Origin: Favolaschia claudopus
Lineage: Eukaryota; Basidiomycota; Agaricomycetes; Agaricales; Mycenaceae
Length of the DNA stretch: 64,000 bases
Direction: 5' to 3'
NCBI GenBank assembly: GCA_037176885.1
Contig: JAWWNJ010000090.1
Coordinates: 1-64,000, forward strand
Under the pieces are notes generated by a model. The model had not been told where the DNA came from, did no database searches, and saw nothing but the letters and a program-made list of their open reading frames with translations. The position numbers and the translations under genes were made by a program. How positions within the stretch are numbered: position 1 is the first letter of the stretch; every line of letters begins with the position of its first letter. This document shows positions 1-64,000 of the stretch, piece after piece.

Positions 1-490
1 AGGTTGGCGGCAACGTCCATAGCCTTGAGGAAATCGGCTTTGACGGTGTTGTAATCGTTTTGAGACATTTTGGAGGAAGCAGAGTAAAGACAGTAGACGA
101 GGCTGGGGGTATACCTGTCCGCCCCGCTGCTTCTTATACTCGAGCGGCCGTAATTAACGCCGTAAGGGATAATTTGGACGAAATTTGGTCAACGGCCGAA
201 CTTGGATTACCATTTATGGTAGATGCACCCGCCGGTGGCGCAGAAAATTATTTCAAACGCACCCGATCGTTCCGTGGCACGAAAATTTGCTGCCGGGGAA
301 CCTGAATTTCCTCTGATCGATCAACTGGGGACAGTTGAGATTTCTGAAAGGGGGAGAGGTGGGTCACCTAGCACGTCATTTGAGGGCAGCGGGCACATCT
401 TTTACCAAGAAATAAATGTTTCCAAGGCCTCACATGGGGCGGGAGCGTGTGTTATCGGAACGAACTATCCGAAAGTACATGTGCCTGTAT
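1..490. other. Stretch without an assignable gene
   Basis: Short open frames exist on both strands, but none has splice signals or recognisable composition. It belongs to the AGCGGG-rich block and may be the 3' flank of the gene that ends at 491. Confidence 0.3.
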
Positions 491-1121
491 CTACACTGCC
501 CGCATCCTAGCCGGAAGATCCAGGAAAAGATTATTGGCGAGAACGTCTAACCGCTCGCGGATAACAGCAACATACGCAGCCGGGAGATTAGCCGTTTTGG
601 CCTCCTGAAGAAGATGGGAAAACCAAGCGGGCCTCGAAGTAAAAAGACAGCCGTTGGGCTGCCTCTGCGACGTTCCGCCCGACGATTACAGAATGGTATT
701 GTTGCCAGAATGGGAACTGCGCCAGGGTCCCCTCATGAAGGACGTCCCAAGCAGCTAGCTGTTCCTTCGTAGCCGCTAGAAGCGAGCGGGGAATCAGTTG
801 TGGCGCAACAGATAAGAAAGAAGTCGTCACTTACGATCGGGACCCTCTTTGAAACGGTGCCCGGCGGGCAGCAATTTCATCGGCCAGCTCAGCGGTCTGG
901 GTGTACGAGCAGTTGTGCTTCAGCAAGTAACAGCGGGTGCACGGCGCTCCCCACTCAGTAAACTCGCAATGAGAACGGGCGTTGAGGCACGCAGAGCATA
1001 CCCGGCCAGGCTGCCGAATGATGAGGAATTACCCGAGGCAAAATGTTCAGGAACGTACATAGTACTCCCTGAGCGGGCCGACGGGGTCATTCGGGAAGAG
1101 TGGATGTTCCAGCAAAGACAT
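491..1121 (-). CDS. Zn2Cys6-spaced cysteine-cluster protein, paralogue 1 (frame damaged)
   Basis: Hand-built model with exons 1059-1121, 835-1010 and 491-775, joined by GT-AG introns of 48 and 59 bp. Exon 1 opens with MSLLEHPLFP. Exon 2 holds six cysteines spaced C-x2-C-x6-C-x8-C-x2-C-x6-C with WG in the long loop. That spacing is the fungal Zn(II)2Cys6 pattern, but the basic residues usual in the first loop of DNA-binding members are scarce, so DNA binding is unproven. Exon 3 codes an alpha-helical stretch ending LPARMRAV. Two one-base conflicts remain: the phase across intron 2, and a shift near 630 beside a GG-TTTT-CCC run. It is either decayed or carries assembly errors. It is the last of four head-to-tail paralogues. 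No function is assigned. Confidence 0.45.
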
Positions 1122-1407
1122 GAGTAGACGACTGAAGCAAATGGGACCTTCCCGCCAGCTTAAATATCTCTCTGAGACCTGGCGGGAGACCCAGAAACAG
1201 AAAGATCGACAGCGGGGACTCATTGCACCCGATGCTCCCGGAAGATCCGCAATATATGTGGAATATCCAACGAGGTGCTGAGCTCCCGCTGGGCAAAAAA
1301 CACGAGGAAGCTTTGGTTTCTAAGAAGCCTTCCTAATCGGGCAGCTTGAAACAGAGTTTTAAAAGATGCAAGTTCGTTTGACAGTGGGAATATATTTCCT
1401 ACTACGC

Positions 1408-2049
1408 TTACGGCCCGATGAACATGACGGGCGGGAGCCTTGCGCCGGACTGGAGGGCTACAGCGTCTAACCTATCCCGGAGGAGATCTACAATTTCCTT
1501 TCGTACGCCCCGCCCCCCTTCGCGTCAAACCACAGTCCGTACAAGAAGCGTAGCTGGCCAAACCCAAGGGTGCCGAGCATGGACCTGGCGGCGAGGATGG
1601 TGCAAGTACGCACGTCAATGTATCTCTTCTCGTCGAGCCGGGCACCGGCAGCCCGGGCGTACCAGTCAAACTGAGCGATCCGTCCGGCGGAGGGAGCTAG
1701 AATTCACTAAGACCCCCCGCTGAGCGGTATAAAGATAGAAAGCAGACTTACCTGGCCGAGAGGCTAGGAGAGTGTCGCGACGACGGCTGTTCTCGGCCTG
1801 CCAGACGGACTTCTTAGTGTAGCAGCACAAGGCGGCGCGGCCTATGAACATGCAGCTGAGGCAGGCTTCACCCCACTGAATCCAGATGCAATGGCGGTAG
1901 TTCTTGAGGCAGCATTGGCATTCGTACTCCGGCTAAGAAGAGGCACCCGTCAGCGGGAGAGTACCAGGAAAGAAAGAAAGACCCACAAACTGAGCCTGAA
2001 GTACGAGCTGGTACTCCTGAGGGACCGGTGAAGCTCCTAAAGCGTTCTG
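1408..2049 (-). CDS. Zn2Cys6-spaced cysteine-cluster protein, paralogue 2 (5' end unresolved)
   Basis: Readable exons run from about 1987 to 2049, then 1752-1932, then about 1408-1700. The middle exon has C-x2-C-x6-C-x8-C-x2-C-x8-C, again with WG before the fourth cysteine (IQWGEAC). The intron before it runs GTGGGT to TTCTTAG and contains CCCGCTGAC at the branch-site position. The last exon gives a plausible globular stretch (AQFDWYARAAGARLDEKRY), then needs a one-base shift at a G6 run near 1515 to continue through REIVDLLRDRLDAV to the stop at 1408. The true start was not found. Its relationship to the genes at 491 and 2256 rests on the shared cluster architecture and order. Confidence 0.4.
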
Positions 2050-2255
2050 AGTAAAAAGTCGCTGCCAAAGAAAAGGCGGGCATCGCTCGAAGGACTCACT
2101 AGGCACCGGCCGCTATAAGTAAAACTTGTAGCCGACGGGTGAGTACCACCGGCTGCCGGACCAAAAGCTCAGAAGGAATCAGACATCACGATAACGGCTT
2201 GCGACCGGGCAAAGAGATTTATTTGACCCTAACGGGGAAAAGCTACTAGCCTGGG

Positions 2256-2979
2256 TTACCGCTCGAAGGTCTGGCGGCGCGTGCCTTGGGCCAAGGGCAC
2301 GACGGTCGGAACATTAGAGTCCCGTCGCCTGATATCATGGAGCAGGATAGCTGCGTCGACGTCGCACTGGGCGTGGATCGAGCGATCCTGGGTACGCCAC
2401 TCGCGTAAAACTCGAGATAGGATGTTGTAGAAATACAGCCGCCGGCTGGAGTGAGCGGCGTGGTTTAGGGTCGTGAGCAATGTCCCCAGTCACGAAGGTC
2501 GCCAGCAAATTCCTCCCCGCCCGACGCAAGAAGTCAGCGGGCTCATATCGGGGCTTAAGCCGCCGAGGCGCAAGTGGTACCAGAGTTCGAGGAATGCAAG
2601 GTCGTACAACGTGCCGCCTGAATAGAATAAGAAAGATGAGAATTCGAAGAGCGGCAGGACTTACCGCTGCGATAGATAAAAAGTGTCGGAAAGGTTGAAG
2701 AGGGATAGGTATACTTGAACCAATCCACCCCGGCGAACAAGCATTTGGGGACCTTCGCTCCCGGCACCGAGTGCACTTCGAGCCCCAGTGAAGAAATTCA
2801 CAATCTTCGCCGGCGTCACTACAAGGTGTGCAGACGAGATTCGGCTAGCGGCTGGTTGGACTTGGCGCAGAAATGTGTTGAGGACAGCCTACCACGGTAT
2901 AGATCTTGCGCACAAAGTCTTGACTGACCACCGGGAAGAAATGGTAGTCGATTAGGACTTCACCTATGGGCTGAGGCAT
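2256..2979 (-). CDS. Zn2Cys6-spaced cysteine-cluster protein, paralogue 3 (frame damaged)
   Basis: Exon 1 is 2893-2979 (29 codons, starting MPQPIGEVLIDYHFFPVV). A 48 bp intron ending CCGCTAG follows, and exon 2 begins at 2844. Exon 2 carries C-x2-C-x6-C-x8-C-x2-C-x8-C with HWGSKCTRCRERR, the most basic cluster of the four. Further exons continue to about 2256, but the junctions near 2640-2715 are ambiguous. A one-base shift is needed near 2485 (a GGGGAC run) to reach the frame that ends RRQTFER. Same strand and order as its neighbours, with short spacers of about 200-290 bp. The family is not recognised beyond the cluster. Confidence 0.4.
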
Positions 2980-3405
2980 GACGATTGAAGGAAAAGGATG
3001 GTTTGATTGGCTATCTACCCCTATTGACTATACAAGTACGGTAGCGGGCGACTCGGGCCGCCGGGCCAGTTCTACTCTACGTTATCACCCTTACGAGACC
3101 AGCGGGAGAAATGAGGGACTAGTCACCCGGTGGAGTCCGAGGACAGCCGCTGACAGCCAGATGAAGTACCACGGGCAATCCCCGGTATCTGATGACCCCG
3201 GTGATAAGCGCCGTTGCCGCTCGGCATGTTGAAAACTCGAGAAGTTCAACGTTCAGCTCGCTCTCTAAGTCCGTACTCAGCCGACGGGCGCAGCACTTAG
3301 CCAGATTCTCTCGCTTCAGACTCTTACAAATCACATAGAGGCTCTAGCCGGGAACTCTGACTTTGGAACTCGGACAGGACTTAGAAGTTGGATCACACAT
3401 AAGAA

Positions 3406-3612
3406 GAGAGCATCGTAAAAGCTTTTATTTTTGGTTTCATCGGCTCTTTGGCCGGTACACGATGCTCTACTACTACTATGGGGGCAATTCATTTTTATTT
3501 GGGGGGTCATGGCGGGTGGAATTCCACCAGGCCATGACCGTTCGCAACCAGCGGGGTTATGGGACCCGTACCCGTAGCTTTTGATGATATTTGGGGGCCG
3601 CTCGGCCCCCCG
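3406..3612. repeat. Three adjacent inverted repeats (hairpin cluster)
   Basis: Three dyads occur within 207 bp. The first pairs AGAGCATCGT with ACGATGCTCT across about 45 bp. The second is GGTCATGGC with GCCATGACC enclosing the perfect palindrome GGTGGAATTCCACC (about 3507-3540). The third is GGGGGCC-GCTC-GGCCCCC (about 3595-3612). They sit in the gap between the genes at 2256 and 3776. They could be a cruciform-prone promoter, a small MITE remnant or a transcription stop. Confidence 0.5.
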
Positions 3613-3775
3613 CGATTATGAATACAGAAATATTTCTGAAGAAAGAAGTCAGTGGAAGCTGGGTACAGCGGGAAAACTGGGCAAGTGCTTACTTGCCGCC
3701 CGCCCACCCACGAGGAAAGTCTGAAGTTGAGGTTTAGCAGAGGAATGAAGAAAGGTTCAAGTCGAACTTACCGGC

Positions 3776-6700
3776 TCACGCGTAATCGTCGAAGTCGAAG
3801 ATGTGGGCATGGACGGTATCGTCCAGCTCACCCGCTGCGTCGACATCTTCGATTTCCCCCGGCCTCGACCGACATGGCATCCGACGCGTCGGGGTCGTCC
3901 AGCTGCTCTTGAACGCTGTCGGCGACCTCCTCTTCGCTGCCGTCTTCGCCCGATTCCTCGCCGCTGGATACCTCCTCGAAAGCAAAAGCTTGAGCTAAGA
4001 AGTCCTCCTCGTACAGGTCGGGTGCACCCACCTCGGCTTCCTCCCCGTCGCTGGCGTAGTCGTCGGCGGCTGGCTCTACTGCGCGGCCTTTGCCTTTGGA
4101 TTGAGCTCTTGGCTCAGGCGTTGGCGGGCGGGAACCAAGGTCCATCGCTGTAGCGGGAGAAACGAACTTAGGATTGGAAAAGAAGATAAGAAAGATAGGA
4201 GGACTTACGATCGCGTGGGCCGTCGTCGGCCGACTCCTCCTCAGTTGGAGAAGGGGGCGGGCGGAACTCGTCCTCGGGAGCGTCCTCGTCGTCGTGCACC
4301 ACCGGATCAGACTTGACCTTCGACTTCTTCGAATTTCCTGTGTTTCGGCGCGAGCGGGAAGGTTTAGGTTTCTTAACCTCCGACTCGTCGGGCAACACGG
4401 TAAATTTCCCCCGGGCGTACAATTCGCGGAAGAATCCGGGCACATTCTGGTGCTTCGCGCTGTACGGGGTGGGATTCCCATTGAAGTCGAGCGGGTCCAA
4501 GTCCTCGGGACCTTCGCCGCTAGCCTGAACGCGAGCTCGAACTAACGAGCCGTCTGGACCGGTCGCTGAGCTTACAACGCCCTCCTCGTCGAACAGGAGG
4601 TGGAAGCAGTCTTCCGGCTACCGGAAGAATTCAGTGCGAGCGGGAATAAAAACTTAGAAAGAGTTTCTTACCTCGACCTCCACCCATTGCGGCGGGCGTA
4701 CGTCGTCCGGGTCGGAGGGGATCAAGAAAAATCCCAGCGGCGCAGCCCGCTCGTTCGCGTCGTAAGCCTTGTAAAAGTTGTACGCGGTGTCGAAGATCGG
4801 GATGTCCGCTTCATCCAACAGGGCCATGGGGAAGAATTGCCAGGCGCGAACCTCATTGATGTCCGAGCCGGCGTGAAGCCCTTGGGTCATGGCAATCCTG
4901 AGCATGAGTTCCATGTGCTTCTGTTTCTCCTCGTAGGTCTCGCCGTCGAAACGAGCGACGAAGTCGTCGAAGTTGACTTGGCCGCGGGTGACCAGGATAG
5001 CGTGAAGCATCTTGAACATCTTCCGGCGCAGTTGAACATAGGCGGCCTCGAGCGAGTTCTGGATGGCGAAGACCGTCGCGCTGGCCTGATTGACGTCCTC
5101 GTTCAAGTCGTGCCATTCTGTTGAACTGGTTAGCGGGCGAGAAATAAATATGAAAGAAGTATGACTTACCCGGCGGGTCATGAAGACCCATTCCTTGAGC
5201 TCGGTGCCCATGAGGCTCAACTCCTCGCCGGTAGCCAAAAATGTGCAGTCCTTCTTGGACTTTTGGCTTGCGCAGGCAGTGCACTCAGAAGGGAAGCCGA
5301 CGACTCTGCATTCCGAACCATTGTGAATGCAACGGATGCAGCGGGGGACCGTACTATGTCAGGGTGGTCAGTACGAGGTGTCACCCGATGAGTTCAACTT
5401 CACCTGGGCTTGAAAGAGCTCCATCGTCGAGACGAAGCCGTCGGAGCTCAACGCAAAGAGACCCGTCTCGGGGTCGATTGGGAGGTCCAGGCGTCTCGCT
5501 GGGTGAGGGTACCCGGTGAGGAACTTTCTGAAGAGTTCCTTGCTGGGAATGTTGAACTCCTCCTTCGACTTCTTGATGGTCGGTGGGCTCTGCGGGAAGT
5601 CAGTCTCGCCGGGAGAAATTCGATAGACAGAAATTGCGCCGCTCACCGGGTTGATTCCCAGATTTCTGAGAATCATCCTATGGGAATAATCGGGCACGAT
5701 GTACCGCAGCGAAGGAACTTCGTCGATGGTGACGTCTTCGTGCGGGTCCCGGGGAGCTGGCTTTGAAGTCGAAGCCTTGGCGGTCTGCGGGGGGTTTCGT
5801 TGTGATTACTAGAAAGACAGTTAGCGGCTCGATCGTACTTGAGAAATCTAAAGGAGTTCACTCACGGACGATCGGCTTCTTGGAGGCTTTCACCTCGGAT
5901 TCGGAAATGTATTCGATGGGGGGGGTCTATGAGAAATTTATAGTTAACTCTATGTCGGCCTTACACTTGGGACAACAGCGAGTAACTACTACCTCCTGCC
6001 TAGCGGGCGGTTTCCCCCCTTCTCCCTCCTTGATTTTCTTCGCCGGCGAAGTCTCGGCGTTGGTGGATGCTTTGCGTTTTGAGCCGCTGGCAGCGGCGAG
6101 AGGCGAGTCGGCGGGGACGGTTACTTTGCGCTTGATGACTTGGACTCGGTTAGAGCCCTCGGAGGCGGGCTGGTCGGTCTAATAGAAGGCAAGGTGGTTT
6201 AGCGGGGAAACTAGATAGAAGAAAAATGGGCTTACGAGCTTCTTGAATTTCGGGAGCGGTTTCTGTTCCCGCTGTTTGGCCTCGTCCTAAACGAACGAGA
6301 GTCAGCAAAGGGAAGGGAGGCCAACGGGAAGGATTACCTTAGCCGGCGCGACCGGCTTGCTGGGCTGCTCAGAGTCAGCAGCAGGCTTACCGCCGCCCTT
6401 GCCCGAGTTGGATGAGCCGGCGGCGGCTTTGTCGCGACCCTTCGGCTTGTCGCCAGCGGGGTTCGACAACTTGCCTGCTGCAGAGGCAGAGCCGGTCCCC
6501 CTTCTTTGAAAGCATGAGTCTCGATTAGGAAGAGGACACTGCGGGTCGTCACTTACCGAGGACTTGAGTGGTCTGAACTCCTCCGGCCTCAACGGCGGCG
6601 GGCGAGAAGGGAGGGTGAAATTGGCCACCTCCTTCGTCGGCTCGGGGGGCCGCGCGAGCTGAATGATCAAGTCAGTCGGTAGCCGGCGAAAGAAATCAGA

Positions 6701-7282
6701 GGAAGACGACTTGCCTTTAACTTTTCCATCTCGGGCTTGCTCAAAGCCAGACCCCAAAGCTCTGGGTGGTCGTGTCGCGGATCGATGCGCTTGAGCTGCC
6801 GGCCGAGATAGTAGGATAGGGCGGTTGCGTAGGGAGGAACAGACTCTTCGCTCCCGCGGGCAAAGTTGAGGCCCGCCCGGTGAATTCTCTATTAAGAATT
6901 CTTCAGGAAAGACGAATACGAGAAGATGTAGCGGGGACTTACCAGTTCGCTATCCAGACTGCGTATCAGATTCTCGACTTCGTGGGGCTTCATCTGGTCC
7001 GCAACGCCGGGGGTGATGAGCTTCTTCACCGCTTTGAACTTGTTGGGCTTGTCCCGCCAGGCGGACCAGAAGTCGATTCGCTCGGTCAAGTTGACCGGCG
7101 ACTGCTTGACCTTGGCCTTGGAGGAAGAAGCCGCCGATGGTACAGCAGCGGGAGTCCTCAACGGAGCAGGAGTGGAGATTGAAGGCGAAGCCGCCCGGGT
7201 AGACGCCTTAGAGGCACGAGAACCAGGACGAGCAGCCGATGCAGACGGGCGGGGGGCGGGGAGTCTTCTTGTCGTCTTCCAT
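3776..7282 (-). CDS. Large multi-exon Zn2Cys6-spaced cluster protein, paralogue 4 (frame damaged)
   Basis: At least ten exons on the minus strand. The likely start is MEDDKKTPRPPP at 7282. Recognisable segments in order: Pro/Ala-rich N-terminus; FWSAWRDKPNKFKAVKKL; YYLGRQLKRIDPRHDHPELW; a Lys/Ser-rich linker; C-x2-C-x6-C-x7-C-x2-C-x8-C (about 5245-5345); a helical segment after KEWVFMTRR; and an acidic tail. Canonical introns include 4147-4195 (ending CCCGCTACAG) and a GC-AG candidate near 6660-6715. Frame conflicts occur at a C-rich run near 7250 and a C5 run near 3855. Two further introns, near 5115-5165 and 6492-6555, disagree in phase, although retaining them keeps the frame open. It is the longest member of the array. 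No pathway can be inferred. Confidence 0.45.
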
Positions 7283-7299
7283 CTCGCGGGTGGGACTTC

Positions 7300-9110
7300 A
7301 CGAAATGAACCGCTGGGAATTGGAAAGTGATCCCCCGTGCAAGGCACTTAAGATCGTCGCCGGGCAGAAAGATATAATGATGAGGGCCAGAGGAAAGAAG
7401 GCAAGGGGGTGCCCAATCAGGGAATCGGTGGGGAATCCACCTAGAAACCTCTCGAGTCTTTATACCTCTCGAGGTCGGAGTTCGAATGTTTTGATGGGAT
7501 TCTCTGAAAATTTTCATGAGAAACATTTGAATGGAGAAGCGGGGGGTCGCTGCGGCTTCTTTGATCCAAAACATTCCAGATTGCGACCGCATACAACGGC
7601 CTTAGAGAGCGCAGGGTTAGAGTTCGACCCTAGTGCTTCTCAAATTGATGTACTTCCGAAAATGGCAATGGTGACGCCTCATAATGAAAATGACGGCATC
7701 GCCGGCCGCGGCGAGAAGTTAAGGCGGGAAGCTGTCAACGGAAGTAGAGTGGGAATCTAAAATTAGGTCGCCACGAGTCCTTCGTTAAGGTTTTCTCTCA
7801 TGAAATACCAAAGGGGACGAACGGGAACCGGGCCTCACTGGCGGCCCGTTTGTTATCTAAAATTATTCCAAGACAGAAGTTTGTCTTGAAGTCCCCTTCC
7901 CCGGGAAGATGGATAAGATCTCTAGCGGGCGATCACAAGTCGTCAACTCGGGAGAGTTGAAATCTAGAAAGGGGGAGATGATAGGGCCGCTCAGCGGCTA
8001 GGCATGAAATGCCCGGAATTTATCGATTTTGAGACCTATCAGCGGGAGAAGTGAGGCTAGGATAATAGAAGATATGCCCGTCCTCGCGGGCAGTATCTTA
8101 TTGCTGTGGATAGCCGACAAGCTGGCGGGACACCAACGGGTAGCAGCGGCTTAGCGACGTTTCCCTAAACATGGGTGCGAGACTCTGCCGCTGACTATTT
8201 CTACACTGCCGGGGCCAAGAGACTTAGTGGGAAACTACTATCTCGAGGTGCTGGAGGCGACTAAGAGGAACTACCAACCTCCCTGAGGTTAGGCGCTCAC
8301 CCGCCGACCAACATGAAGGAGATCTAGCGGGGGACCATACTGAGTTCAACTTCGAACTCAGGACGGCCACCACTCTACCGACGAACAGGATCACCGGCAG
8401 GCTCTACCCGAGCACGCCGGCTGATTACGGACAGCCGGGACTTAACCGACTGCCAGCGGGAGCACCGCGGAGCCAGCGGCTATCCAGCCAACGGCTCTGT
8501 CAGAATGATGAGAAGGACGTGGCGAGTTGCCGGGGGTATTTCCCGCTGATTGCGGACAACCCGAACGGCGAGTGGCGAGCCGCTGACGCGACTCGGCTCT
8601 CCCTATTTTCCCTGGAACTTAGACTGTTCTGAAGATAGAAGACGAGACAAACTTGACCGCTGTCGAGCCGTTGACTAACTACTCAGCGGGAAGCCTTTTC
8701 GACTTCAACTCGACCAGCGGCAAGACCATATTATGAAGGAAGAATTTCGTGTCCCCTCCCGGGGGACATGGCAACCAGCACGCCATTGCACTGCAATAAG
8801 GCGCAATACCCACCCCGCCCGCATGGACTTTCTCCCGGGAGGCAGTCTTTTCACTCACGGCTCGCAATCCTGAATATACCATTGGTTCCCAGCGGGCGCG
8901 GCATCAAACTTGGACACTCTCTCATCATGATTTTATTTGGTTGTTTCTGCTCCCGCTGCATGTATTTAATCTCCCGCTGTACTTTTGGTTACTCAGTCAA
9001 TTACCTACCCGTAGACAAGGGCAGTTTGTAGCGGACTCTAGAATTTGAATTGAACTTTGAAAGAGACTAGACTTGATATCTGAGAGAGACTCGAGTGATA
9101 CGGAAAGACT
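7300..9110. other. Intergenic stretch, no gene supported
   Basis: No frame shows splice-linked coding potential. It holds many AGCGGG copies and short GC-rich dyads. Open frames at 7239-7760 and 8679-9031 look accidental. It may contain the promoter of the minus-strand array, or degraded copies of it. Confidence 0.35.
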
Positions 9111-9150
9111 TGTGGCATACCGAGCCGCCAGAACTTTGAGAGCCCCGCCA
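9078..9150 (+). repeat. Dispersed repeat, copy A (also at 58,132)
   Basis: About 70 bp starting CTGAGAGAGACTCGAGTGAT and ending at GAGCCCCGC. It is closely similar to 58,132-58,200, which lies 49 kb away in the same orientation. Shared blocks include CAGAAAGACTTG-like and GCCAGAACTTTG. The family is unknown. Confidence 0.55.
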
Positions 9151-9430
9151 GCCTTTGAGCCCGAGCCCTCCTGAAATACGAAGCCCCGTTTCTCGCCGTT
9201 CCGCGGTATAACCAAGACCCCCCGTTCGTGCTTGATTCCGCGCCGTCGACGCCCCCGTGTGCCAGCCGTTCCGCGGTATAACCAAGACCCCCCCGTTCGA
9301 GCTCGCCGCCGCGTAGTGGGTGTAACTGCCCGGGTCACTGTTAGTGTCCGCGCCATCGACATAAGAGCCCCGCTTCTCGCCAGAGCCGCGCCGGTCGTAT
9401 AAGAACCCCGTCCCGCTGAGCCGCGCCTTC
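9120..9430. repeat. Imperfect GC-rich tandem repeats
   Basis: Units of roughly 65-75 bp share CCGTTCCGCGGTATAACCAA (at 9198 and 9268) and a diverged version near 9390. On the minus strand they spell repeated VIPRNG-like peptides, but there is no gene context, so I treat them as DNA repeats. Confidence 0.5.
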
Positions 9431-9711
9431 TGCCCGCCGGTTGTCATCCAGAAAGCTTCTTGCCGGTTGACGATCCACTACCGGGCGACGCCTTTTCTAT
9501 TGGCACGGAGACCCTCCCCGCTAGACTCAGAATTTCTCATTTCGAAGTCTCAGAAAGAGTGACTCTTCGCTTCTCCCCGCTGCGAATCGTTTTGCCCGCT
9601 ACGTTCTCGCTAGACAATCTAGTAGTTCGTCCCGCTCAAACGTAGCGACCTTGATTGATTGAAGCTTGCACAAGTATTCTGAGGGACGATACGTGCTCCC
9701 CCGCCACCCCG

Positions 9712-9731
9712 AACACACACACACACACACC
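9712..9731. repeat. CA/TG dinucleotide microsatellite
   Basis: Uninterrupted CA repeat of about nine units just downstream of the minus-strand gene that ends at 9788. Confidence 0.8.
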
Positions 9732-9787
9732 GTCGTATTGGATTAGATTTTTGTGATTTTATATTTCGGTATATTTCACGCCTACAC

Positions 9788-11136
9788 CTACACGCACCGT
9801 TTCACCGAGTCTTGCCGATTTTCTGGACGTGAGCGAAGGCGGCGCGGGCGGTGCGCTTTGTCAGCGAATGAAGCGAACAAGGCCCCCCGATACCCCGGTA
9901 ATGTTTGAGGCTGCATTCCAAAATAGGAACGGTACACCCCGGGGTGGAGACCACGACAAACAACGTACCAGCGGTCGGATGCGCCGACCGAGAGAGGATT
10001 ATCCTCATCGCTGGGTGTGGGAGCGGACGAGGAGGGCGCGTCACCGAGCAAACCCTTCGACAGGGCGTAGTCAAAGGCGGCTTGGGCGGCGGCGCGCGAG
10101 GGGTAGCCTTTGGTGATGGCGCCACTGAACTGCTTGACGCTGCGCTGGACGCTGCCGTAGTCTGAGAAAACCCCGATGTCCCTCCCTTGAAACACGACGT
10201 GCGCCGGGTAAGGGCCTTTACGGCCGCCGCGCTTTCGGGAGCCCACACCGTACCCTATACCGCCGGAATCCTGAGCAAGGGCACCGGCCTCGAGCCAAGT
10301 GACGGCGGCGGCATTGAAATCATCGGTCTCGACTCGGTAACCACCGACGGGGCCGCGGCGTTGCGGGGTGGGAGGCGCAGAACGAGTGTTGGAGCCGCTG
10401 GGACGGCGAGGAGGGGAAACAGGGGGCGACGAGGGCGGGGGCTCGGTGGAACTGAGTGAGCTTTCGCTTTCAAAGTCTAAGGAGCGGATAATTAAACGAC
10501 GGGTCACTTGAGAAACAAGAAACGAAATTTACCGGATATATCGTACAGATCGATGCCTTCCATGAGACTGGCGAGGTCGGCGTCGTCAGTGGTAGCGGTA
10601 GCGGTAGCGGCAGGAGCCGGAGCAGGTGCTGGTGCCGGTGCGGGAGCAGGAGCGGCGGCGGGAGCAGGAGCGGCGGCGGGAGCAGTTGGAGCCATACGCT
10701 CGGCGACGCGGCGAACAGTACTCATGACGAGTTGGCGGGCGAGGCGCATGTCCGGATCGTCGTCGTCGCTAGACGCAGATGAGGCAGGGGCAGGGGGAGG
10801 TGGAGGTGGCGCGGGGCCAGCGGGCGCGGGGGTGCCATCGGGGTTGAATCGTTGGGCGGCGGCGGTGACGCGCTCAAGCACTGGGAGCAGTTCGGCAGCC
10901 AAACCAGTGAGACCCAGATCGCGAATCAGTTCCGCGCAATCGTCTTCGTCGAGGTCTTCAAAAAGCGAATAGAGATTTCTGGCGGTCACAGCGGGTGAGG
11001 GCGCAGAGTTATGGGATTGGGAACGCTGCGACTGGGAACGTTGGGACTGGGGACGAGGAGGCGGCTGGAAAATTTCGGCGAGACGGTCGAGATCATCCAA
11101 GGGACGGCGCTCTGAGGATCTTCGTGGGGTGGACAT
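9788..11136 (-). CDS. Protein with two RNase H1 N-terminal (viroplasmin-like) modules
   Basis: Exons 10533-11136 and 9788-10476, joined by a 56 bp intron, give 430 aa in frame. A nearer acceptor would leave an implausible 26 bp intron. The N-terminus (MSTPRRSSE) is low complexity, with a helical core SLFEDLDEDDCAELIRDLGL and a long Ala-Pro run. The C-terminal half has two viroplasmin/RNase H1-N type modules: AHVVFQGRDIGVFSDYGSVQ followed by a GYPSRAAAQAAFDYAL helix, and WYVVCRGLHPGVYRSYFG. In RNase H1 this small fold binds RNA-DNA hybrids; in Agaricomycetes it is common in orphan proteins. No catalytic RNase H domain is present. Same module type as the genes at 12,260 and 29,252. The exon structure is fairly secure; the role is unknown. 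Confidence 0.65.
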
Positions 11137-11436
11137 GGAGGACACGGAGAATGCGGGTGGGTTGGCGCTGTAAGAAAAGGACTTGAGAGTTTCCAGAAAA
11201 GTGGTGTATGGAAAAGTGGCGATTGTATGGCGCAAAAACAAGTGTGCTTCCGATGGCCACGAGGTCAAAGAAACGGGGAGAAATGACCCCCGTGTGAGAC
11301 AGAACTAGGGCTAATCTGCATTATTGGGCAGTTCAGCCGGGGGGGAGGTGGTTCGCAAGAATGTCATGGGAAGGTCGTATCAGTTCGTAACGTGAATAAA
11401 CGCCGAATAAGGAAAAAGAAAGATGATGAGATTTGA

Positions 11437-11880
11437 TTAGTGATAGGCGGCAGGCCCAAGATACTGCGTCAGTTCGTTGGCGTTATTGACCGGTAGTTGC
11501 GAGGGGGGATTGCCGGAGAGTGAATCAAGCGAGGCGAGATAGAGAGAGTTGTCCCTCTCGCTCTGGCGTAAGAAGGTTTAGTTTACATGTCGCCGAACGA
11601 TAAAACATAGAACATACCTTGTACAGATCCAGGGATGGAGGGTCTTGTGAGAGAGGAAACGATTTGAGCGGCGGCGCGAATCACCGGTCCGAAATCAAAG
11701 AGTACCATGATGGAAACCATGTGTTTCGGAATCCAGCGGAATGGTAGGATTGCCGACTTTTCGGAGTCAGTTCGTTGGGGTAATTGCCAAGGTATTGCGC
11801 AGGGGATCGGCGGTGTGCGAAAGTCGCGAATGAGAAGTCGGGGGTATGAGAGAGACATATACCGCGCACTGGACAAGGAG
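11437..11880 (-). CDS. Orphan gene fragment, last exon only is clear
   Basis: Exon 11437-11562 is 42 codons (SERDNSLYLASLDSLSGNPP to GPAAYH, stop), preceded by a good intron that starts GTATGTTC at about 11617 and ends CGCCAG. The upstream coding frame is ambiguous: two candidate frames at 11,620-11,880 both meet phase problems. It lies between two viroplasmin-module genes on the same strand and could be a remnant of a third. Low confidence. Confidence 0.3.
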
Positions 11881-12259
11881 AGACGCTTCAGCGAACGCGA
11901 AAAACCAGAGAATTAGAACTTACCAATAGTTTTACCTGCACAAATGATTCGCCAGCCCAGGCTCCGGAAAGGTGCGAGTGGCGTGTTGGAATCGGAAGTA
12001 TTCTAGATGTTCTGATGGGCATTGACACTTCCATGGAAATGAATGCCCATGTGGTGGTGCGGGACGAGACTGTGGATGAAATTTCCTGATTGAGGACCGA
12101 GTTTGTGTGCGATTCAATCGGTCGATGAAATGTAATCGATGGTGCATCGTTGGGGTCGTTTTCAATTCATTGTTTTGGGGGGCGGGGAGTCGCGGAGGGG
12201 AAAGACATGTATTTTTAGAAAAAACGCGGCGGCGGCGGCTACGGACAATAACAAGGAAC

Positions 12260-12879
12260 TCAGAGAACAATTACGCCGCCCCACGTCAGAGTGTCGTTGA
12301 AAGCCGCGAGCGCTTCACTCTGAGTGTCGTACATCTTGCGGGCGCCTTGCCCGACGCCGGCGACGGCAAAATCAGCCAGTGCACTGAATATTGGAGGTTA
12401 GTTCCGAGGTGAGGAGGGAGAATGAAAGAAACAACGTACTACTGATTGACGACGCCCACAAAACGGCCACGAAAGACAGCGTACCACTCCTTGGCGGGGG
12501 TTTCCTCAGGGACAGCCTGCAGGGGACTCGTGGGGGCGACCGAGAAGACTTCGTTCGCCAAGAAAGGCCCGTCGGTGCGCAGCAATTCGATGAGCGGGGC
12601 GGGGAAACCGGCCGTCTTGTCCTTGGGGGCGGCGGCCACAGCTTCCTTGGGGGCAGACGGTGCCGCTTCTTTGTGTTCCTTCACCTTGGGGGCGGTAGCG
12701 GGAGCAGGAGGGGGTTGGGCGTAGACAACAACTAAACAGAATGAAAAGACACGATTAACGATGGATGCAGATAAGCGGAAGGCGAAACCCATACCAACGA
12801 CGGGCTGCGCCGAGGGCAAAGCGAAGGGGGAGAAAGGCAAAACGGGGGGGATCGCAGTATAGGCAGACGGAAAGCTCAT
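12260..12879 (-). CDS. Small RNase H1 N-terminal (viroplasmin-like) protein
   Basis: Three exons (12795-12879, 12440-12731, 12260-12383) encode 166 aa, and every junction is in phase. The 3' intron (56 bp) splits a Tyr codon and rebuilds WYAVFRGRFVGVVNQY followed by ALADFAVAGVGQGARK, then a helix YDTQSEALAAFNDTL. This is the typical beta-beta-alpha layout of the RNase H1 N-terminal/viroplasmin fold. The N-terminal half is Ala/Pro/Lys-rich and looks disordered. The intron branch sequence is CTAAC. The stop follows the domain almost at once, so the protein is essentially a tethered hybrid-binding-type module. Substrate and partner are unknown. Confidence 0.7.
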
Positions 12880-13036
12880 GTTGGGATAGAAGAGATGGTG
12901 GAGGAAAGAGAGTAAAGTCGGGATCAGATGAGGTCGGACTTTATGGTGAATCAGTTCGCGGCATCTAGATTTGGTAGGCGGTTCGTTGAAGGCGGTTCGT
13001 TCGTCACTGCGACGTGACAAGAACTGGGTGACTACA

Positions 13037-13348
13037 CAAGAAAAGCTTTCCCTCTGACGACGCCACCGCCAACCGTTAATTAGTGCAGCGACAAGAGGCG
13101 GACTGCTCTCTGCTAGGTGAGCGCTTCATTAATTGTATATTTTTCCGCGTGAAGAATCCTATAACTCACCGCGATATATGAAACAGACAAAGCAAGAAAA
13201 GCTTTCCCTCTGACGACGCCACCGCCAGCCGTTATTTAGTGCAGCGACAAGAGGCGGACTACTCTCTGCTAGGTGAGCGCTTCATTAATTGGATATTATT
13301 CCGCGTGAAGAATCCTATAACTCACCGCGATATATAGGACAGGCAAAG
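13037..13348. repeat. Tandem direct duplication, two copies of 156 bp
   Basis: Units 13037-13192 and 13193-13348 differ at only a few positions; both start CAAGAAAAGCTTTCCCTCTG. Each ends with CTCACCGCGATATATA-like sequence. The duplication lies directly upstream of the plus-strand gene that starts at 13423, so promoter elements may be duplicated. Confidence 0.85.
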
Positions 13349-13422
13349 AAATAGAAAGACAGGTAGAATGCGATTTTGATACCTAATTTTCCAGAGCTTA
13401 GCTGATTGAGAAACCAGATACG

Positions 13423-16081
13423 ATGCCAAAGAAAGCGCGAAAGACTTGGAAACGGATAGCAAAAAAGGATCGCAAGAATCTCAAGCTCTGGGCGGAAGGA
13501 GCCCGCGACACGGTCTTGAGGCCGCACATACCTGCTTATACTGACGCTCTTGAGCGAGGCTGGCGCGCCGAGAGAGATTATGTGCGAGAAGTATGCAACG
13601 AGTTTCACGCTCGAATTCCTTGGCGATTGCAAGATGACGAAGAACCGGAGTTGCCGTTGCCAGAATATGACCCCTGTGCAAGTCGTGAGACGGAGGAGCT
13701 GGACGACGAGGAAGCGGAGCAGGAGCGCCTCCGCAAAGAAACGCTGAACGCAGTAAGTGTTGACGATTGTGGGCGCCGTCGCGTGACTTGAATCTCCTTC
13801 TTCTCCGACTTAAAGCCGACCAATGCTCATTGCTCTCCGTCTTCTTCCTGCAGAGAATCAGCCGCTGGCTCAAATACCGTGCTCGACGTCTTCGACGGCC
13901 ACTTGCTCGTAACCCGCAAAAAGACCCATGGGCTCGCTTATTGTGTAAACTTACTGGGACGGCACCACCTGCGAAAGCGCGACAAGCTTATCAACAGTAC
14001 ATGCATGAATCATACGAGAGCGTTATCGAGCCAGTCGTTCGCGCTCGCTGGAACGCGACTGGCGCTGATGAAGACGGAGGATTACGAACCAAGAAAGGCA
14101 TCGACGCTAATTTTCGTGCGACCGTGGCGCGAGAACTCTTCCATGAACTACCGGCGAACGAGCAAGACGCGCTTCGACAGCGAGCTAAGGACGAGGCGAC
14201 GCGGGCGAAGGAGGAATATATCAAACACTTGAAGGCGGGACCCTCGAAAGCGCCTGAGGACAGACAAAAGTAAGTAAATTTTCGTTCAAAGGTGGAGATG
14301 GTGTTGCTGACGAGACTATCTATTGCGGATAGGTGCATAGACAACCTGGGCGTGTTTATGTCGACATTACTACGAGAGATCTACGACCACACCGGTTTAG
14401 TGTCGTTCGCGGTATTCGGTGGCCCCATCCCAAATCACGGAGGCGAGCTGAGAAATTTAACGTTCGTCGCTGGTCTTTCGTTGTTTTGGGCACATACTGA
14501 CGATTATTTGATGGCAGTGTGGCGCATGGGCGATCTCTTGGGGCTGGAGGGTGTACGTTTCCCTTGTGGATGAAGGCGCGCTTTGGGCACGATGTCTTGG
14601 ACTTCATGAAGGAGTGGTTAAAAGGTGTATACAGTGAGCGATTTATAAATCAACAAAGTTACATTCTTCTTATTAATGTCATCGGCAGCCAAGGAACAAT
14701 GTGAGGAAGCGGCGCTCCCTACTCCAGACGACGTGTTAGCGGGGGCGACGTATCGTATCGATGACGAGGAAGATCTTGGTTTCGTTGACGTCGGTAATTC
14801 GGACCCGTCATCGGACGAGAGCTCCTCCGAGTCGGAGGCTTCTTCGTCCGACGATAGTGATAGTGAAGTCGAGGCAGACGTTCGCGGTGGGAAGAAGGGT
14901 AGGAAGGGGTTGAGAAAAGGGAAAGGAAAGAAGAACGGGAAGGGGAAGGGCAAAGAGAAGGAGAAGGACGACGAAGAGAGGCAGAGGGATAAGGGGAAGG
15001 GGAAGAAAGACAAGGGGAAGGATAAGGCGGCGGAGGGGAATGGTGCCAAGCGCAAGACGAAGGAGGTGAATGGGGAGGACGAGGCCGACAATGCCCACGC
15101 GAAGAAAAAGAAGACTGTGGAGGCGGGGGTGGCGAGGAAGTGCAAAGCGGACGAGCTGAGCAAGGACACGGGGGCGAAGAAGGCGAAACGCGGGGACAAG
15201 TCGGGGGATGGAGAGGACACAGCGCGAAGACCAAAGCCCAGGCCTGTGCCAAAGGGGAGCGGAGGTGAGCACTGAGCAAGAGTATAATATGAATCTAATC
15301 ATTAACCTAACTTTCTTTAGCGAGCGCCAGCGAGCCACGGAACGGAGGTGAAGTAGGAGGTGCGTCCGGCAGCGGAGGGCTCTCAAATGACCCTCCAGGC
15401 GACTCAGCACCGCCCGTGGCTCCTCCCGACGACCCCAATCCGCCTCCTCCTCAAGACCCCGGCCCTGAAGAGGAAGAACGTACCTTCAAGGACCCGCCGC
15501 CGCCTCCTTGCCCCGAGGACGCTGGCGATTGGTTCAGGGCCGTTTACCCGGAGGTTACGGCGGAGCCCGTCGGGGATTGCTTCAATCATCTACTGATTGC
15601 GTGGGCAGGCTTGGAGCAGACGTATTCGTGGGTCAAGAAGGCGCCGAGTGGTAGGAGTTCGCTGGGTACCACCGGTCGGCCAAGCCAAGTGGCTCTCTGG
15701 ATCGGGGCGGGCCGCGGGCTGCGTGGTGGGCCGATGAGGGAAGGAGCAGGGCCTACGATAGGCAGTGTGGTGAAATTTGAGGAAACCTGGTGGCAATGGT
15801 GGAGTGCCCTGCAGCCTGCTTGGCGCGTCCGTGACGGCGGTCATCCTGGGCGATTCAGTCGGGAGGAGTACGGCGGGAAGACCAGAGAAGATTGGGAGAC
15901 CCTGCGGGCGCCGGGGCAGAATGGAATGTTGAGTGTTGTCGCTGCGCTGTATTGGTGGGGTGTCAAGTTGGTGAAAAGAATCGACGGCGAGGAGAAGCGG
16001 ACTTGGGCCGAGGCTGTACGCGACGTTAGGTGGATGATTGAAGGACTGACGGCAATCGAAGCATCGGCAGCAGCTGCCTGA
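13423..16081 (+). CDS. Large orphan protein of an Agaricomycete-wide family
   Basis: Six exons: 13423-13752, 13854-14269, 14333-14461, 14518-14624, 14689-15264 and 15321-16081. All phases agree, giving 772 aa. The start MPKKARKTWKRIAKKDRKN is followed by a helical region with KARQAYQQYM and EQDALRQRAKDEATRAKEEY, then CIDNLGVFMSTLLREIYDHT and FGGPIPNHGG. Next come a Ser/Asp-rich block and a Lys/Gly/Glu-rich block (residues about 330-510), a Pro-rich linker, and a Trp-rich C-terminus (FEETWWQWWSALQPAWR, ALYWWGVKLVKRI). I recall this architecture from many Agaricomycete genomes as an expanded, uncharacterised family. No catalytic motif is visible. The charged middle suggests nuclear or nucleic-acid association (inference). 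Confidence 0.75.
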
Positions 16082-16745
16082 CAACGCGGACTTCGTCAAA
16101 CTCGCATTCACGGAGTATTCTTCTCGTTTCCTTATATCTTTCTGCTCTGCCTATGTGTGTGCTCCATTTACCGCCTCACGAAAATTATATAGATTGCTGC
16201 TACCTTTGCCTTACTTTATGATGTCCAGCATAGTGACTATTTGCTTTTCTGAAACTTGTTCTTGAATCATCAATGAATCATTTGAAGTTTTCGCTCTCAG
16301 TAGAAGTAGGACTTGACACGAAAACTCTTAAGACAATAACAATATATATTAACACTAATACTATGACAACTCCAAGGTGTAGAAACACAAAGAATTTCAA
16401 GTGAGAGTGAATGTTGACTTGATGTGAGTTCTAGGAGGAAGCAAGATATTTTTCACCAAGGGAGCGGTTGGACTTGGTCAAAATCGAGACGGGGCATAAA
16501 CAAGCCAAACTAGCTGCACTGCCATCTGTCAAGATGGGATTCTTGTCATATCAAGGGAGACAGATAAGGCACTCAAATCAATCAGCCGGTATCACTGATA
16601 CATCAAACTAGCCGCACTGCCGGGGTGTTGGGAAGAAGGCAGGTAAAAGGCTTCTTGACGTGTCTGTAGACAGGAGCTGTCTAGACACAGGCTGGAAGGC
16701 AACTTTTTCCACTGGCTGTAGGCACGTATATTAGTCTTTATATTA
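16082..16745. other. Gene-free stretch
   Basis: AT-rich. Contains a direct repeat of AAACTAGC-GCACTGCC type at about 16,507 and 16,606, and the imperfect palindrome TGTCTGTAGACAGG-GCTGTCTAGACA near 16,665. No coding signal. Confidence 0.4.
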
Positions 16746-16749
16746 CAGC

Positions 16750-17179
16750 TTCGGCTCCCGCTCCCTCTGCTGTCCAGCCCCCTGCCGCTAATGCCGGGCC
16801 TCAGCACCCTTTTTCAAACGCTCGAGACGCTGCCTATGCCCCGCCTAAAGACCGAAATTTTGGTCTTCCTCCGGCAGTTCAAAACAAAGCTGGACCTGCT
16901 TATTGAACCTCCACACCTGTCTACAACGATAAAGACGCCGCCGCCGTTTTCCAATCGTCTATGGACACTCCCATTACAATTACTCAACGCCAGCTTCTTT
17001 CAATTGCGCCTGAAGTTCGATCTCAAATGCGCGAAGTCACAACTTCGCGTCGTGCACCTCCTAAAGAAAATAAAGATGTGCCGGCTCCTGTTCCGCAATT
17101 CAACCATACCATCGACTCTCCTCTTCCGTTTACAAATGATTCGCCCTTGGTTCAGGAATCCCTCGAGGAACAACGCTGA
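16750..17179 (+). pseudogene. Ty3/gypsy polyprotein fragment (region before protease)
   Basis: In the middle frame the segment reads MDTPITITQRQLLSIAPEVR and then SQMREVTTSRRAPP, the stretch that precedes the protease in Agaricomycete gypsy polyproteins. It begins mid-protein, has internal stops in the upstream part, and ends at a stop at 17179. The same polyprotein resumes at 18,555 after about 1.4 kb of non-coding sequence, so an insertion or a rearrangement separates the two parts. Confidence 0.55.
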
Positions 17180-18554
17180 AACGCTTGCTATGGGTTTACT
17201 GTATAACTTTATTCGTAGAGATAATAAATCCCTTCAAACAAAATCCACACAACTTCAGCTACGCGTGCGAGTCGGGGTTCCAGTAACATATCTACTGTGG
17301 CAATTTGACTATATTCCTCAATCCAAGGATATATGTTATACAATTCGAGGTGTCTTGACTCGATAAAACTTGCTTTGAGTTAGCGCGACTCGATCCTATT
17401 TGAGCCTTTCGAACTCAGGACTTAGTTTTTCGCAATGTCGGTTGGTTGGGGAGTCTAGGTAATTTATCTGGTTCAAGTTCCCTTTCAATCCGATGGAATA
17501 TGGCACTTGACTGTTAAGTCGCGCTTAATCCCTTGTACTCGCGTTTCCCTTATCTCAGAATTCCGTTTCACGCGTCTGATTCCCGTTCAAGTTCACTTAG
17601 TTCACGCGTTTAACAAATCTCTGATCAAATCACAAGTCCAATTTATAGATTGAAAACAAAACAGAAAACTAGTCAAGTTCCCTGGGTTGTCCCACTGGAT
17701 AATATCACTCTTTACTGAATGTGCGGCTGATAGCTTACACGGACAATCAAGGAGGGAGCAATCCACTGGAGCCCAGCTAATAATTTACAGGCTTTATATA
17801 CTATGCGCGAATAAATATTTACATCTTAATTGGGTATCTACCTACGTGTCCAAGTACGTGTATTGTCCTTAATTAGCAGACGAGACTGTTAAGTCACGCC
17901 TGTGTGTCGTGATTGCACGCGCGAGTAACGTGTAAGTTACACGAGGACTCGCTATCGCATCTATCGCGTCGATCCCTCGTGATGATCACGTGTGCGTGAT
18001 GGATCCTCTCGATCCTTGACTCGATACCGGCTTCTATCCTTTCATCGCGACTAGCCTTTCGAGGATACGAACGTTCCTGTTACGAGCCTCGCCTCGAGGT
18101 AAGATCCTTCCGGTCCTTGCCAGAACTTCTAATTCATCCTTGAGTAGAGAAATCTCTTCAAGATCATTGATCCTTTGATGATCCGCTCTTCGGCATCTCC
18201 GGCAATCCCTCTGCCGCTACTCGGTTTCCCTCGGTTCGCCGTTCCGCGACTCGAATTCCTTGATATTGGTCTAGACGCGCTGCCTGAAGTATTCCATCCA
18301 TATTATCCCTTATTCCTTGATGTCCCCTTAGGTCCCAGTTCGATTGACAGAACGGTTAGACTTAGAAGAGGGATTGCTATCCTCGACTACTGTGTACGGT
18401 TTCCCATTTCTGGATAATTATAATTCATAGGCGAGTCTAGCTTTCCGCGCATCATTTAGTTAACAGTGCGGGCACGTTTTAACCCTCTGAGTAATATCCC
18501 AGTAGATGTCCCTGTATTCCTCTTAGTTCAAACACGCGTTATTTAATATTAAAC
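17180..18554. mobile_element. LTR-like insertion inside the gypsy remnant
   Basis: Non-coding, with several CACGCGT sites (about 17,570, 17,610, 18,533) and GATC-rich segments. A block near 17,745 (GGAGGGAGCAATCCACTGGA) resembles 23,655-23,670 (GAGGGAATCCACTAGAGC). It separates two parts of one gypsy polyprotein and is therefore probably LTR or leader sequence. Exact ends and a target duplication were not found. Confidence 0.4.
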
Positions 18555-19214
18555 ATGTTCAAAAATTTGAGAAAACACAGGGTGTTTTCATCCCAGGCCT
18601 ATCAACGCGCTAGAGATGCTCGCTATACAGCTTTATTGGACTCTCTTCCTTCAGCATACCTGAACTCGTCTCAAGCTCAACTTCCATCCGGCGGTACTGT
18701 CGTTCCCGATCCCCTGGCGGTTTACTACGATTCCGGAAGTCCTCCTGGGGATCTTATCGTTTCGATGGAGTCTTCCGCCATCCGCTCGATCCTACCAATC
18801 ATCGACAACCAGCAGCAAGTTGAATGCATTGTTGACGGCAGCTGTCAGATTATCGCTATGTCTGAAGCTGTTTGTCATGAACTAGCTCTTTCGTACGATC
18901 CACGCGTCATCCTTCGAATGCAATCTGCAAACGGCGCAGTTAGTCCTTTGCTTGGACTTACCCGAAACGTACCGTTCCGTATTGGCGACATTACTCTCTA
19001 TCTTCAAGTACATATTGGTCGCAATCCCACCTACGACGTTCTCCTGGGACGTCCATTTGATGTATTGACGCAGAGCACGATCCAAAATTTCTCCAATGAA
19101 GACCAGACAATCACTATTTGTGATCCCAACTCCGGTAAAATTGCCACAGTTCCAACAATTCCTCACGGCTCTCCTCGCACTCGTGCTCAGGGTTTTCCCA
19201 ACTCAAGGAATTGA
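18555..19214 (+). pseudogene. Ty3/gypsy aspartic protease region
   Basis: Uninterrupted 219-codon frame. Residues about 90-170 form the retropepsin-like domain: ECIVDGSCQIIAMSEAVCHE, MQSANGAVSPLLGLTRNVPF, YDVLLGRPFDVLTQ and NEDQTITICD. The active-site triad position reads D-G-S, as in related fungal copies that have D-P-G or D-G-G, so it is atypical. Downstream the reverse transcriptase, RNase H and most of the integrase are missing; the next recognisable piece is the integrase C-terminus at 19,440. Confidence 0.65.
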
Positions 19215-19439
19215 TCTCTGATCAAGGAGAGCTTGCGGTCGTCATCATTAAAGACCCACAAAACCCTGGCAATTTTATCATTGACTCAACATCGGCACTC
19301 GCATCGGACACCCTCCCATATATTCAACATGCTTATCTCTCGGCTTGCTCAAACTTAGACGAAAACACGAATACTGTACAATTTGTGCACAGCATCGTTC
19401 AACCAGCGTTCTCCTCTTCACGCGATTCAACTCGCGGTG

Positions 19440-19860
19440 CTCACCTTATTTTGCAGTCACCGGCACGCATCCCCTCCTTCCCCTCGACATCTCTGAAGCA
19501 ACATACCTCCTTCCTCCACCTGATTCCGTCCTCTCCACCACGAATCTCATCGCCCGTCGGGCAGTTACCCTACAAAAACGCCGTGATCAGCTTCATTCGG
19601 ACGTACTTGAAGCTCGCCTTCGCGCGGCCATCCACTTCGAAATTGAACACGCTGCTACTATACGCGATTACAACTTCAAACGTGGAGATCTCGTCCTGAT
19701 GCATAACACGGCTATCGAGAAATCATTGAGCTTGGAGGAGCATACATCCTCTGCGAACTTGACGGCTCTGTTACGCCGCTCTGCCTTTCTCTGCTACCAC
19801 CACCATCCACCGCGCGGTCCCGCCCCGTTGACACGAGTTTCCCTCGGGTCTTCGGGCCTT
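19440..19860 (+). pseudogene. Ty3/gypsy integrase C-terminal fragment
   Basis: In the frame open from 19,345, TGTHPLLPLDISEATYLLPP leads through LIARRAVTLQKRRDQL to HAATIRDYNFKRGDLVLMHN and TAIEKSL. This is the end of the integrase and the GPY-like module of gypsy elements. It lies only about 230 bp after the protease frame, so RT, RNase H and the integrase core have been deleted. The frame degrades after 19,740. Confidence 0.6.
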
Positions 19861-20011
19861 TCTCTCTCTTTTCATTGGACAACTCTATTCTATCTGTTCT
19901 GCACTGCCTGTTCCTGGAGATCACCGCACTATCTAGTTCTTGGGATTTCCTGAAGTAGGGCTTTTCCCCAGTTGTCAGTCACGGTGCTGGTTCGTTTTGA
20001 AGCACTTGCTT

Positions 20012-21418
20012 TTACTTTAGTTCTTGTCTTCTCCTTTGAGCCTTCGTGCTCAGGACATCGATAAGTGTGTCAACGATGCAGGTCAAAAGCACCTGCTCAG
20101 GATAATCCGCGATGTAAGGACCCAGCCCGTAGATTACACGCCTGAAGTGGCCGTTGGCGCATCGAGTGACATGAGGTTTCTTCGTGTGCGGCTTGAGTGG
20201 CTGTAATATACGGGCAATGGACACGTGGAAGAGTTGCCGCCGGAATTTACGAAACTCCTTGCTCTTGGCGAACTGGCGGGTAGCTATTGCAAATCAGTGC
20301 ATTGTGAAGACATGAGAAGTTGACACGTACTTTTAGGGATAGAAAGAAATGTCATAACCGAGAGCACCTCGTGATGCGTTCGTCGTACCACATTGTGTAC
20401 ATTGCCGATTCCACTGTACAAGGGATAAAACTCGGTATTGCCTGTTCCGACTGAAACGGTGGTCTTGTAGCTGCCGAATACACCGGGAACAAATAATGCA
20501 CCGTGACACGCAGGATCCGCAGCGATTTTGTCCTGCTCAGTGAAGTGAATAAAGAGGATGGGGGCAATTGAAAACTCACTGCTTGTTCCCAGACCCAATT
20601 ACCTGAAAACAAGTCGACGAATTGACGCTTCCTATTCTTGAAGATGCGGTTTGGAGCCCAATCCATCTCGCCCTCGAAATCCGGATTGGCAAGCTGCTTC
20701 TCGAAAATTCCAAGCGGCGAGCGGAACCACACCTCAAATGTCTCTGTCATCCACACTGGAACCGTCCCCCCCTCGGGAATTGGTCCTGTGTACTTGACAG
20801 AGAAAGATTGCCAAGGTATGTCCCCCTGCTGAATAGCGTCAATAGTAGCATATAGATCTTGATGATCAGCAAATGGAGGGTCGACTCCATCGTACAGACC
20901 AGTGAGTAGTTGAGCTAGGCGATCAATCTGAGCGCCAGACATTTCCTCCTGGACGTACAGAAACTCGGCGAACTCAAACTCGGAACGACTCTCGAAAGGT
21001 GAGTCGTCATCTGGTGCTCGGTCCTCCCAAGGCGGGGAAATAGCGCCGCGAGGTAAGTCGTATCTGTCAGTGTCGTAAGGGGTACCTGAAATGCACTGGG
21101 TAAATACCATACTTCAAATTGTTTTCACGTCTCACCATCAATGATAGGATGTCGTTCGACTGTCGTTCCCCGAGAGGGCTGTGGTACTGTAGGTTGTGGT
21201 GGGGGTGACGGAGGAGGATCTGGACCTGGAGAAGGCGGGGGATCAAAATTCCCTTCGGGTGGATTGTCGTTAGTGGTATTTGCCGGTGGGCGGGCAGAAT
21301 TCGACGGAAGCGTAAGATGGGCGTTGCGGTGACGCTTGAGGCCGCCTGGAGACTTGCAGGCTTTTCCGCACTTGGTACAGACAAAGGATGCAGCCGCAAA
21401 AGCACACCGAGTAGACAT
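20012..21418 (-). pseudogene. Plavaka (CACTA-like) transposase, 5' half only
   Basis: Exons 21136-21418, 20580-21085, 20331-20532 and about 20070-20283 are in phase, with introns of 47-50 bp. The N-terminus has a C2H2 finger (FVCTKCGKACKSPGGLKRHRN). Then follow a Pro-rich linker, EFEFAEFLYVQEEMSGAQID, PFADHQDLYATIDAIQQGD, PWQSFSVKYTGPIPE, WMTETFEVWFR, KTTVSVGTGNTEFYPLYSGI, EFRKFRRQLFH and YGLGPYIADYPEQVLLTCIV. These are hallmark segments of Plavaka transposases. Homology stops abruptly after CIV (about 20,070); the rest of the catalytic domain is absent. It is a truncated, presumably inactive copy. Confidence 0.75.
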
Positions 21419-21856
21419 GAGGTTATCGAGAAAAGGGACGTAGTGAAATTTCATGCATTTGGTACAAATGGTGCAGGTAAGCATAATCCGCTGTAGGTAC
21501 GCGTAATTCGGCACAGTTGTGTAGGGCATCGCACTAGATAAAGAGTCATATGGAGAGGAATCATGGGATTCAAGCCCAGCCACTCACCGGAATCTCTGAC
21601 TTGCTGTGAAGTCCCTGTTTCTCTCCTTCCACTTCTGACGAGGAGAGAAGAATGCGACCTTCAGAATGATATGCAGAATGTCAGGCAGCAAAAATGCAGA
21701 GGGACCCAGGGGTGGAGATAAGGGCATAGAATGCCAAGTCAATTTTGTCGTTTTTCAAATATACAAGCCGCCATCACTGCACGAGGAACGTTCCTGACGC
21801 AATTGCACAGTATCGCATCACAAGATACAAACCGAACCACTTTCTTCCTGACCACA

Positions 21857-22129
21857 ATGTCTGCTAAACCGATCACCGCTGGGAAGCAGAAAGCTCTCTC
21901 TGCTGCAGCAGCGTCGAAAGGCCTGAGACCCGGTCGTGCAGCAAACCCCGGAAATCCTGACAAGCCACGAACACCGCAACATGAACAAGTCGAGGAGGAG
22001 AAGGCGAAGAAAGCCCTGCTGAAGAAACAAGTCCAAGAGAGACCCCTCCATGTGTATCAACAAAGCGGCGGTGATAAGCAGGCTATTTGGCTAGTAGTGG
22101 AATGTGTAGGAATTCGCACATTTTACTAG
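21857..22129 (+). pseudogene. Short ORF interrupted by an LTR
   Basis: Starts MSAKPITAGKQKALSAAAAS, continues with a Lys/Glu-rich helix (EQVEEEKAKKALLKKQVQER), and runs into LTR-like sequence at about 22,095. It lies 440 bp upstream of, and divergent from, the Plavaka transposase, so it may be the first exon of a second Plavaka-associated or host gene cut by the LTR insertion. The family is not recognised. Confidence 0.35.
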
Positions 22130-23045
22130 CTAAGTACCTACCTACCAAGCTCCAGAGGGTTAGAATCAGTCCTGGATTGCTAACCAAGACACGGCCAAGT
22201 TAGGGCAATACCTGGACGTACCGCAAGGAAATCACCAGACCAAGCGACGTGCCTCAAGTAAAGGTGTTTGGACTCCGCTAAGAGTATAAAGCCTCTTGTG
22301 TTCCTCAAGATGTCTAAATACCACAAAAAAGGACTTAACAATAACCATCCCACCCACTACATACTCTAGCTAGACGTACGGGCTGCTTGGCTAAACGGTC
22401 TGATCAGCGGATGCACCATGATCAGGTCGGCTGGCTAAGGCATCACTCAAGGGCTCTTACGGAACAACCGTTGTCACTTAGCCACATCAGCGGATCACTG
22501 GATCTATCTCAAGGAACACAAGCCGGACTCTAGATAGTGTTCCAGGTCCCGTCCTTGGCATGAACATAGGAAATATGAGTATCTAAATGACTGTTAGATA
22601 CTCAGCTTTCTGTTTCTGCAACAAGCCAGGCAAAGGCTTAGGGAAGGAACCCAGAACCAAGGAATCTCTTTGTGAGTGGACATATTTGATCGTGGTTGTG
22701 AAACGATCGGAAACCAGGGATGAAGGAAAGGATCATAATTGATCATAATTTATCTGAATGCCTATTGGACAGTGTATTAAATAGACCATGGACAGTCACA
22801 CAGTAATCAGTAAATAGTAAGCTAGAATATACAGTATATAAGGCTGGTGGTAGAAGGTGTTTAGTACTGGATTCCTGACCTAGCTAGGGCGAGTCGGTTT
22901 AACTGGCCAAAGTCCCGAATAAAGGCAGAGATCTAGGACTTGACATCCTATATCAACTCTATACCAAGAGCTCTGTTTAGCGTTTTGTACAAGTTTCTCA
23001 ATCTACTCGCGCCCACTCTTAGTGTGAATTTGGACTTTAAGACCG
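22095..23045 (+). mobile_element. LTR of a copia-type retrotransposon
   Basis: Begins near GGAATGTGTAGGAATTCGCA, which contains an AATGTG/CACATT dyad and shares GGAATGTG with the LTR start at 43,353. It has a TATA-like TATATAAGGC at about 22,838 and is followed immediately by primer-binding-like TGGTATCAGC sites. It has no coding capacity. The internal region beyond the PBS is not recognisable. Confidence 0.5.
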
Positions 23046-23051
23046 TCTGTG

Positions 23052-23171
23052 TGGTATCAGCGGTATTGGACTTGGATTTTGTGTGAACTCTGTGTTAGCT
23101 GTGTGGTATCAGCTTTGTTGGACTTGGAATTGGATTTGGATTTGGACTTGGCCTAGCTGTGTTGTATCAGC
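23052..23171 (+). promoter_or_regulatory. Three primer-binding-site-like repeats
   Basis: TGGTATCAGC at 23052-23061 and 23104-23113, and TTGTATCAGC at 23162-23171, each in a repeated context GTGT(G/T)GTATCAGC followed by GGACTTGGA-like sequence. TGGTATCAG matches the initiator-Met tRNA 3'-end complement used as PBS by many LTR elements. A single PBS is normal. Confidence 0.5.
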
Positions 23172-23339
23172 TAAATATTAGACTTGAGCACTCGTTTGGC
23201 TTTTGGTCAAGAGAGGACTTGATTCTATCTGGCACTCTACCGTATTTAGCACTAGTTAAAAGGTTCCTATCTTAGGCTCCCTTCGATCATCTTAAACAAG
23301 TGATCAAACGAGCTGTACTCGGTGTAGTTATAGTACCAT

Positions 23340-24330
23340 TACAAGGGGGAAAGTAGTTAGGATTGGGTTTGTTGGTTTGTTAGCGGTTGAAAGCTAGAGC
23401 CGCCGATATATCACTCGCGAAAGATGTCTTATAACTGTTTCACGCGTCCGTATGCCAAAAGTTCTTATAATTCCACGCGTAAGTTCCCAAAATTCCAATA
23501 TTCACGCGTACAATTCAAGATATGATCCAACAGACAATATATATTGACGAAACAAAGCAAAGAAAACAAATAAGCTTCTGGAATTTATCTCGAATGGAGT
23601 CCAACGTCTGATTGTTCATGAAGCCAATACTGGCTTGACGCTCACAACGAGAGGAGGGAATCCACTAGAGCACCAGTACAGGAAACGATGCCTTTTATAC
23701 CTTTCACTAATAAATAATAAGAGACCGAACAATGGACAAACGGGTATATGGTGAGAGAAGCATAGGGCCCGCCATGCCCTCGCCCTATCCTTGGTTGCCA
23801 GAACAGGAAATGGATCAAAAGTGCATTGAATCCCACTCCCTTATCCCGATCATTATGTTATGACAGTGGCCCGCTGCGGCCCAATCAATATTGCCCAAAT
23901 TGGCACTAATAGTTGTCCCTCCTCGGACCGTGCTCCTTGATCGTAATACGGCGGCAGCCATCTCGGCATGACGTGTAGTTTCCTTGTAGGAATATTCTAC
24001 GTCCGCAAATCCCTCGCAATTGATTTATAGAATTATTTGTGAAAGCCTCTTGCCTCCAGGAAACACTCCTTCTGGCCTTTCGGCAGGGTTTATAAGTCCC
24101 AAGTAATATCCCACTCATTGTGCCTTTGGTTGGAACACAGGGCAACTCCCAATCCTGTTCCGGATGGTTAGAGACCTTTTGTGATAGACCTGTTCTGGAA
24201 TATTATAACTTCCACACTATACCAGTGCAGTCGTAGACAGTGCCAGACCTCCCACTAGTGTATAATCCTTTAACATCCCACTCAGGCACACGCCAGTCCT
24301 CATACAAGCATATTCCCTTAATATTTGATG
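23340..24330. other. LTR-like and unassigned repeat sequence
   Basis: 23,345-23,520 resembles an LTR edge (GTAGTTAGGATTGGGTTTGT) and has three CACGCGT sites at about 23,440, 23,475 and 23,503, matching the motif at 17.5-18.5 kb. From 23,600 to 24,330 no coding or element boundary is evident. Confidence 0.35.
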
Positions 24331-24339
24331 TATTACTCT

Positions 24340-24785
24340 TTTAATACAATAGCGCTTGGACCGAAAATGAATAAATTCAGCCCTGGCCAAGTAACGGGTC
24401 TATCATTGGGATAGGATTTGACAGCACGGGTAAAGGCCAGAGGGTTGTCTTCGTCCGGAATCTCCTCGACGGCGGGTGCGAGGATTTGGCTCTGGCGGCA
24501 CTGCGACGGGTGTAGAGGGTGGAGGGACAAAATCATCACCAACATCCTCCATGGGTTCATCCTCGTCTCCCTCAGGCTCAGGCATGGGGGCAGAATATGG
24601 TACATGAATTTGCAGGCGCTGTAATGAGGCGATGTCAGGCTCATCTACGCTAAGAGTAGTTGCCCCAATTTTAGCAGCCCATTGAGCATGACAGGCACCA
24701 CTATTGGCAACAATGCTCGCTCGAGTTTTCAAGCCGGCCTTTCCGCAATAGCTACAACGGTTGTCTCGGACATGGGTTATGCGCA
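24340..24785 (-). pseudogene. Plavaka transposase N-terminal fragment (KDZ insertion flank)
   Basis: The frame from about 24,770 reads CSYCGKAGLKTRASIVANSG, a Cys-x2-Cys module, then ACHAQWAAKIG and an acidic PEPEGDEDEPMEDVGDDF linker. A second frame, EEIPDEDNPLAFTRAVKSYP, carries on, so a frameshift near 24,460 breaks it. The order is that of a Plavaka N-terminus. The KDZ transposon lies immediately upstream of this fragment. Confidence 0.5.
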
Positions 24786-24793
24786 GGAGAAGG
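24786..24793. repeat. Target-site duplication, left copy
   Basis: GGAGAAGG directly abuts the left terminus CACCTGTATT of the KDZ element. The identical octamer abuts the right terminus at 37543-37550. Confidence 0.85.
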
Positions 24794-25458
24794 CACCTGT
24801 ATTACCCACCACAATACTGAAAGTACAGCAGATAAACATTTCTCATCATAGGCTGCAAGTCCAGAGGCGTGGCCTGCCACCATTTTGGTGCCATACCTGC
24901 CATGGAGGGGCTGCCACGGCGGTGTCCTGGGGTGCTTTTGGTAGCCACACCTGCCATATATAGTAACTGTAGTCACATTTAGGGTTGTATTCATCCACCT
25001 CTGCCACCATATTGTTTTGGACGCAAAAAATGTGCCATTCCTGCCACAATAGTGTTTTGTAGTGAAATTTAGGCTTGAATGCGTCCACCTCTGCCACCAT
25101 ATTTTTGTGGGGTAGAAAGTGGTGCCATTCCTGCCACGTATTTGTTTTGTAGTGGAATATGGGGCTGAAGCCATCCACCTCTGCCACGGAAACATTTTTA
25201 GGGTGGATGGGGGGCTTCAGTGTGCCATCCCTGCCACGTAAGTGGAAGTGGGTGGCGACCCTCAGAAAACCCTCCTGCCACTGTTGCCACTTCCTAAAAA
25301 GGAAGGTATGGGCCTTGCTCTGAGGTGTCCTGTGCCATCCCTGCCACACAATTCAGAGTGGGTGGTGACCCTCACAAGACCGTTCTGCCACCGTTGCCAC
25401 TTCCTAAAAAGGAAGGTGTGGGCCTTGCTCAGAGGTGTCCCGTGCCATCTCTGCCACA
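24794..25458 (+). repeat. KDZ left terminal inverted repeat
   Basis: About 665 bp that matches the reverse complement of 36,878-37,542 almost base for base. It is built of degenerate blocks containing TGCCA(T/C)CCCTGCCA-like dodecamers, and its inner part of roughly 110 bp units (anchored at AATTCAGAGTGG: 25,350 and 25,460). A further, more diverged unit continues inward to about 25,620, so the left side holds one unit more than the right. Confidence 0.85.
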
Positions 25459-25631
25459 CAATTCAGAGTGGGTGGTGACCTTCGCAAGAGCCTCCTGCCA
25501 CCGTTGCCACCTCATTTTTAGGAAGGTCTGGGCCTTCCTCAGAGGTGTCCTGTGCCATCCCTGCCACACAATTCAAAGTGGGGGTGGCACCCAAGTTAAC
25601 GATGCCATCCCTGCCATAGTTACTTTTCATA

Positions 25632-28600
25632 CTATTCTACTTCCTTATCCTCATTAGAGATAAGAGCTGTAATCCCGTCGATTATTGCTGCGATCCCCTC
25701 CCCCTCCACCTCCTCGACCTCGTCCTCCCCATCACTGTCATCCTCCCATTCTTCTCCCCCCCTCTCGACGTCCTCCACGGTCATCTCCTGGTCCACAACC
25801 TCGGGCGGCGCAGGCGCCGGTGTGAGACGAGTGCCGGGCAGAAGGCTCCCTGTAAAGCCCTCTCCCAAGTCCTTTGCCATCTGGTTCAGGCGGTCGACGT
25901 GCGCGTCGTCAAACCTTGCTCGCTGCCACCGATACCTGCTGATAAAGAACGCCAGCACCGCGTCGGAAGCACTGACCTCCGCCTCCTTCTTCAAAAGAAA
26001 CTCCCTCTCATCCCTCATCCACGTTATCAACCGCTTGATCTCCACATTCAGTCGAACTATCTCCTCCTTTGCCCGCTTGAGCTTGAAGTAACGGTCAAGA
26101 AGAACACGGGCAGCCGGGGTAGCCCATGCTCTCGCCTCAACGTGCCGTTCCACATCACGGATGATGTCAAACTCTGCCAGAAATCCCAGATCGACAACCT
26201 CCGACCAGTTGAGGTGCCGCCGAGGAGGGTCCATGGCGTCAGCCGCAGTGTTATAGCGCGTGATTGCATTTTGAATTGCCTTGGACCGGACTTGCAGGGC
26301 CTTCGCAATGTGAGTCCGGAGTTTGTAAGCTGCCACGGTTGCCACCAACTCAATAAAAAACAGAGGAACACATTTAATGCTTACCAAGTCCACGCTCTCC
26401 AACTTTAGCAAACTCGAAGATACGTTGGAGTACCAATTTCTCGAGGAGGTCAACCGCACGGCGGTAGCGGCGGTTCGCAACAAGCTCTGCTGCTGCTTCC
26501 CACTCTGGACAACCCTGGGTCCACGACTCCTCAATGTTGAGTCGGCGTTCTGTTTGTTGCACCAGCTTCAAGGCCTTGTCGTAGTTCTCGCGTGCATGTC
26601 GCTTAGCAACCCCATTGAAGGTAGAGTCCTCTACAAAGACTTCTTCAAACCGCTCACTATTGAGTGGCAAAGATGGATGGCATGGCAGGGGTGGCACGGT
26701 TCCGAAAAAACCCTTAGAGTCTACACCATAACAAAACAGCAGAGGTCACTCACAGCCTGGCATCAAGGTTAACGAGCTGCTGGTAGTACTCCATCTGCTC
26801 TGTCTCTTCCTCTGGCTCTTGGGCTAAGGATTGAAGGTACTCCTTTTCCTCTTGCAGCCTCCCCTCAACCATCGCAGGCGTCAGTCCTGCGTCACGGATC
26901 ACCTGCATTACCGCAGACTCCGTCGCCAAGATCTCCAACGCTTGCTTGTAATTGTTGACCAAAAATGTGCCTGGACAACTCTAAGTACTTGAAGCTCGTC
27001 AAGTTTAGCACTCACTGAGATTAGCGTAGCTTTCGTAGGTATCGAGGTGAGCCAAGTATGTGCGAAAGGCTCGCCTTCTGTGCATTACTGAGGCATACCG
27101 AGTGCACCTCGCCAGTCCGTTGGTTTGTGCGAATTTCCGTTCACAGCCCTCCAAGTCCTCCAGCCCCAAGCCCTCGACATAAGTGGAGAGGTGGTCCAGC
27201 TGGCATTTACGATTATGAGCGTGACCGTGGAAAGCCCCCACCAGCATCGTCAACCCATTCTCCTCCGCAAGAGGGCCCAGTGGAGAATTCCGGATAGTTT
27301 TCTTGATCTCGCACCCACAATCATAGCCGCCGCCGATCTTCTTCTTCCTCGGGAACTTCGTAATAATTTCGTGGGTAATGGCCAGGGGATACTTGGCCCT
27401 AGCAAAGCGTCAGCGTGTTCCAAACTGCCACCATTGCCACCCCTGCCACCACTTACAACTCGCCACTCTTCACCATGTCAGCGCCTTTGAAAGTGAACCC
27501 ATGCCGGCAGAGTGCCAGAAAGATACCCGTCTCGTCAAACACCCCCCAACTTTTGGCCGTGTAGTCTTCCGACATATTCTTCCATCGCTCTTTGCACTCA
27601 CTCTCGCCTGGTGGCAACTCTGAAACTGGAATTCGCTGCCACCTCGTTAGCTGCAGCTGCCACGACTGCCACGGCTGCCACGTACTCGTGCTTTCATCTC
27701 CTCCGCAACCCTCTCTTTTGTCCACCTATCCACCTCCTCACGGGTCAAAAAATAGTCTCCACCTGCGGTGGCCGCTCGAGGATCGGCCCGCTCCCTAGTC
27801 CCACGGATAGCAACCCCGTCTTGGTCAAACTGCCCTGCGGCCTTCTTAGCAACCCGCCGCGCTGAATTGTTGCCATCCTCGGTGAAGAACATTGAAAAGC
27901 GCATATCTGGCTCCCCCTCCAAATCATAGGTGCACGTCGGGCAGCAGTTCTGCATCCGCCAGTCCGGGGAGCCCCGGCCGAGCGCTTGCTTCACCCTCAT
28001 CTCCACCACGTCCAGAATCTCATGGTACAGGTCCAAGCACACAGTAAAGCCGTGCGTGCTTGACGGTTTGAACATGCGCTGGTCAAGGTCGGCCAGGGAT
28101 CTAACCCAGGCTTGGATTCCGAGTTGAGGGCAGCGAAGTTGTACAAGGCGGTACATTTCCAAAGCTCGAATTGTTACTGCCGTTTTGGGGCGCGACGGAC
28201 TCGAGGGGATCAAGCCCTGAGACCCAATCGAGGTTACCAGGTGGTCGTCATCAGCATACCAGGCTACATTGGCTTCATAATGACCTGAACACGTTGTGTG
28301 AGAGAGGCGTGGCAGGCGTGGCAGCCGCACTGTGGCACCCGTGGCAGCTGCCAAAGGGGAAACAAGACCACTCACTGAAGAGGTCCAACACCTGTAGCCT
28401 ATGATATCCCTTCACCTCTCTCTCAGGATCCACCTGCGGCGGCCCCTCCAACAAATTCTCATGGTGGGACTCCAACACCATGTAGGCCTCCACCATATCC
28501 GGCATCTTCGCTCGGAAAGCAAGAACGAGCTTTTTAATACGGTCTGTGCGGTCCCTTTTGTCGGTTCCCTTTCTGTAAGGAAGCATTGCAGACATCAACA

Positions 28601-29037
28601 GAGAGAGAAAGGGACCACAAGACTGGGAAAACCTTTTTTTAGCATGAAAGGCTTCCCTTATTGCTGACTCCAGGTCATGTAGCTCACCACCGACGTTGCT
28701 GATTGGAGCAGGTTGATGACCCTCTGCCATATCCTCCCAGTCCTGTACGTTGTCCTCCACCTCCACGGGCAGGTCGTCAGGGATGTCGCGTCGTCGGCTG
28801 CTCTCCGCAGCCTCTTCTAAACAGAGGTTAAGGTCATTGTGCTTGGAGCGCAAAGGCACATTGCAACGCACCATGAGCCCGCGCTGCATTGATGGCTTCT
28901 ACAGCCTCCCGTGCTGCCCTTTTATCCGCTGCAGTGAGTGTTTGTAACCTCCCATCACCGCGCCCCTCCCTCACAGGCCGCTGGAAGACTGCCTTGTGAG
29001 ATTTGTGAGATTGTCGTCTACGGCCCTCCTTGGGCAT
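25632..29037 (-). CDS. KDZ transposase
   Basis: Nine exons: 28872-29037, 28633-28816, 28376-28572, 27686-28284, 27457-27635, 27016-27398, 26754-26970, 26385-26656 and 25632-26329. All are in phase, giving 964 aa. Diagnostic segments: YADDDHLVTSIG; LGIQAWVRSLADLD; the cysteine module CCPTCTYDLEGEP with FTEDGNNSARRV (about residue 290); ERWKNMSED; WGVFDETGIFLALCRHGF (first catalytic Asp region); IGGGYDCGCEIKKT; MLVGAFHGHAHNRKCQ; EGLGLEDLEGCERKF (catalytic Glu region); LVNNYKQALEIL; HARENYDKALKLV; and GFTGSLLPGTRL before an acidic tail. These are KDZ hallmarks. It presumably cuts and reinserts the element by acting on the repeat-rich ends. The start at MPKEGRRRQ is the best ATG, but the N-terminus is the least certain part. 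Confidence 0.85.
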
Positions 29038-29251
29038 GAGATGGTGCCAGCAAACAGGTCGTACGGCATGCCGGAACCCGGCCAATTTCACAATTGGAGC
29101 TGCCACCACTGCCATCAGCATTGCGGCAGCAGGACTTGGTAAATTTTGAGGTCTGCCACCATTGCCACAGAATATAGCTGGCTTTTTTGAGGCTGCCACA
29201 TCTGCCACGACATACAACCTGATATCGGAGTAGAAAACAGCATACATAATA

Positions 29252-30150
29252 CTACTTTGAGACCCATTGGCTGGTGTCTGAGTCCCAGCCAAACCCCTCA
29301 GGCTGCTCAAACACATCAATCTCCCGGGCCTTGCCCTTTCCGCCACTACTGCCACCATTGCCACCGGGGACAGAACACCGAAGACGCAAAGCTCGGAGTG
29401 CGTTCTCCAGAGCTGGAATGAGGGCCTCCGCCTCTTCTTCGTCCTCCGAAGGCGATGCAGCCTCAAGACTTTGCAGCGCCTGCCGCACTGCAACCAAAGC
29501 CCTTGCCTCCGGAATCGAGCTCCCACGGGCGATATGGGAGGCGACCAGGAGGTCATCCGCAGGGGTCAGGAGTGTACCCATCCGGGCAAAGTCCTCAGTC
29601 GCCTCCCGGTAGCTGTCGCGCACTTCTCCGCTCCCCTGCACAACAAAACGCCCCTTGGGGCTTGAGACCCGTGGCGCGAGCCTCGGACCCGTGATTTTGG
29701 GCTTGCGGGGGTTGGGTGGAGGGGTCGAAGGGCGAGAGGAAGGAGGGCTGCTGCTGGGCGTTGAGGGGCGGGAGGAAGGAGGGCTGTCGCTGAAGGCAGG
29801 GTGGTCGTGCTCCCCCGCCTCGCAGCAACGATTCCAGGTCGAGACCGCCTGCGACCACGTATACATCCGGGATGCCCACGGACCCTTGTATTGCCTTGAG
29901 GCTTGCTCAGCGCTGGCCCTAGTATACATATCAGTTAAAGACGGCTCTCAATGAACGAAAATAAAACACAAAAGACGACGAGGATGGGAAAGGGTACACA
30001 AAAAAGGGACTCAAGAACGCACCACGACGAATAAGCTCCCCTGAGCGCTCCTGCCTCTGGACAGGTGATCAGGTAAATCACCTGCGCGGTGTCGAACGTC
30101 ACCCCGTCTTCAAAATGGAGGGGAATTCTGCAGTGTCGCGCATTCGGCAT
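29252..30150 (-). CDS. KDZ cargo: viroplasmin-like/RNase H1-N module protein
   Basis: Exons 30023-30150 and 29252-29918, with a 104 bp intron that splits a Trp codon; 264 aa. After MPNARHCRIPLHFEDGVTFD and a hydrophobic strand, the module GALRGAYSSWASAEQASRQY is completed by YTWSQAVSTWNRCC, a layout like the RNase H1 N-terminal hybrid-binding fold. Then come Ser/Pro repeats (SSRPSTPSS), a helical segment rich in Ala/Leu (LVAVRQALQSLEAASPSEDE), and a short C-terminal FGWDSDTSQWVS. An 18 bp palindrome lies 42 bp upstream of the start. Within the transposon it may bind the element's nucleic acid or assist the transposase (inference). The fold assignment is tentative. Confidence 0.65.
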
Positions 30151-30191
30151 GGTGGAGAGAAAGCGAGGTCACACTGACACGTGGCATCACA

Positions 30192-30209
30192 TGTGACTGT
30201 ACAGTCACA
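30192..30209. promoter_or_regulatory. Perfect 18 bp palindrome upstream of a cargo gene
   Basis: TGTGACTGTACAGTCACA, 42 bp upstream of the ATG at 30150. A related dyad TGTGAC-T-GTCACA lies between the divergent cargo genes at 33189-33201. It is a candidate operator or activator site encoded by the element. Confidence 0.5.
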
Positions 30210-30312
30210 CCTGCCACCTTTGCCACGGCGAACATTCCCAAAATCTTGGGTTATTAAGGCCGTGCCACCGCTGCCACCCAACAAAAATCAGACGAAAATG
30301 CATTCATTCTAT

Positions 30313-30757
30313 CTACGACCCGGTGTTGAGCCCCTCAACCGCCTTCGCCAAGTCCCATTCAATAATACGGCGCCGCCGTTCCTTCCGCGCCTTCCCCACC
30401 CTCTCATGTAAGTCCTTGATAGTTTTTTCGAGACGCATGCCCCGCTTCCCTGCTGCAAGCTGGTCTCGGCACCGCTCGTGATAGATTTTCTGCGCTGCCT
30501 TGGCTTTGGCACGATAGCTGCTGGCCCCCTCCGCTGTGCTTAACTGACGTTCTCGGTAGCTATGTGCAATGTTAGATACAAATTCCATCAAAATTGTGGA
30601 CGCTGCACTTAGCTGCCCGTATCCGACTCTTTTCAGCTAGTTTCGCCTTGTTCCTACGCGGGGTGAGTTACTATCTATCCTAATAGTCTACAGCCACGTA
30701 CTTTTCGCGGTAGCGGGCGCATGCCAGCCGTCTGACCTCAGCAGACTGTGATGGCAT
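30313..30757 (-). CDS. KDZ cargo: small basic helical protein
   Basis: Exons 30702-30757, 30609-30653 and 30313-30559, joined by 48 and 49 bp introns, give 115 aa with consistent phase. The sequence starts MPSQSAEVRRLACARYREKN and continues KAKLAEKSRIRAA, YRERQL and YRAKAKAAQKIYHERCRDQL. This spaced R/K-Y-R-E pattern recalls basic-region-like helices in fungal transposon-associated ORFs. It ends in a predicted coiled coil. It could be a DNA-binding accessory factor (inference). No known domain is claimed. Confidence 0.6.
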
Positions 30758-31327
30758 GAGGGTCCTGGCTGTCCTCGCAAGCCGATTTTTGGAGCTCAAG
30801 GGCTGCTATACAGGTCGTAGAAGCACTCCCTGTAGACTCTTGAGCAAATGAGTTGAAGTAGTTGGTGGGTGGAGACAAGTAGTTGGTGGTCGAAGTCAAG
30901 ATGGTGGGGTATGCACAGACAAATAAGCCACAAATCAGGAAATCTGGGCACCGTCAACTCACTCCGACTCCCTCTATCTAAATCCACAAAAATATTCAGG
31001 AGGCATTCTTAGATACAGGTCTCGGCATACCCTGAGTTTCAAAGCCCAAAACATTTTTTGAGCATTTTTTCCGATTTTCCTTGGGTGGAGTGATGGGCTG
31101 AGTACGCGACCCCTCGGGCTGAGTACGCGATCCTCATTTGCTTTCGTCTCGAGTCACACTGTGGCATGTGTGGCAAACTGCAAAAATTGGGCAACAAATC
31201 TCGTGGCAGGGGTGGCATTTCATTCAAGCGACGCAGTTACAAGATGTAGGTACAAGACGTAGATGCAGGGGGCTACCAAATACAAGAGGGGAGTACAAAA
31301 TGTGAATAAATCTTAATAAAAGTCAGT

Positions 31328-33101
31328 TTAATTGCGAATCGCGGCCTTCAATTCAGCGATTGTCGAAAACATGCCTGCACCCTCCATTGCTCGCTTCAGC
31401 CCGAGCTCACGTTCCTCCTCCACCTCAGCTGGAGTGAGGCTAGCGAAGTAAGCAGTCTCCGACTTGAATCCCCGCTCCACATACCGAAACAGTCCGCCCG
31501 CGGTGTATTGGGTGAACGAATAACGGGTTTCAGGAGACTCTACGGAGATGTTGGAGTGGTAGATGGCAGCGCTAGGGACGAGGATGGTGGAGCCCGGCGG
31601 GAACTCAAGAATAAGCTTACAATCCCATAAAATGAGATGCCCGCCCTTCGTGAAGTCGAAATGACCCAGCGCCGTGATCGCACACCAGCCGAAAGGGACG
31701 TTGTTAAAGTCACGGTGGCCCAAGCTCCAGGTGTGGGGGCCGAGGTTGAAGGTGCATGCCGACCAGATGCTGTTGAGGAAGGGGCGTTGCATGTTGGGGT
31801 AATGCGCGTAGAAGCAGGACATGTAGTCCACATAGAAATCGAAGACGTTGGGCGCCCAGGTGGCAAACAAGCTGGTCGCAAAGCCTGCAAGGGAGATGAA
31901 GGCGGCGTTGGTGATGAGGGCGAGGAAGACGGCGGCGTTGATGACGCCGTTGGTTACATCCATAGGGCCCTCGCGTCCGTTGCCGTGTGACTGCCCCCCC
32001 GTCAAAGTAACGAATTTGCCGCGGCGGTGTTGCTCTGAACCAGCGGGGATGGACATTTGATCACGCGCCTTCTCGAGGGCGGCAACGGCGGGGTCATGGA
32101 CTTTGGAGATGAAGGTAGGGTCCTTGGGGGTGCTGCCGTGCACTGCGAAGATCTTCCCCTCGCTGTCAACGACGGGGCGGGACTCGCCACTAAGGATCAA
32201 TCAGTCAAAGTGAGTGAGAAGGAGTAATTGAATCCACGCACGGAGGAGGCGCCTTCACCAGTGTGAAGTCCTTGCGCTTTGCCCCGCGCCCAAAGAAGTC
32301 CTCCAGTCGATGTAGGTCCGGCTCTTTCTTCCCCTGTACACCAACCCAGCCAGTCGCGGCAATGCGAGCTTTCATGATGTGAAATTTGGTTATAATGGGC
32401 TTTTTGAGGCCGGGGAGGACCTGGTGGCGGCGGGGAGGGGAGCGAGGGTCTGCCAGAGCATCGCGCACTGCATTGGCAGCAGCCCTCTTCTGGTGACGCT
32501 CGCGTCTGGACCCTTGTTTGTTGTGTGAAGCGGTGGTGGCAAGCGTGGCAGTGGCAGGCGTGGCAAGTGTTGCGGTGGCTTTGGGAAGGGATTGGTTTGG
32601 TGGCTGGAGGTCGTCGTTGTCAGGTGAGGAGAGGTCTTCGTGTCGTTCTTGAACAGCAGCAGCTGCTGCAACGGCGTCGACGATCGTGAACTCGGGGGCA
32701 GGAATTCGCCCCCACTCCGAAAAACTCTGGCCCGAGCGGGTCTGTCGGGCGTAAGGGGCGAGAAGCTACGAGAGAGGGACTGCACTTACAGTCCAAAAGG
32801 CCAGCGTATCAATGGCAGAGAAAACACCTTTTCATGGCAGTCAGCAAAGTGGGAGTGGCACGGGTGGCAAAAGAGAGAAAAACTAAGAAAAAAAACGCGC
32901 AGCGCGACACGGTTCCCTGGCAGGGGTACCACTGCCATTCCAGCGCAAAAACTCCGTAAGAAACGCGTCCCACTGCGGTTGCCGTGCGAGGGTACCAGCA
33001 GAGGAGACGCGCTCTGATAGAGAAGGTAAAAAAGAGGGAGAGAAGAAGCAAAGGGATCAAAATATAGGGTAGGAGTGAAGCTCACCTGTGAGCTTCACCA
33101 T
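31328..33101 (-). CDS. KDZ cargo: TET/JBP family 2OG-Fe(II) dioxygenase
   Basis: Four exons: 33086-33101, 32790-32827, 32242-32741 and 31328-32189; introns 258, 48 and 52 bp; 471 aa in frame. The C-terminal double-stranded beta-helix domain shows SLGHRDFNNVPFGWC (HxD metal ligands), ALGHFDFTKGGHLILWD, FPPGSTILVPSA, IYHSN (distal His) and ETRYSFTQYTAGGLFRYVE (2-oxoglutarate-binding Arg). This is the signature of fungal TET/JBP enzymes that oxidise 5-methylcytosine. The N-terminal part has an Ala/Thr-rich linker and a basic stretch (SRREARHQKR-like). All catalytic residues are present. The 16 nt first exon (MVKLT) and the long first intron are inferred from phase agreement and are less sure. 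It is divergent from the gene at 33248. Confidence 0.8.
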
Positions 33102-33247
33102 GGCTTGACGAGACGGGTAGGCAGAGGAGGAGGAGGGAGAGGAGGGAGAGGAAAAGACAAAGACGCGTTTGTTTGGGTGACGGCTGAGTGTGACTGTCAC
33201 ATCAAACGGACTTAGACAATTTTGCTCGTCTGCCACCACATCCACCC
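33102..33247. promoter_or_regulatory. Divergent promoter between dioxygenase and large cargo gene
   Basis: 146 bp separates the two start codons. It holds a purine-rich GAGGAGG tract and the dyad TGTGACTGTCACA at 33189-33201, which matches half of the palindrome at 30192. No TATA box is obvious. Confidence 0.45.
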
Positions 33248-36200
33248 ATGCCTCCACGCCGCAGTGTACGCTCCAAGCCACGCTCCAAGCCGAAATCGAC
33301 CCCTCGCCCTCCGTCTACGCGCACAACGCGCTCCTCTGGACCCGTCGTCGCCCCCGGTGGACCCAGCCGCGTCCCCAGCCCGGAGGACAGCTCCGACGAC
33401 GACGACGACGATGAGGACGGCGCCTCTGCCACCACTTCCGCCCCTGCCACTGAGCCCATTCCCATCGTCGAGCTCGCTGTTCCCCCCGACCCATCTACCT
33501 ACGCAAGCGGCCCCCCAAAAAAAATCAAGAAGAAGGCAGCCCCGTCCTCGAAGGCGCCTACGTCGTCCTCGAGGCCTCAGCTCTCCCCTCCTCCGCCTGT
33601 AGAGACGCTGCGGGAGCCAGACGGCACTCCAGAGCCCTCCAAGAAACGCCCACTGCCCAAGCCGCTGCCCAAAGCTGGCAATCCTCCTGCTGCGCCCGAG
33701 GACGCTCCTCCTGTGCCGTCTGATGAAACCGCTCCTCCTCCTGCACCGTCCGACAAAAACACCCCTCCTCCTACAACACCCACCGCTCCTGCTTCCCGTG
33801 CTGGCTCCGAAGCCCCCGGCACACCCGCTGTTCCTTCATCCCCGTCGCAGCCTCCTCCTGCAACACCCACCGCTCCTGCTTCCCGTGCTGGCTCCGAAGC
33901 CCCCGGCACACCCGCTGTTCCTTCATCCCCGTCGCAGAAATCTGCTCCCAGCACACCCCGTCGTGCTGCCGCCCCTGCCACCGACAACTCGCCCTTCCTT
34001 TCCCCCGACTCTACACGTAGGACCAACGAGGTCTTGGGGCGCAGCGACGAGGATTTTGGGGAGTTGGTGGGCCACGGCAACGATGGCGATAACGACAACG
34101 CCTTCCTGAATGGCCCGCTTCCGCCGCGCGCTCCCCGCTCTATCACTATCAGCGAGGAGGAGTTGACACGCAACATCTACGCGTCGGTCGCGCTGGATGC
34201 GGCGAGGGTGGCGAGGATGGAGGCGTGGGACTCGCACCATCGTCGGCTCGCCCGCGTAGCTCAGTTTAGGGCGGCGTTCAAGGCAGCAGCACAATGGCCG
34301 GTTGGAGTGGAAGACAGGGAGAAGGAACGGGAGGACAAAGGGAAGGGGAAGGCCAAAGAGGGGAGGGAGCAGAAACGGCGTGACCCGCGCGCGGCGTCTG
34401 TGGAGGAGGTGGAGGACGAGTACGACGTGGCATGGCGTGAGAGAACGGCGAACTCAAATGCGAACTCAGACGCCGAGGAGGAGGAGTCCTTGACTGGGGC
34501 AGAGGGCAAGAAGAAGCGGAGTGGGTTGCGCGCCGAAGCCCGTGAATGGTACGCGGCGTTTGAGGAGAAGGTCGACGAGGTGGCGGAGAAGCTTGGGGTT
34601 TCGAAGAAGGTTGCACGAGCGTATCTGAGCGGGGCGAGCGAGAGGGCGAAGAAAGACAAGAGGGGGTACAATGAGAGGACGGCAAAGGTGTGGTGGCATT
34701 TAAAGGAGTACAACAAAAGTATGTGCCACGTCTTTTACGTCCGTTTCCTTTCCTGTGCTGACACTACCTTAAGACCCCGCCAATGACACCAAGATCGGCA
34801 TGAGTGAGGCTCACAGAATGTATTCCCACCGCGAGTTCGACAACGTGTCGCGAGAATGGACTGCTGCCGACCTCGAGCAGCTTCGAGCAGATTACCTGGC
34901 GACGCATCAAGAGAAGGAGATTGAACCCCTTTCGGGCACGGCGGCTGCGAGGGACGCAGCTAAGATTGCGCGGTGGTTTCAAGACGAGGTAAGTTTGGTG
35001 GCAGTCGTGGCAGTATCACCCGTGGCAGCTGGAACTGACACATCATTCTGTAGCTCGTGCTGCTGGAGCGCCGCACGGGTGCGCGAGGCTTCGTTGTCAT
35101 CGCTCCGAGTTCAGTGAGCTCAACAATCCGCGTCCACACCCTCGGCTCCGAAAACAGCATGCGCTTCTTCCCTGAGCAGCTGCGGAAGGAGGCGCATGTC
35201 TTCGGCAACCAGTTCTCGGTCTGGGCCTGCGCCGACGCCGCCAAGGAAGAAGCTTCGGAGCCTGAGGAGCGTGTGAAGCCCGAGGGGGCGACGGAGCTCA
35301 GGAAGGAGGTTTCAAACGAGTTGACTCGGCAACTCAGTGAGTGTCCCAGTTTCTGTCGGTTACGTTTCCTTTTCAACGTTTCTGTACCAGGCGAGATCAC
35401 TGGCTTCCAGTACACCTCAATGCCATACTCGACCTTCAAGGCTTCAGTCAGCGCTGCGCGTGGCATCAATATCCGGGGGTGGCCTGATGAGGTCCAGTGG
35501 GGAACTCCCTCCAACTTCAGCGGCCCCGCTACTCAGCAAGTAGGGCGTATCTGGGACCTGCTGTTTAGCGGCGTGATCCAGTTCTATCACATGAAGAAGG
35601 ATGAGTGGGACGACATCAAGGCTGAGGTGGCAGAGGAGAAGAAAGAGAAGAAGGCGGCGAAGAAGTTGGCAAAGAAGGAGGGGAAGGGGGAGGAGAAGAA
35701 GACAAAGGGGGGGAAGAAGGCAGCGGGAAAGAAGAAGAAGCAGGAGGAGGAGGAGGACGAAGAGGAGGAGGAGGAGGAGGAGGTGCCAAAAAAGAAGAAG
35801 AAGAAGCAGGCGAGGTTTAAAGAGGTGGAGGAGGAAGAACCGGAGGCAGAGTCGACTCCCGAGCCCCCTAGCCCCAAGCCGAAGGGAAAAGGCAAGGGGA
35901 AGGGCCGGGCCAAGGGGGGTAAAGAGGCAGAGGAGGAGGAGGAGACCCGTCGTTCCACCAGAGGGCAGAAGCGCAAGCGGGTGCCTGAAGCCCCAGCGAC
36001 GGATGACGGGGAGGATGAAGTTGCGGATGAGAGCGACGAAGCACCCCCCAAGAAGTCAAAGACCTCAGCTGCCACCCGTGCCACCGCCGCCCCCGTCAAC
36101 AAGTCGAAGTCCAGCTCGTCTGCCACGTCTGCCACCGCCGCCCCCGTGAAAAAGTCCAAGTCCAGCTCTGCCACGCCTGCCACCGAGCCCAAGAAGAGAA

Positions 36201-36664
36201 AAGCGCCGACCAAGCCGTTGGAGGATGAGGGGGAGCGGGCTAGGAAGCGGCAGAGGGTGGAGGTCGTCATCAAGAAGCCGGCATTCAAGCACCGGCGGAA
36301 GGAGTTCCCCAGCAACTCCGTGGTTGGTGATACCAGCAGCGAGCAAGAGGATGGTGGCAATGGTGGCAAGGGCGGCGGAAACAGTGACGGGGGCAGTACG
36401 AGCGGCCCCGTGGCTTCAGGTTCAGGGTCCGGGGGAGGGGATGGCGGTGTGGTGGTGAAGAGCCGCAAGGACATGACCCCAATGGAGAAGCAGGATGGGA
36501 ACAAGAAGATGGCGGAGGAATCCAAGGCTAGGGATGCAGCGAGAAGGGCCAAAGCTGGCAGCTCCAAGGCCCCCGCCGTCGCCAAAACCCCCCGCAAAAG
36601 CCTTGCCGAGATCGATCGTGCCGGCTCGGAGGAGTACGAGGACTCCGACTCCTCCTCCGATTAG
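33248..36664 (+). CDS. KDZ cargo: large charged protein of unknown function
   Basis: Exons 33248-34718, 34774-34988, 35054-35336 and 35391-36664, all in phase; 1080 aa. The N-terminus is basic, then a Pro/Ser/Ala-rich region with a 29-residue tandem duplication (TPTAPASRAGSEAPGTPAVP and its repeat). The central core (about residues 430-720) looks globular: REWYAAFEEKVDEVAEKLGV, ARAYLSGASERAKK, AHRMYSHREFDNVSREW, FVVIAPSSVSSTIRVHTLGS, NQFSVWACADAAKE and VGRIWDLLFSGVIQFYHM. The C-terminal 350 residues are Lys/Glu runs with several basic patches of nuclear-localisation type and a Ser/Asp end. It is the only plus-strand gene of the element. Chromatin or nucleic-acid binding is plausible from composition, but no domain was recognised. 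Confidence 0.7.
33783..33956 (+). repeat. 87 bp in-frame tandem duplication in the cargo gene
   Basis: Two nearly identical 87 bp units encode a 29-residue Pro/Ala/Ser segment, starting at CACCGCTCCTGCTTCCCGTG in each. This suggests recent slippage or unequal exchange within a disordered linker. Confidence 0.8.
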
Positions 36665-36877
36665 AAGACCTTCCTCCTGCTCGTTGTCTGCTGCTCCCCG
36701 CCCCTGCCTCGCCTTTTTGCTTGCTTTGAGAATCGTCTCGAGGCCGGGGGGTTTTTTTTAACTGAATTACATATATGCTGTATCACTAGTACTACTGACG
36801 CGTGCGCAAACGGCGCGAAATAAAAAAAATATCTTGCTGTTTTGAAATAATGTTAGAGGTCAAAATAAAAAAGAGTC

Positions 36878-37542
36878 CGTGGCAGGGGTGGCACAGGACA
36901 CCTCAGAGCAAGGCCCACACCTTCCTTTTTAGGAAGTGGCAACGGTGGCAGGAGGGTCTTCTGAGGGTCACCACCCACTCTGAATTGTGTGGCAGGGATG
37001 GCACGGGCCACCTCAGAGCAAGGCCCATACCTTCCTTTTTAGGAAGTGGCAACAGTGGCAGGAGGGTTTTCTGAGGGTCGCCACCCACTTCCACTTACGT
37101 GGCAGGGATGGCACACTGAAGCCCCCCATCCACCCTAAAAATGTTTCCGTGGCAGAGATGGATGGCTTCAGCCCCATATTCCACTACAAAACAAATACGT
37201 GGCAGGAATGGCACCACTTTCTACCCCACAAAAATATGGTGGCAGAGGTGGACGCATTCAAGCCTAAATTTCACTACAAAACACTATTGTGGCAGGAATG
37301 GCACATTTTTTGCGTCCAAAACAATATGGTGGCAGAGGTGGATGAATACAACCCTAAATGTGACTACAGTTACTATATATGGCAGGTGTGGCTACCAAAA
37401 GCACCCCAGGACACCGCCGTGGCAGCCCCTCCATGGCAGGTATGGCACCAAAATGGTGGCAGGCCACGCCTCTGGACTTGCAGCCTATGATGAGAAATGT
37501 TTATCTGCTGTACTTTCAGTATTGTGGTGGGTAATACAGGTG
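36878..37542 (-). repeat. KDZ right terminal inverted repeat
   Basis: Reverse complement of 24,794-25,458 with very few differences; the outer 40 bases are identical. It has two of the roughly 110 bp inner units against three to four on the left. Open frames inside both copies code the same accidental peptide, as expected for an inverted repeat. Confidence 0.85.
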
Positions 37543-37550
37543 GGAGAAGG
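37543..37550. repeat. Target-site duplication, right copy
   Basis: GGAGAAGG immediately after the terminal CAGGTG; identical to 24786-24793. Confidence 0.85.
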
Positions 37551-38010
37551 TGGGGGGTTTTTTGTAGTCTTTCAAATTTCGTCTTTCTTTTCTGACCGAT
37601 CATAATGGCAACAGGAACGTGTTTCAGCAACGACATACGCAATCGCCGTGCCATGCCGCCCCTCAATGTTCGTCATCGCGCCTCGTGATCAAAACCGAAC
37701 CGTCGCCCCTTTTCCCCCAACCCCACCACCAACGCGTCCAAATTCCTCAACACACGCGCCCCGCGTCTTGTTGAATTTGCCACAACAACCACAACACCAC
37801 GCGCCTCTAGCCGCCTGACAATGTTCTTGTGAGTCACTCTTTTGAGCCCCGCTTTCACACTGAAAACACTCTCGCGCTTCTTGCTCTTTTCTCCCAATTC
37901 TTACGCACCACAATGTCAACCTCTCAGCAATCTACCTGCTGCCACTGCCTCAACTTTTTGCTGCCTCGAAAAAGAGCCAGATGCTCAGCCTGGTGCTTTG
38001 AACGAAAGAA
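37551..38010 (+). other. KDZ right flank, no firm gene
   Basis: Contains a 53-codon frame from 37,913 (MSTSQQSTCCHCLNFLLPRK) with C-x2-C and further cysteines. It might be an exon, but has no supported partner. The rest is CT-rich. Confidence 0.25.
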
Positions 38011-38016
38011 AACCAG

Positions 38017-38170
38017 CACAGTAGAGACAAACCCAGGGCTTTGTGCTTGCCAGCTAAGGCGAACAACTGAATAACAAGTACGGTAGAGACAATCAAGGTG
38101 AATTGTGCTTGCGCTTTTCCGCACAAAAGATTTATATCAGTACAGTAGAGACAAACAGTGTGATTTGTGC
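38017..38170 (+). repeat. Three imperfect tandem units of about 60 bp
   Basis: Each unit has the core AGTAGAGACAA followed about 15 bases later by TTGTGCTTG; cores at about 38,020, 38,081 and 38,141. Spacing is 60-61 bp. Confidence 0.65.
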
Positions 38171-38179
38171 TTGTCTGCT

Positions 38180-39850
38180 AACGCTCTAGATCCGCATCCA
38201 CATTACGCATTACAAACAATAGAAGTTCAAACATGCTAAAGACTGGCAGAACTGCATCCAATCAGATCCGCACTAAACTGCTGATTTTCTTAAAAGGTTA
38301 CTTAGTAGAACAAATTACGGACACTTGGGTATTCTCTCGAATAAAGTCATTTCCAAAGAACCTAAGGGAAACTAAATTTCCACTTGACATTGCGCTAAAT
38401 AGCATTGTACCGTCAAACGGCGCAATTCCTGTTAGGTAGGGGTCTCTGCAAGACTACCTGAGTAAAGAAGATGGGTTAATGCTATGTTAAATTATTAACA
38501 CGACAAAATGGAATGTTATTAAAAAACTTCAGAATATTCCGACCCCTCGCAGCAGTTCCAATGCTTCATACCCTCTCCCCCTTCATCCCCCCCCATCTAC
38601 TTCTTCAACAATCCCAGTGCACCTGCATTTGCAAGCGCGCTGCCCAAGCCAACCCTGAGCAGCAAACCGCACAAATACAGTCGCTTCAGAGTACATTTGA
38701 TCAGGGAGCAAGGAGACAATGGAAACAGTCACCCAACTTGTCCGTACGGAAAATCACAGTCAACCCAATTGACCCAAGGCTCTTCCTCTTCTCAGAAAGG
38801 ATGCCATCCAACTCCTCTTGCTCTGAGACCTCATCCATCTCGAGGTCTTCTTCAGGAGGAACTTCATAGTCCTACTGCCCATTTGGATAGTCCCAAACTT
38901 CAGGCATAGTTTGTGATGTTATTCTTTGTAAAAAAGCTCCGAAAAAAATCTTCCAACGTGTCAGCGTTAGCTGGGAAATGTTAAGCAAGAGATCTCCCAC
39001 TTGATCCACTAGTGTTGAAAATCCAGGTTGGTTTCAAAATTGTAAGTTGAGTATCAATGAATCTCAATATAAATCAAGGTGTTTACCTGAACAACTGTCG
39101 TAAAGACAAACATTGGAAGAATAAGCACACAGCTTTACGACTTTGAGACTAGCTCAATTGATCTTGAAGAGAGCTTGCGTTCACATAGTTTACAGTAAAT
39201 CGCTATTGTTATAGGAGGGAACAACTCCCTTATGTACTTCATGAGAATTGATTCAAGATCTTTTCAGGGATATTCTTCAGATGACTTGTTGAAGGTATAA
39301 GGGAAAGCCATGCAAAATGAGGTCATTGCTAAGTTCTTTTACTTTGCAGCATTAACGTCATATATACTGTAAGGCGCTAGGAGGCCTCACAGATGGGTAG
39401 CTGTCGTACAATAGCCCTGGCAGGATGAGAGAGCCTTATATTGTGGTAAGACTCTCAGAATGACGGTCAAGGCCACCAAGAGCCGGAATATTCCGGGCTC
39501 CTATGCAGTAGACTTCCTAGATCCTCCGAATATTTCGAGGGGACTGAGCAGAGGGTCAAATAGGTCCAATATGTGGATCAGATAAGGCAGATATATGCTG
39601 TAGGGCTGTCTAGTGCCTAATGCCTCAAGTATCGGCCCAGGCAAGGCAAGTATGAACAAATCAGAGCACCCAAGCCTCTATCAGCAGCCCTTAGGCTCTG
39701 GAGAGACCGTTGTAGGCAATGATTGTTAGAGGTAAAGATGATAGTGATCATGTGATCTGAGTACATGTGACTTGTAGCTAAAGAGTAAATAAAATGAGTA
39801 AACAGCCCCTTACATATACAGACCTCTCTCGAAAGTTGAACGTACTGATG
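38180..39850. other. Gene-free stretch
   Basis: AT-rich with many short frames on both strands. 39,360-39,840 has repeat-like composition (CATATATACTGTAAGGCGC, AGGCAAGGCAAG) and may be an old LTR, but no matching partner was found in the window. Confidence 0.3.
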
Positions 39851-39859
39851 CCTGGTTCA

Positions 39860-42800
39860 GTCGGTCACTGATTGAAGAGCAATGGAAAACCCACCAGGAG
39901 GCCGCCTTCCATCGACGTCTCGCGAAATCGCGCGTTTGAGGGGCGGAGCCAGCAGCCCTTCTGCTTTGTCCTCCGTTTGGTCACCTGCAAGGGAAGCAAC
40001 GACCTCTTTGCCTGCGCGCTTCTGCTTGGAAGACTCAGCCTCGAGACCGCCCTCACCCCTAGAAGCCTGAGGTGGGCCGCCAAGGACAGGGCCCGCCCTA
40101 CCGAAGCTCAAGGTGCGAGCGCGCCGAGGAGGAGGTTCGATTCTCGGGGACAATGCTGAGGCGCAGCACCGCGGGTGACGCACTACCGGTAATCTGCAGC
40201 CATGCATCGAGAGGGGTGTCGCGAATGCCCTTGCTGTCCCAGAGCCCGAAGTCTGGAAGCTCGGGAGCACTCTTGTGAGGGACATAGAAGCCAGGTGGCA
40301 GCGGGTGCTGGCATGCTTTGGGGGTCGTGGTCGTTTTCAGGAATCCTCTCAATGAAAGCGCCCACGGAGTTGAGGATCGCTTCCATTGCAGGGCAATCCG
40401 TAATCTCGCCGATGGAATTGTTGAGATCCTTCTAAAGGGAGCATTAGCAAAGCCACAGAGACGAGACGTACCAAAGGGTTGAGCACAATATTGACAAGCT
40501 TGCGGGCGTTGGAGACCTGCTTAGCGACAAACTCGGCAGGAGGAACAGGCCATTCGGAGTAGAGCTGAACGCTGCAGTAGTTGATGAAGTTGACCAGGTT
40601 CTGGTCTTCAATGGCGAGCAGGCGGTTGTACTCAAATTTGGTGGGTGCAAGAGGGGCCCGCGAATAGTCCCTCACAAACTCCTGGACGCCAGGGAGCGTG
40701 AACTGCAGGGATAGGGCATCATACTAGACAAAAAAGTTGTCAAAACAAAATCAGTGATGAACAGTCGGTCTAAACGCACTGTATCCAGATCTCGGCCCAC
40801 AACGCGCCTGGGAGGATTGCGTACAACTCTTTCCAAAGCTTGGGGTGGGCGCCAGCGAACCACCTGGTCAATGGCGACTAGCAAACGGTCGAAGATGGGC
40901 GCTCGAAGATGGGCGCGAAGATGGGTGTTATCTTGGAAGTTGTGCAAGGCCACATCAGCAAAACAGGAAGGGACAGTTTTCACCGTTACGCACCGCGACC
41001 AGCATCCACTATTCCAGATCGCAGCGACCCAGGTGCGACATGGTACGCACAAAAGGAAGCAGGTGCATCGTTGCAGGGTGTGCGAAGAGCCACAGGCAAC
41101 ACACATCCCCATACGAGAACTCTCACTCGCTGAGCAGTTCAGTGTGACCCAACGGAATGAACAGGCAGTAGACGGGGGTGTTGAAGTCGTCCCTTGAAAG
41201 CGTCCCTGAGCGTGGGCGGCCCTGAACTGGCCTATGGAGAGCCTGTCCAAGCACACAGTGTTTTCGCCGACAACATTCAAGAGGGGCTTCCAGACATAGA
41301 GGTAAGAGGACTGACACCAAGTAAATATTACAAGACGAAGTACGCTTGTTTTGATTTTCCAGAGCCATAATCAGCGCAGGGACATGGTCCCGCCACCCTG
41401 TCCCTGCAGATTCTCTTGAGATTTATCCCAGATAATAGTCAACAGAAGCCTATACTTGCCTGAACATTTTCCCCAGGGACGTGGGCAAGCTTGCGCGACT
41501 GGTGATGCTGCAGTGCTTGGCTCAGACTGTGGCGCCGGGGTCGTTTCACAAAGGGGCAAAAAATTGTGTGTGGCTTCTGGCATACACACTTGACATTATA
41601 ATCAAACTCGAAAATCTGATGGACTGATTCCGCTCCGGGTTCTACGAATTTGAACTCCCGCTCACTGTGAATGCTCTCCACTGCATTGGTTCCGCTGGGA
41701 TTCGTCGCATTGATTGTGACTGTGCCCAGGGAGGGCTTGGCCAGACCCGCTAACAGTCTCCGTACTCTGGCGAATTCAACAGCCTTTCTTCTGCTGGTGT
41801 TTCAAGGTGTCAGCGGCAATGAGGCGCTTCACATTGCGCTGCACAGGTTTTTTAAGGTCTTGATCTCCATGGCCAAACTTCAAGCGGGGAACATCGTCCA
41901 CAATGCCATTCAGACGATCTGTGATGAGCTCTTTCGAGCGAGTTTGGATTATTGTGTGCTTGAGGATCTTTGGGCACCACTTTTTGTTGAATGTGAGTCA
42001 ACCTCGTCGACCCCGCAGATGATCCCCTCCACCCTGGAGAAATTCTTTAACTCTGTTGTGCAATTAAATACTGTGCTGCCACATACATACCAAAATATGC
42101 AGAACAAAGGCCTTGACAGATCTCCCTCTGACCACCCCCGATCCTTTGAACTTGAAGCAGCTGAAAGGCGGACTGGAATGGGCTACACGTGTCATCACCC
42201 CCATCCTGCTTTCTTGCCGATGCCTCCACGCTGCCCACTCTTGTGCACCTGAGACCCTACGACCCTGATTCAGCAATTCGCGCTGTGACCCAAGCCCAAG
42301 ACGCTCTGAAAGCGGCAATGTCACTCGCCCGGATCCCCATAATCTCAGTGGAGGAGTCGAACAAGCTGACTGTCGAATTTGAGGCACGAGTTAAGACTTT
42401 GATGGCTTCATTGGAGGAGGAGCGTGCACGCGTCTCAGCTTTGCAAGCGTTGCTTGACGCTAAGACTCGCGAGCATTGATCTCATTGACTCACACAATTT
42501 TATTCCTTCCGTTGAAGACTGTTGAAAAAATAAAGGCTAGTCTTGAATGCACCGGTTTAGACAATCGTCAACAGCTCGCAAATTTCTCAACAAAAGTAGT
42601 TGGCGTGGAAAGCTGCTCCCAAATGAACAATGTCACCCTGACTTGTCACATCTGTGATTACAGATTTTTCCAAGCCGCTTTGGCCACAGAGAAGCAAGTT
42701 GACAACAAAGGAGCTGACGGGCAGTCACAATAGCCCGAGGAGGGCGACGAAAGACCTTAAGAGATACTGGGAAGTTTCTACCATTAATTTCAAGTGCCAA

Positions 42801-43090
42801 ATAAAAGCAAAACCGAAAAAAGCAACATACCTTGAGTTCGTCGTTGTAAACCAATAGTGTCCGATCCTCTACCTTGAAGGGTTGGTTGAAATGGACAGCG
42901 CTTATCAAATTGGTTTGGACCACAAGGGGGACAGACACAACATTGCAGACGTTGATCGCTGAGTCAACAGCCATCTGAACGATGACAGGGATCGCCGCCA
43001 CAGGTAAGGGAAGGGTGGATGTTGCTACAACGCGAAAATTGACGCTTGGATTGAAGATCTCAGCGCCTGTGGTGATTTGAAGTAGAAAAC
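39860..43090 (-). CDS. Multi-exon orphan gene (model incomplete)
   Basis: Coding-looking minus-strand segments in order: 42,830-43,085 (VVATSTLPLPVAAIPVIVQM, NQPFKVEDRTLLVYNDELK); about 41,790-41,930 (DDVPRLKFGHGDQDLKKPVQ, RNVKRLIAADTLKHQQ); 41,600-41,780 (PSLGTVTINATNPSGTNAVE, SEREFKFVEPGAE); about 41,200-41,310 (NVVGENTVCLDRLSIGQF); 40,475-40,725 (LPGVQEFVRDYSRAPLAPTK, LLAIEDQNLVNFINYCSVQL); 40,300-40,430 (GEITDCPAMEAILNSVGAF); and 40,095-40,300 (APELPDFGLWDSKGIRDTPL, ITGSASPAVLRLSIVPE). The donor GTACGT at 40,473 and other splice sites support spliced coding. Beta-rich segments suggest a sandwich fold. I do not recognise the family, and several exon edges and frames are unresolved, so it may be decaying. 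Confidence 0.4.
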
Positions 43091-43352
43091 CCAGTCTAAA
43101 TTCCAGTTCCTGAGCTGTTTAGGTGTGATGGACTTTCCCCATGCATTAATGCAAATACTGCAACCTGGGTGGTTTCTCGCATGCTATCCCTTGTGGCATG
43201 GCTCATTGGCGCCAACCGCTCGCATAATTATTTAAGTTGTCAAGGGGGCACTGGTTGAACACAACTGCCTTGCGATGTGTCTCATAGGCTGTTGACACTG
43301 GGCTGCTCAAAGTCATCTGCATCCTCAGTTACAAAGTCAATAGAGGTGATCT

Positions 43353-43660
43353 TGTTGGAATGTGGGTTTTGCCTCTGACATCATGAGTGTCCCCACTTTG
43401 ATCCTTCATGATTCTATCATCAATATCTGATCCTACTGATCCTATGCATCCCTCTGATCATTTATGATCCTATCATTGATACCTGATCCTACTGATCCTA
43501 TGTCCTTTGTTCTCTTTATGATAATCCCCTTGTTCCCAATTAGGTAGGTCCTTTGTGCCCAATTAGATCTTCCCTTTATCTACCATATGTTGCATTTCCT
43601 TTGTTCATGTACCTATATATACAGCCTAGCTAGTGCCTTATCTATTGTCAATGTTGTATT
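43353..43660 (+). mobile_element. Copia-type LTR, plus orientation
   Basis: Starts TGTTGGAATGTG, contains repeated TGATCCTA segments, TAGGTAGGTCC, and a TATA-like ACCTATATATACAGCCTAGC. The same sequence occurs inverted at 47,280-47,490 and 57,689-57,983. The right end is uncertain. No adjacent pol in the same orientation, so it is solo or a fragment. Confidence 0.65.
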
Positions 43661-44820
43661 CCTTCACCTCCGACAGCGGTTTGCTGCTCGCTACAAGTGC
43701 ATTGTGCATGCACCGTTACTGTATTTGCATGCAAGAGAAACATGTTCAGGCAATTTGCGGCATACTTGGGGTGACACCGCCTCTGTGGTTGCTGACAGTG
43801 TTCAGATTGGTTTCCTGAATGTGGTGCTGTTAATCCTCAATAATGGGCACACGTTGGCCAAGCAAGAGTGGCACTCGAGTTTATTTTCAACATCACTGGT
43901 ATTATTTTTCCAGGTTCTGTTCCCAGCAGAAGTCAGCCGGAATCGGATGGTCGTCCATGATTAATATTTCAGTCAAGGAGATAAGAATAGAGGAGCATAC
44001 CAATCGAGAACAGTATTGCTTGATATAAGTAATCTGAGCTGCTTCTATAGCCTTATAAGCAAGTTGATCTGACATCGTCAATTGCCATCGGATACAAAGA
44101 ACCATCAAAAAGAGCTTTTGGCACTCTTGGAGTGCTTGAGCGGGAAGGTGAGCTACAACAACGTAACCAATTGTGAAGACCAGCTACAGACAAACACATG
44201 CAATTATCATGGCCTGCGAGTGCGTAAGTGCTTCATTGTTCCTCGTTGTCGGTACTTACATACTCTGGTTTCTATTCACAGTTTTGCTCACAACATGTAT
44301 CAAACACTCATAATGCCTGCGGGAACACAATCATTTCCACGACTTCGTGCGGTGTTACCAACATTGTCAACCTCTTGGACCGCAATGTGATGCACTTAAT
44401 CGACTACAGGTGGACAAAACCGTCCGCTGGAAGGCCGGTTTAATCATATACACCTCCGGTGCCAGAGATTACTGATGATCCTTGCACAATCAACAAGATC
44501 TTGAACGAGTTAAACCAATTGTATACTACAAAGTGAGTGTCTTTAGTGTGTATTTATAGAGCCACACCATAGACATTCCATACAATTTGGCCGAAGCGGC
44601 TTGGGTTACAGTGTGATCGATGTGTTGGAGGGTGTACACCAGATGGAAGCCGAAAAGGCAAATAGAGCACCAGATGGGAGGCGAAAAGCCCAGTCACATT
44701 ATCACAAAGTGCCTAAATATGTGACAATGTACGAATAAGGAAGGCGACACCGTCTGTACCAAACCACGCCAAACACCACGTTCAACACGATGTTGAAGTC
44801 TGGGTTTTTAGTCCTGTTTG
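43661..44820. other. Gene-free stretch
   Basis: No frame with splice support. Scattered copia-like words only. Confidence 0.3.
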
Positions 44821-44825
44821 CACTA

Positions 44826-44914
44826 TTGGTAGAATAGCTCAGTTGGATACCTTGGCTTAGAGCATCTCACATGACATGAGAAGGCGGTAGGTTCGATTCC
44901 TGCTTTCCAACACA
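44826..44914 (+). tRNA. tRNA-derived sequence (SINE head or tRNA pseudogene)
   Basis: Canonical A-box TAGCTCAGTTGG and B-box GGTTCGATTCC, a good T-stem (GTAGG/CCTGC), an anticodon stem TCTCA/TGAGA and a weak acceptor stem (TTGG/CCAA). The D-loop holds an extra segment (about ACCTTGGC), and position 33 is not T, so it is unlikely to be a working tRNA. Pol III promoter elements are intact, as in SINEs. Confidence 0.45.
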
Positions 44915-45214
44915 ATGCAGGAAAAAACCATTGAATGGGACATAAACCAGACTGCAACATGATGTGGAGAGAGAATATCAATCCTGCTCTCAAATCCTGA
45001 ACTGAATACTTCAAGGTCTTGATCAGCCTATAGCCTATACAGTAACTACCTGCAGGTGAAATAGTGGTGAGTCTGCATTGGATGATGAAGAGTGGTATGT
45101 ATTTTATTTCATCCACCTATGGAGGGATCTTTGTTAACCTGCAGTACATTAAAGAGCAAGCTTTCAATGCAGAACTGAAACTTTTTGGTACTCTGTATTC
45201 TCATTGTTGTCAAT

Positions 45215-45274
45215 CCCTGAAATCAAATGCTGTGTTAGGTCTTACCCTGAAATCAAATGCTGTGTTAGGTCTTA
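45215..45274 (+). repeat. Exact 30 bp tandem duplication
   Basis: Two identical 30 bp units (45215-45244 and 45245-45274) starting CCCTGAAATCAAATGCTGTG. Confidence 0.9.
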
Positions 45275-45374
45275 CCTTCGGTCCAAAGCCAGAGCCAGCA
45301 AAGAACTACTCGTCACTTCATGCTCGTCACTTCATACGTCCTTATTGGACCTTGTAGATCTGGTGAGTACAAGT

Positions 45375-46990
45375 AGTTACTGCCCCAAAAAGCTATCAGA
45401 TTTGTGCTTTATAACAAAGACCCATTGGGAACGAACTGGCTTAATGCTAGGGGGCACATCCACAACTTCCCAGGTGCAGTTCTCAAGCAGAGCATTAATC
45501 TCAGCAAGAGCAGCTTCCTTCCACAAATGAGCATCCTCACACTTAAGCGCTTCATGGTAAGAGCGTAGCTCGCCAGCATGCAGAGCAGACTCTGCTGAAT
45601 GCACATGAGCAGTGATGAGCAATGATAAGGAAGGGCTTTAAGGAGGAGGATTTGGATTTGGGGGATTGGGAGGTGGTGCATGATAATCACCAAAGTCATC
45701 ATCCTCATCATTGTCTCTCCCATAATTGCGCAACTCCTGCACAACTGGAGGAGGATCAACAAATTCAGAGGAGGGACTGTTAGGACAGAGTTTAAGAAGA
45801 GTTGGTTTGTTCCCAGGGTAATAGCGCTCGTCAAAGACTGCGCGCTCAAAGACAACAGTTTTGCGTGTCTTTGGATTGTAGAAGAGCCATCCCTTGTGTT
45901 GTGTGGGATATCCCACAAAGACACACTGTTGAAAGTGGATGCCGGAATTGTCCTGTTTATCTCTCTGCACATGAACATAGGCAAGACAACCCCACACCCT
46001 AAGGTGTGACACATTGGGCTTACGCTTGAACCAACGGAGTAGTATCTCCAGGGATATGAGCTGAGGGATGCATATTGCTAACATGAACATAAGCCGCAAC
46101 TGCAAGCGCTTTGAAAGAAGGCGGCAGATTAGCGTCATGTAGCATAGCCGTAGTGTGCTCATCTATCGTGCGATGAGCACGCTCTGCTGTCCCGTTCTGC
46201 TGCGGTCTATTCCTTGTCAAATGACGGTGCACAATGCCACAAGAGGTTGATTTTGCAACCAAAGTGATAAGCTTTGAACACCTTGAATGCATTGAGCGCA
46301 CCACTCTTGTGCTTCATGTGCATACACACTTTGAAGCTTGTGTGATCATCAACAAAGACAATACGATGTCTCCACCCCTCACGGGTGAACACTTTGTACT
46401 GCTTCAGATCAGAGTGTATTAATTCAAGAGGTGCAGATGCACGATGACCAGTGGAAAAATAGAGCCGCATTCAGCTTGCCAGCAAGGCAGGGCTCACAGA
46501 GGGGATCTGGCTTCTGATTTGAAGTAAGCTTCGCACCAGTAACCAGATTCTTGCTCAAGATCTTCTGGGTGTCATTCAAGTCGACGATGCAACAGTTCCA
46601 GATCAAGAGGCAAAGTCCCAACTGCAGCCAAAGCTGAAACAGAATCAGAAGGCACTTCTCTCACAAATGCTTGGTTCCCCTCGTCAATATCCGCTTCAAA
46701 GAATGTTTCACCATCCTTAACAAAACAGATTGTGTTCTGCTCCATGAGAATAGAGTAGCCATGAACACGAGATAGATAGGTGGTAGAGACGAGGTTATGA
46801 GATAGATTGGGAACATACAAGACATTTGTGAGAATTACATGCTTGCTACTACGTCCGTGTATAAGTGGCCTAAGCAAGATCTCTCCTTTTAATTCAGAGT
46901 ACACTACAACTCCATTTGCGACTTGGATGGGAACCCTGTGCGGAACAGCAGTTGGTGGTAAGCCAGAAGTTCAAGGAGCTATGGTTTCTT
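45375..46990 (-). pseudogene. Ty1/copia polyprotein remnant (pre-integrase, integrase, start of RT)
   Basis: Successive minus-strand frames give gag-pre-integrase (VLYVPNLSHNLVSTTYLSRV, QKILSKNLVTGAKLTSNQKP, CEPCLAGKLN), integrase core (LELIHSDLKQYKVF with the first catalytic Asp, RPQQNGTAERAHRTIDEH with the catalytic Glu), integrase C-terminus (LRVWGCLAYVHVQRDKQDNS, VFVGYPTQHKGWLFYNPKT), and the opening of reverse transcriptase (ALAEINALLENCTWEVVDVP, RSQWVFVIKHKSD), where homology stops. Several frameshifts lie between them, and the catalytic RT and RNase H are missing. It is an inactive, 3'-truncated copy. The LTR at 47,280 has the matching orientation and may be its 5' LTR. Confidence 0.7.
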
Positions 46991-47279
46991 CTTGATCAAT
47001 GAAGTATGTGAATAACTGTTTCCAGGTCATAACACGGTCAATTGCCAACAAGGTTCGGCACAGTCAAGGTGTGGTTTGGCGGCTCATCGGACACCTGAAG
47101 TACAGTAGTTGGTAAATCCGGTCAGTTGAACATTAATTTCGCAGAATTTGAAAATCGAGCATCTCTGTTCCACCATCGACAGTATGCTGGATGGAAATCC
47201 TGTCTATTAGTAAAGTGTGAACAGTCTATGCAACCATGCAGCATACTGATCTTTGGAACCATAGATTGGGAGATGAATT

Positions 47280-47490
47280 CCTTTACCAAGCAACAGAGCT
47301 TGTGAAGTCAACAGTGAGAACTGAGAACTCAAAGCACTAGCTAGGCTGTATATATAGGTAGGCATATGGTGGATAAAGGGAAAGACCTAATAAAGGAACT
47401 ACCTAATTGGAAGCAAGGGGATTACCATAAAGGGAACAAAGGACATAGGATCAGGTATCAATGATAGGATCATAAAGGATCAGAGGGGTG
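47280..47490 (-). mobile_element. Copia-type LTR, minus orientation (truncated)
   Basis: Contains GCACTAGCTAGGCTGTATAT, the GGATTACCATAAAG block and ATCAATGATAGGATCATAAA, as in the 57,689 copy. The outer TGTTGGAATGTG end is lost at about 47,490. It lies just upstream of the copia pol remnant in the same orientation. Confidence 0.6.
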
Positions 47491-47494
47491 AGAG

Positions 47495-48365
47495 TGAGAG
47501 ATGTCAATACACCCCAATCCTCAACTCCTCTAACAACTTCCTTTGGACCACACTCTTGTGCTGTTTATGCTCTCTGCCCACTCCCTCGCCTCTGGGGCAG
47601 GCAGCACGACATTCCTTTTTTGTTGACAGTTTCATATCAAGCAAAAAAAAAAAAACACTGAGAAAGTCGACACGAGACTGAGAGGCCTGGTCTAAACCCA
47701 AGGCCTCAGAATAGTATAGGGGAGGCCTAGGCTGCGGGCCACCCGGGTAGAGAAGAAAAAGTGGAAAATGGAAAATGGGTGTCCAATATTGCGTCCTGTT
47801 TGCTGACACCTTCTTACACCGCCGCAGCCTTTTCTCAGATTGTCTTTGAGTTATCTTTCCATTTTACACCAGGCGACAACACACCTTCCTCATGCCAGCA
47901 ACTGATCAGCCGGCTCTAGAAAAAAAATGTTTTGCACCAAATGACAGGTGCCTTGCCCAGCGCTGGATCTGGAAAGGACTAGAGGGCTTCCAGAATTAAC
48001 AGAGAGTCGCTTTGTTTTTGTTTCGGCGAGAATGGGGCCAAAACCCCAAGTCTGTTTCAGAAGCCCTCTGCCCCGTGAGTACACCAGCTCCGTTTTACGT
48101 CTTCTTGCATATTAATTCTTTAGATTTGTCACCGCTGAAGATCTGAATCAGATACAGCAATAGATGTAGAAAACCTAAACCATAAACTCACAAAAATACA
48201 GATTAACAAACCAAACTGAAAACATATAAAGATAAATACAATGAGTTAAAACAAGTAAGCTTGGCTTCTCTATTCAGACAAACATGATGGTTTACTTGAT
48301 ATTAGGTAGGAAAATTCACGAATTCTGAATCCCAATGGGAAACTGCTTTCAAATGTTTTCCCTGA
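47495..48365. other. Gene-free stretch
   Basis: A12 homopolymer at about 47,645. No supported coding sequence. Confidence 0.3.
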
Positions 48366-48369
48366 CTAC

Positions 48370-48847
48370 TTAACTCAAAAGCTCAGATGCAATTGCTCTT
48401 GTACAAGCAGCTATGCCAGGGTAACAGGGAAAAACGGATGGGCATGGGGTCCAGAAGCCTTCCAGAAACTTAAGGATCACATTGCCGAGAACGACCTGGG
48501 GCGCGAGGCTTGATTGTGACATGGCATCCTTGCTGTGGGAGAGTAAGTAGATTGATGGTGAATATTGGCGAAACACGTACGACGAGGGGTAGACTCCGAG
48601 GTTGCGGCCAACTAAAACAACCCAATAATTCGACCCCTTGATCTGGTTTTCGTAGCAGGCGGCGACGGTACTCGGAGTGTTGGCCTCTCCTTCCACAAAG
48701 GCGGCCTGGGTGACAACTACTCAGCGAAGAAGGAGGAGGAAGGTTAGCCAGACATACCTTTACCGCCAAGCAGAGTGGAGAGGTTGGTCGTAGTCGAGAA
48801 TTGGAAGGGAGAAACGTACGAAAATATTTACGTATTCCAAATCCCAT
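48370..48847 (-). CDS. Viroplasmin-like module protein (5' end unresolved)
   Basis: The middle exon (about 48,592-48,740) encodes AFVEGEANTPSTVAACYENQ then GSNYWVVLVGRNLGVYPSS. A 48 bp intron (GTACGT...CCACAG) splits a Ser codon, and the last exon continues KDAMSQSSLAPQVVLGNVIL to the stop at 48,370. The YWVVLVGRNLGVYPS strand pair followed by a helix fits the RNase H1 N-terminal fold seen in four other loci here. An upstream exon ends GGK just before GTATGT at 48,760, but a start codon in that frame was not found; MGFGIRKYF at 48,847 is only a candidate. Confidence 0.5.
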
Positions 48848-48859
48848 CTCTTGTGTGAG

Positions 48860-50560
48860 TTGGCGGTAAACTGATGTCTATAAAGTGCGCTGCAAGGCAT
48901 ATCAATCAGGCTTCAATTGGAGAGATATGGCACACAAGTGAGCTGCTCACGAATCCACTGAGGAGTGAACCACTCGCTCTCAAAATACTGTGTCACAGTG
49001 TGATGAAAGATTACCTTTAGGCAATAGTTTCGACATACGAGAGCTAGAGTGACGGGTTTGTTCTAGAAAGAATTGTAGCTAATACATCTGAGTATTTATA
49101 GTAAGTAAGTAAGTAAAACAAAAGCGGAACTTCCGCATTCATTGTGAAGAAGGCATTGAGGATCATATTTGCACACTCACCAATCTTCTCACCCAACTCG
49201 CTTCTCAGCAATCTGTTCTTTCCAAATCTGAATTCTCCCTGATGTCACGTCGTTGCCTGACTGATGGGACACCTTCATCTCTGGTGTCGATACCACTTCC
49301 CTCAACAACTCCTCAAAACTCATCGCTCGAATTCTTGAACAGGATCGCCAACGCAAATCCCATCTTTCTGATGAAGCTACGATTTAACCCTCACAATCTT
49401 TGGCCCTGCACCACCCTCCAACCTATCCAATCACGAATACCTCACTTTCCAGATTGGTATTGTAATTACAATATTCAACTACGTATTTCATATCTTGTCT
49501 ATTGCCTATCCAGTCTAGTTACAATGTGCTCCTCACATTCATGTGCTATTTCCCTTAAGTACATCTCATATTACCGAACAGTATATAATCTACCTACAGC
49601 AAGCCTGTATCTTTAGTAATCTACTCGTTTCCTCATTCTACCAGCTCAGACTGTTTCCTTTGGTTCCCCTATTCACATCTCAAAGAAGTTAAGCACTGCA
49701 CTTTCCAGTGGTCTTTACACCTTGGAAGGAATAAGTGCAACAAGGGAAACAGAACAGCAATTTTTCGATTTCCGAACACCTTGAACATTGAAGTTGTGTC
49801 ACAAACTAGCCAGTGTGTGAACATTTGGGTGCGTTGGGTAGGATAATCATAATCTGCCGCCTTCTCTAATTGCAGTTGCAGCTTATGAAAACTTCTTGAA
49901 CAGTCACGACAGGCTAGTTAGCAATATGCATGCCTTAGCTCATATGGACATACTACTCCATTTGAGCAGTCAAAAGAGACTCTGATACAAGACAGTGAGT
50001 GTTGTGTGTACAGCAGGAATTAGGAGGAAAAGTTGTGGTGAGGAGGAAAATTTGGTGGTCAAACTCATCTCAGGTCCTTTTCTGCCCTCAACGATCGCAC
50101 TAAGGAGCAAATGCGCGATGATTTCATTCGTGTTCAGGCTGTGAGTCTGTTTCTCTTTGAAGTGCAATGACTAATTCTCTCTATCGCAGTTATTGCGCAA
50201 ACAGCGTCACACACAATGTGATTTAAATCCATTCTTGAGCCGATGGAGCTTAATATCGTCACTCGTTAAAAACTACACCAACCAGCACACAAATCACGTC
50301 ATTCACTTTGACACAACTTCTCTTCCAACCGCTCTCATTTCCAACCATCTCTCATGCTGAACTATTGTCAACAGTAATGGCACACCCCCACCCATCTCGC
50401 GTACGATTGGCCAACACCTATACTTCGCTTACAGCAGGTTCCTTCGCTGCTCAAGAATATTCAGACTCAAAAGCAATTGGACGAAGTTCATGAGAAGCTT
50501 GCAAACATAAGGTAAGTGCATTACACTTTAAACAAAGGATAGGAATCAAGCTGAAGATGA
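48860..50560. other. Gene-free stretch
   Basis: No splice-supported coding sequence. Contains a GTAA tetranucleotide run near 49,100 (TAAGTAAGTAAGTAAAA). Confidence 0.3.
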
Positions 50561-50576
50561 TGCCCAAAGGGAGGAT

Positions 50577-50957
50577 TCACAATCCACTGAGGGTGGGAGA
50601 GCCTTGCTGCCCAGAAGCAAGTTCTTGTTTAAATGTCTCAACGTGGAGTGGCCATTGACCAAGCTCCTTCAAAAGCTGGCTAGGGTCAGTGGTGGAAGCA
50701 TAAAAGAGATATACGTTTGAATTACCTTGAGCTGAGAATTGAAAACAGGCTTCCAGGATCGAAGAGTTTTTCCCTAATTCGGAATTTTCCAGTGCAAGCA
50801 AAGTGTTGAAAAGCAAGACCTCTAGGGGCACAGTTGTGATGAATGGCACACTATGGAACAGATCCAGACGCAAAGCGGCCAAGAATTCGGGCTCCTTAAT
50901 CAGCTGGGAATCTGTCAAAACAATTTGATTCCCAATAGGCTGCACCAATGCAGTCAT
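50577..50957 (-). CDS. Hypothetical 126-residue ORF
   Basis: ATG-initiated frame MTALVQPIGNQIVLTDSQLI with regular amphipathic composition (FLAALRLDLFHSVPFITTVP, SQLLKELGQWPLHVETFKQE). It ends 15 bases from a copia fragment, so it may be an exon of a host gene cut by that insertion. The family is not recognised. Confidence 0.35.
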   Translation of the reverse strand: MTALVQPIGNQIVLTDSQLIKEPEFLAALRLDLFHSVPFITTVPLEVLLFNTLLALENSELGKNSSILEACFQFSAQGNSNVYLFYASTTDPSQLLKELGQWPLHVETFKQELASGQQGSPTLSGL

Positions 50958-50971
50958 CAGGAAGATCCTTA

Positions 50972-51300
50972 TTCAAGAGGTGCAGATGCACAATGTCCAG
51001 TGGAAGGAAATGGAGCCGCGTTCAGCTTGCGCAAGGCAGGGCTCACAGATTGGATCTGGCTTCTGATTTGAAGAAAGCTTCGCACCAGTGACCAGATTCT
51101 TGCTCAAGATCTTCTGGATGTCATTATGACGCCCAAGTCGACGAAGAGGCAAAGTCCCAACTGCAGCCAAAGCTGAAACAGAATCAGAAGGCACTTCTCT
51201 CTCACAAAGGCTTGGTTCCCCTTGTCAAACATCCTTAACAAAACAGATTGTGTTCTGCTCTATGAGAATAGAGTAGCCATGAACACAAGAATAGATCAAA
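50972..51300 (-). pseudogene. Copia pre-integrase fragment, second copy
   Basis: Closely matches 46,425-46,790 at DNA level, including the QKILSKNLVTGAKL and NQKPDPICEPCLA coding segments and the SDSVSALAAVGTLPL stretch. Small deletions and frameshifts occur. It ends near 51,300. Confidence 0.7.
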
Positions 51301-51729
51301 CCGAGTGAATTCGAAGAAATTTGAGGTTATACAGAGGTTACAGACGGCATCACGGCTCCTGTGTCTGGGGTTCTTGCAATAGTTAATCACACACGCTGAG
51401 GAGGTGGAAATTGGCTCTATTCACAATCATCAAATGAGATTACGAGTTTTTGGATTGACCTCAAGTGATTCGCCTCAGTGTCTCACAGAAAATTCATGAA
51501 ATTCCATACGCACTTTCAGTTGTGCTGTTCCCCTGTGCTGACTTCCAGACACAAAAGAAGAAACTGCTCAACCCCCCAGACGTGAGGTCACTTGAACCAT
51601 CCCCCACAGAATTGCTGCCTTCTGGGCCACAGCGCAAGCATCAACAAGGTGAGCTCTAAATTCAAGTTACTCACTGCAACTGGACTCAGTCATTGCTGAT
51701 AGGGGAGGCTTATACCTCCTCTCTGAGTC

Positions 51730-52005
51730 CTATAATGGAGATCTTTGTTCAGCCAAAAGTAGGTGCCCTCTCCTTGCTGAACCTTGCAGTGTAATCTCAC
51801 CAACTACATTGGCTGTGATATCAAGCAAGTCCTTTCTCTTGGCAAGAGCCGGCTCTGAGCTACACATGTACTTTGCCCTTGGATGATTTTCCTTAACTTT
51901 TTTCACTTCCTCCCGGATCCCGGAGAAGTGCAATAGCGTGCAAGTTGCCATAAGGAGCCACAAAATATCTTCTTCGTCGAGCTGAGGTTGGGTTCCTCCT
52001 GCCAT
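51730..52005 (-). CDS. Hypothetical 91-residue ORF
   Basis: ATG frame MAGGTQPQLDEEDILWLLMA with helical composition and a Lys-rich middle (EEVKKVKENHPRAKY). No homologue recognised and no splice partner. Could be a transposon scrap. Confidence 0.3.
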   Translation of the reverse strand: MAGGTQPQLDEEDILWLLMATCTLLHFSGIREEVKKVKENHPRAKYMCSSEPALAKRKDLLDITANVVGEITLQGSARRGHLLLAEQRSPL

Positions 52006-52009
52006 GTAA

Positions 52010-53270
52010 GGAGCATGGTTCTAAAATCTTCGGTTATTAGGAAAGTGGCTCCTGCGGACAAACTGACTCCCTAATAGTTTTTTTAACAGACATTGTGTTT
52101 GAACTATTATCTGATAAAAATCAAGAAAATGAGCAAGAATATCATTTGGTATACTACGGCCATACTTGTGAGGCTGTGACCTTAGTGTAGCGACGTTCAG
52201 GAAAACACTAATGTTACAGGTGCAGCCTGTAATTGTCTGTAATTTACATATACGGCACAGTGGGTATTTCTAGCTTTCACAACTATTGGTACTGCAGTTC
52301 TTCTGCTGACTATCTCACCGGTTCTTCAATACTTGTATGCATTTGGCTTGGAGGTCTCTCACATCTTTGGTTTGTCTTCAATTGAGGAGCGCGCAAAGCT
52401 AAAGTGAGTGGCGCATGTGAGACTGTGCCGCTGGTTGTTGAGCCATCTCTCTGTTTGGAAATGCCTCAGTTTCACGCCTTCACGTGAGCTCTGATACAAT
52501 GGCTGCATGCTGAATTTGCACGTCTGTTCTAATGAGTCAGAGATTTTGAATGAATGAACAATCCACTCACTTCCACAGATTGGTCTTTCACTACACCTGC
52601 TCCTCTCCGGGTACGTGCAGGATGTGTTAGGTACGCATCAGACAAATATGTTTCAGTGAGACAGGAGTCGTTTGAAGTATCTGAAAGACGTCAAAGTAGT
52701 TGCATCACCATCATCGCATATTTGCAGCCTAACAAGTAAAGGCAAACTATGTGAAGTATGGTTACAAATTTAAAAAAATTGAGGCTTGCACACCGCGACA
52801 AATCTGGGTGCTACAGTACCACAATATCATACCGTCAACAGACAGGAACGGAACAAATACGGTAGGTAAGATTTGCATCTGGAAACAAGATTCTTCTGTA
52901 GTAGAATATCTTCCACCAAGGGTGCTCACAAAAACCAGGATGCACACAAACAAATGCAGCGACTGTCAAGGTATAAGGTATTCGACTTGAGGAACTAGTG
53001 CTGCAGCATCCCAACTTGGTAAGGCAAACCCAGTCATAAGAGCAAAGAGATACAATGTTATAATAGAAATGTATAGTTCTGAAGTGGTCAATCGCACTTC
53101 TTGGCTCATTTTCTGCTGTCTTCATGTTGAGCTGCTTAATGTGCTTTGGTGATGGGACTTTCACTTCGCCCATTCATCTCCCTTTTGGATGGGGTTGTCA
53201 ATGCTGTTAAGAGTGGGGTCCTTGGTGGTGGCCTTAAAACTCCAGAGCAGAAAGCCATCACCACGATGCA
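52010..53270. other. Gene-free stretch
   Basis: Scattered short frames, none with supporting signals. Confidence 0.3.
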
Positions 53271-53278
53271 GTCTAGGG

Positions 53279-53597
53279 TGGTGCAAAAGGCAAAGCGGTA
53301 GCAGTGGCACCACTTGTGCTAGAGAGCGTCTGAAGTGGGTTGTCATAGACAAGCTGTTCTAGCCCAGCCAACACCCTACACCATTCCACCAGTCTAACAT
53401 AGATGCCATGTCCTGTTTTGCCATTGTAAACAGCATAGTATGGGCCCTGCTGGGAAAACTTTGGACATATGGTTAATATTCTGAGCAATCAGCTCTGGGC
53501 CACTGTCTGCAGTGTTAGGCTGAGGCTGTGCCACAGAAGGCAACGGACAAGTGTAGGTTGATGACCCGTGTCCAACCCTTGTGATGGCAACCCTCAC
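53279..53597 (-). pseudogene. Viroplasmin-like module fragment (frameshifted)
   Basis: One frame supplies QPNTADSGPELIAQNINHMS; after a one-base shift at a TTTTCCC run near 53,465 the next reads QQGPYYAVYNGKTGHGIYVR and LVEWCRVLAGLEQLVY. The GPYYAVYNGKTGHGIY strands and following helix match the RNase H1 N-terminal type module of the other loci. No spliced full gene was found. Confidence 0.45.
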
Positions 53598-53817
53598 AAA
53601 ATTGTCGCATCTCCCTTTGTGACAAGGTCTGTGGCGAGTTTCTTTGTGTTTTTCTTGTAATACTCAGCAAAACACTCAAACTAGGCTCATCCAGTATCAG
53701 CAGAAGTATGTATCAATACAAGGGACACTTGTGCAGTGCCTTGGCAGCATAGTATTGCCTTTTTTGGGCAAGAGTTGTCACACGTGACATATTCACACTC
53801 TTTTTCTCTCGTTGCAG

Positions 53818-54012
53818 TTGACACTTTGAAGCGGATATTGACGAGGGGAACCAAGCATTTGTGAGAGAAGTGCCTTCTGATTCTTTGCCTCTTGATCTGG
53901 AACTGTTGCATCGTTGACTTGGGCATCACAATGACACCCAGAAGATCTTTCTGGTTACTGGTGCGAAGCGTACTTCAAATCAGAAGCCAGATCCTATCTG
54001 TGAGCCTTGCCT
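53818..54012 (+). pseudogene. Copia pre-integrase fragment, third copy (plus strand)
   Basis: Matches the reverse complement of parts of 46,480-46,720: GCGGATATTGACGAGGGGAA through CATTTGTGAGAGAAGTGCCT and the QKPDP-coding segment. Orientation is opposite to the two other copies, with an internal deletion. Confidence 0.7.
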
Positions 54013-54014
54013 TG

Positions 54015-57000
54015 GTTGTACAATTCTTCTAGAGCCCGGTGACTTGCTAATACATTTGCAGACCAACGGTCATAGCCAGGGGGCAGATTGGGAACTGGCA
54101 AATGATGCTGGTAGACGGGTCTTGAAACACGTTGTTTGAGCTTGTTGTTGTTTGGTCTTGTGGGTGCGCCTCACATTCTCTTTCTTTCCGTTCTCAACCA
54201 TCGTTACATCTCCTTCTCCTGTACCCATTTGGAGCACCAAGTACTACAATGATAGTCTTGGTTACCCAGTTTTCCTAGTGAGTCAATAAATTTTTGCTGA
54301 AATGAGCCATCGTTTTCCGTTTTCATGCCATTCGTTTGCTGGCAGGTCGAGAATACCTTGTACAAATTGGACTCCCACATCATCCTTCGCTGCTCCCCGT
54401 ACTGCAGGATATAACTTCTATCCCTGGCCCTGCACTTGTACAGCGATACCAACCCAATACATCTTCCACACCACGGGAAGGCTGAGTTTGAAATGTTTGT
54501 ACGGGTTGCTTATAGAGAGTAAGGAATTTCTGCAATTTGGATTGCGTGGTTCTCATTAGATGTACAGCATCCCTGCTGCAGATGACTACGGCAGAGCGAG
54601 TGCTGCCCTACCTTTAATTGTCAAGTCCCTCGAACTCAGCCAATTCCTCATGGCACCATTGTTTCACAAGCATTGTCTTACCATGATTCAACAAAGGACA
54701 TGGGCCATTCCTGGGGGGCCAAGTTGATATATCTGTTATATTACTACTGCACGGGGCTTTTATTCGAAACTGCTTTCCACCACCTAGCCTCTTCACACCT
54801 GGATCATGAGCCTTGCGAAGAAGACTGGCATTGTTAGACAGGCACAAACCCATCACCTGCACAGGAAGCCAGAAATATCTGGAAAGCATATTTTGGTTGG
54901 ATGAGCCCAGAGTGTGATGATAATGCTTCAGAACAAAGGGAATTCACACTTCTATGAAATGACCAAGACTGCCGCTACCTTTCTCATAGCTGAAATCATT
55001 GAAGATACGGACTAAGCACGATTAGTTCTCTCTCTTATTTAGACATCACAGAACACACTCATTTAGATATTCTCTATCATACTCCACACATTACCTTAGA
55101 CAAGGCTTAATTCTGGGACAACTCAATAGATTAGATCTTGCTTCATGACATTGGCGGAGCGCGGCGGATTTCCCAATTTGGATTTCGTCCCAATTTGGAA
55201 GTCATTGCTTCTTCTCTTCCTCTCATTCACAAAACTCCGATGTGTGGTGCGCTTGGGGCTTCTCCTCTAGTGGAGGAGCTCATCAACAAAATCTTCCATC
55301 TCTTGTGTTGTGCGTGGTACTTACCTGTTTTTTTTCCTGATGTTCCGATTGGTGCAGGAACCTCACCCTGATTGCCTTCGCCCTGGACATGTGGTCTCAC
55401 ACGCCGTCCGTCGGTACAGCCGGTCGCAGTTCGATTGCCTGGCTCGCTCTTTCCCCCTCCTCCGGCCTTATACCCTTTACCTTAAATTTTCTTTTAATAT
55501 CTTGTCCCTCTCCTCACCCTCTGGGGTTTGAGACCTGCCGCTGCTGCCAGCATTGGCCTTTAGCCTTCGTCCACCTAAAAGGCCACCTATCAACTTATCT
55601 CAGCGACCCAGGCAATGAGGCCTCAGAAAAGACGTACCTGCTAGATCCTAGTGCCGCGGACAACCGGTTCTGTGGTGCTATCAGCACTCCGGTCTTTACG
55701 ACAAGACACGGTCACGTTGTTTCTCATGCTCACGCCGCTCTACTCAACGCGTTGACGCGTTCCAACAACCCAAACGCGTCCTTGCGTGCCCATCCCCCCA
55801 TACTATTGGCTGCCATGGGAAGACTTACCCTTCACTGCTGTCCTCACCCCCCTCCTCCATATGTGTCATGCCTCCGCCTCCCAACATCATGCCACCCACT
55901 TCTACGCCTCCAAGCCAGCCCCCACATTTCCATCTGGTCAACCGTGCACTTGAACCACGCCAAGGATCTCCGCTAGATCCATACTTCCAGCTTCTGCCAA
56001 CAAGCGCTGGACAGCGTCCCGTTCCACTTCCCAGCGTTGGGACTGAGAGTATGCCTCAGCTGATGCTGCCAGGCAAGTCTCTTCTTCTTCCAATAGCAGT
56101 GGAAGTTCGTTTGACGCGCGCGAAGCTCTGCCCATCACCGGGAGAACTCCAGCTCTAGAACGCAGTACAAGCTACTTCCCCGTTTTCTGTGTTGTCTTCC
56201 CTGTGGTACATTACATCTCATATGCTGATCCGATGGTACTGGTAGTGATCTGACCAGTGAATCTCGAGCTCAAATTTATTTGCGCCAGCTGGCCGCAAAT
56301 GTGCAGTCATATGTTTTTCAAGGATGCAACCGCGAAAGGTCGTGTCACATCGAAACAGTCGAGGAGGTAAATCGGAGAACTCAAACAGAAGGACGACGAT
56401 GTCCAAGGCCAGGAGGAGGACTTTCTGGACCAGAGAAAAAGGCTGTTGGGTATGTTCCAAATGCTGATGTAGAATGATCTGTTGATGTATGGCTTTCAGT
56501 AGGCCCACCAATATTGTAAAGCCCACCCCAATGGGGACCCCGAGACATCGACGCCTGTGAGTGGTACAAGCTTCAGTTTGCGATCAACATGTTAGTTTTG
56601 GTAGAATGACAAACCCCGCCTCTCGACTGACAAAAAACAAGACCTTCTTCGCAAAGCACTGGCACTTCTGGTGGCCAAGAGCGAAAACATGCCAATCGAT
56701 CACCTGAAAATGTCACCATTCAAAGTCATCAACCAAGTACTTCGATTTGCTGCAGAAGGGAGAGATGACCAGAGCACTAGTTGCTCAACATCTATGGTGC
56801 AGACGACTTTGACCCATTCAGAGATCAACACCAGGCTGAGGAGGAGAGGGCAGAATCCACATCGATGACCCGGGCTTCCATCTCATCACTGTTGCCCGAC
56901 CAACTCCTGCTTCTGATACTCTAGAAGATCTGACTCAGGAATCCCAAAGCTCCTCTTCTACTCTAGCTTCCTCACATTCAGGACAACAACCTTGCCGGCA

Positions 57001-57060
57001 GCTGGTGATTGCTGCGGGGCCGTTCACCTATAACCCCAATTCGTTGAATTTGCCTCGCTT
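54015..57060. other. Stretch without a supported gene
   Basis: Open frames at 55,389-55,976 and 56,280-56,477 lack splice or family support. The minus-strand helix at 55,938-56,138 (LLLEEEETCLAASAEAYSQS) might be part of a coiled-coil exon. Composition is that of decayed repeats. Confidence 0.3.
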
Positions 57061-57065
57061 ATATA

Positions 57066-57213
57066 CTGATTACCATACTCAGAATCCGTCTTTCCATAGT
57101 TGAGCTTACACGCACATGATAATTGTATATAGCTATTAGTTTATGATACCTACCCAGAATCTGTCCTTCTGTAGTCGAGCTTACGCGCATGATAACTGTA
57201 TATAGCTACTTCT
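57066..57213 (+). repeat. Diverged tandem duplication of about 72 bp
   Basis: Two units share CAGAATC(C/T)GTC, GAGCTTAC(A/G)CGCA and TGATAA(T/C)TGTATATAGCTA. The second starts near 57,146. Confidence 0.7.
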
Positions 57214-57688
57214 TTTGTATGCCGATTTTCTTTCTTTCTTTTACGTTTGGCGCTGCTTCAGAATATGAATTCTCTGATGAAGATGGCCCCACCTTCCAAA
57301 AAGGCAAAGTCCTCAGCAAAGGTTCTTAATCCCTTTTCACTTATCTTGATCCTGAACTCATTCCTTTTTGTAGCTGGCACACGAGATCTTTATGCCCCCC
57401 AAACCTGAACAGCTGCTGAGCGTTCCTGAGCCTAACTCTACTCACTGCTTGAACAGTACCGTTTCCTGCTTCAGGACGGTACGTTCCCTTTGCTGATTTT
57501 CTTTATTCAGGGACTGCGGCTCCACCTGCTGCTGCTGCGATCGTGCAAAGTGTTTCTGCTGGACTGTGGTTCTCTCCCAAGCTTTTCCCTTGCGCCACCT
57601 GTGCTGCTTACATGCACCCTTGCATGCGTGAGGGACTGACGTCTGCAACTTCTGCGCGTCCAAACATTACCGCTGTTCATACACCTTC

Positions 57689-57983
57689 TGTTGAACAGGC
57701 AAGCACAGAGGTCTGAAGTCAACAGTGAGAACTCCAGTAGATTGCAAGGTGAAGTAAATATTTGCCTGAAGTCTACAGAGGACTCAAGGCACTAGCTAGG
57801 CTGTATATATAGGTACAGGAACAAAGGGAATGCTACATATGGTAGATAAAGGGAGGACCTAATTGGGAACAAGGGTACTACCTAGTTGGGAACAAGGGGA
57901 TTACCATAAAGAGAACAAAGGACATAGGATCAGTAGGATCAAGTATCAATGATAGGATCATAAAGGATCCTCACATTCCAACA
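57689..57983 (-). mobile_element. Copia-type LTR, minus orientation (complete)
   Basis: 295 bp with TGTTG...CAACA ends. In reverse complement it starts TGTTGGAATGTGAGGATCC, as at 43,353. It contains GCACTAGCTAGGCTGTATAT and two CCTA(A/G)TTGGGAACAAGG blocks. Flanking pentamers do not match, so no target duplication is visible. Probably solo or recombined. Confidence 0.65.
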
Positions 57984-58131
57984 GATTGGCGCTTACAATT
58001 GGCGACTCGAGCCGCAATCAGCAGGGCATTCGGGGAGTTTGTCAACCAACTCAATTCTTCTGCTTGGGATTAATGCACTGACGCACGCCATTGCTCCTAT
58101 TACCGGTGTCACCACCATGGAACAATCAGAC

Positions 58132-58200
58132 TCTCTGAGAGAGATTCAAGTGATACAGAAAGACTTGAGATAACTGAGCTGCCAGAACTTTGCGAGCCCC
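58132..58200 (+). repeat. Dispersed repeat, copy B (also at 9,078)
   Basis: Starts CTGAGAGAGATTCAAGTGAT; shares AGAAAGACTTG and GCCAGAACTTTG(A/C)GAGCCCCGC with the copy at 9078-9150. Confidence 0.55.
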
Positions 58201-58456
58201 GCATTCAAACACTGTCCAAACATCTCGCCAGCCAGCATCCTACTAAGGTTTTCACTGTTGACTTCAGGCTTGCACACTATTTAAGGCGGGCAGACATCTA
58301 GCTGAAATCAGGTTAAATATGCTGTATGTTTGGCACATCAATGTCGTCTAGACGAGAGTTAAGATTGAGGGGCGCGAGGGAAAAGATGTTTTGAGTGATC
58401 ATGCTCATGAGGGTGCAATTGAATTGGGGGAAAGGAAGGGTGATTCGGCGGTGGCA

Positions 58457-58507
58457 GCAGCGGCAGCGCGTGGCGGTGGCAAAGGCAGCGCGTGGCGGTG
58501 GCAAAGG
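58457..58507 (+). repeat. 22 bp GC-rich tandem repeat
   Basis: Two exact units of GCAGCGCGTGGCGGTGGCAA, preceded by a degenerate GGCAGC run. Confidence 0.75.
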
Positions 58508-58674
58508 ATCAGGAGAGAGATGCATCCCTCTCGCTTGATTGTTTTTTGAGTAACATTAGTGTGCAGTGTAACCGACGACGTAGACTATTCTATAGGGATT
58601 GAACGACTGTAAGAGGGAGAGGAATATGAAGGCCGCCATTGGACAAAAAACATTGCACTTTACAATCACACATT

Positions 58675-58855
58675 TTCCTTGATAATCATTGCAATTCCTT
58701 GATATTCCGTGTATTTCCCACCCGTTCCTTACTATTCCCGCGAAATCCCGAAAGTTCCTAACGTTCGTCCCGACAATTCCTGAGGAATAGCAAGGAAAGC
58801 CAAGGAATCCTTAGGATCAATTCCTGCTTATTCCTCAGGAATTCCTAAAACATTG
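58675..58855. repeat. Cluster of TTCC-core words upstream of the 59 kb gene
   Basis: About a dozen ATTCC/GTTCC/GGAAT cores within 180 bp, spaced roughly 10-20 bp, some as palindromes (ATTCCTGAGGAAT, CAGGAATTCCT). Located 210-390 bp before the ATG at 59,066. Confidence 0.5.
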
Positions 58856-59065
58856 CATGTGCGTAGAATTGAGTCTTCGCTTGCTTTCGGAGTCCTTGAC
58901 AATCCTCAGGAATCCTGCTGATCGGTCCGATCGGTCTTTCGGCAGTGAACTTCGCGAGCAAGATTGCCGTACATTTGAATGCTTCAAGTACTCCGTACAA
59001 ACACAAGTCGTGTCGTCCAACTCTGTCCCTCCACACACTCACAAAAAACAAGCTCTTGAGATCAA

Positions 59066-62000
59066 ATGCGTCTAAATCTTCGGCTCCCATCTCGTGGAGC
59101 CTGCATTGTTGCCAACTGCGTGCAAACTTGTTTCGGATTCGTCGCCGAAAACCCCGATGGCACCCCGAAATATTCTGTATGTGCTTTTACACTTCACTTT
59201 GAGGACTCTTGGTTGAAGCACTGCAGGACTTTGATAATCCGGCCGCCATTTGTTTCGTTTGCGGTCATCCTTGGCTAGTCCACGTTGTTCAAGGCGGCGA
59301 CATCAGTGAACAGAACAAGATGTTTGCCCGTGGCGGAACGGGTGATGGCCGCTGCGCCTCGTTCTTCTCGGTACGTTCAATGAGTGTTCTGAGCTTGTAT
59401 TCTTTCTGATTCGAGTTTTGAAGACAACCTTCCCTTGGACTATGCGACTGACCTGTATTTGCGGCCTTCCGTGGTCAGCCCACGCTCCGCTCTCCCAGTC
59501 TTCGCCGAGGTGCGCTATCCATCATGTCAATCACATTGTATTGATCCGTTAATTAAGCTTGCCTTCTCCCGCCTCGACCACGCCGGCTCCTGCTTCTGTC
59601 CCGTCTGTCCTGCCTTCTACGTCGTCGACTGTGGCTCCCACAAACTTCGGAATCACTCCCCATCGCCCCGTCACTGCTTTCACCGGCTTGGCTCGACCAT
59701 CGACTGCTTCCGTTCAACAAGCGCGCCAGGCTTCGATTCAAAGAAACTTGCATGGTTCTAGTGCCGGTTCTTCGAGTCTCACTGCCGCCCCGGCCATTCC
59801 GACATCTCCAAAGAAGAAGCGCAAATCTGGCCCTCCCCGTTCATACACCGATACCCCGGCTTCCGTCTCCGCGTTGCATGATTTTGCTGCAGTGAGTGCT
59901 CCGACTACGGCAACCATCTGGTGTGGTATCCTGCCAAAAGTGGTGAGTGAATATCTGGTCTGAACTTCGAGTTATTTACTGATGCATGCGTACATTCTTC
60001 CATTAGCTTGACACCTCGGATGCTAACGATACTCTTGATCTTTCCGTGCGTTATTTCTGGAAGAGCGCGGAGGAGATTGAGAATGTGCAAACTACTCTCA
60101 AAACTGCGGGCCTAGTTTTCAACGCCGTAGTTTCGACAACCGGCCCGATTTTTGAGGATATTGAGCTCGCCTTCCGGGATCATTGTGCGACCAACAACAT
60201 TGATTATGTCGCTCCATCCCTTGCCACCGCTACTCCAAGTCCCAACACAATGTCTTATGTTCTACTTGGTCCACGAGGACGGTGAGTTCGTTCTACTCGA
60301 GCTAATACCCTACTTATTACTCCTCAATCGCAGTGCTAATGGTCGAACCTGGGTGGAGGATCCCAAGTCACTCACGCGTTTCACCTTCACTTTGCAGTCT
60401 CTCCGGAGCGCCCCATACAGTCACACTCCTAACAACCTTGGCGATGGTGTTTTCATTTTCCTTGGTGCGTCATGACATGCTATGATTATCTTGCCAAAAC
60501 AGCTAACGATACATTTAAAGCTCCTCGTCATCGCAATTTATTTGCACCCATTGACTGCTTGTTCGGGCCAACCAACCGTCTCCCCGATTATGTGCTTCCC
60601 CACCGGTGCTTTGGACGACGTGTACTCTATTCAGTCGTTGCATCTCTGAGCGGAGATCCGTGCCCCGAGTGCGGGAAGGGATGTACGACGCTGACAACTC
60701 CTGCAAATGTTGAAGTTATCCGTCAAGTTTCTCCCGACATTCTCGAAGTGCTGGACAGCGATGACGAGGTATCGATACATTCCATCTCATGTTGTATCTA
60801 TCACTGACTCCCGCTCGCATCTGACTCGCGCAGTTTCCTGCGATGTTGATAGACGAGGTGATGTTGAATTGTTTGCAGTAATCACTCAACCTCTAATTTA
60901 TTGCTGCTCTTCAGGATGGCCCTTACCTTAGCGACAGCAGCGGTGAATCTCGTACCGTTCCGGCAATCCAACCGCGAGCAGCGCTCACGGTACGTGTTTG
61001 TTTGGACATTCTAATCAATTACTGACCTAGCACAGATGGTAACTCGAGCTGCGGCTCGCCAACAGTGGCAAGAGGTACTTGCTTCATCCGTTCCGATTGC
61101 ATTGTGATCTGAACTTTCAATGTAGCAGGCTGCAGCCGCCGCTGTTCCGATCTCGACTGTAGCGCTTTTTGCGCCCGGCCCACTTCTCACCTCGATCATG
61201 GAGAAAGCTCCAGTAAATGTCAAAGTAAGTTCCAGGATTCGCTTGTGTCTCTTGATCACACTCAAATTTCTTTTAGCAGCGCTCATATCTCGGCGTAAAT
61301 GCTGCGGTCGATCTAACTCTCCAGCATATGCCTGGCTCTGGCGCTTTCGCTATGGCGGCTTGGCAAAATCATTTACTGATGCCGCGGGAGATGGATGACC
61401 ATGTTACGATCACTGCTAGTTCGGTCGATGAGGGTGCACGAGCACTCATTGTGCTATGTCTTTGGCTCTGCTCGCGTCCCACCTCCGTCAAGTTGAAAGA
61501 ACTCGTCAACGAGCAGTTCACCTCTCCCCGACCAACCATCGAGAACGCACATCTCGGGGAGAAGGGTTTGTGGGGACTTCGTGCCAGAATGTAAGCCTGT
61601 CGATTCTGCATTCAAGCTTAGCTTAATTAGCCTATTTAAGTGAACAGGGTGTCGGTCGCGGCCCTCGCAACGAGGTGGTAGCGCGAGCAGTCAAGATACT
61701 TGTCTCTGACGGCCGCTTTTGGACTGAACGGGAAGGCTATTTAACTCTTTGCCTTCACCCTTCTCGCTCGCCTATCCCCTATCGCTTCTGCATCTCCAAA
61801 GCTACCGGTCTCATATTCCTTCTTCATTTTTTGTTCATTGGCGCTCCCCTTCCTGTGTCTCCATTCCTTTTCTATACTTTGTTCGATGGTCGGGTGATTG
61901 CTTCGAAGTTTGATGTTGAATTTCTTGCCAACTTCATGTCGCACCATTCCCTTTCGCTAATTAAACGCATCGCTGGCGTGCCGCTGGATCAGCCTCTGTA

Positions 62001-62977
62001 CTCTTCCACGTCCGAATACTGCGAGGAGTATCAGTATCTCGTCAACATTCCCGGCGTCGATGTGAGTGTTCTTTCTAGTCGACGGAGAGAATGTTCTTAT
62101 CTTTATTCAGCCAAGCATGATATCTCCTTGCCGCTCAGAGGCAGAGCATGCAGGGATCTCAGACTGCGTTGTCAGCTTTGCTCAGCTTGGAACTGTTGAC
62201 ATCGAGCACTATCCGGACTACCTTGCGACAGGGGATGGTTTCAACGTTGTTGTCGAGGCTTTCGGAGGTCAAGACCGCCCTCATCACGTACTGGAGGTGA
62301 GCATTGTGCGCATACTTCATTCCTGTCTCATTTTTTTCCAGTGGTTCGCGACACCATGCCAAGAACTTATCAAAGCTGCCTTCGATCGCCAGGTCAAGGC
62401 AGCCTCGGATATCTTGAGATTCTTGTTCTTTGAGGAGACTAATCCCGCAGACAACCCATGGGGCGATAATCACGAGATGATTGAGCTGATCAGCCGCTTC
62501 GTCATTCACTATCTCTTGGAGCCCGGTCATCCTCACGATCCAGATAAAGTGATAGGCGCGCTGATCGACGCCGACTCCACGGCCGCTGACTCTATCTTGC
62601 GGGCTCGACTCTTTCTTTCTGTTACGACTGGATCGACTCTTCTGCCCATCACCCCTGCTGGCTTTAAAATCAAGGTTAGACTTCTCCTCTCTCGCACATT
62701 TCTCCCTCTCATGAAGCTGCGGCTTGTCTCACAGTGCCTTATAACCCATGATCATTCGGAAGAGTACCCCACCCTTGATGCGCAGGGCAATGACGACTTC
62801 GGTCCGGATGTCGTCATCGACTTTCGCTCCTGCTTCAAGACCTTCTCTCTCACCAACAACGCTCGCCTTCGCCACCTTCTTGTCTCAGACGATGCGGAGA
62901 AGGGGAAGGACACTACTTTTGGTCGTTTCTTCCATGGCCAGCTTTTGGCTGCCTGCAACTCGTATACTTCTTCGTAG
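59066..62977 (+). CDS. Large Cys-rich protein with tentatively HECT-like C-terminus
   Basis: Sixteen exons; the first eleven are 59066-59176, 59227-59370, 59424-59509, 59558-59942, 60007-60281, 60334-60464, 60521-60768, 60834-60857, 60915-60989, 61036-61074 and 61129-61224. The rest are 61280-61590, 61648-62061, 62111-62296, 62342-62674 and 62735-62977. Introns are about 47-66 bp. N-terminal CxxC modules: CFVCGHPWLVH...RGGTGDGRCASFF and LTCICGLPWSAH; then a Ser/Pro/Lys-rich linker (SPKKKRKSG), a globular region, and GDPCPECGKGC. The C-terminus has ARLFLSVTTGSTLLPITPAG, then VVIDFRSCFKTFSLTNNARL, whose TGS..LP and C-F spacing recalls the C-lobe of HECT E3 ligases. If so, Cys in RSCF would be catalytic. 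The exon 12-13 junction is one base out of phase at a GGG run. The HECT call is tentative. Confidence 0.6.
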
Positions 62978-63114
62978 CTCTCTAGCTCTTCGTAGCTGGT
63001 ACAGGGTTCCATATGTTTTAGCCGAGTGCGTTTGAAATATCTAAGCGAATTCAGGGCTCGCAACCGGTGTGAAAACTCTATGCGCTTCTTTATAAACGGT
63101 AGTAGACCGCACAT

Positions 63115-64000
63115 ATGGTGCGCGTCGGTGGTATGAGCCGACCCCCCACTCGACAGAGTCGCCGGCTCAACGGACAGTCTCCATCTCCCCCGCCACCCCT
63201 GCCACCTGAACGATCTTCTCGTGCTGACTCAAATGCGCTTCACAGCGTTAATTCTGTTGAACCTGAACACCAACGTGAGAGTAAATAATTAATCTCGCTT
63301 GATTTCGACTCTCAATTTGATATACCAGACTCAGACTTGTATGAGGTTCAGAATGACATGGATGTGATTCAGGAGCTACCGAACGCGGAAAGTTCGATAC
63401 CGTGCGTGCGAATTATATTTTGAATCAACACTCATTGCTTAGTATTACTTGAAGCAGAGAGCTTAACTTCGACGACTGGGGTGGATCACCGCCAGGGGGT
63501 GCCTTAGCTGTTTCTCTGCGCCCGGAGGATCAGGCTACGATTGATCAGTTCATGAGCGAGCCCGACTTGAGCTTCCTTGAAAACGCTCTTTCTACTTCCA
63601 GCTCCCCGCTTTACCCTTTGGCGCCAATTTCGGCAGATCCTTCTCCAAGAGAAAACTCTTATTTCAATGTTTCGCCTCATATTCACTCTCCGCGTCGATC
63701 AGGGTACAAATTTCTTTGTGCTCTATGTTTTCCCTCATGTGAGCGCATTTAATCCACATGATTCCCTTGTTTGATTTCTTTCTTCACAGCGATCCGCAGC
63801 ACTCATCATTTCCCCGCCTGCGCCGTCTCCCGCACTGACACCTGCGGCAAACAGTCGTCCCGTCAGTCGCTCCACTTCAAGGACACCGCTTTCCCAATCA
63901 GCGCTAACTGTTCAGCGCGGTTTGTTCAATGTTGCTCTCTTCACTGCAGCCCTCGACTCGCATTTTCGCCAGGAAGGTCATCAGCTCGCGATGCTCATGA
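63115..64000 (+). CDS. Pro/Ser-rich orphan protein, 5' part (runs off window)
   Basis: ATG at 63,115 or 63,133 (MSRPPTRQSRRLNGQSPSPP) leads to an intron at about 63,276 and exons reading SDLYEVQNDMDVIQELPNAE, then LNFDDWGGSPPGGALAVSLR, QATIDQFMSEPDLSFLENAL and RENSYFNVSPHIHSP. After about 63,700 the frame is ambiguous; the last segment reads SRPVSRSTSRTPLSQSALTV and DSHFRQEGHQLAML up to the window end. It follows the Cys-rich gene by about 140 bp on the same strand; I recall similar tandem pairs in Agaricomycetes but cannot verify it. No domain recognised. Confidence 0.45.

Follow-up and report, generated by a model that had tools for sequence, protein, structure and literature searches.

The 64,000-nucleotide stretch of the Favolaschia claudopus genome analyzed here (the window) contains a transposon, and it raises the question of why the short word GTGGCAG/CTGCCAC, arrayed through the transposon's inverted repeats, recurs in the introns of its genes and even supplies splice sites. 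Based on its PF18758 transposase domain and its defined ends with an 8-bp target duplication, the element is a KDZ transposon (Table 1). The target duplication is exact in all five full-length copies (the window copy and four others, each with its own duplication) and in four of five short copies, the fifth matching at 7/8 positions; fragment L022 lacks one end. The word shows a strong 9-bp lag as well as 55/90/110-bp arrays, and short mobile copies retain word arrays at their ends. As in the TET+ KDZ elements of fungi treated in parts of Kojima 2025 (PMC12730594), a KDZ transposase is accompanied by a TET/JBP gene; those parts also give 8-bp duplications for Zisupton and a Dileera family and CA...TG outer bases for Kyakuja families, both as found here, whereas the Laccaria Kyakuja families lack inverted repeats and duplicate 7 bp of their target, unlike the window element with its 664-nt inverted repeats.

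Table 1. Window coordinates of the element, its genes, its introns and its motif clusters.
Feature	Position	Strand	Evidence or content
KDZ DNA transposon, 12,749 bp	24794..37542		CACCTG...CAGGTG ends; 8-bp target duplications GGAGAAGG at 24786-24793 and 37543-37550
Left terminal inverted repeat, CTGCCAC arrays	24794..25457	+	664 nt, 98% complementary to 36879-37542
KDZ transposase, 984 aa, 7 introns	25632..29037	-	PF18758 E=8e-68, 228.8 bits (cut-off 26.6)
Transposase intron aa753	26330..26384	-	3' end ...GTGGCAACCGTGGCAG; acceptor is the motif
Transposase intron aa662	26657..26753	-	2 core hexamers TGCCAC; exact 7-mer absent
Transposase intron aa590	26971..27015	-	Motif-free, also in other loci compared
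Transposase intron aa462	27399..27456	-	3 GTGGCA at 9-bp spacing
Transposase intron aa402, 50 nt	27636..27685	-	4 GTGGCAG, the last being the acceptor
Transposase intron aa203	28285..28375	-	4 TGCCAC
Transposase intron aa56	28817..28871	-	Motif-free
Intergenic motif cluster upstream of transposase start	29101..29208	+	5 core copies
Gene 3, 264 aa	29252..30150	-	Gene model; Pfam search
Intergenic motif cluster upstream of gene 3	30181..30277		5 core copies
Possible small gene 5, uncertain	30313..30588	-	No core copy
Intergenic motif cluster past TET stop	31161..31217	-	4 core copies
TET/JBP-like dioxygenase gene, 471 aa	31328..33101	-	Homologue alignment, gene model
Coding motif cluster, low-complexity TET N-part	32536..32565	-	4 core copies, two 9-bp pairs
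TET first intron	32828..33085	-	2 core hexamers; exact 7-mer absent
Gene 4, 1080 aa, mostly low-complexity, fast-evolving	33248..36664	+	Gene model, copy comparison
Gene 4 intron, residue 562, phase 0	34989..35053	+	3 GTGGCAG
Coding motif cluster, low-complexity gene-4 C-part	36070..36183	+	6 core copies, three 9-bp pairs
Right terminal inverted repeat	36879..37542	-	Complementary to left repeat

The NCBI gene-4 protein of the C29 copy is likewise 1080 aa long and reads through the same three junctions, and for the C7 copy the transposase annotated by NCBI has the same junctions as ours at aa203, aa402, aa590, aa662 and aa753; at aa462 it skips 17 residues, resembling the use of a later acceptor. 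For the first TET intron, homologue P0128 supports our model and NCBI model P0126 differs; the acceptor of a further, motif-free TET intron was placed by P0128. A passage of the F. claudopus genome paper states that mRNA sequences came from RNA-Seq. The TET/JBP name is based on the HxD...H iron-binding residues (H, D and H are invariant across 21 aligned sequences) and on named homologues (2 of the 120 homologues listed have a UniRef name containing JBP1/TET), because the protein has no Pfam match and nothing meaningful was found among PDB sequences. A Pfam search of this protein, gene 4 and the 226-aa main part of gene 3 returned no family above the cut-off.

All seven intervals that the original prediction had listed as motif-bearing introns read GT...AG on the strand of their gene. 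The exact 7-mer (GTGGCAG/CTGCCAC) occurs in the introns starting at 26330, 27399, 27636, 28285 and 34989, and the other two contain the core hexamer only. Intron 27636-27685 reads, as had been described, GTAC-GTGGCAG-CC-GTGGCAG-TC-GTGGCAG-CTGCAGCTAACGAG-GTGGCAG, and the second motif acceptor, that of 26330-26384, is likewise confirmed from the sequence. We counted the core hexamer TGCCAC/GTGGCA on both strands, which gave, per kb, 21.8 in terminal repeats (29 copies in 1328 nt; the adjoining 388 nt contain 4), 19.8 in introns (21 in 1063 nt), 11.9 in intergenic regions (15 in 1261 nt), 2.85 in exons (24 in 8433 nt) and 0.41 outside the element (21 in the remaining 51251 nt of the window), with none in the 276 nt of possible gene 5. 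The intron tally entered this motif-free TET intron as 24 nt (corrected length, 48 nt); a first-order Markov model gave a mean of 1.1 intron copies and a maximum of 6 in 1000 runs. Seven of the 14 introns tallied have at most one copy. A same-strand TGCCAY partner lies exactly 9 bp away for 66/93 copies inside the element, versus 0/21 outside.

The claim that exons are poorer in the word thus stands per kb, but not for every gene when set against synonymous shuffles: TET exons have 5 copies versus 0.97 expected (2/1000 shuffles as high) and gene-4 exons 15 versus 3.4 (0/1000), whereas transposase exons are at chance level (2 versus 1.44); gene 3 exons have 2 versus 0.38 (53/1000).

Two introns are longer where the word is dense, growing from about 50 nt in its absence to as much as 207 and 295 nt, and the original prediction had suggested that the repeat spreads by becoming introns. 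Introns such as 27636-27685, which consist mostly of motif copies with one used as a splice site, would fit intronization or an introner-like gain. We compared six transposase introns and the gene-4 residue-562 intron across families, using as a word-free set nine KDZ loci with neither this word nor its variant CTTCCAC (see below) in any intron. These loci share the transposase introns aa203 (9/9), aa462 (9/9), aa590 (8/9), aa753 (8/9) and aa661-663 (6/9). Intron aa402 is present without either word in 5/5 family E loci, the family F locus and L044, and family E has the gene-4 intron at the same residue and phase, with its own word. Locus L045, which is short and decayed, with one CTTCCAC and E-like intron lengths, was left out of both the nine word-free loci and the six E/F loci because it resembles an E copy. 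Since their positions are shared with relatives lacking the word, the introns tested predate it, and this sequence comparison indicates that the word colonized already existing introns. Neither intron gain at motif copies nor a new intron position was found among the introns tested, so that for these an origin from the repeat can be virtually dismissed. Introners, as portrayed in parts of PMC9860276, likewise place transposon sequence inside introns and supply splice sites; unlike them, the word arrived here after the introns. Match coordinates suggest that family B gene 4 may be without the intron at residue 562.

That the word is two acceptors in the window, and that folding is strong for intron aa203 in families B and C (z of -8 to -14), could point to a function at the RNA level, either as a signal for splicing or as an intron hairpin. 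We regard such a role as very unlikely: the word also occurs in terminal repeats and between genes, its orientation varies from intron to intron, and the window introns tested fold no better than shuffles. Unusual folding was confined, among the introns tested, to aa203 of B and C, and a hairpin was rejected as the common function.

The word follows the transposon family. With no word preset, CTGCCAC leads all 7-mers in families A-D, as CTTCCAC does in E-F. Lag 9 ranks first or second in 6/6 families, and the transposase tree has two clades that match the two words, with elements of Mycena galopus and M. leptocephala as relatives of these clades. The word z-scores in E and F (11.0 and 11.4) do not exceed that of the unrelated CAGCGGG (11.5) in a window stretch that served as control, and in these two families the word is found in only two transposase introns, with 3-4 copies. 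In the shared introns at transposase aa462 and aa662 and at gene-4 residue 562, families A and E have the same orientation, each with the word of its own clade. By these sequence comparisons, the word tracks the family both at the ends and in introns. Genome-wide, the 9-bp pair pattern matches 1091 times versus 133 for a reversed control, and 60/61 of the matches listed on contig C1 fall within one element.

To gauge conservation, we compared the window copy with the C64 and C7 copies, which diverge from it by 6.1% and 5.2%; the two comparisons are not independent, because C64 and C7 are only 3.1% apart. In introns and intergenic regions, CpG excluded, motif sites changed at 1/198 (C64) and 1/193 (C7), versus 24/230 and 29/224 within 6 bp of a motif and 128/1863 and 97/1878 elsewhere. 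Between copies 5-6% apart, core hexamers are thus about tenfold less changed than other intron and intergenic sites. Motif hexamers were kept in 33/36 cases in both comparisons, versus 53/81 (C64) and 60/81 (C7) for anagram hexamers; one intron hexamer is deleted in the C7 copy. Coding copies were not kept significantly more often than anagrams (20/24 versus 247/325, p=0.29; 21/23 versus 260/319, p=0.19), nor were terminal copies in the C7 comparison (p=0.11). Internal sites are as strongly conserved as terminal sites. Inside the five short copies, 12, 4, 4, 5 and 4 sites were counted; the density is 4.2 per kb in L017 and 1.8-2.3 per kb in the other four, which still exceeds the 0.41 per kb outside. 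Because these interiors are poor in the word, non-coding element DNA alone gathers it less, which speaks against simple opportunity in any non-coding DNA.

These data bear on a passive origin, in which a 9-bp minisatellite, through slippage or very small gene conversions, would spread the word wherever it is harmless. The arrays with their 9-bp lag, the faster change of non-coding positions no more than 6 bp from a motif and the copies in low-complexity coding parts would all suit such a process. It nevertheless appears quite unlikely, as hexamers change far less than linkers and anagram hexamers are kept less, short-copy interiors are word-poor, and the clade E/F word differs jointly at ends and introns.

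Ac and En/Spm have subterminal transposase-binding repeats, short words near their ends. Internal copies of the word could similarly be surplus transposase-binding sites with a role in transposition only, through end pairing or a titration that limits transposase. The same word is arrayed through the inverted repeats, short mobile copies keep their end arrays, and internal and subterminal sites are known, for example, from P elements, as parts of PMC7776569 describe. In the P element, short words are likewise repeated near the ends, but those of the present 12.7-kb element extend beyond the ends into introns, the DNA between genes and low-complexity coding sequence. We consider this explanation unlikely, given that internal sites are as conserved as terminal ones, yet short copies that have transposed contain few inside.

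Dispersed repeats are also plausible targets of host defence, and the original prediction had listed silencing targets among the possible meanings. Sites recognized by a host silencing factor, which the element is unable to lose, seem highly improbable: the element conserves its sites, short copies contain few inside, and a harmful target would be expected to disappear from introns first. We found no support for this meaning.

Hexamer conservation, the fixed 9-bp pairing and a family word shared by ends and introns argue instead for protein binding. On balance, we think it probable that the words are dispersed, selected binding sites for an element-encoded protein, the internal ones most likely serving anti-silencing. 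The 9-bp-spaced pair would be the predicted binding site of a transposon-encoded DNA-binding protein, required at the ends and kept also throughout the gene-bearing body, with room for sites in introns, between genes and in low-complexity coding sequence. Sites would have filled pre-existing introns, lengthened some and taken over some splice sites; GTGGCAG could become an acceptor because it ends in AG. A shift in the specificity of the binder would have been followed by the dispersed sites, giving CTGCCAC in one clade and CTTCCAC in its sister.

The suggestion of internal transposase binding is thus upheld indirectly as to binding, with the transposase as one of three candidate binders beside gene 4 and gene 3. 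No DNA-binding domain was recognized: the predicted structure of gene 4 is poor (mean pLDDT 35.7), and that of the transposase (mean pLDDT 66.8) had no PDB match at E≤0.001. Between family A and families B/C, the best stretch of gene 4 is only 33-37% identical, though all use CTGCCAC. Gene-3 relatives have so far been seen only in motif-bearing families. The E copies of gene 3 and gene 4 on C36 were missed by genome searches and detected by local comparison, so that the absence of these genes beside other KDZ loci may reflect divergence; that they mark motif-bearing families may be so, but is the weaker case.

The internal sites would most likely keep the element's genes unsilenced, as VANC does on VANDAL, and the TET/JBP-like enzyme is a possible effector, by which an element protein might carry out demethylation. 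Word-free KDZ families also carry a TET-like gene, and the idea that TET alone accounts for the motif was rejected. In the parts of Hosaka 2017 (PMC5735166) that concern it, the VANC21 signal lies in introns and in non-coding DNA between genes and at the ends, with family-specific motifs and tandem repeats. According to these parts, VANDAL21/VANC21 and VANDAL6/VANC6 of Arabidopsis resemble the present system in the short family-specific words in such regions, the tandem-repeat growth, the different words of related families, and the conserved transposase beside another, fast-diverging element protein. The window element and its relatives have just this combination of a family-specific word in introns, intergenic and terminal parts with different words in related families. 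VANDAL is, on the same account, a Mutator-like element of plants that encodes VANC, whereas here a fungal KDZ element has a TET/JBP-like gene aboard; the 9-bp-spaced pair and the word as splice acceptor are also particular to the present system. The Pfam search recognized no VANC-family protein among the TET, gene-3 main-part and gene-4 sequences.

Of the 20 places in Kojima 2025 (PMC12730594) that concern introns, subterminal sequence or motifs, the 12 covered here report no dispersed words. Among the matches listed in a literature search that covered few subscription papers, we recognized no report of family-specific words in fungal KDZ introns.

Binding-site-like repeats can evidently overwrite an intron that already existed, even its splice acceptor. 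CTGCCAC and CTTCCAC offer natural word pairs for studying how reader specificity changes while dozens of sites change with it. Tentatively, and with considerable doubt, we propose that TET+ KDZ elements of mushrooms have evolved a sequence-specific anti-silencing system independently of plants, in which a fast-evolving protein (that of gene 4 or gene 3) would read the family-specific, 9-bp-spaced word dispersed over introns and other non-coding DNA and bring the element's own TET/JBP enzyme to it, word and reader changing together when families diverge. If true, plants and fungi would have separately reached the same transposon route out of silencing, and in fungi the sequence reader would be coupled to a demethylase that the element itself carries.

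The genome containing the window comprises 264.6 Mb in 460 contigs, with proteins annotated as Favolaschia claudopus; the F. claudopus genome paper gives a size of 265 Mbp and mentions RNA-Seq. The element in the window carries genes for a TET/JBP-like dioxygenase and a KDZ transposase (PF18758), along with gene 3 (264 aa), gene 4 (1080 aa), and perhaps one small ORF; structure prediction for gene 4 and the transposase did not help to recognise a DNA-binding domain. Besides the window copy, we identified four that are full-length, at 12.7-17.2 kb, and five that are short, at 3.6-4.4 kb, all opening with CACCTGTATTACCC. The target duplications of the full-length and short copies are exact everywhere except in locus L020 (7/8), and the fragment L022 lacks one end.

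Coordinates of the KDZ element and of other features observed in the window and the genome (G000)
Feature	Position	Description
KDZ element	window 24794-37542	inverted repeats of 664 nt at ends; 8-bp duplication GGAGAAGG
Tandem duplication	window 33764-33937	87 bp, 98% matches, within low-complexity part of gene 4
Tandem repeat outside element	window 13037-13335	156 bp, 1.9 copies, 96% matches
Another repeated word, CAGCGGG/CCCGCTG	window 1-24000	28 occurrences vs 4.0 expected
Copy on contig C7	G000:C7:2899698-2916781	insert of ~4.4 kb near element position 9350
L061, KDZ family without either word	C170:90501-99500	GTCGAC x12, five inside 90773-90850; top lag 11
Family E transposases	G000:C81:1763; C244:1763; also C9:8366	same short distance from contig start on C81 and C244

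The original prediction held that the motif is enriched in the element's introns, and this was borne out: the core hexamer (TGCCAC/GTGGCA) occurs at 19.8 per kb in introns vs 2.85 in exons, with 21.8 in the terminal repeats, 11.9 in intergenic parts, and 0.41 in the rest of the window. A same-strand TGCCAY partner lies exactly 9 bp away from 66 of the 93 copies inside the element and from 0 of the 21 outside. Of the same-strand spacings no longer than 30 bp, 43 are 9 bp, and every other value occurs at most 6 times. Genome-wide, the pair pattern TGCCACNNNTGCCAC has 1091 occurrences vs 133 for the reversed control, and among the matches listed on contig C1 (61), 60 fall within one element.

Over shared columns, the window copy diverges by 6.1% from the copy on contig C64 and by 5.2% from that on C7; because the latter two are 3.1% apart, the two comparisons are not independent. 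We counted substitutions in intronic and intergenic core hexamers, with CpG excluded. In C64, changes affected 1/198 hexamer sites, 24/230 sites within 6 bp, and 128/1863 elsewhere; the C7 counts were 1/193, 29/224, and 97/1878 (Fisher p for C64 and C7, respectively: 2e-6 and 9e-8 vs near sites, 2e-5 and 6e-4 vs the rest). Hexamers also remained intact more often than anagram hexamers (C64: 33/36 vs 53/81, p=0.0019; C7: 33/36 vs 60/81, p=0.02), and the C7 copy has lost one intron hexamer by deletion. The excess of preservation was not significant for coding copies (p=0.29 in C64, 0.19 in C7), and terminal copies showed it only against C64 (p=0.007; C7, p=0.11).

We aligned the transposase, allowing introns, to 30 of the genome's KDZ loci, several being nearly identical members of a single family. 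Of these loci, nine with 42-47% identity carry neither word (CTGCCAC/GTGGCAG or CTTCCAC/GTGGAAG) in any intron compared, and yet they have the introns, named by residue, aa203 (9/9), aa462 (9/9), aa590 (8/9), aa753 (8/9), and aa661-663 (6/9); two of the missing cases come from L050, a single locus in which the alignment stops short. Intron aa402 is present in L044 and, without either word, in 5/5 family E loci and the family F locus. The proposal that the introns arose from the repeat thus fails for those tested, among which comparison across KDZ copies revealed no intron gain at motif copies.

In the 14 loci of families A (which includes the window copy) to D, five introns hold 14 to 36 copies of TGCCAC per locus, vs 0 to 2 in exons. 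Intron aa203 measures 48-60 nt in loci lacking TGCCAC, vs 88-91 in A, 156 in D, and 186-207 in B and C. The corresponding lengths of intron aa662 are 47-62 nt in most loci lacking TGCCAC (two at 85 and 86), vs 97, 167, and 220-295, respectively. Word strand per intron is constant over the A to D loci checked, except that families B and C hold extra inverse copies in aa203. At aa753, the A to D loci shown use GTGGCAG or ATGGCAG as acceptor, vs an ordinary acceptor in the others shown; intron aa590 lacks the word in every locus shown. In L029, L033, and L041 (families B and C), aa203 contains inverted arms of the word, with folding far above shuffles (z -8 to -14; 60 shuffles per intron).

When 7-mers were counted per family with no word picked in advance, CTGCCAC ranked first in each of families A to D (z 14 to 33), as did CTTCCAC in E and F (z 11), and lag 9 was the first or second lag in all six. 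Against this pattern, the top word of family G was CGTCGAC (z 8.1; top lag 11), and in H every word reached z ≤4.7, with lag 9 second. As an unrelated word reaches z 11.5 in a control stretch of the window, the case for the E and F word rests on 9-bp pairing and shared places rather than on z-score. In a tree of transposases built by a quick method, a branch with SH-aLRT 100 sets apart the seven CTGCCAC rows and one with SH-aLRT 99 the three CTTCCAC rows; Mycena proteins adjoin each group. GTCGAC is possibly the L061 family's own end word.

Family E on contig C36 has inverted repeats ~20 kb apart and many short relatives; a target duplication was not seen. Its GTGGAAG/ATGGAAG or CTTCCAC occupies the same introns in the same orientation as in A (aa462 and aa662, 5/5 loci), as it does, in one locus, the phase 0 gene-4 intron at residue 562; gene 4 of an E locus matches that of A at 106/332 residues and shares two more introns. 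In family F, the aa462 copy has the opposite orientation, and the transposase introns of E and F, 303-365 nt in total, hold only 3-4 copies of the word. The matching E positions on C81 and C244 suggest that the two contigs share an end or that a subterminal duplication took place.

The transposase and TET-like gene occur in 7/7 stretches compared (window, B, D, E, F, G, and H), including word-less G and H; exon-wise, the TET-like query gave at least 144 matches in the genome, many beside KDZ transposases. Matches to gene 3 (17) and gene 4 (42) lie in families A to D, E, or F and at motif-bearing C7:2838-2844 kb, apart from five gene-4 matches on C55, C282, and C453 without family placement. 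Genome searches found neither gene on contigs of the nine word-less loci. This counts as weak evidence, since E copies on C36 that turned up in local comparison escaped those searches. Between A and B/C, identity is 33-37% in the best stretch of gene 4, 75% in the TET catalytic part, and 59% across the transposase, indicating that gene 4 diverges quickly; this resembles Arabidopsis VANC, described in PMC5735166 as varying while the transposase is conserved.

KDZ elements carrying TET genes (PMC12730594) and dispersed family-specific target words in Arabidopsis (PMC5735166) are already known. Among the papers listed in our literature search, we recognised no report combining such words with TET-carrying KDZ elements in a fungus, nor of in-place word change in shared introns or splice-acceptor takeover by such a word. 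The main rival explanation restricts the word's role to transposition; the five short copies, which still moved, have 12, 4, 4, 5, and 4 interior sites. This scarcity, the word's conservation, its joint change at ends and introns, and the close resemblance to VANC21, for which the ChIP signal falls in introns, intergenic parts, and terminal non-coding parts, favor a binding-site and anti-silencing role. We infer a binder, its binding, and any demethylation: in our view, a protein encoded by the element would bind the 9-bp pair, and the internal sites would shield the gene-bearing body from silencing.
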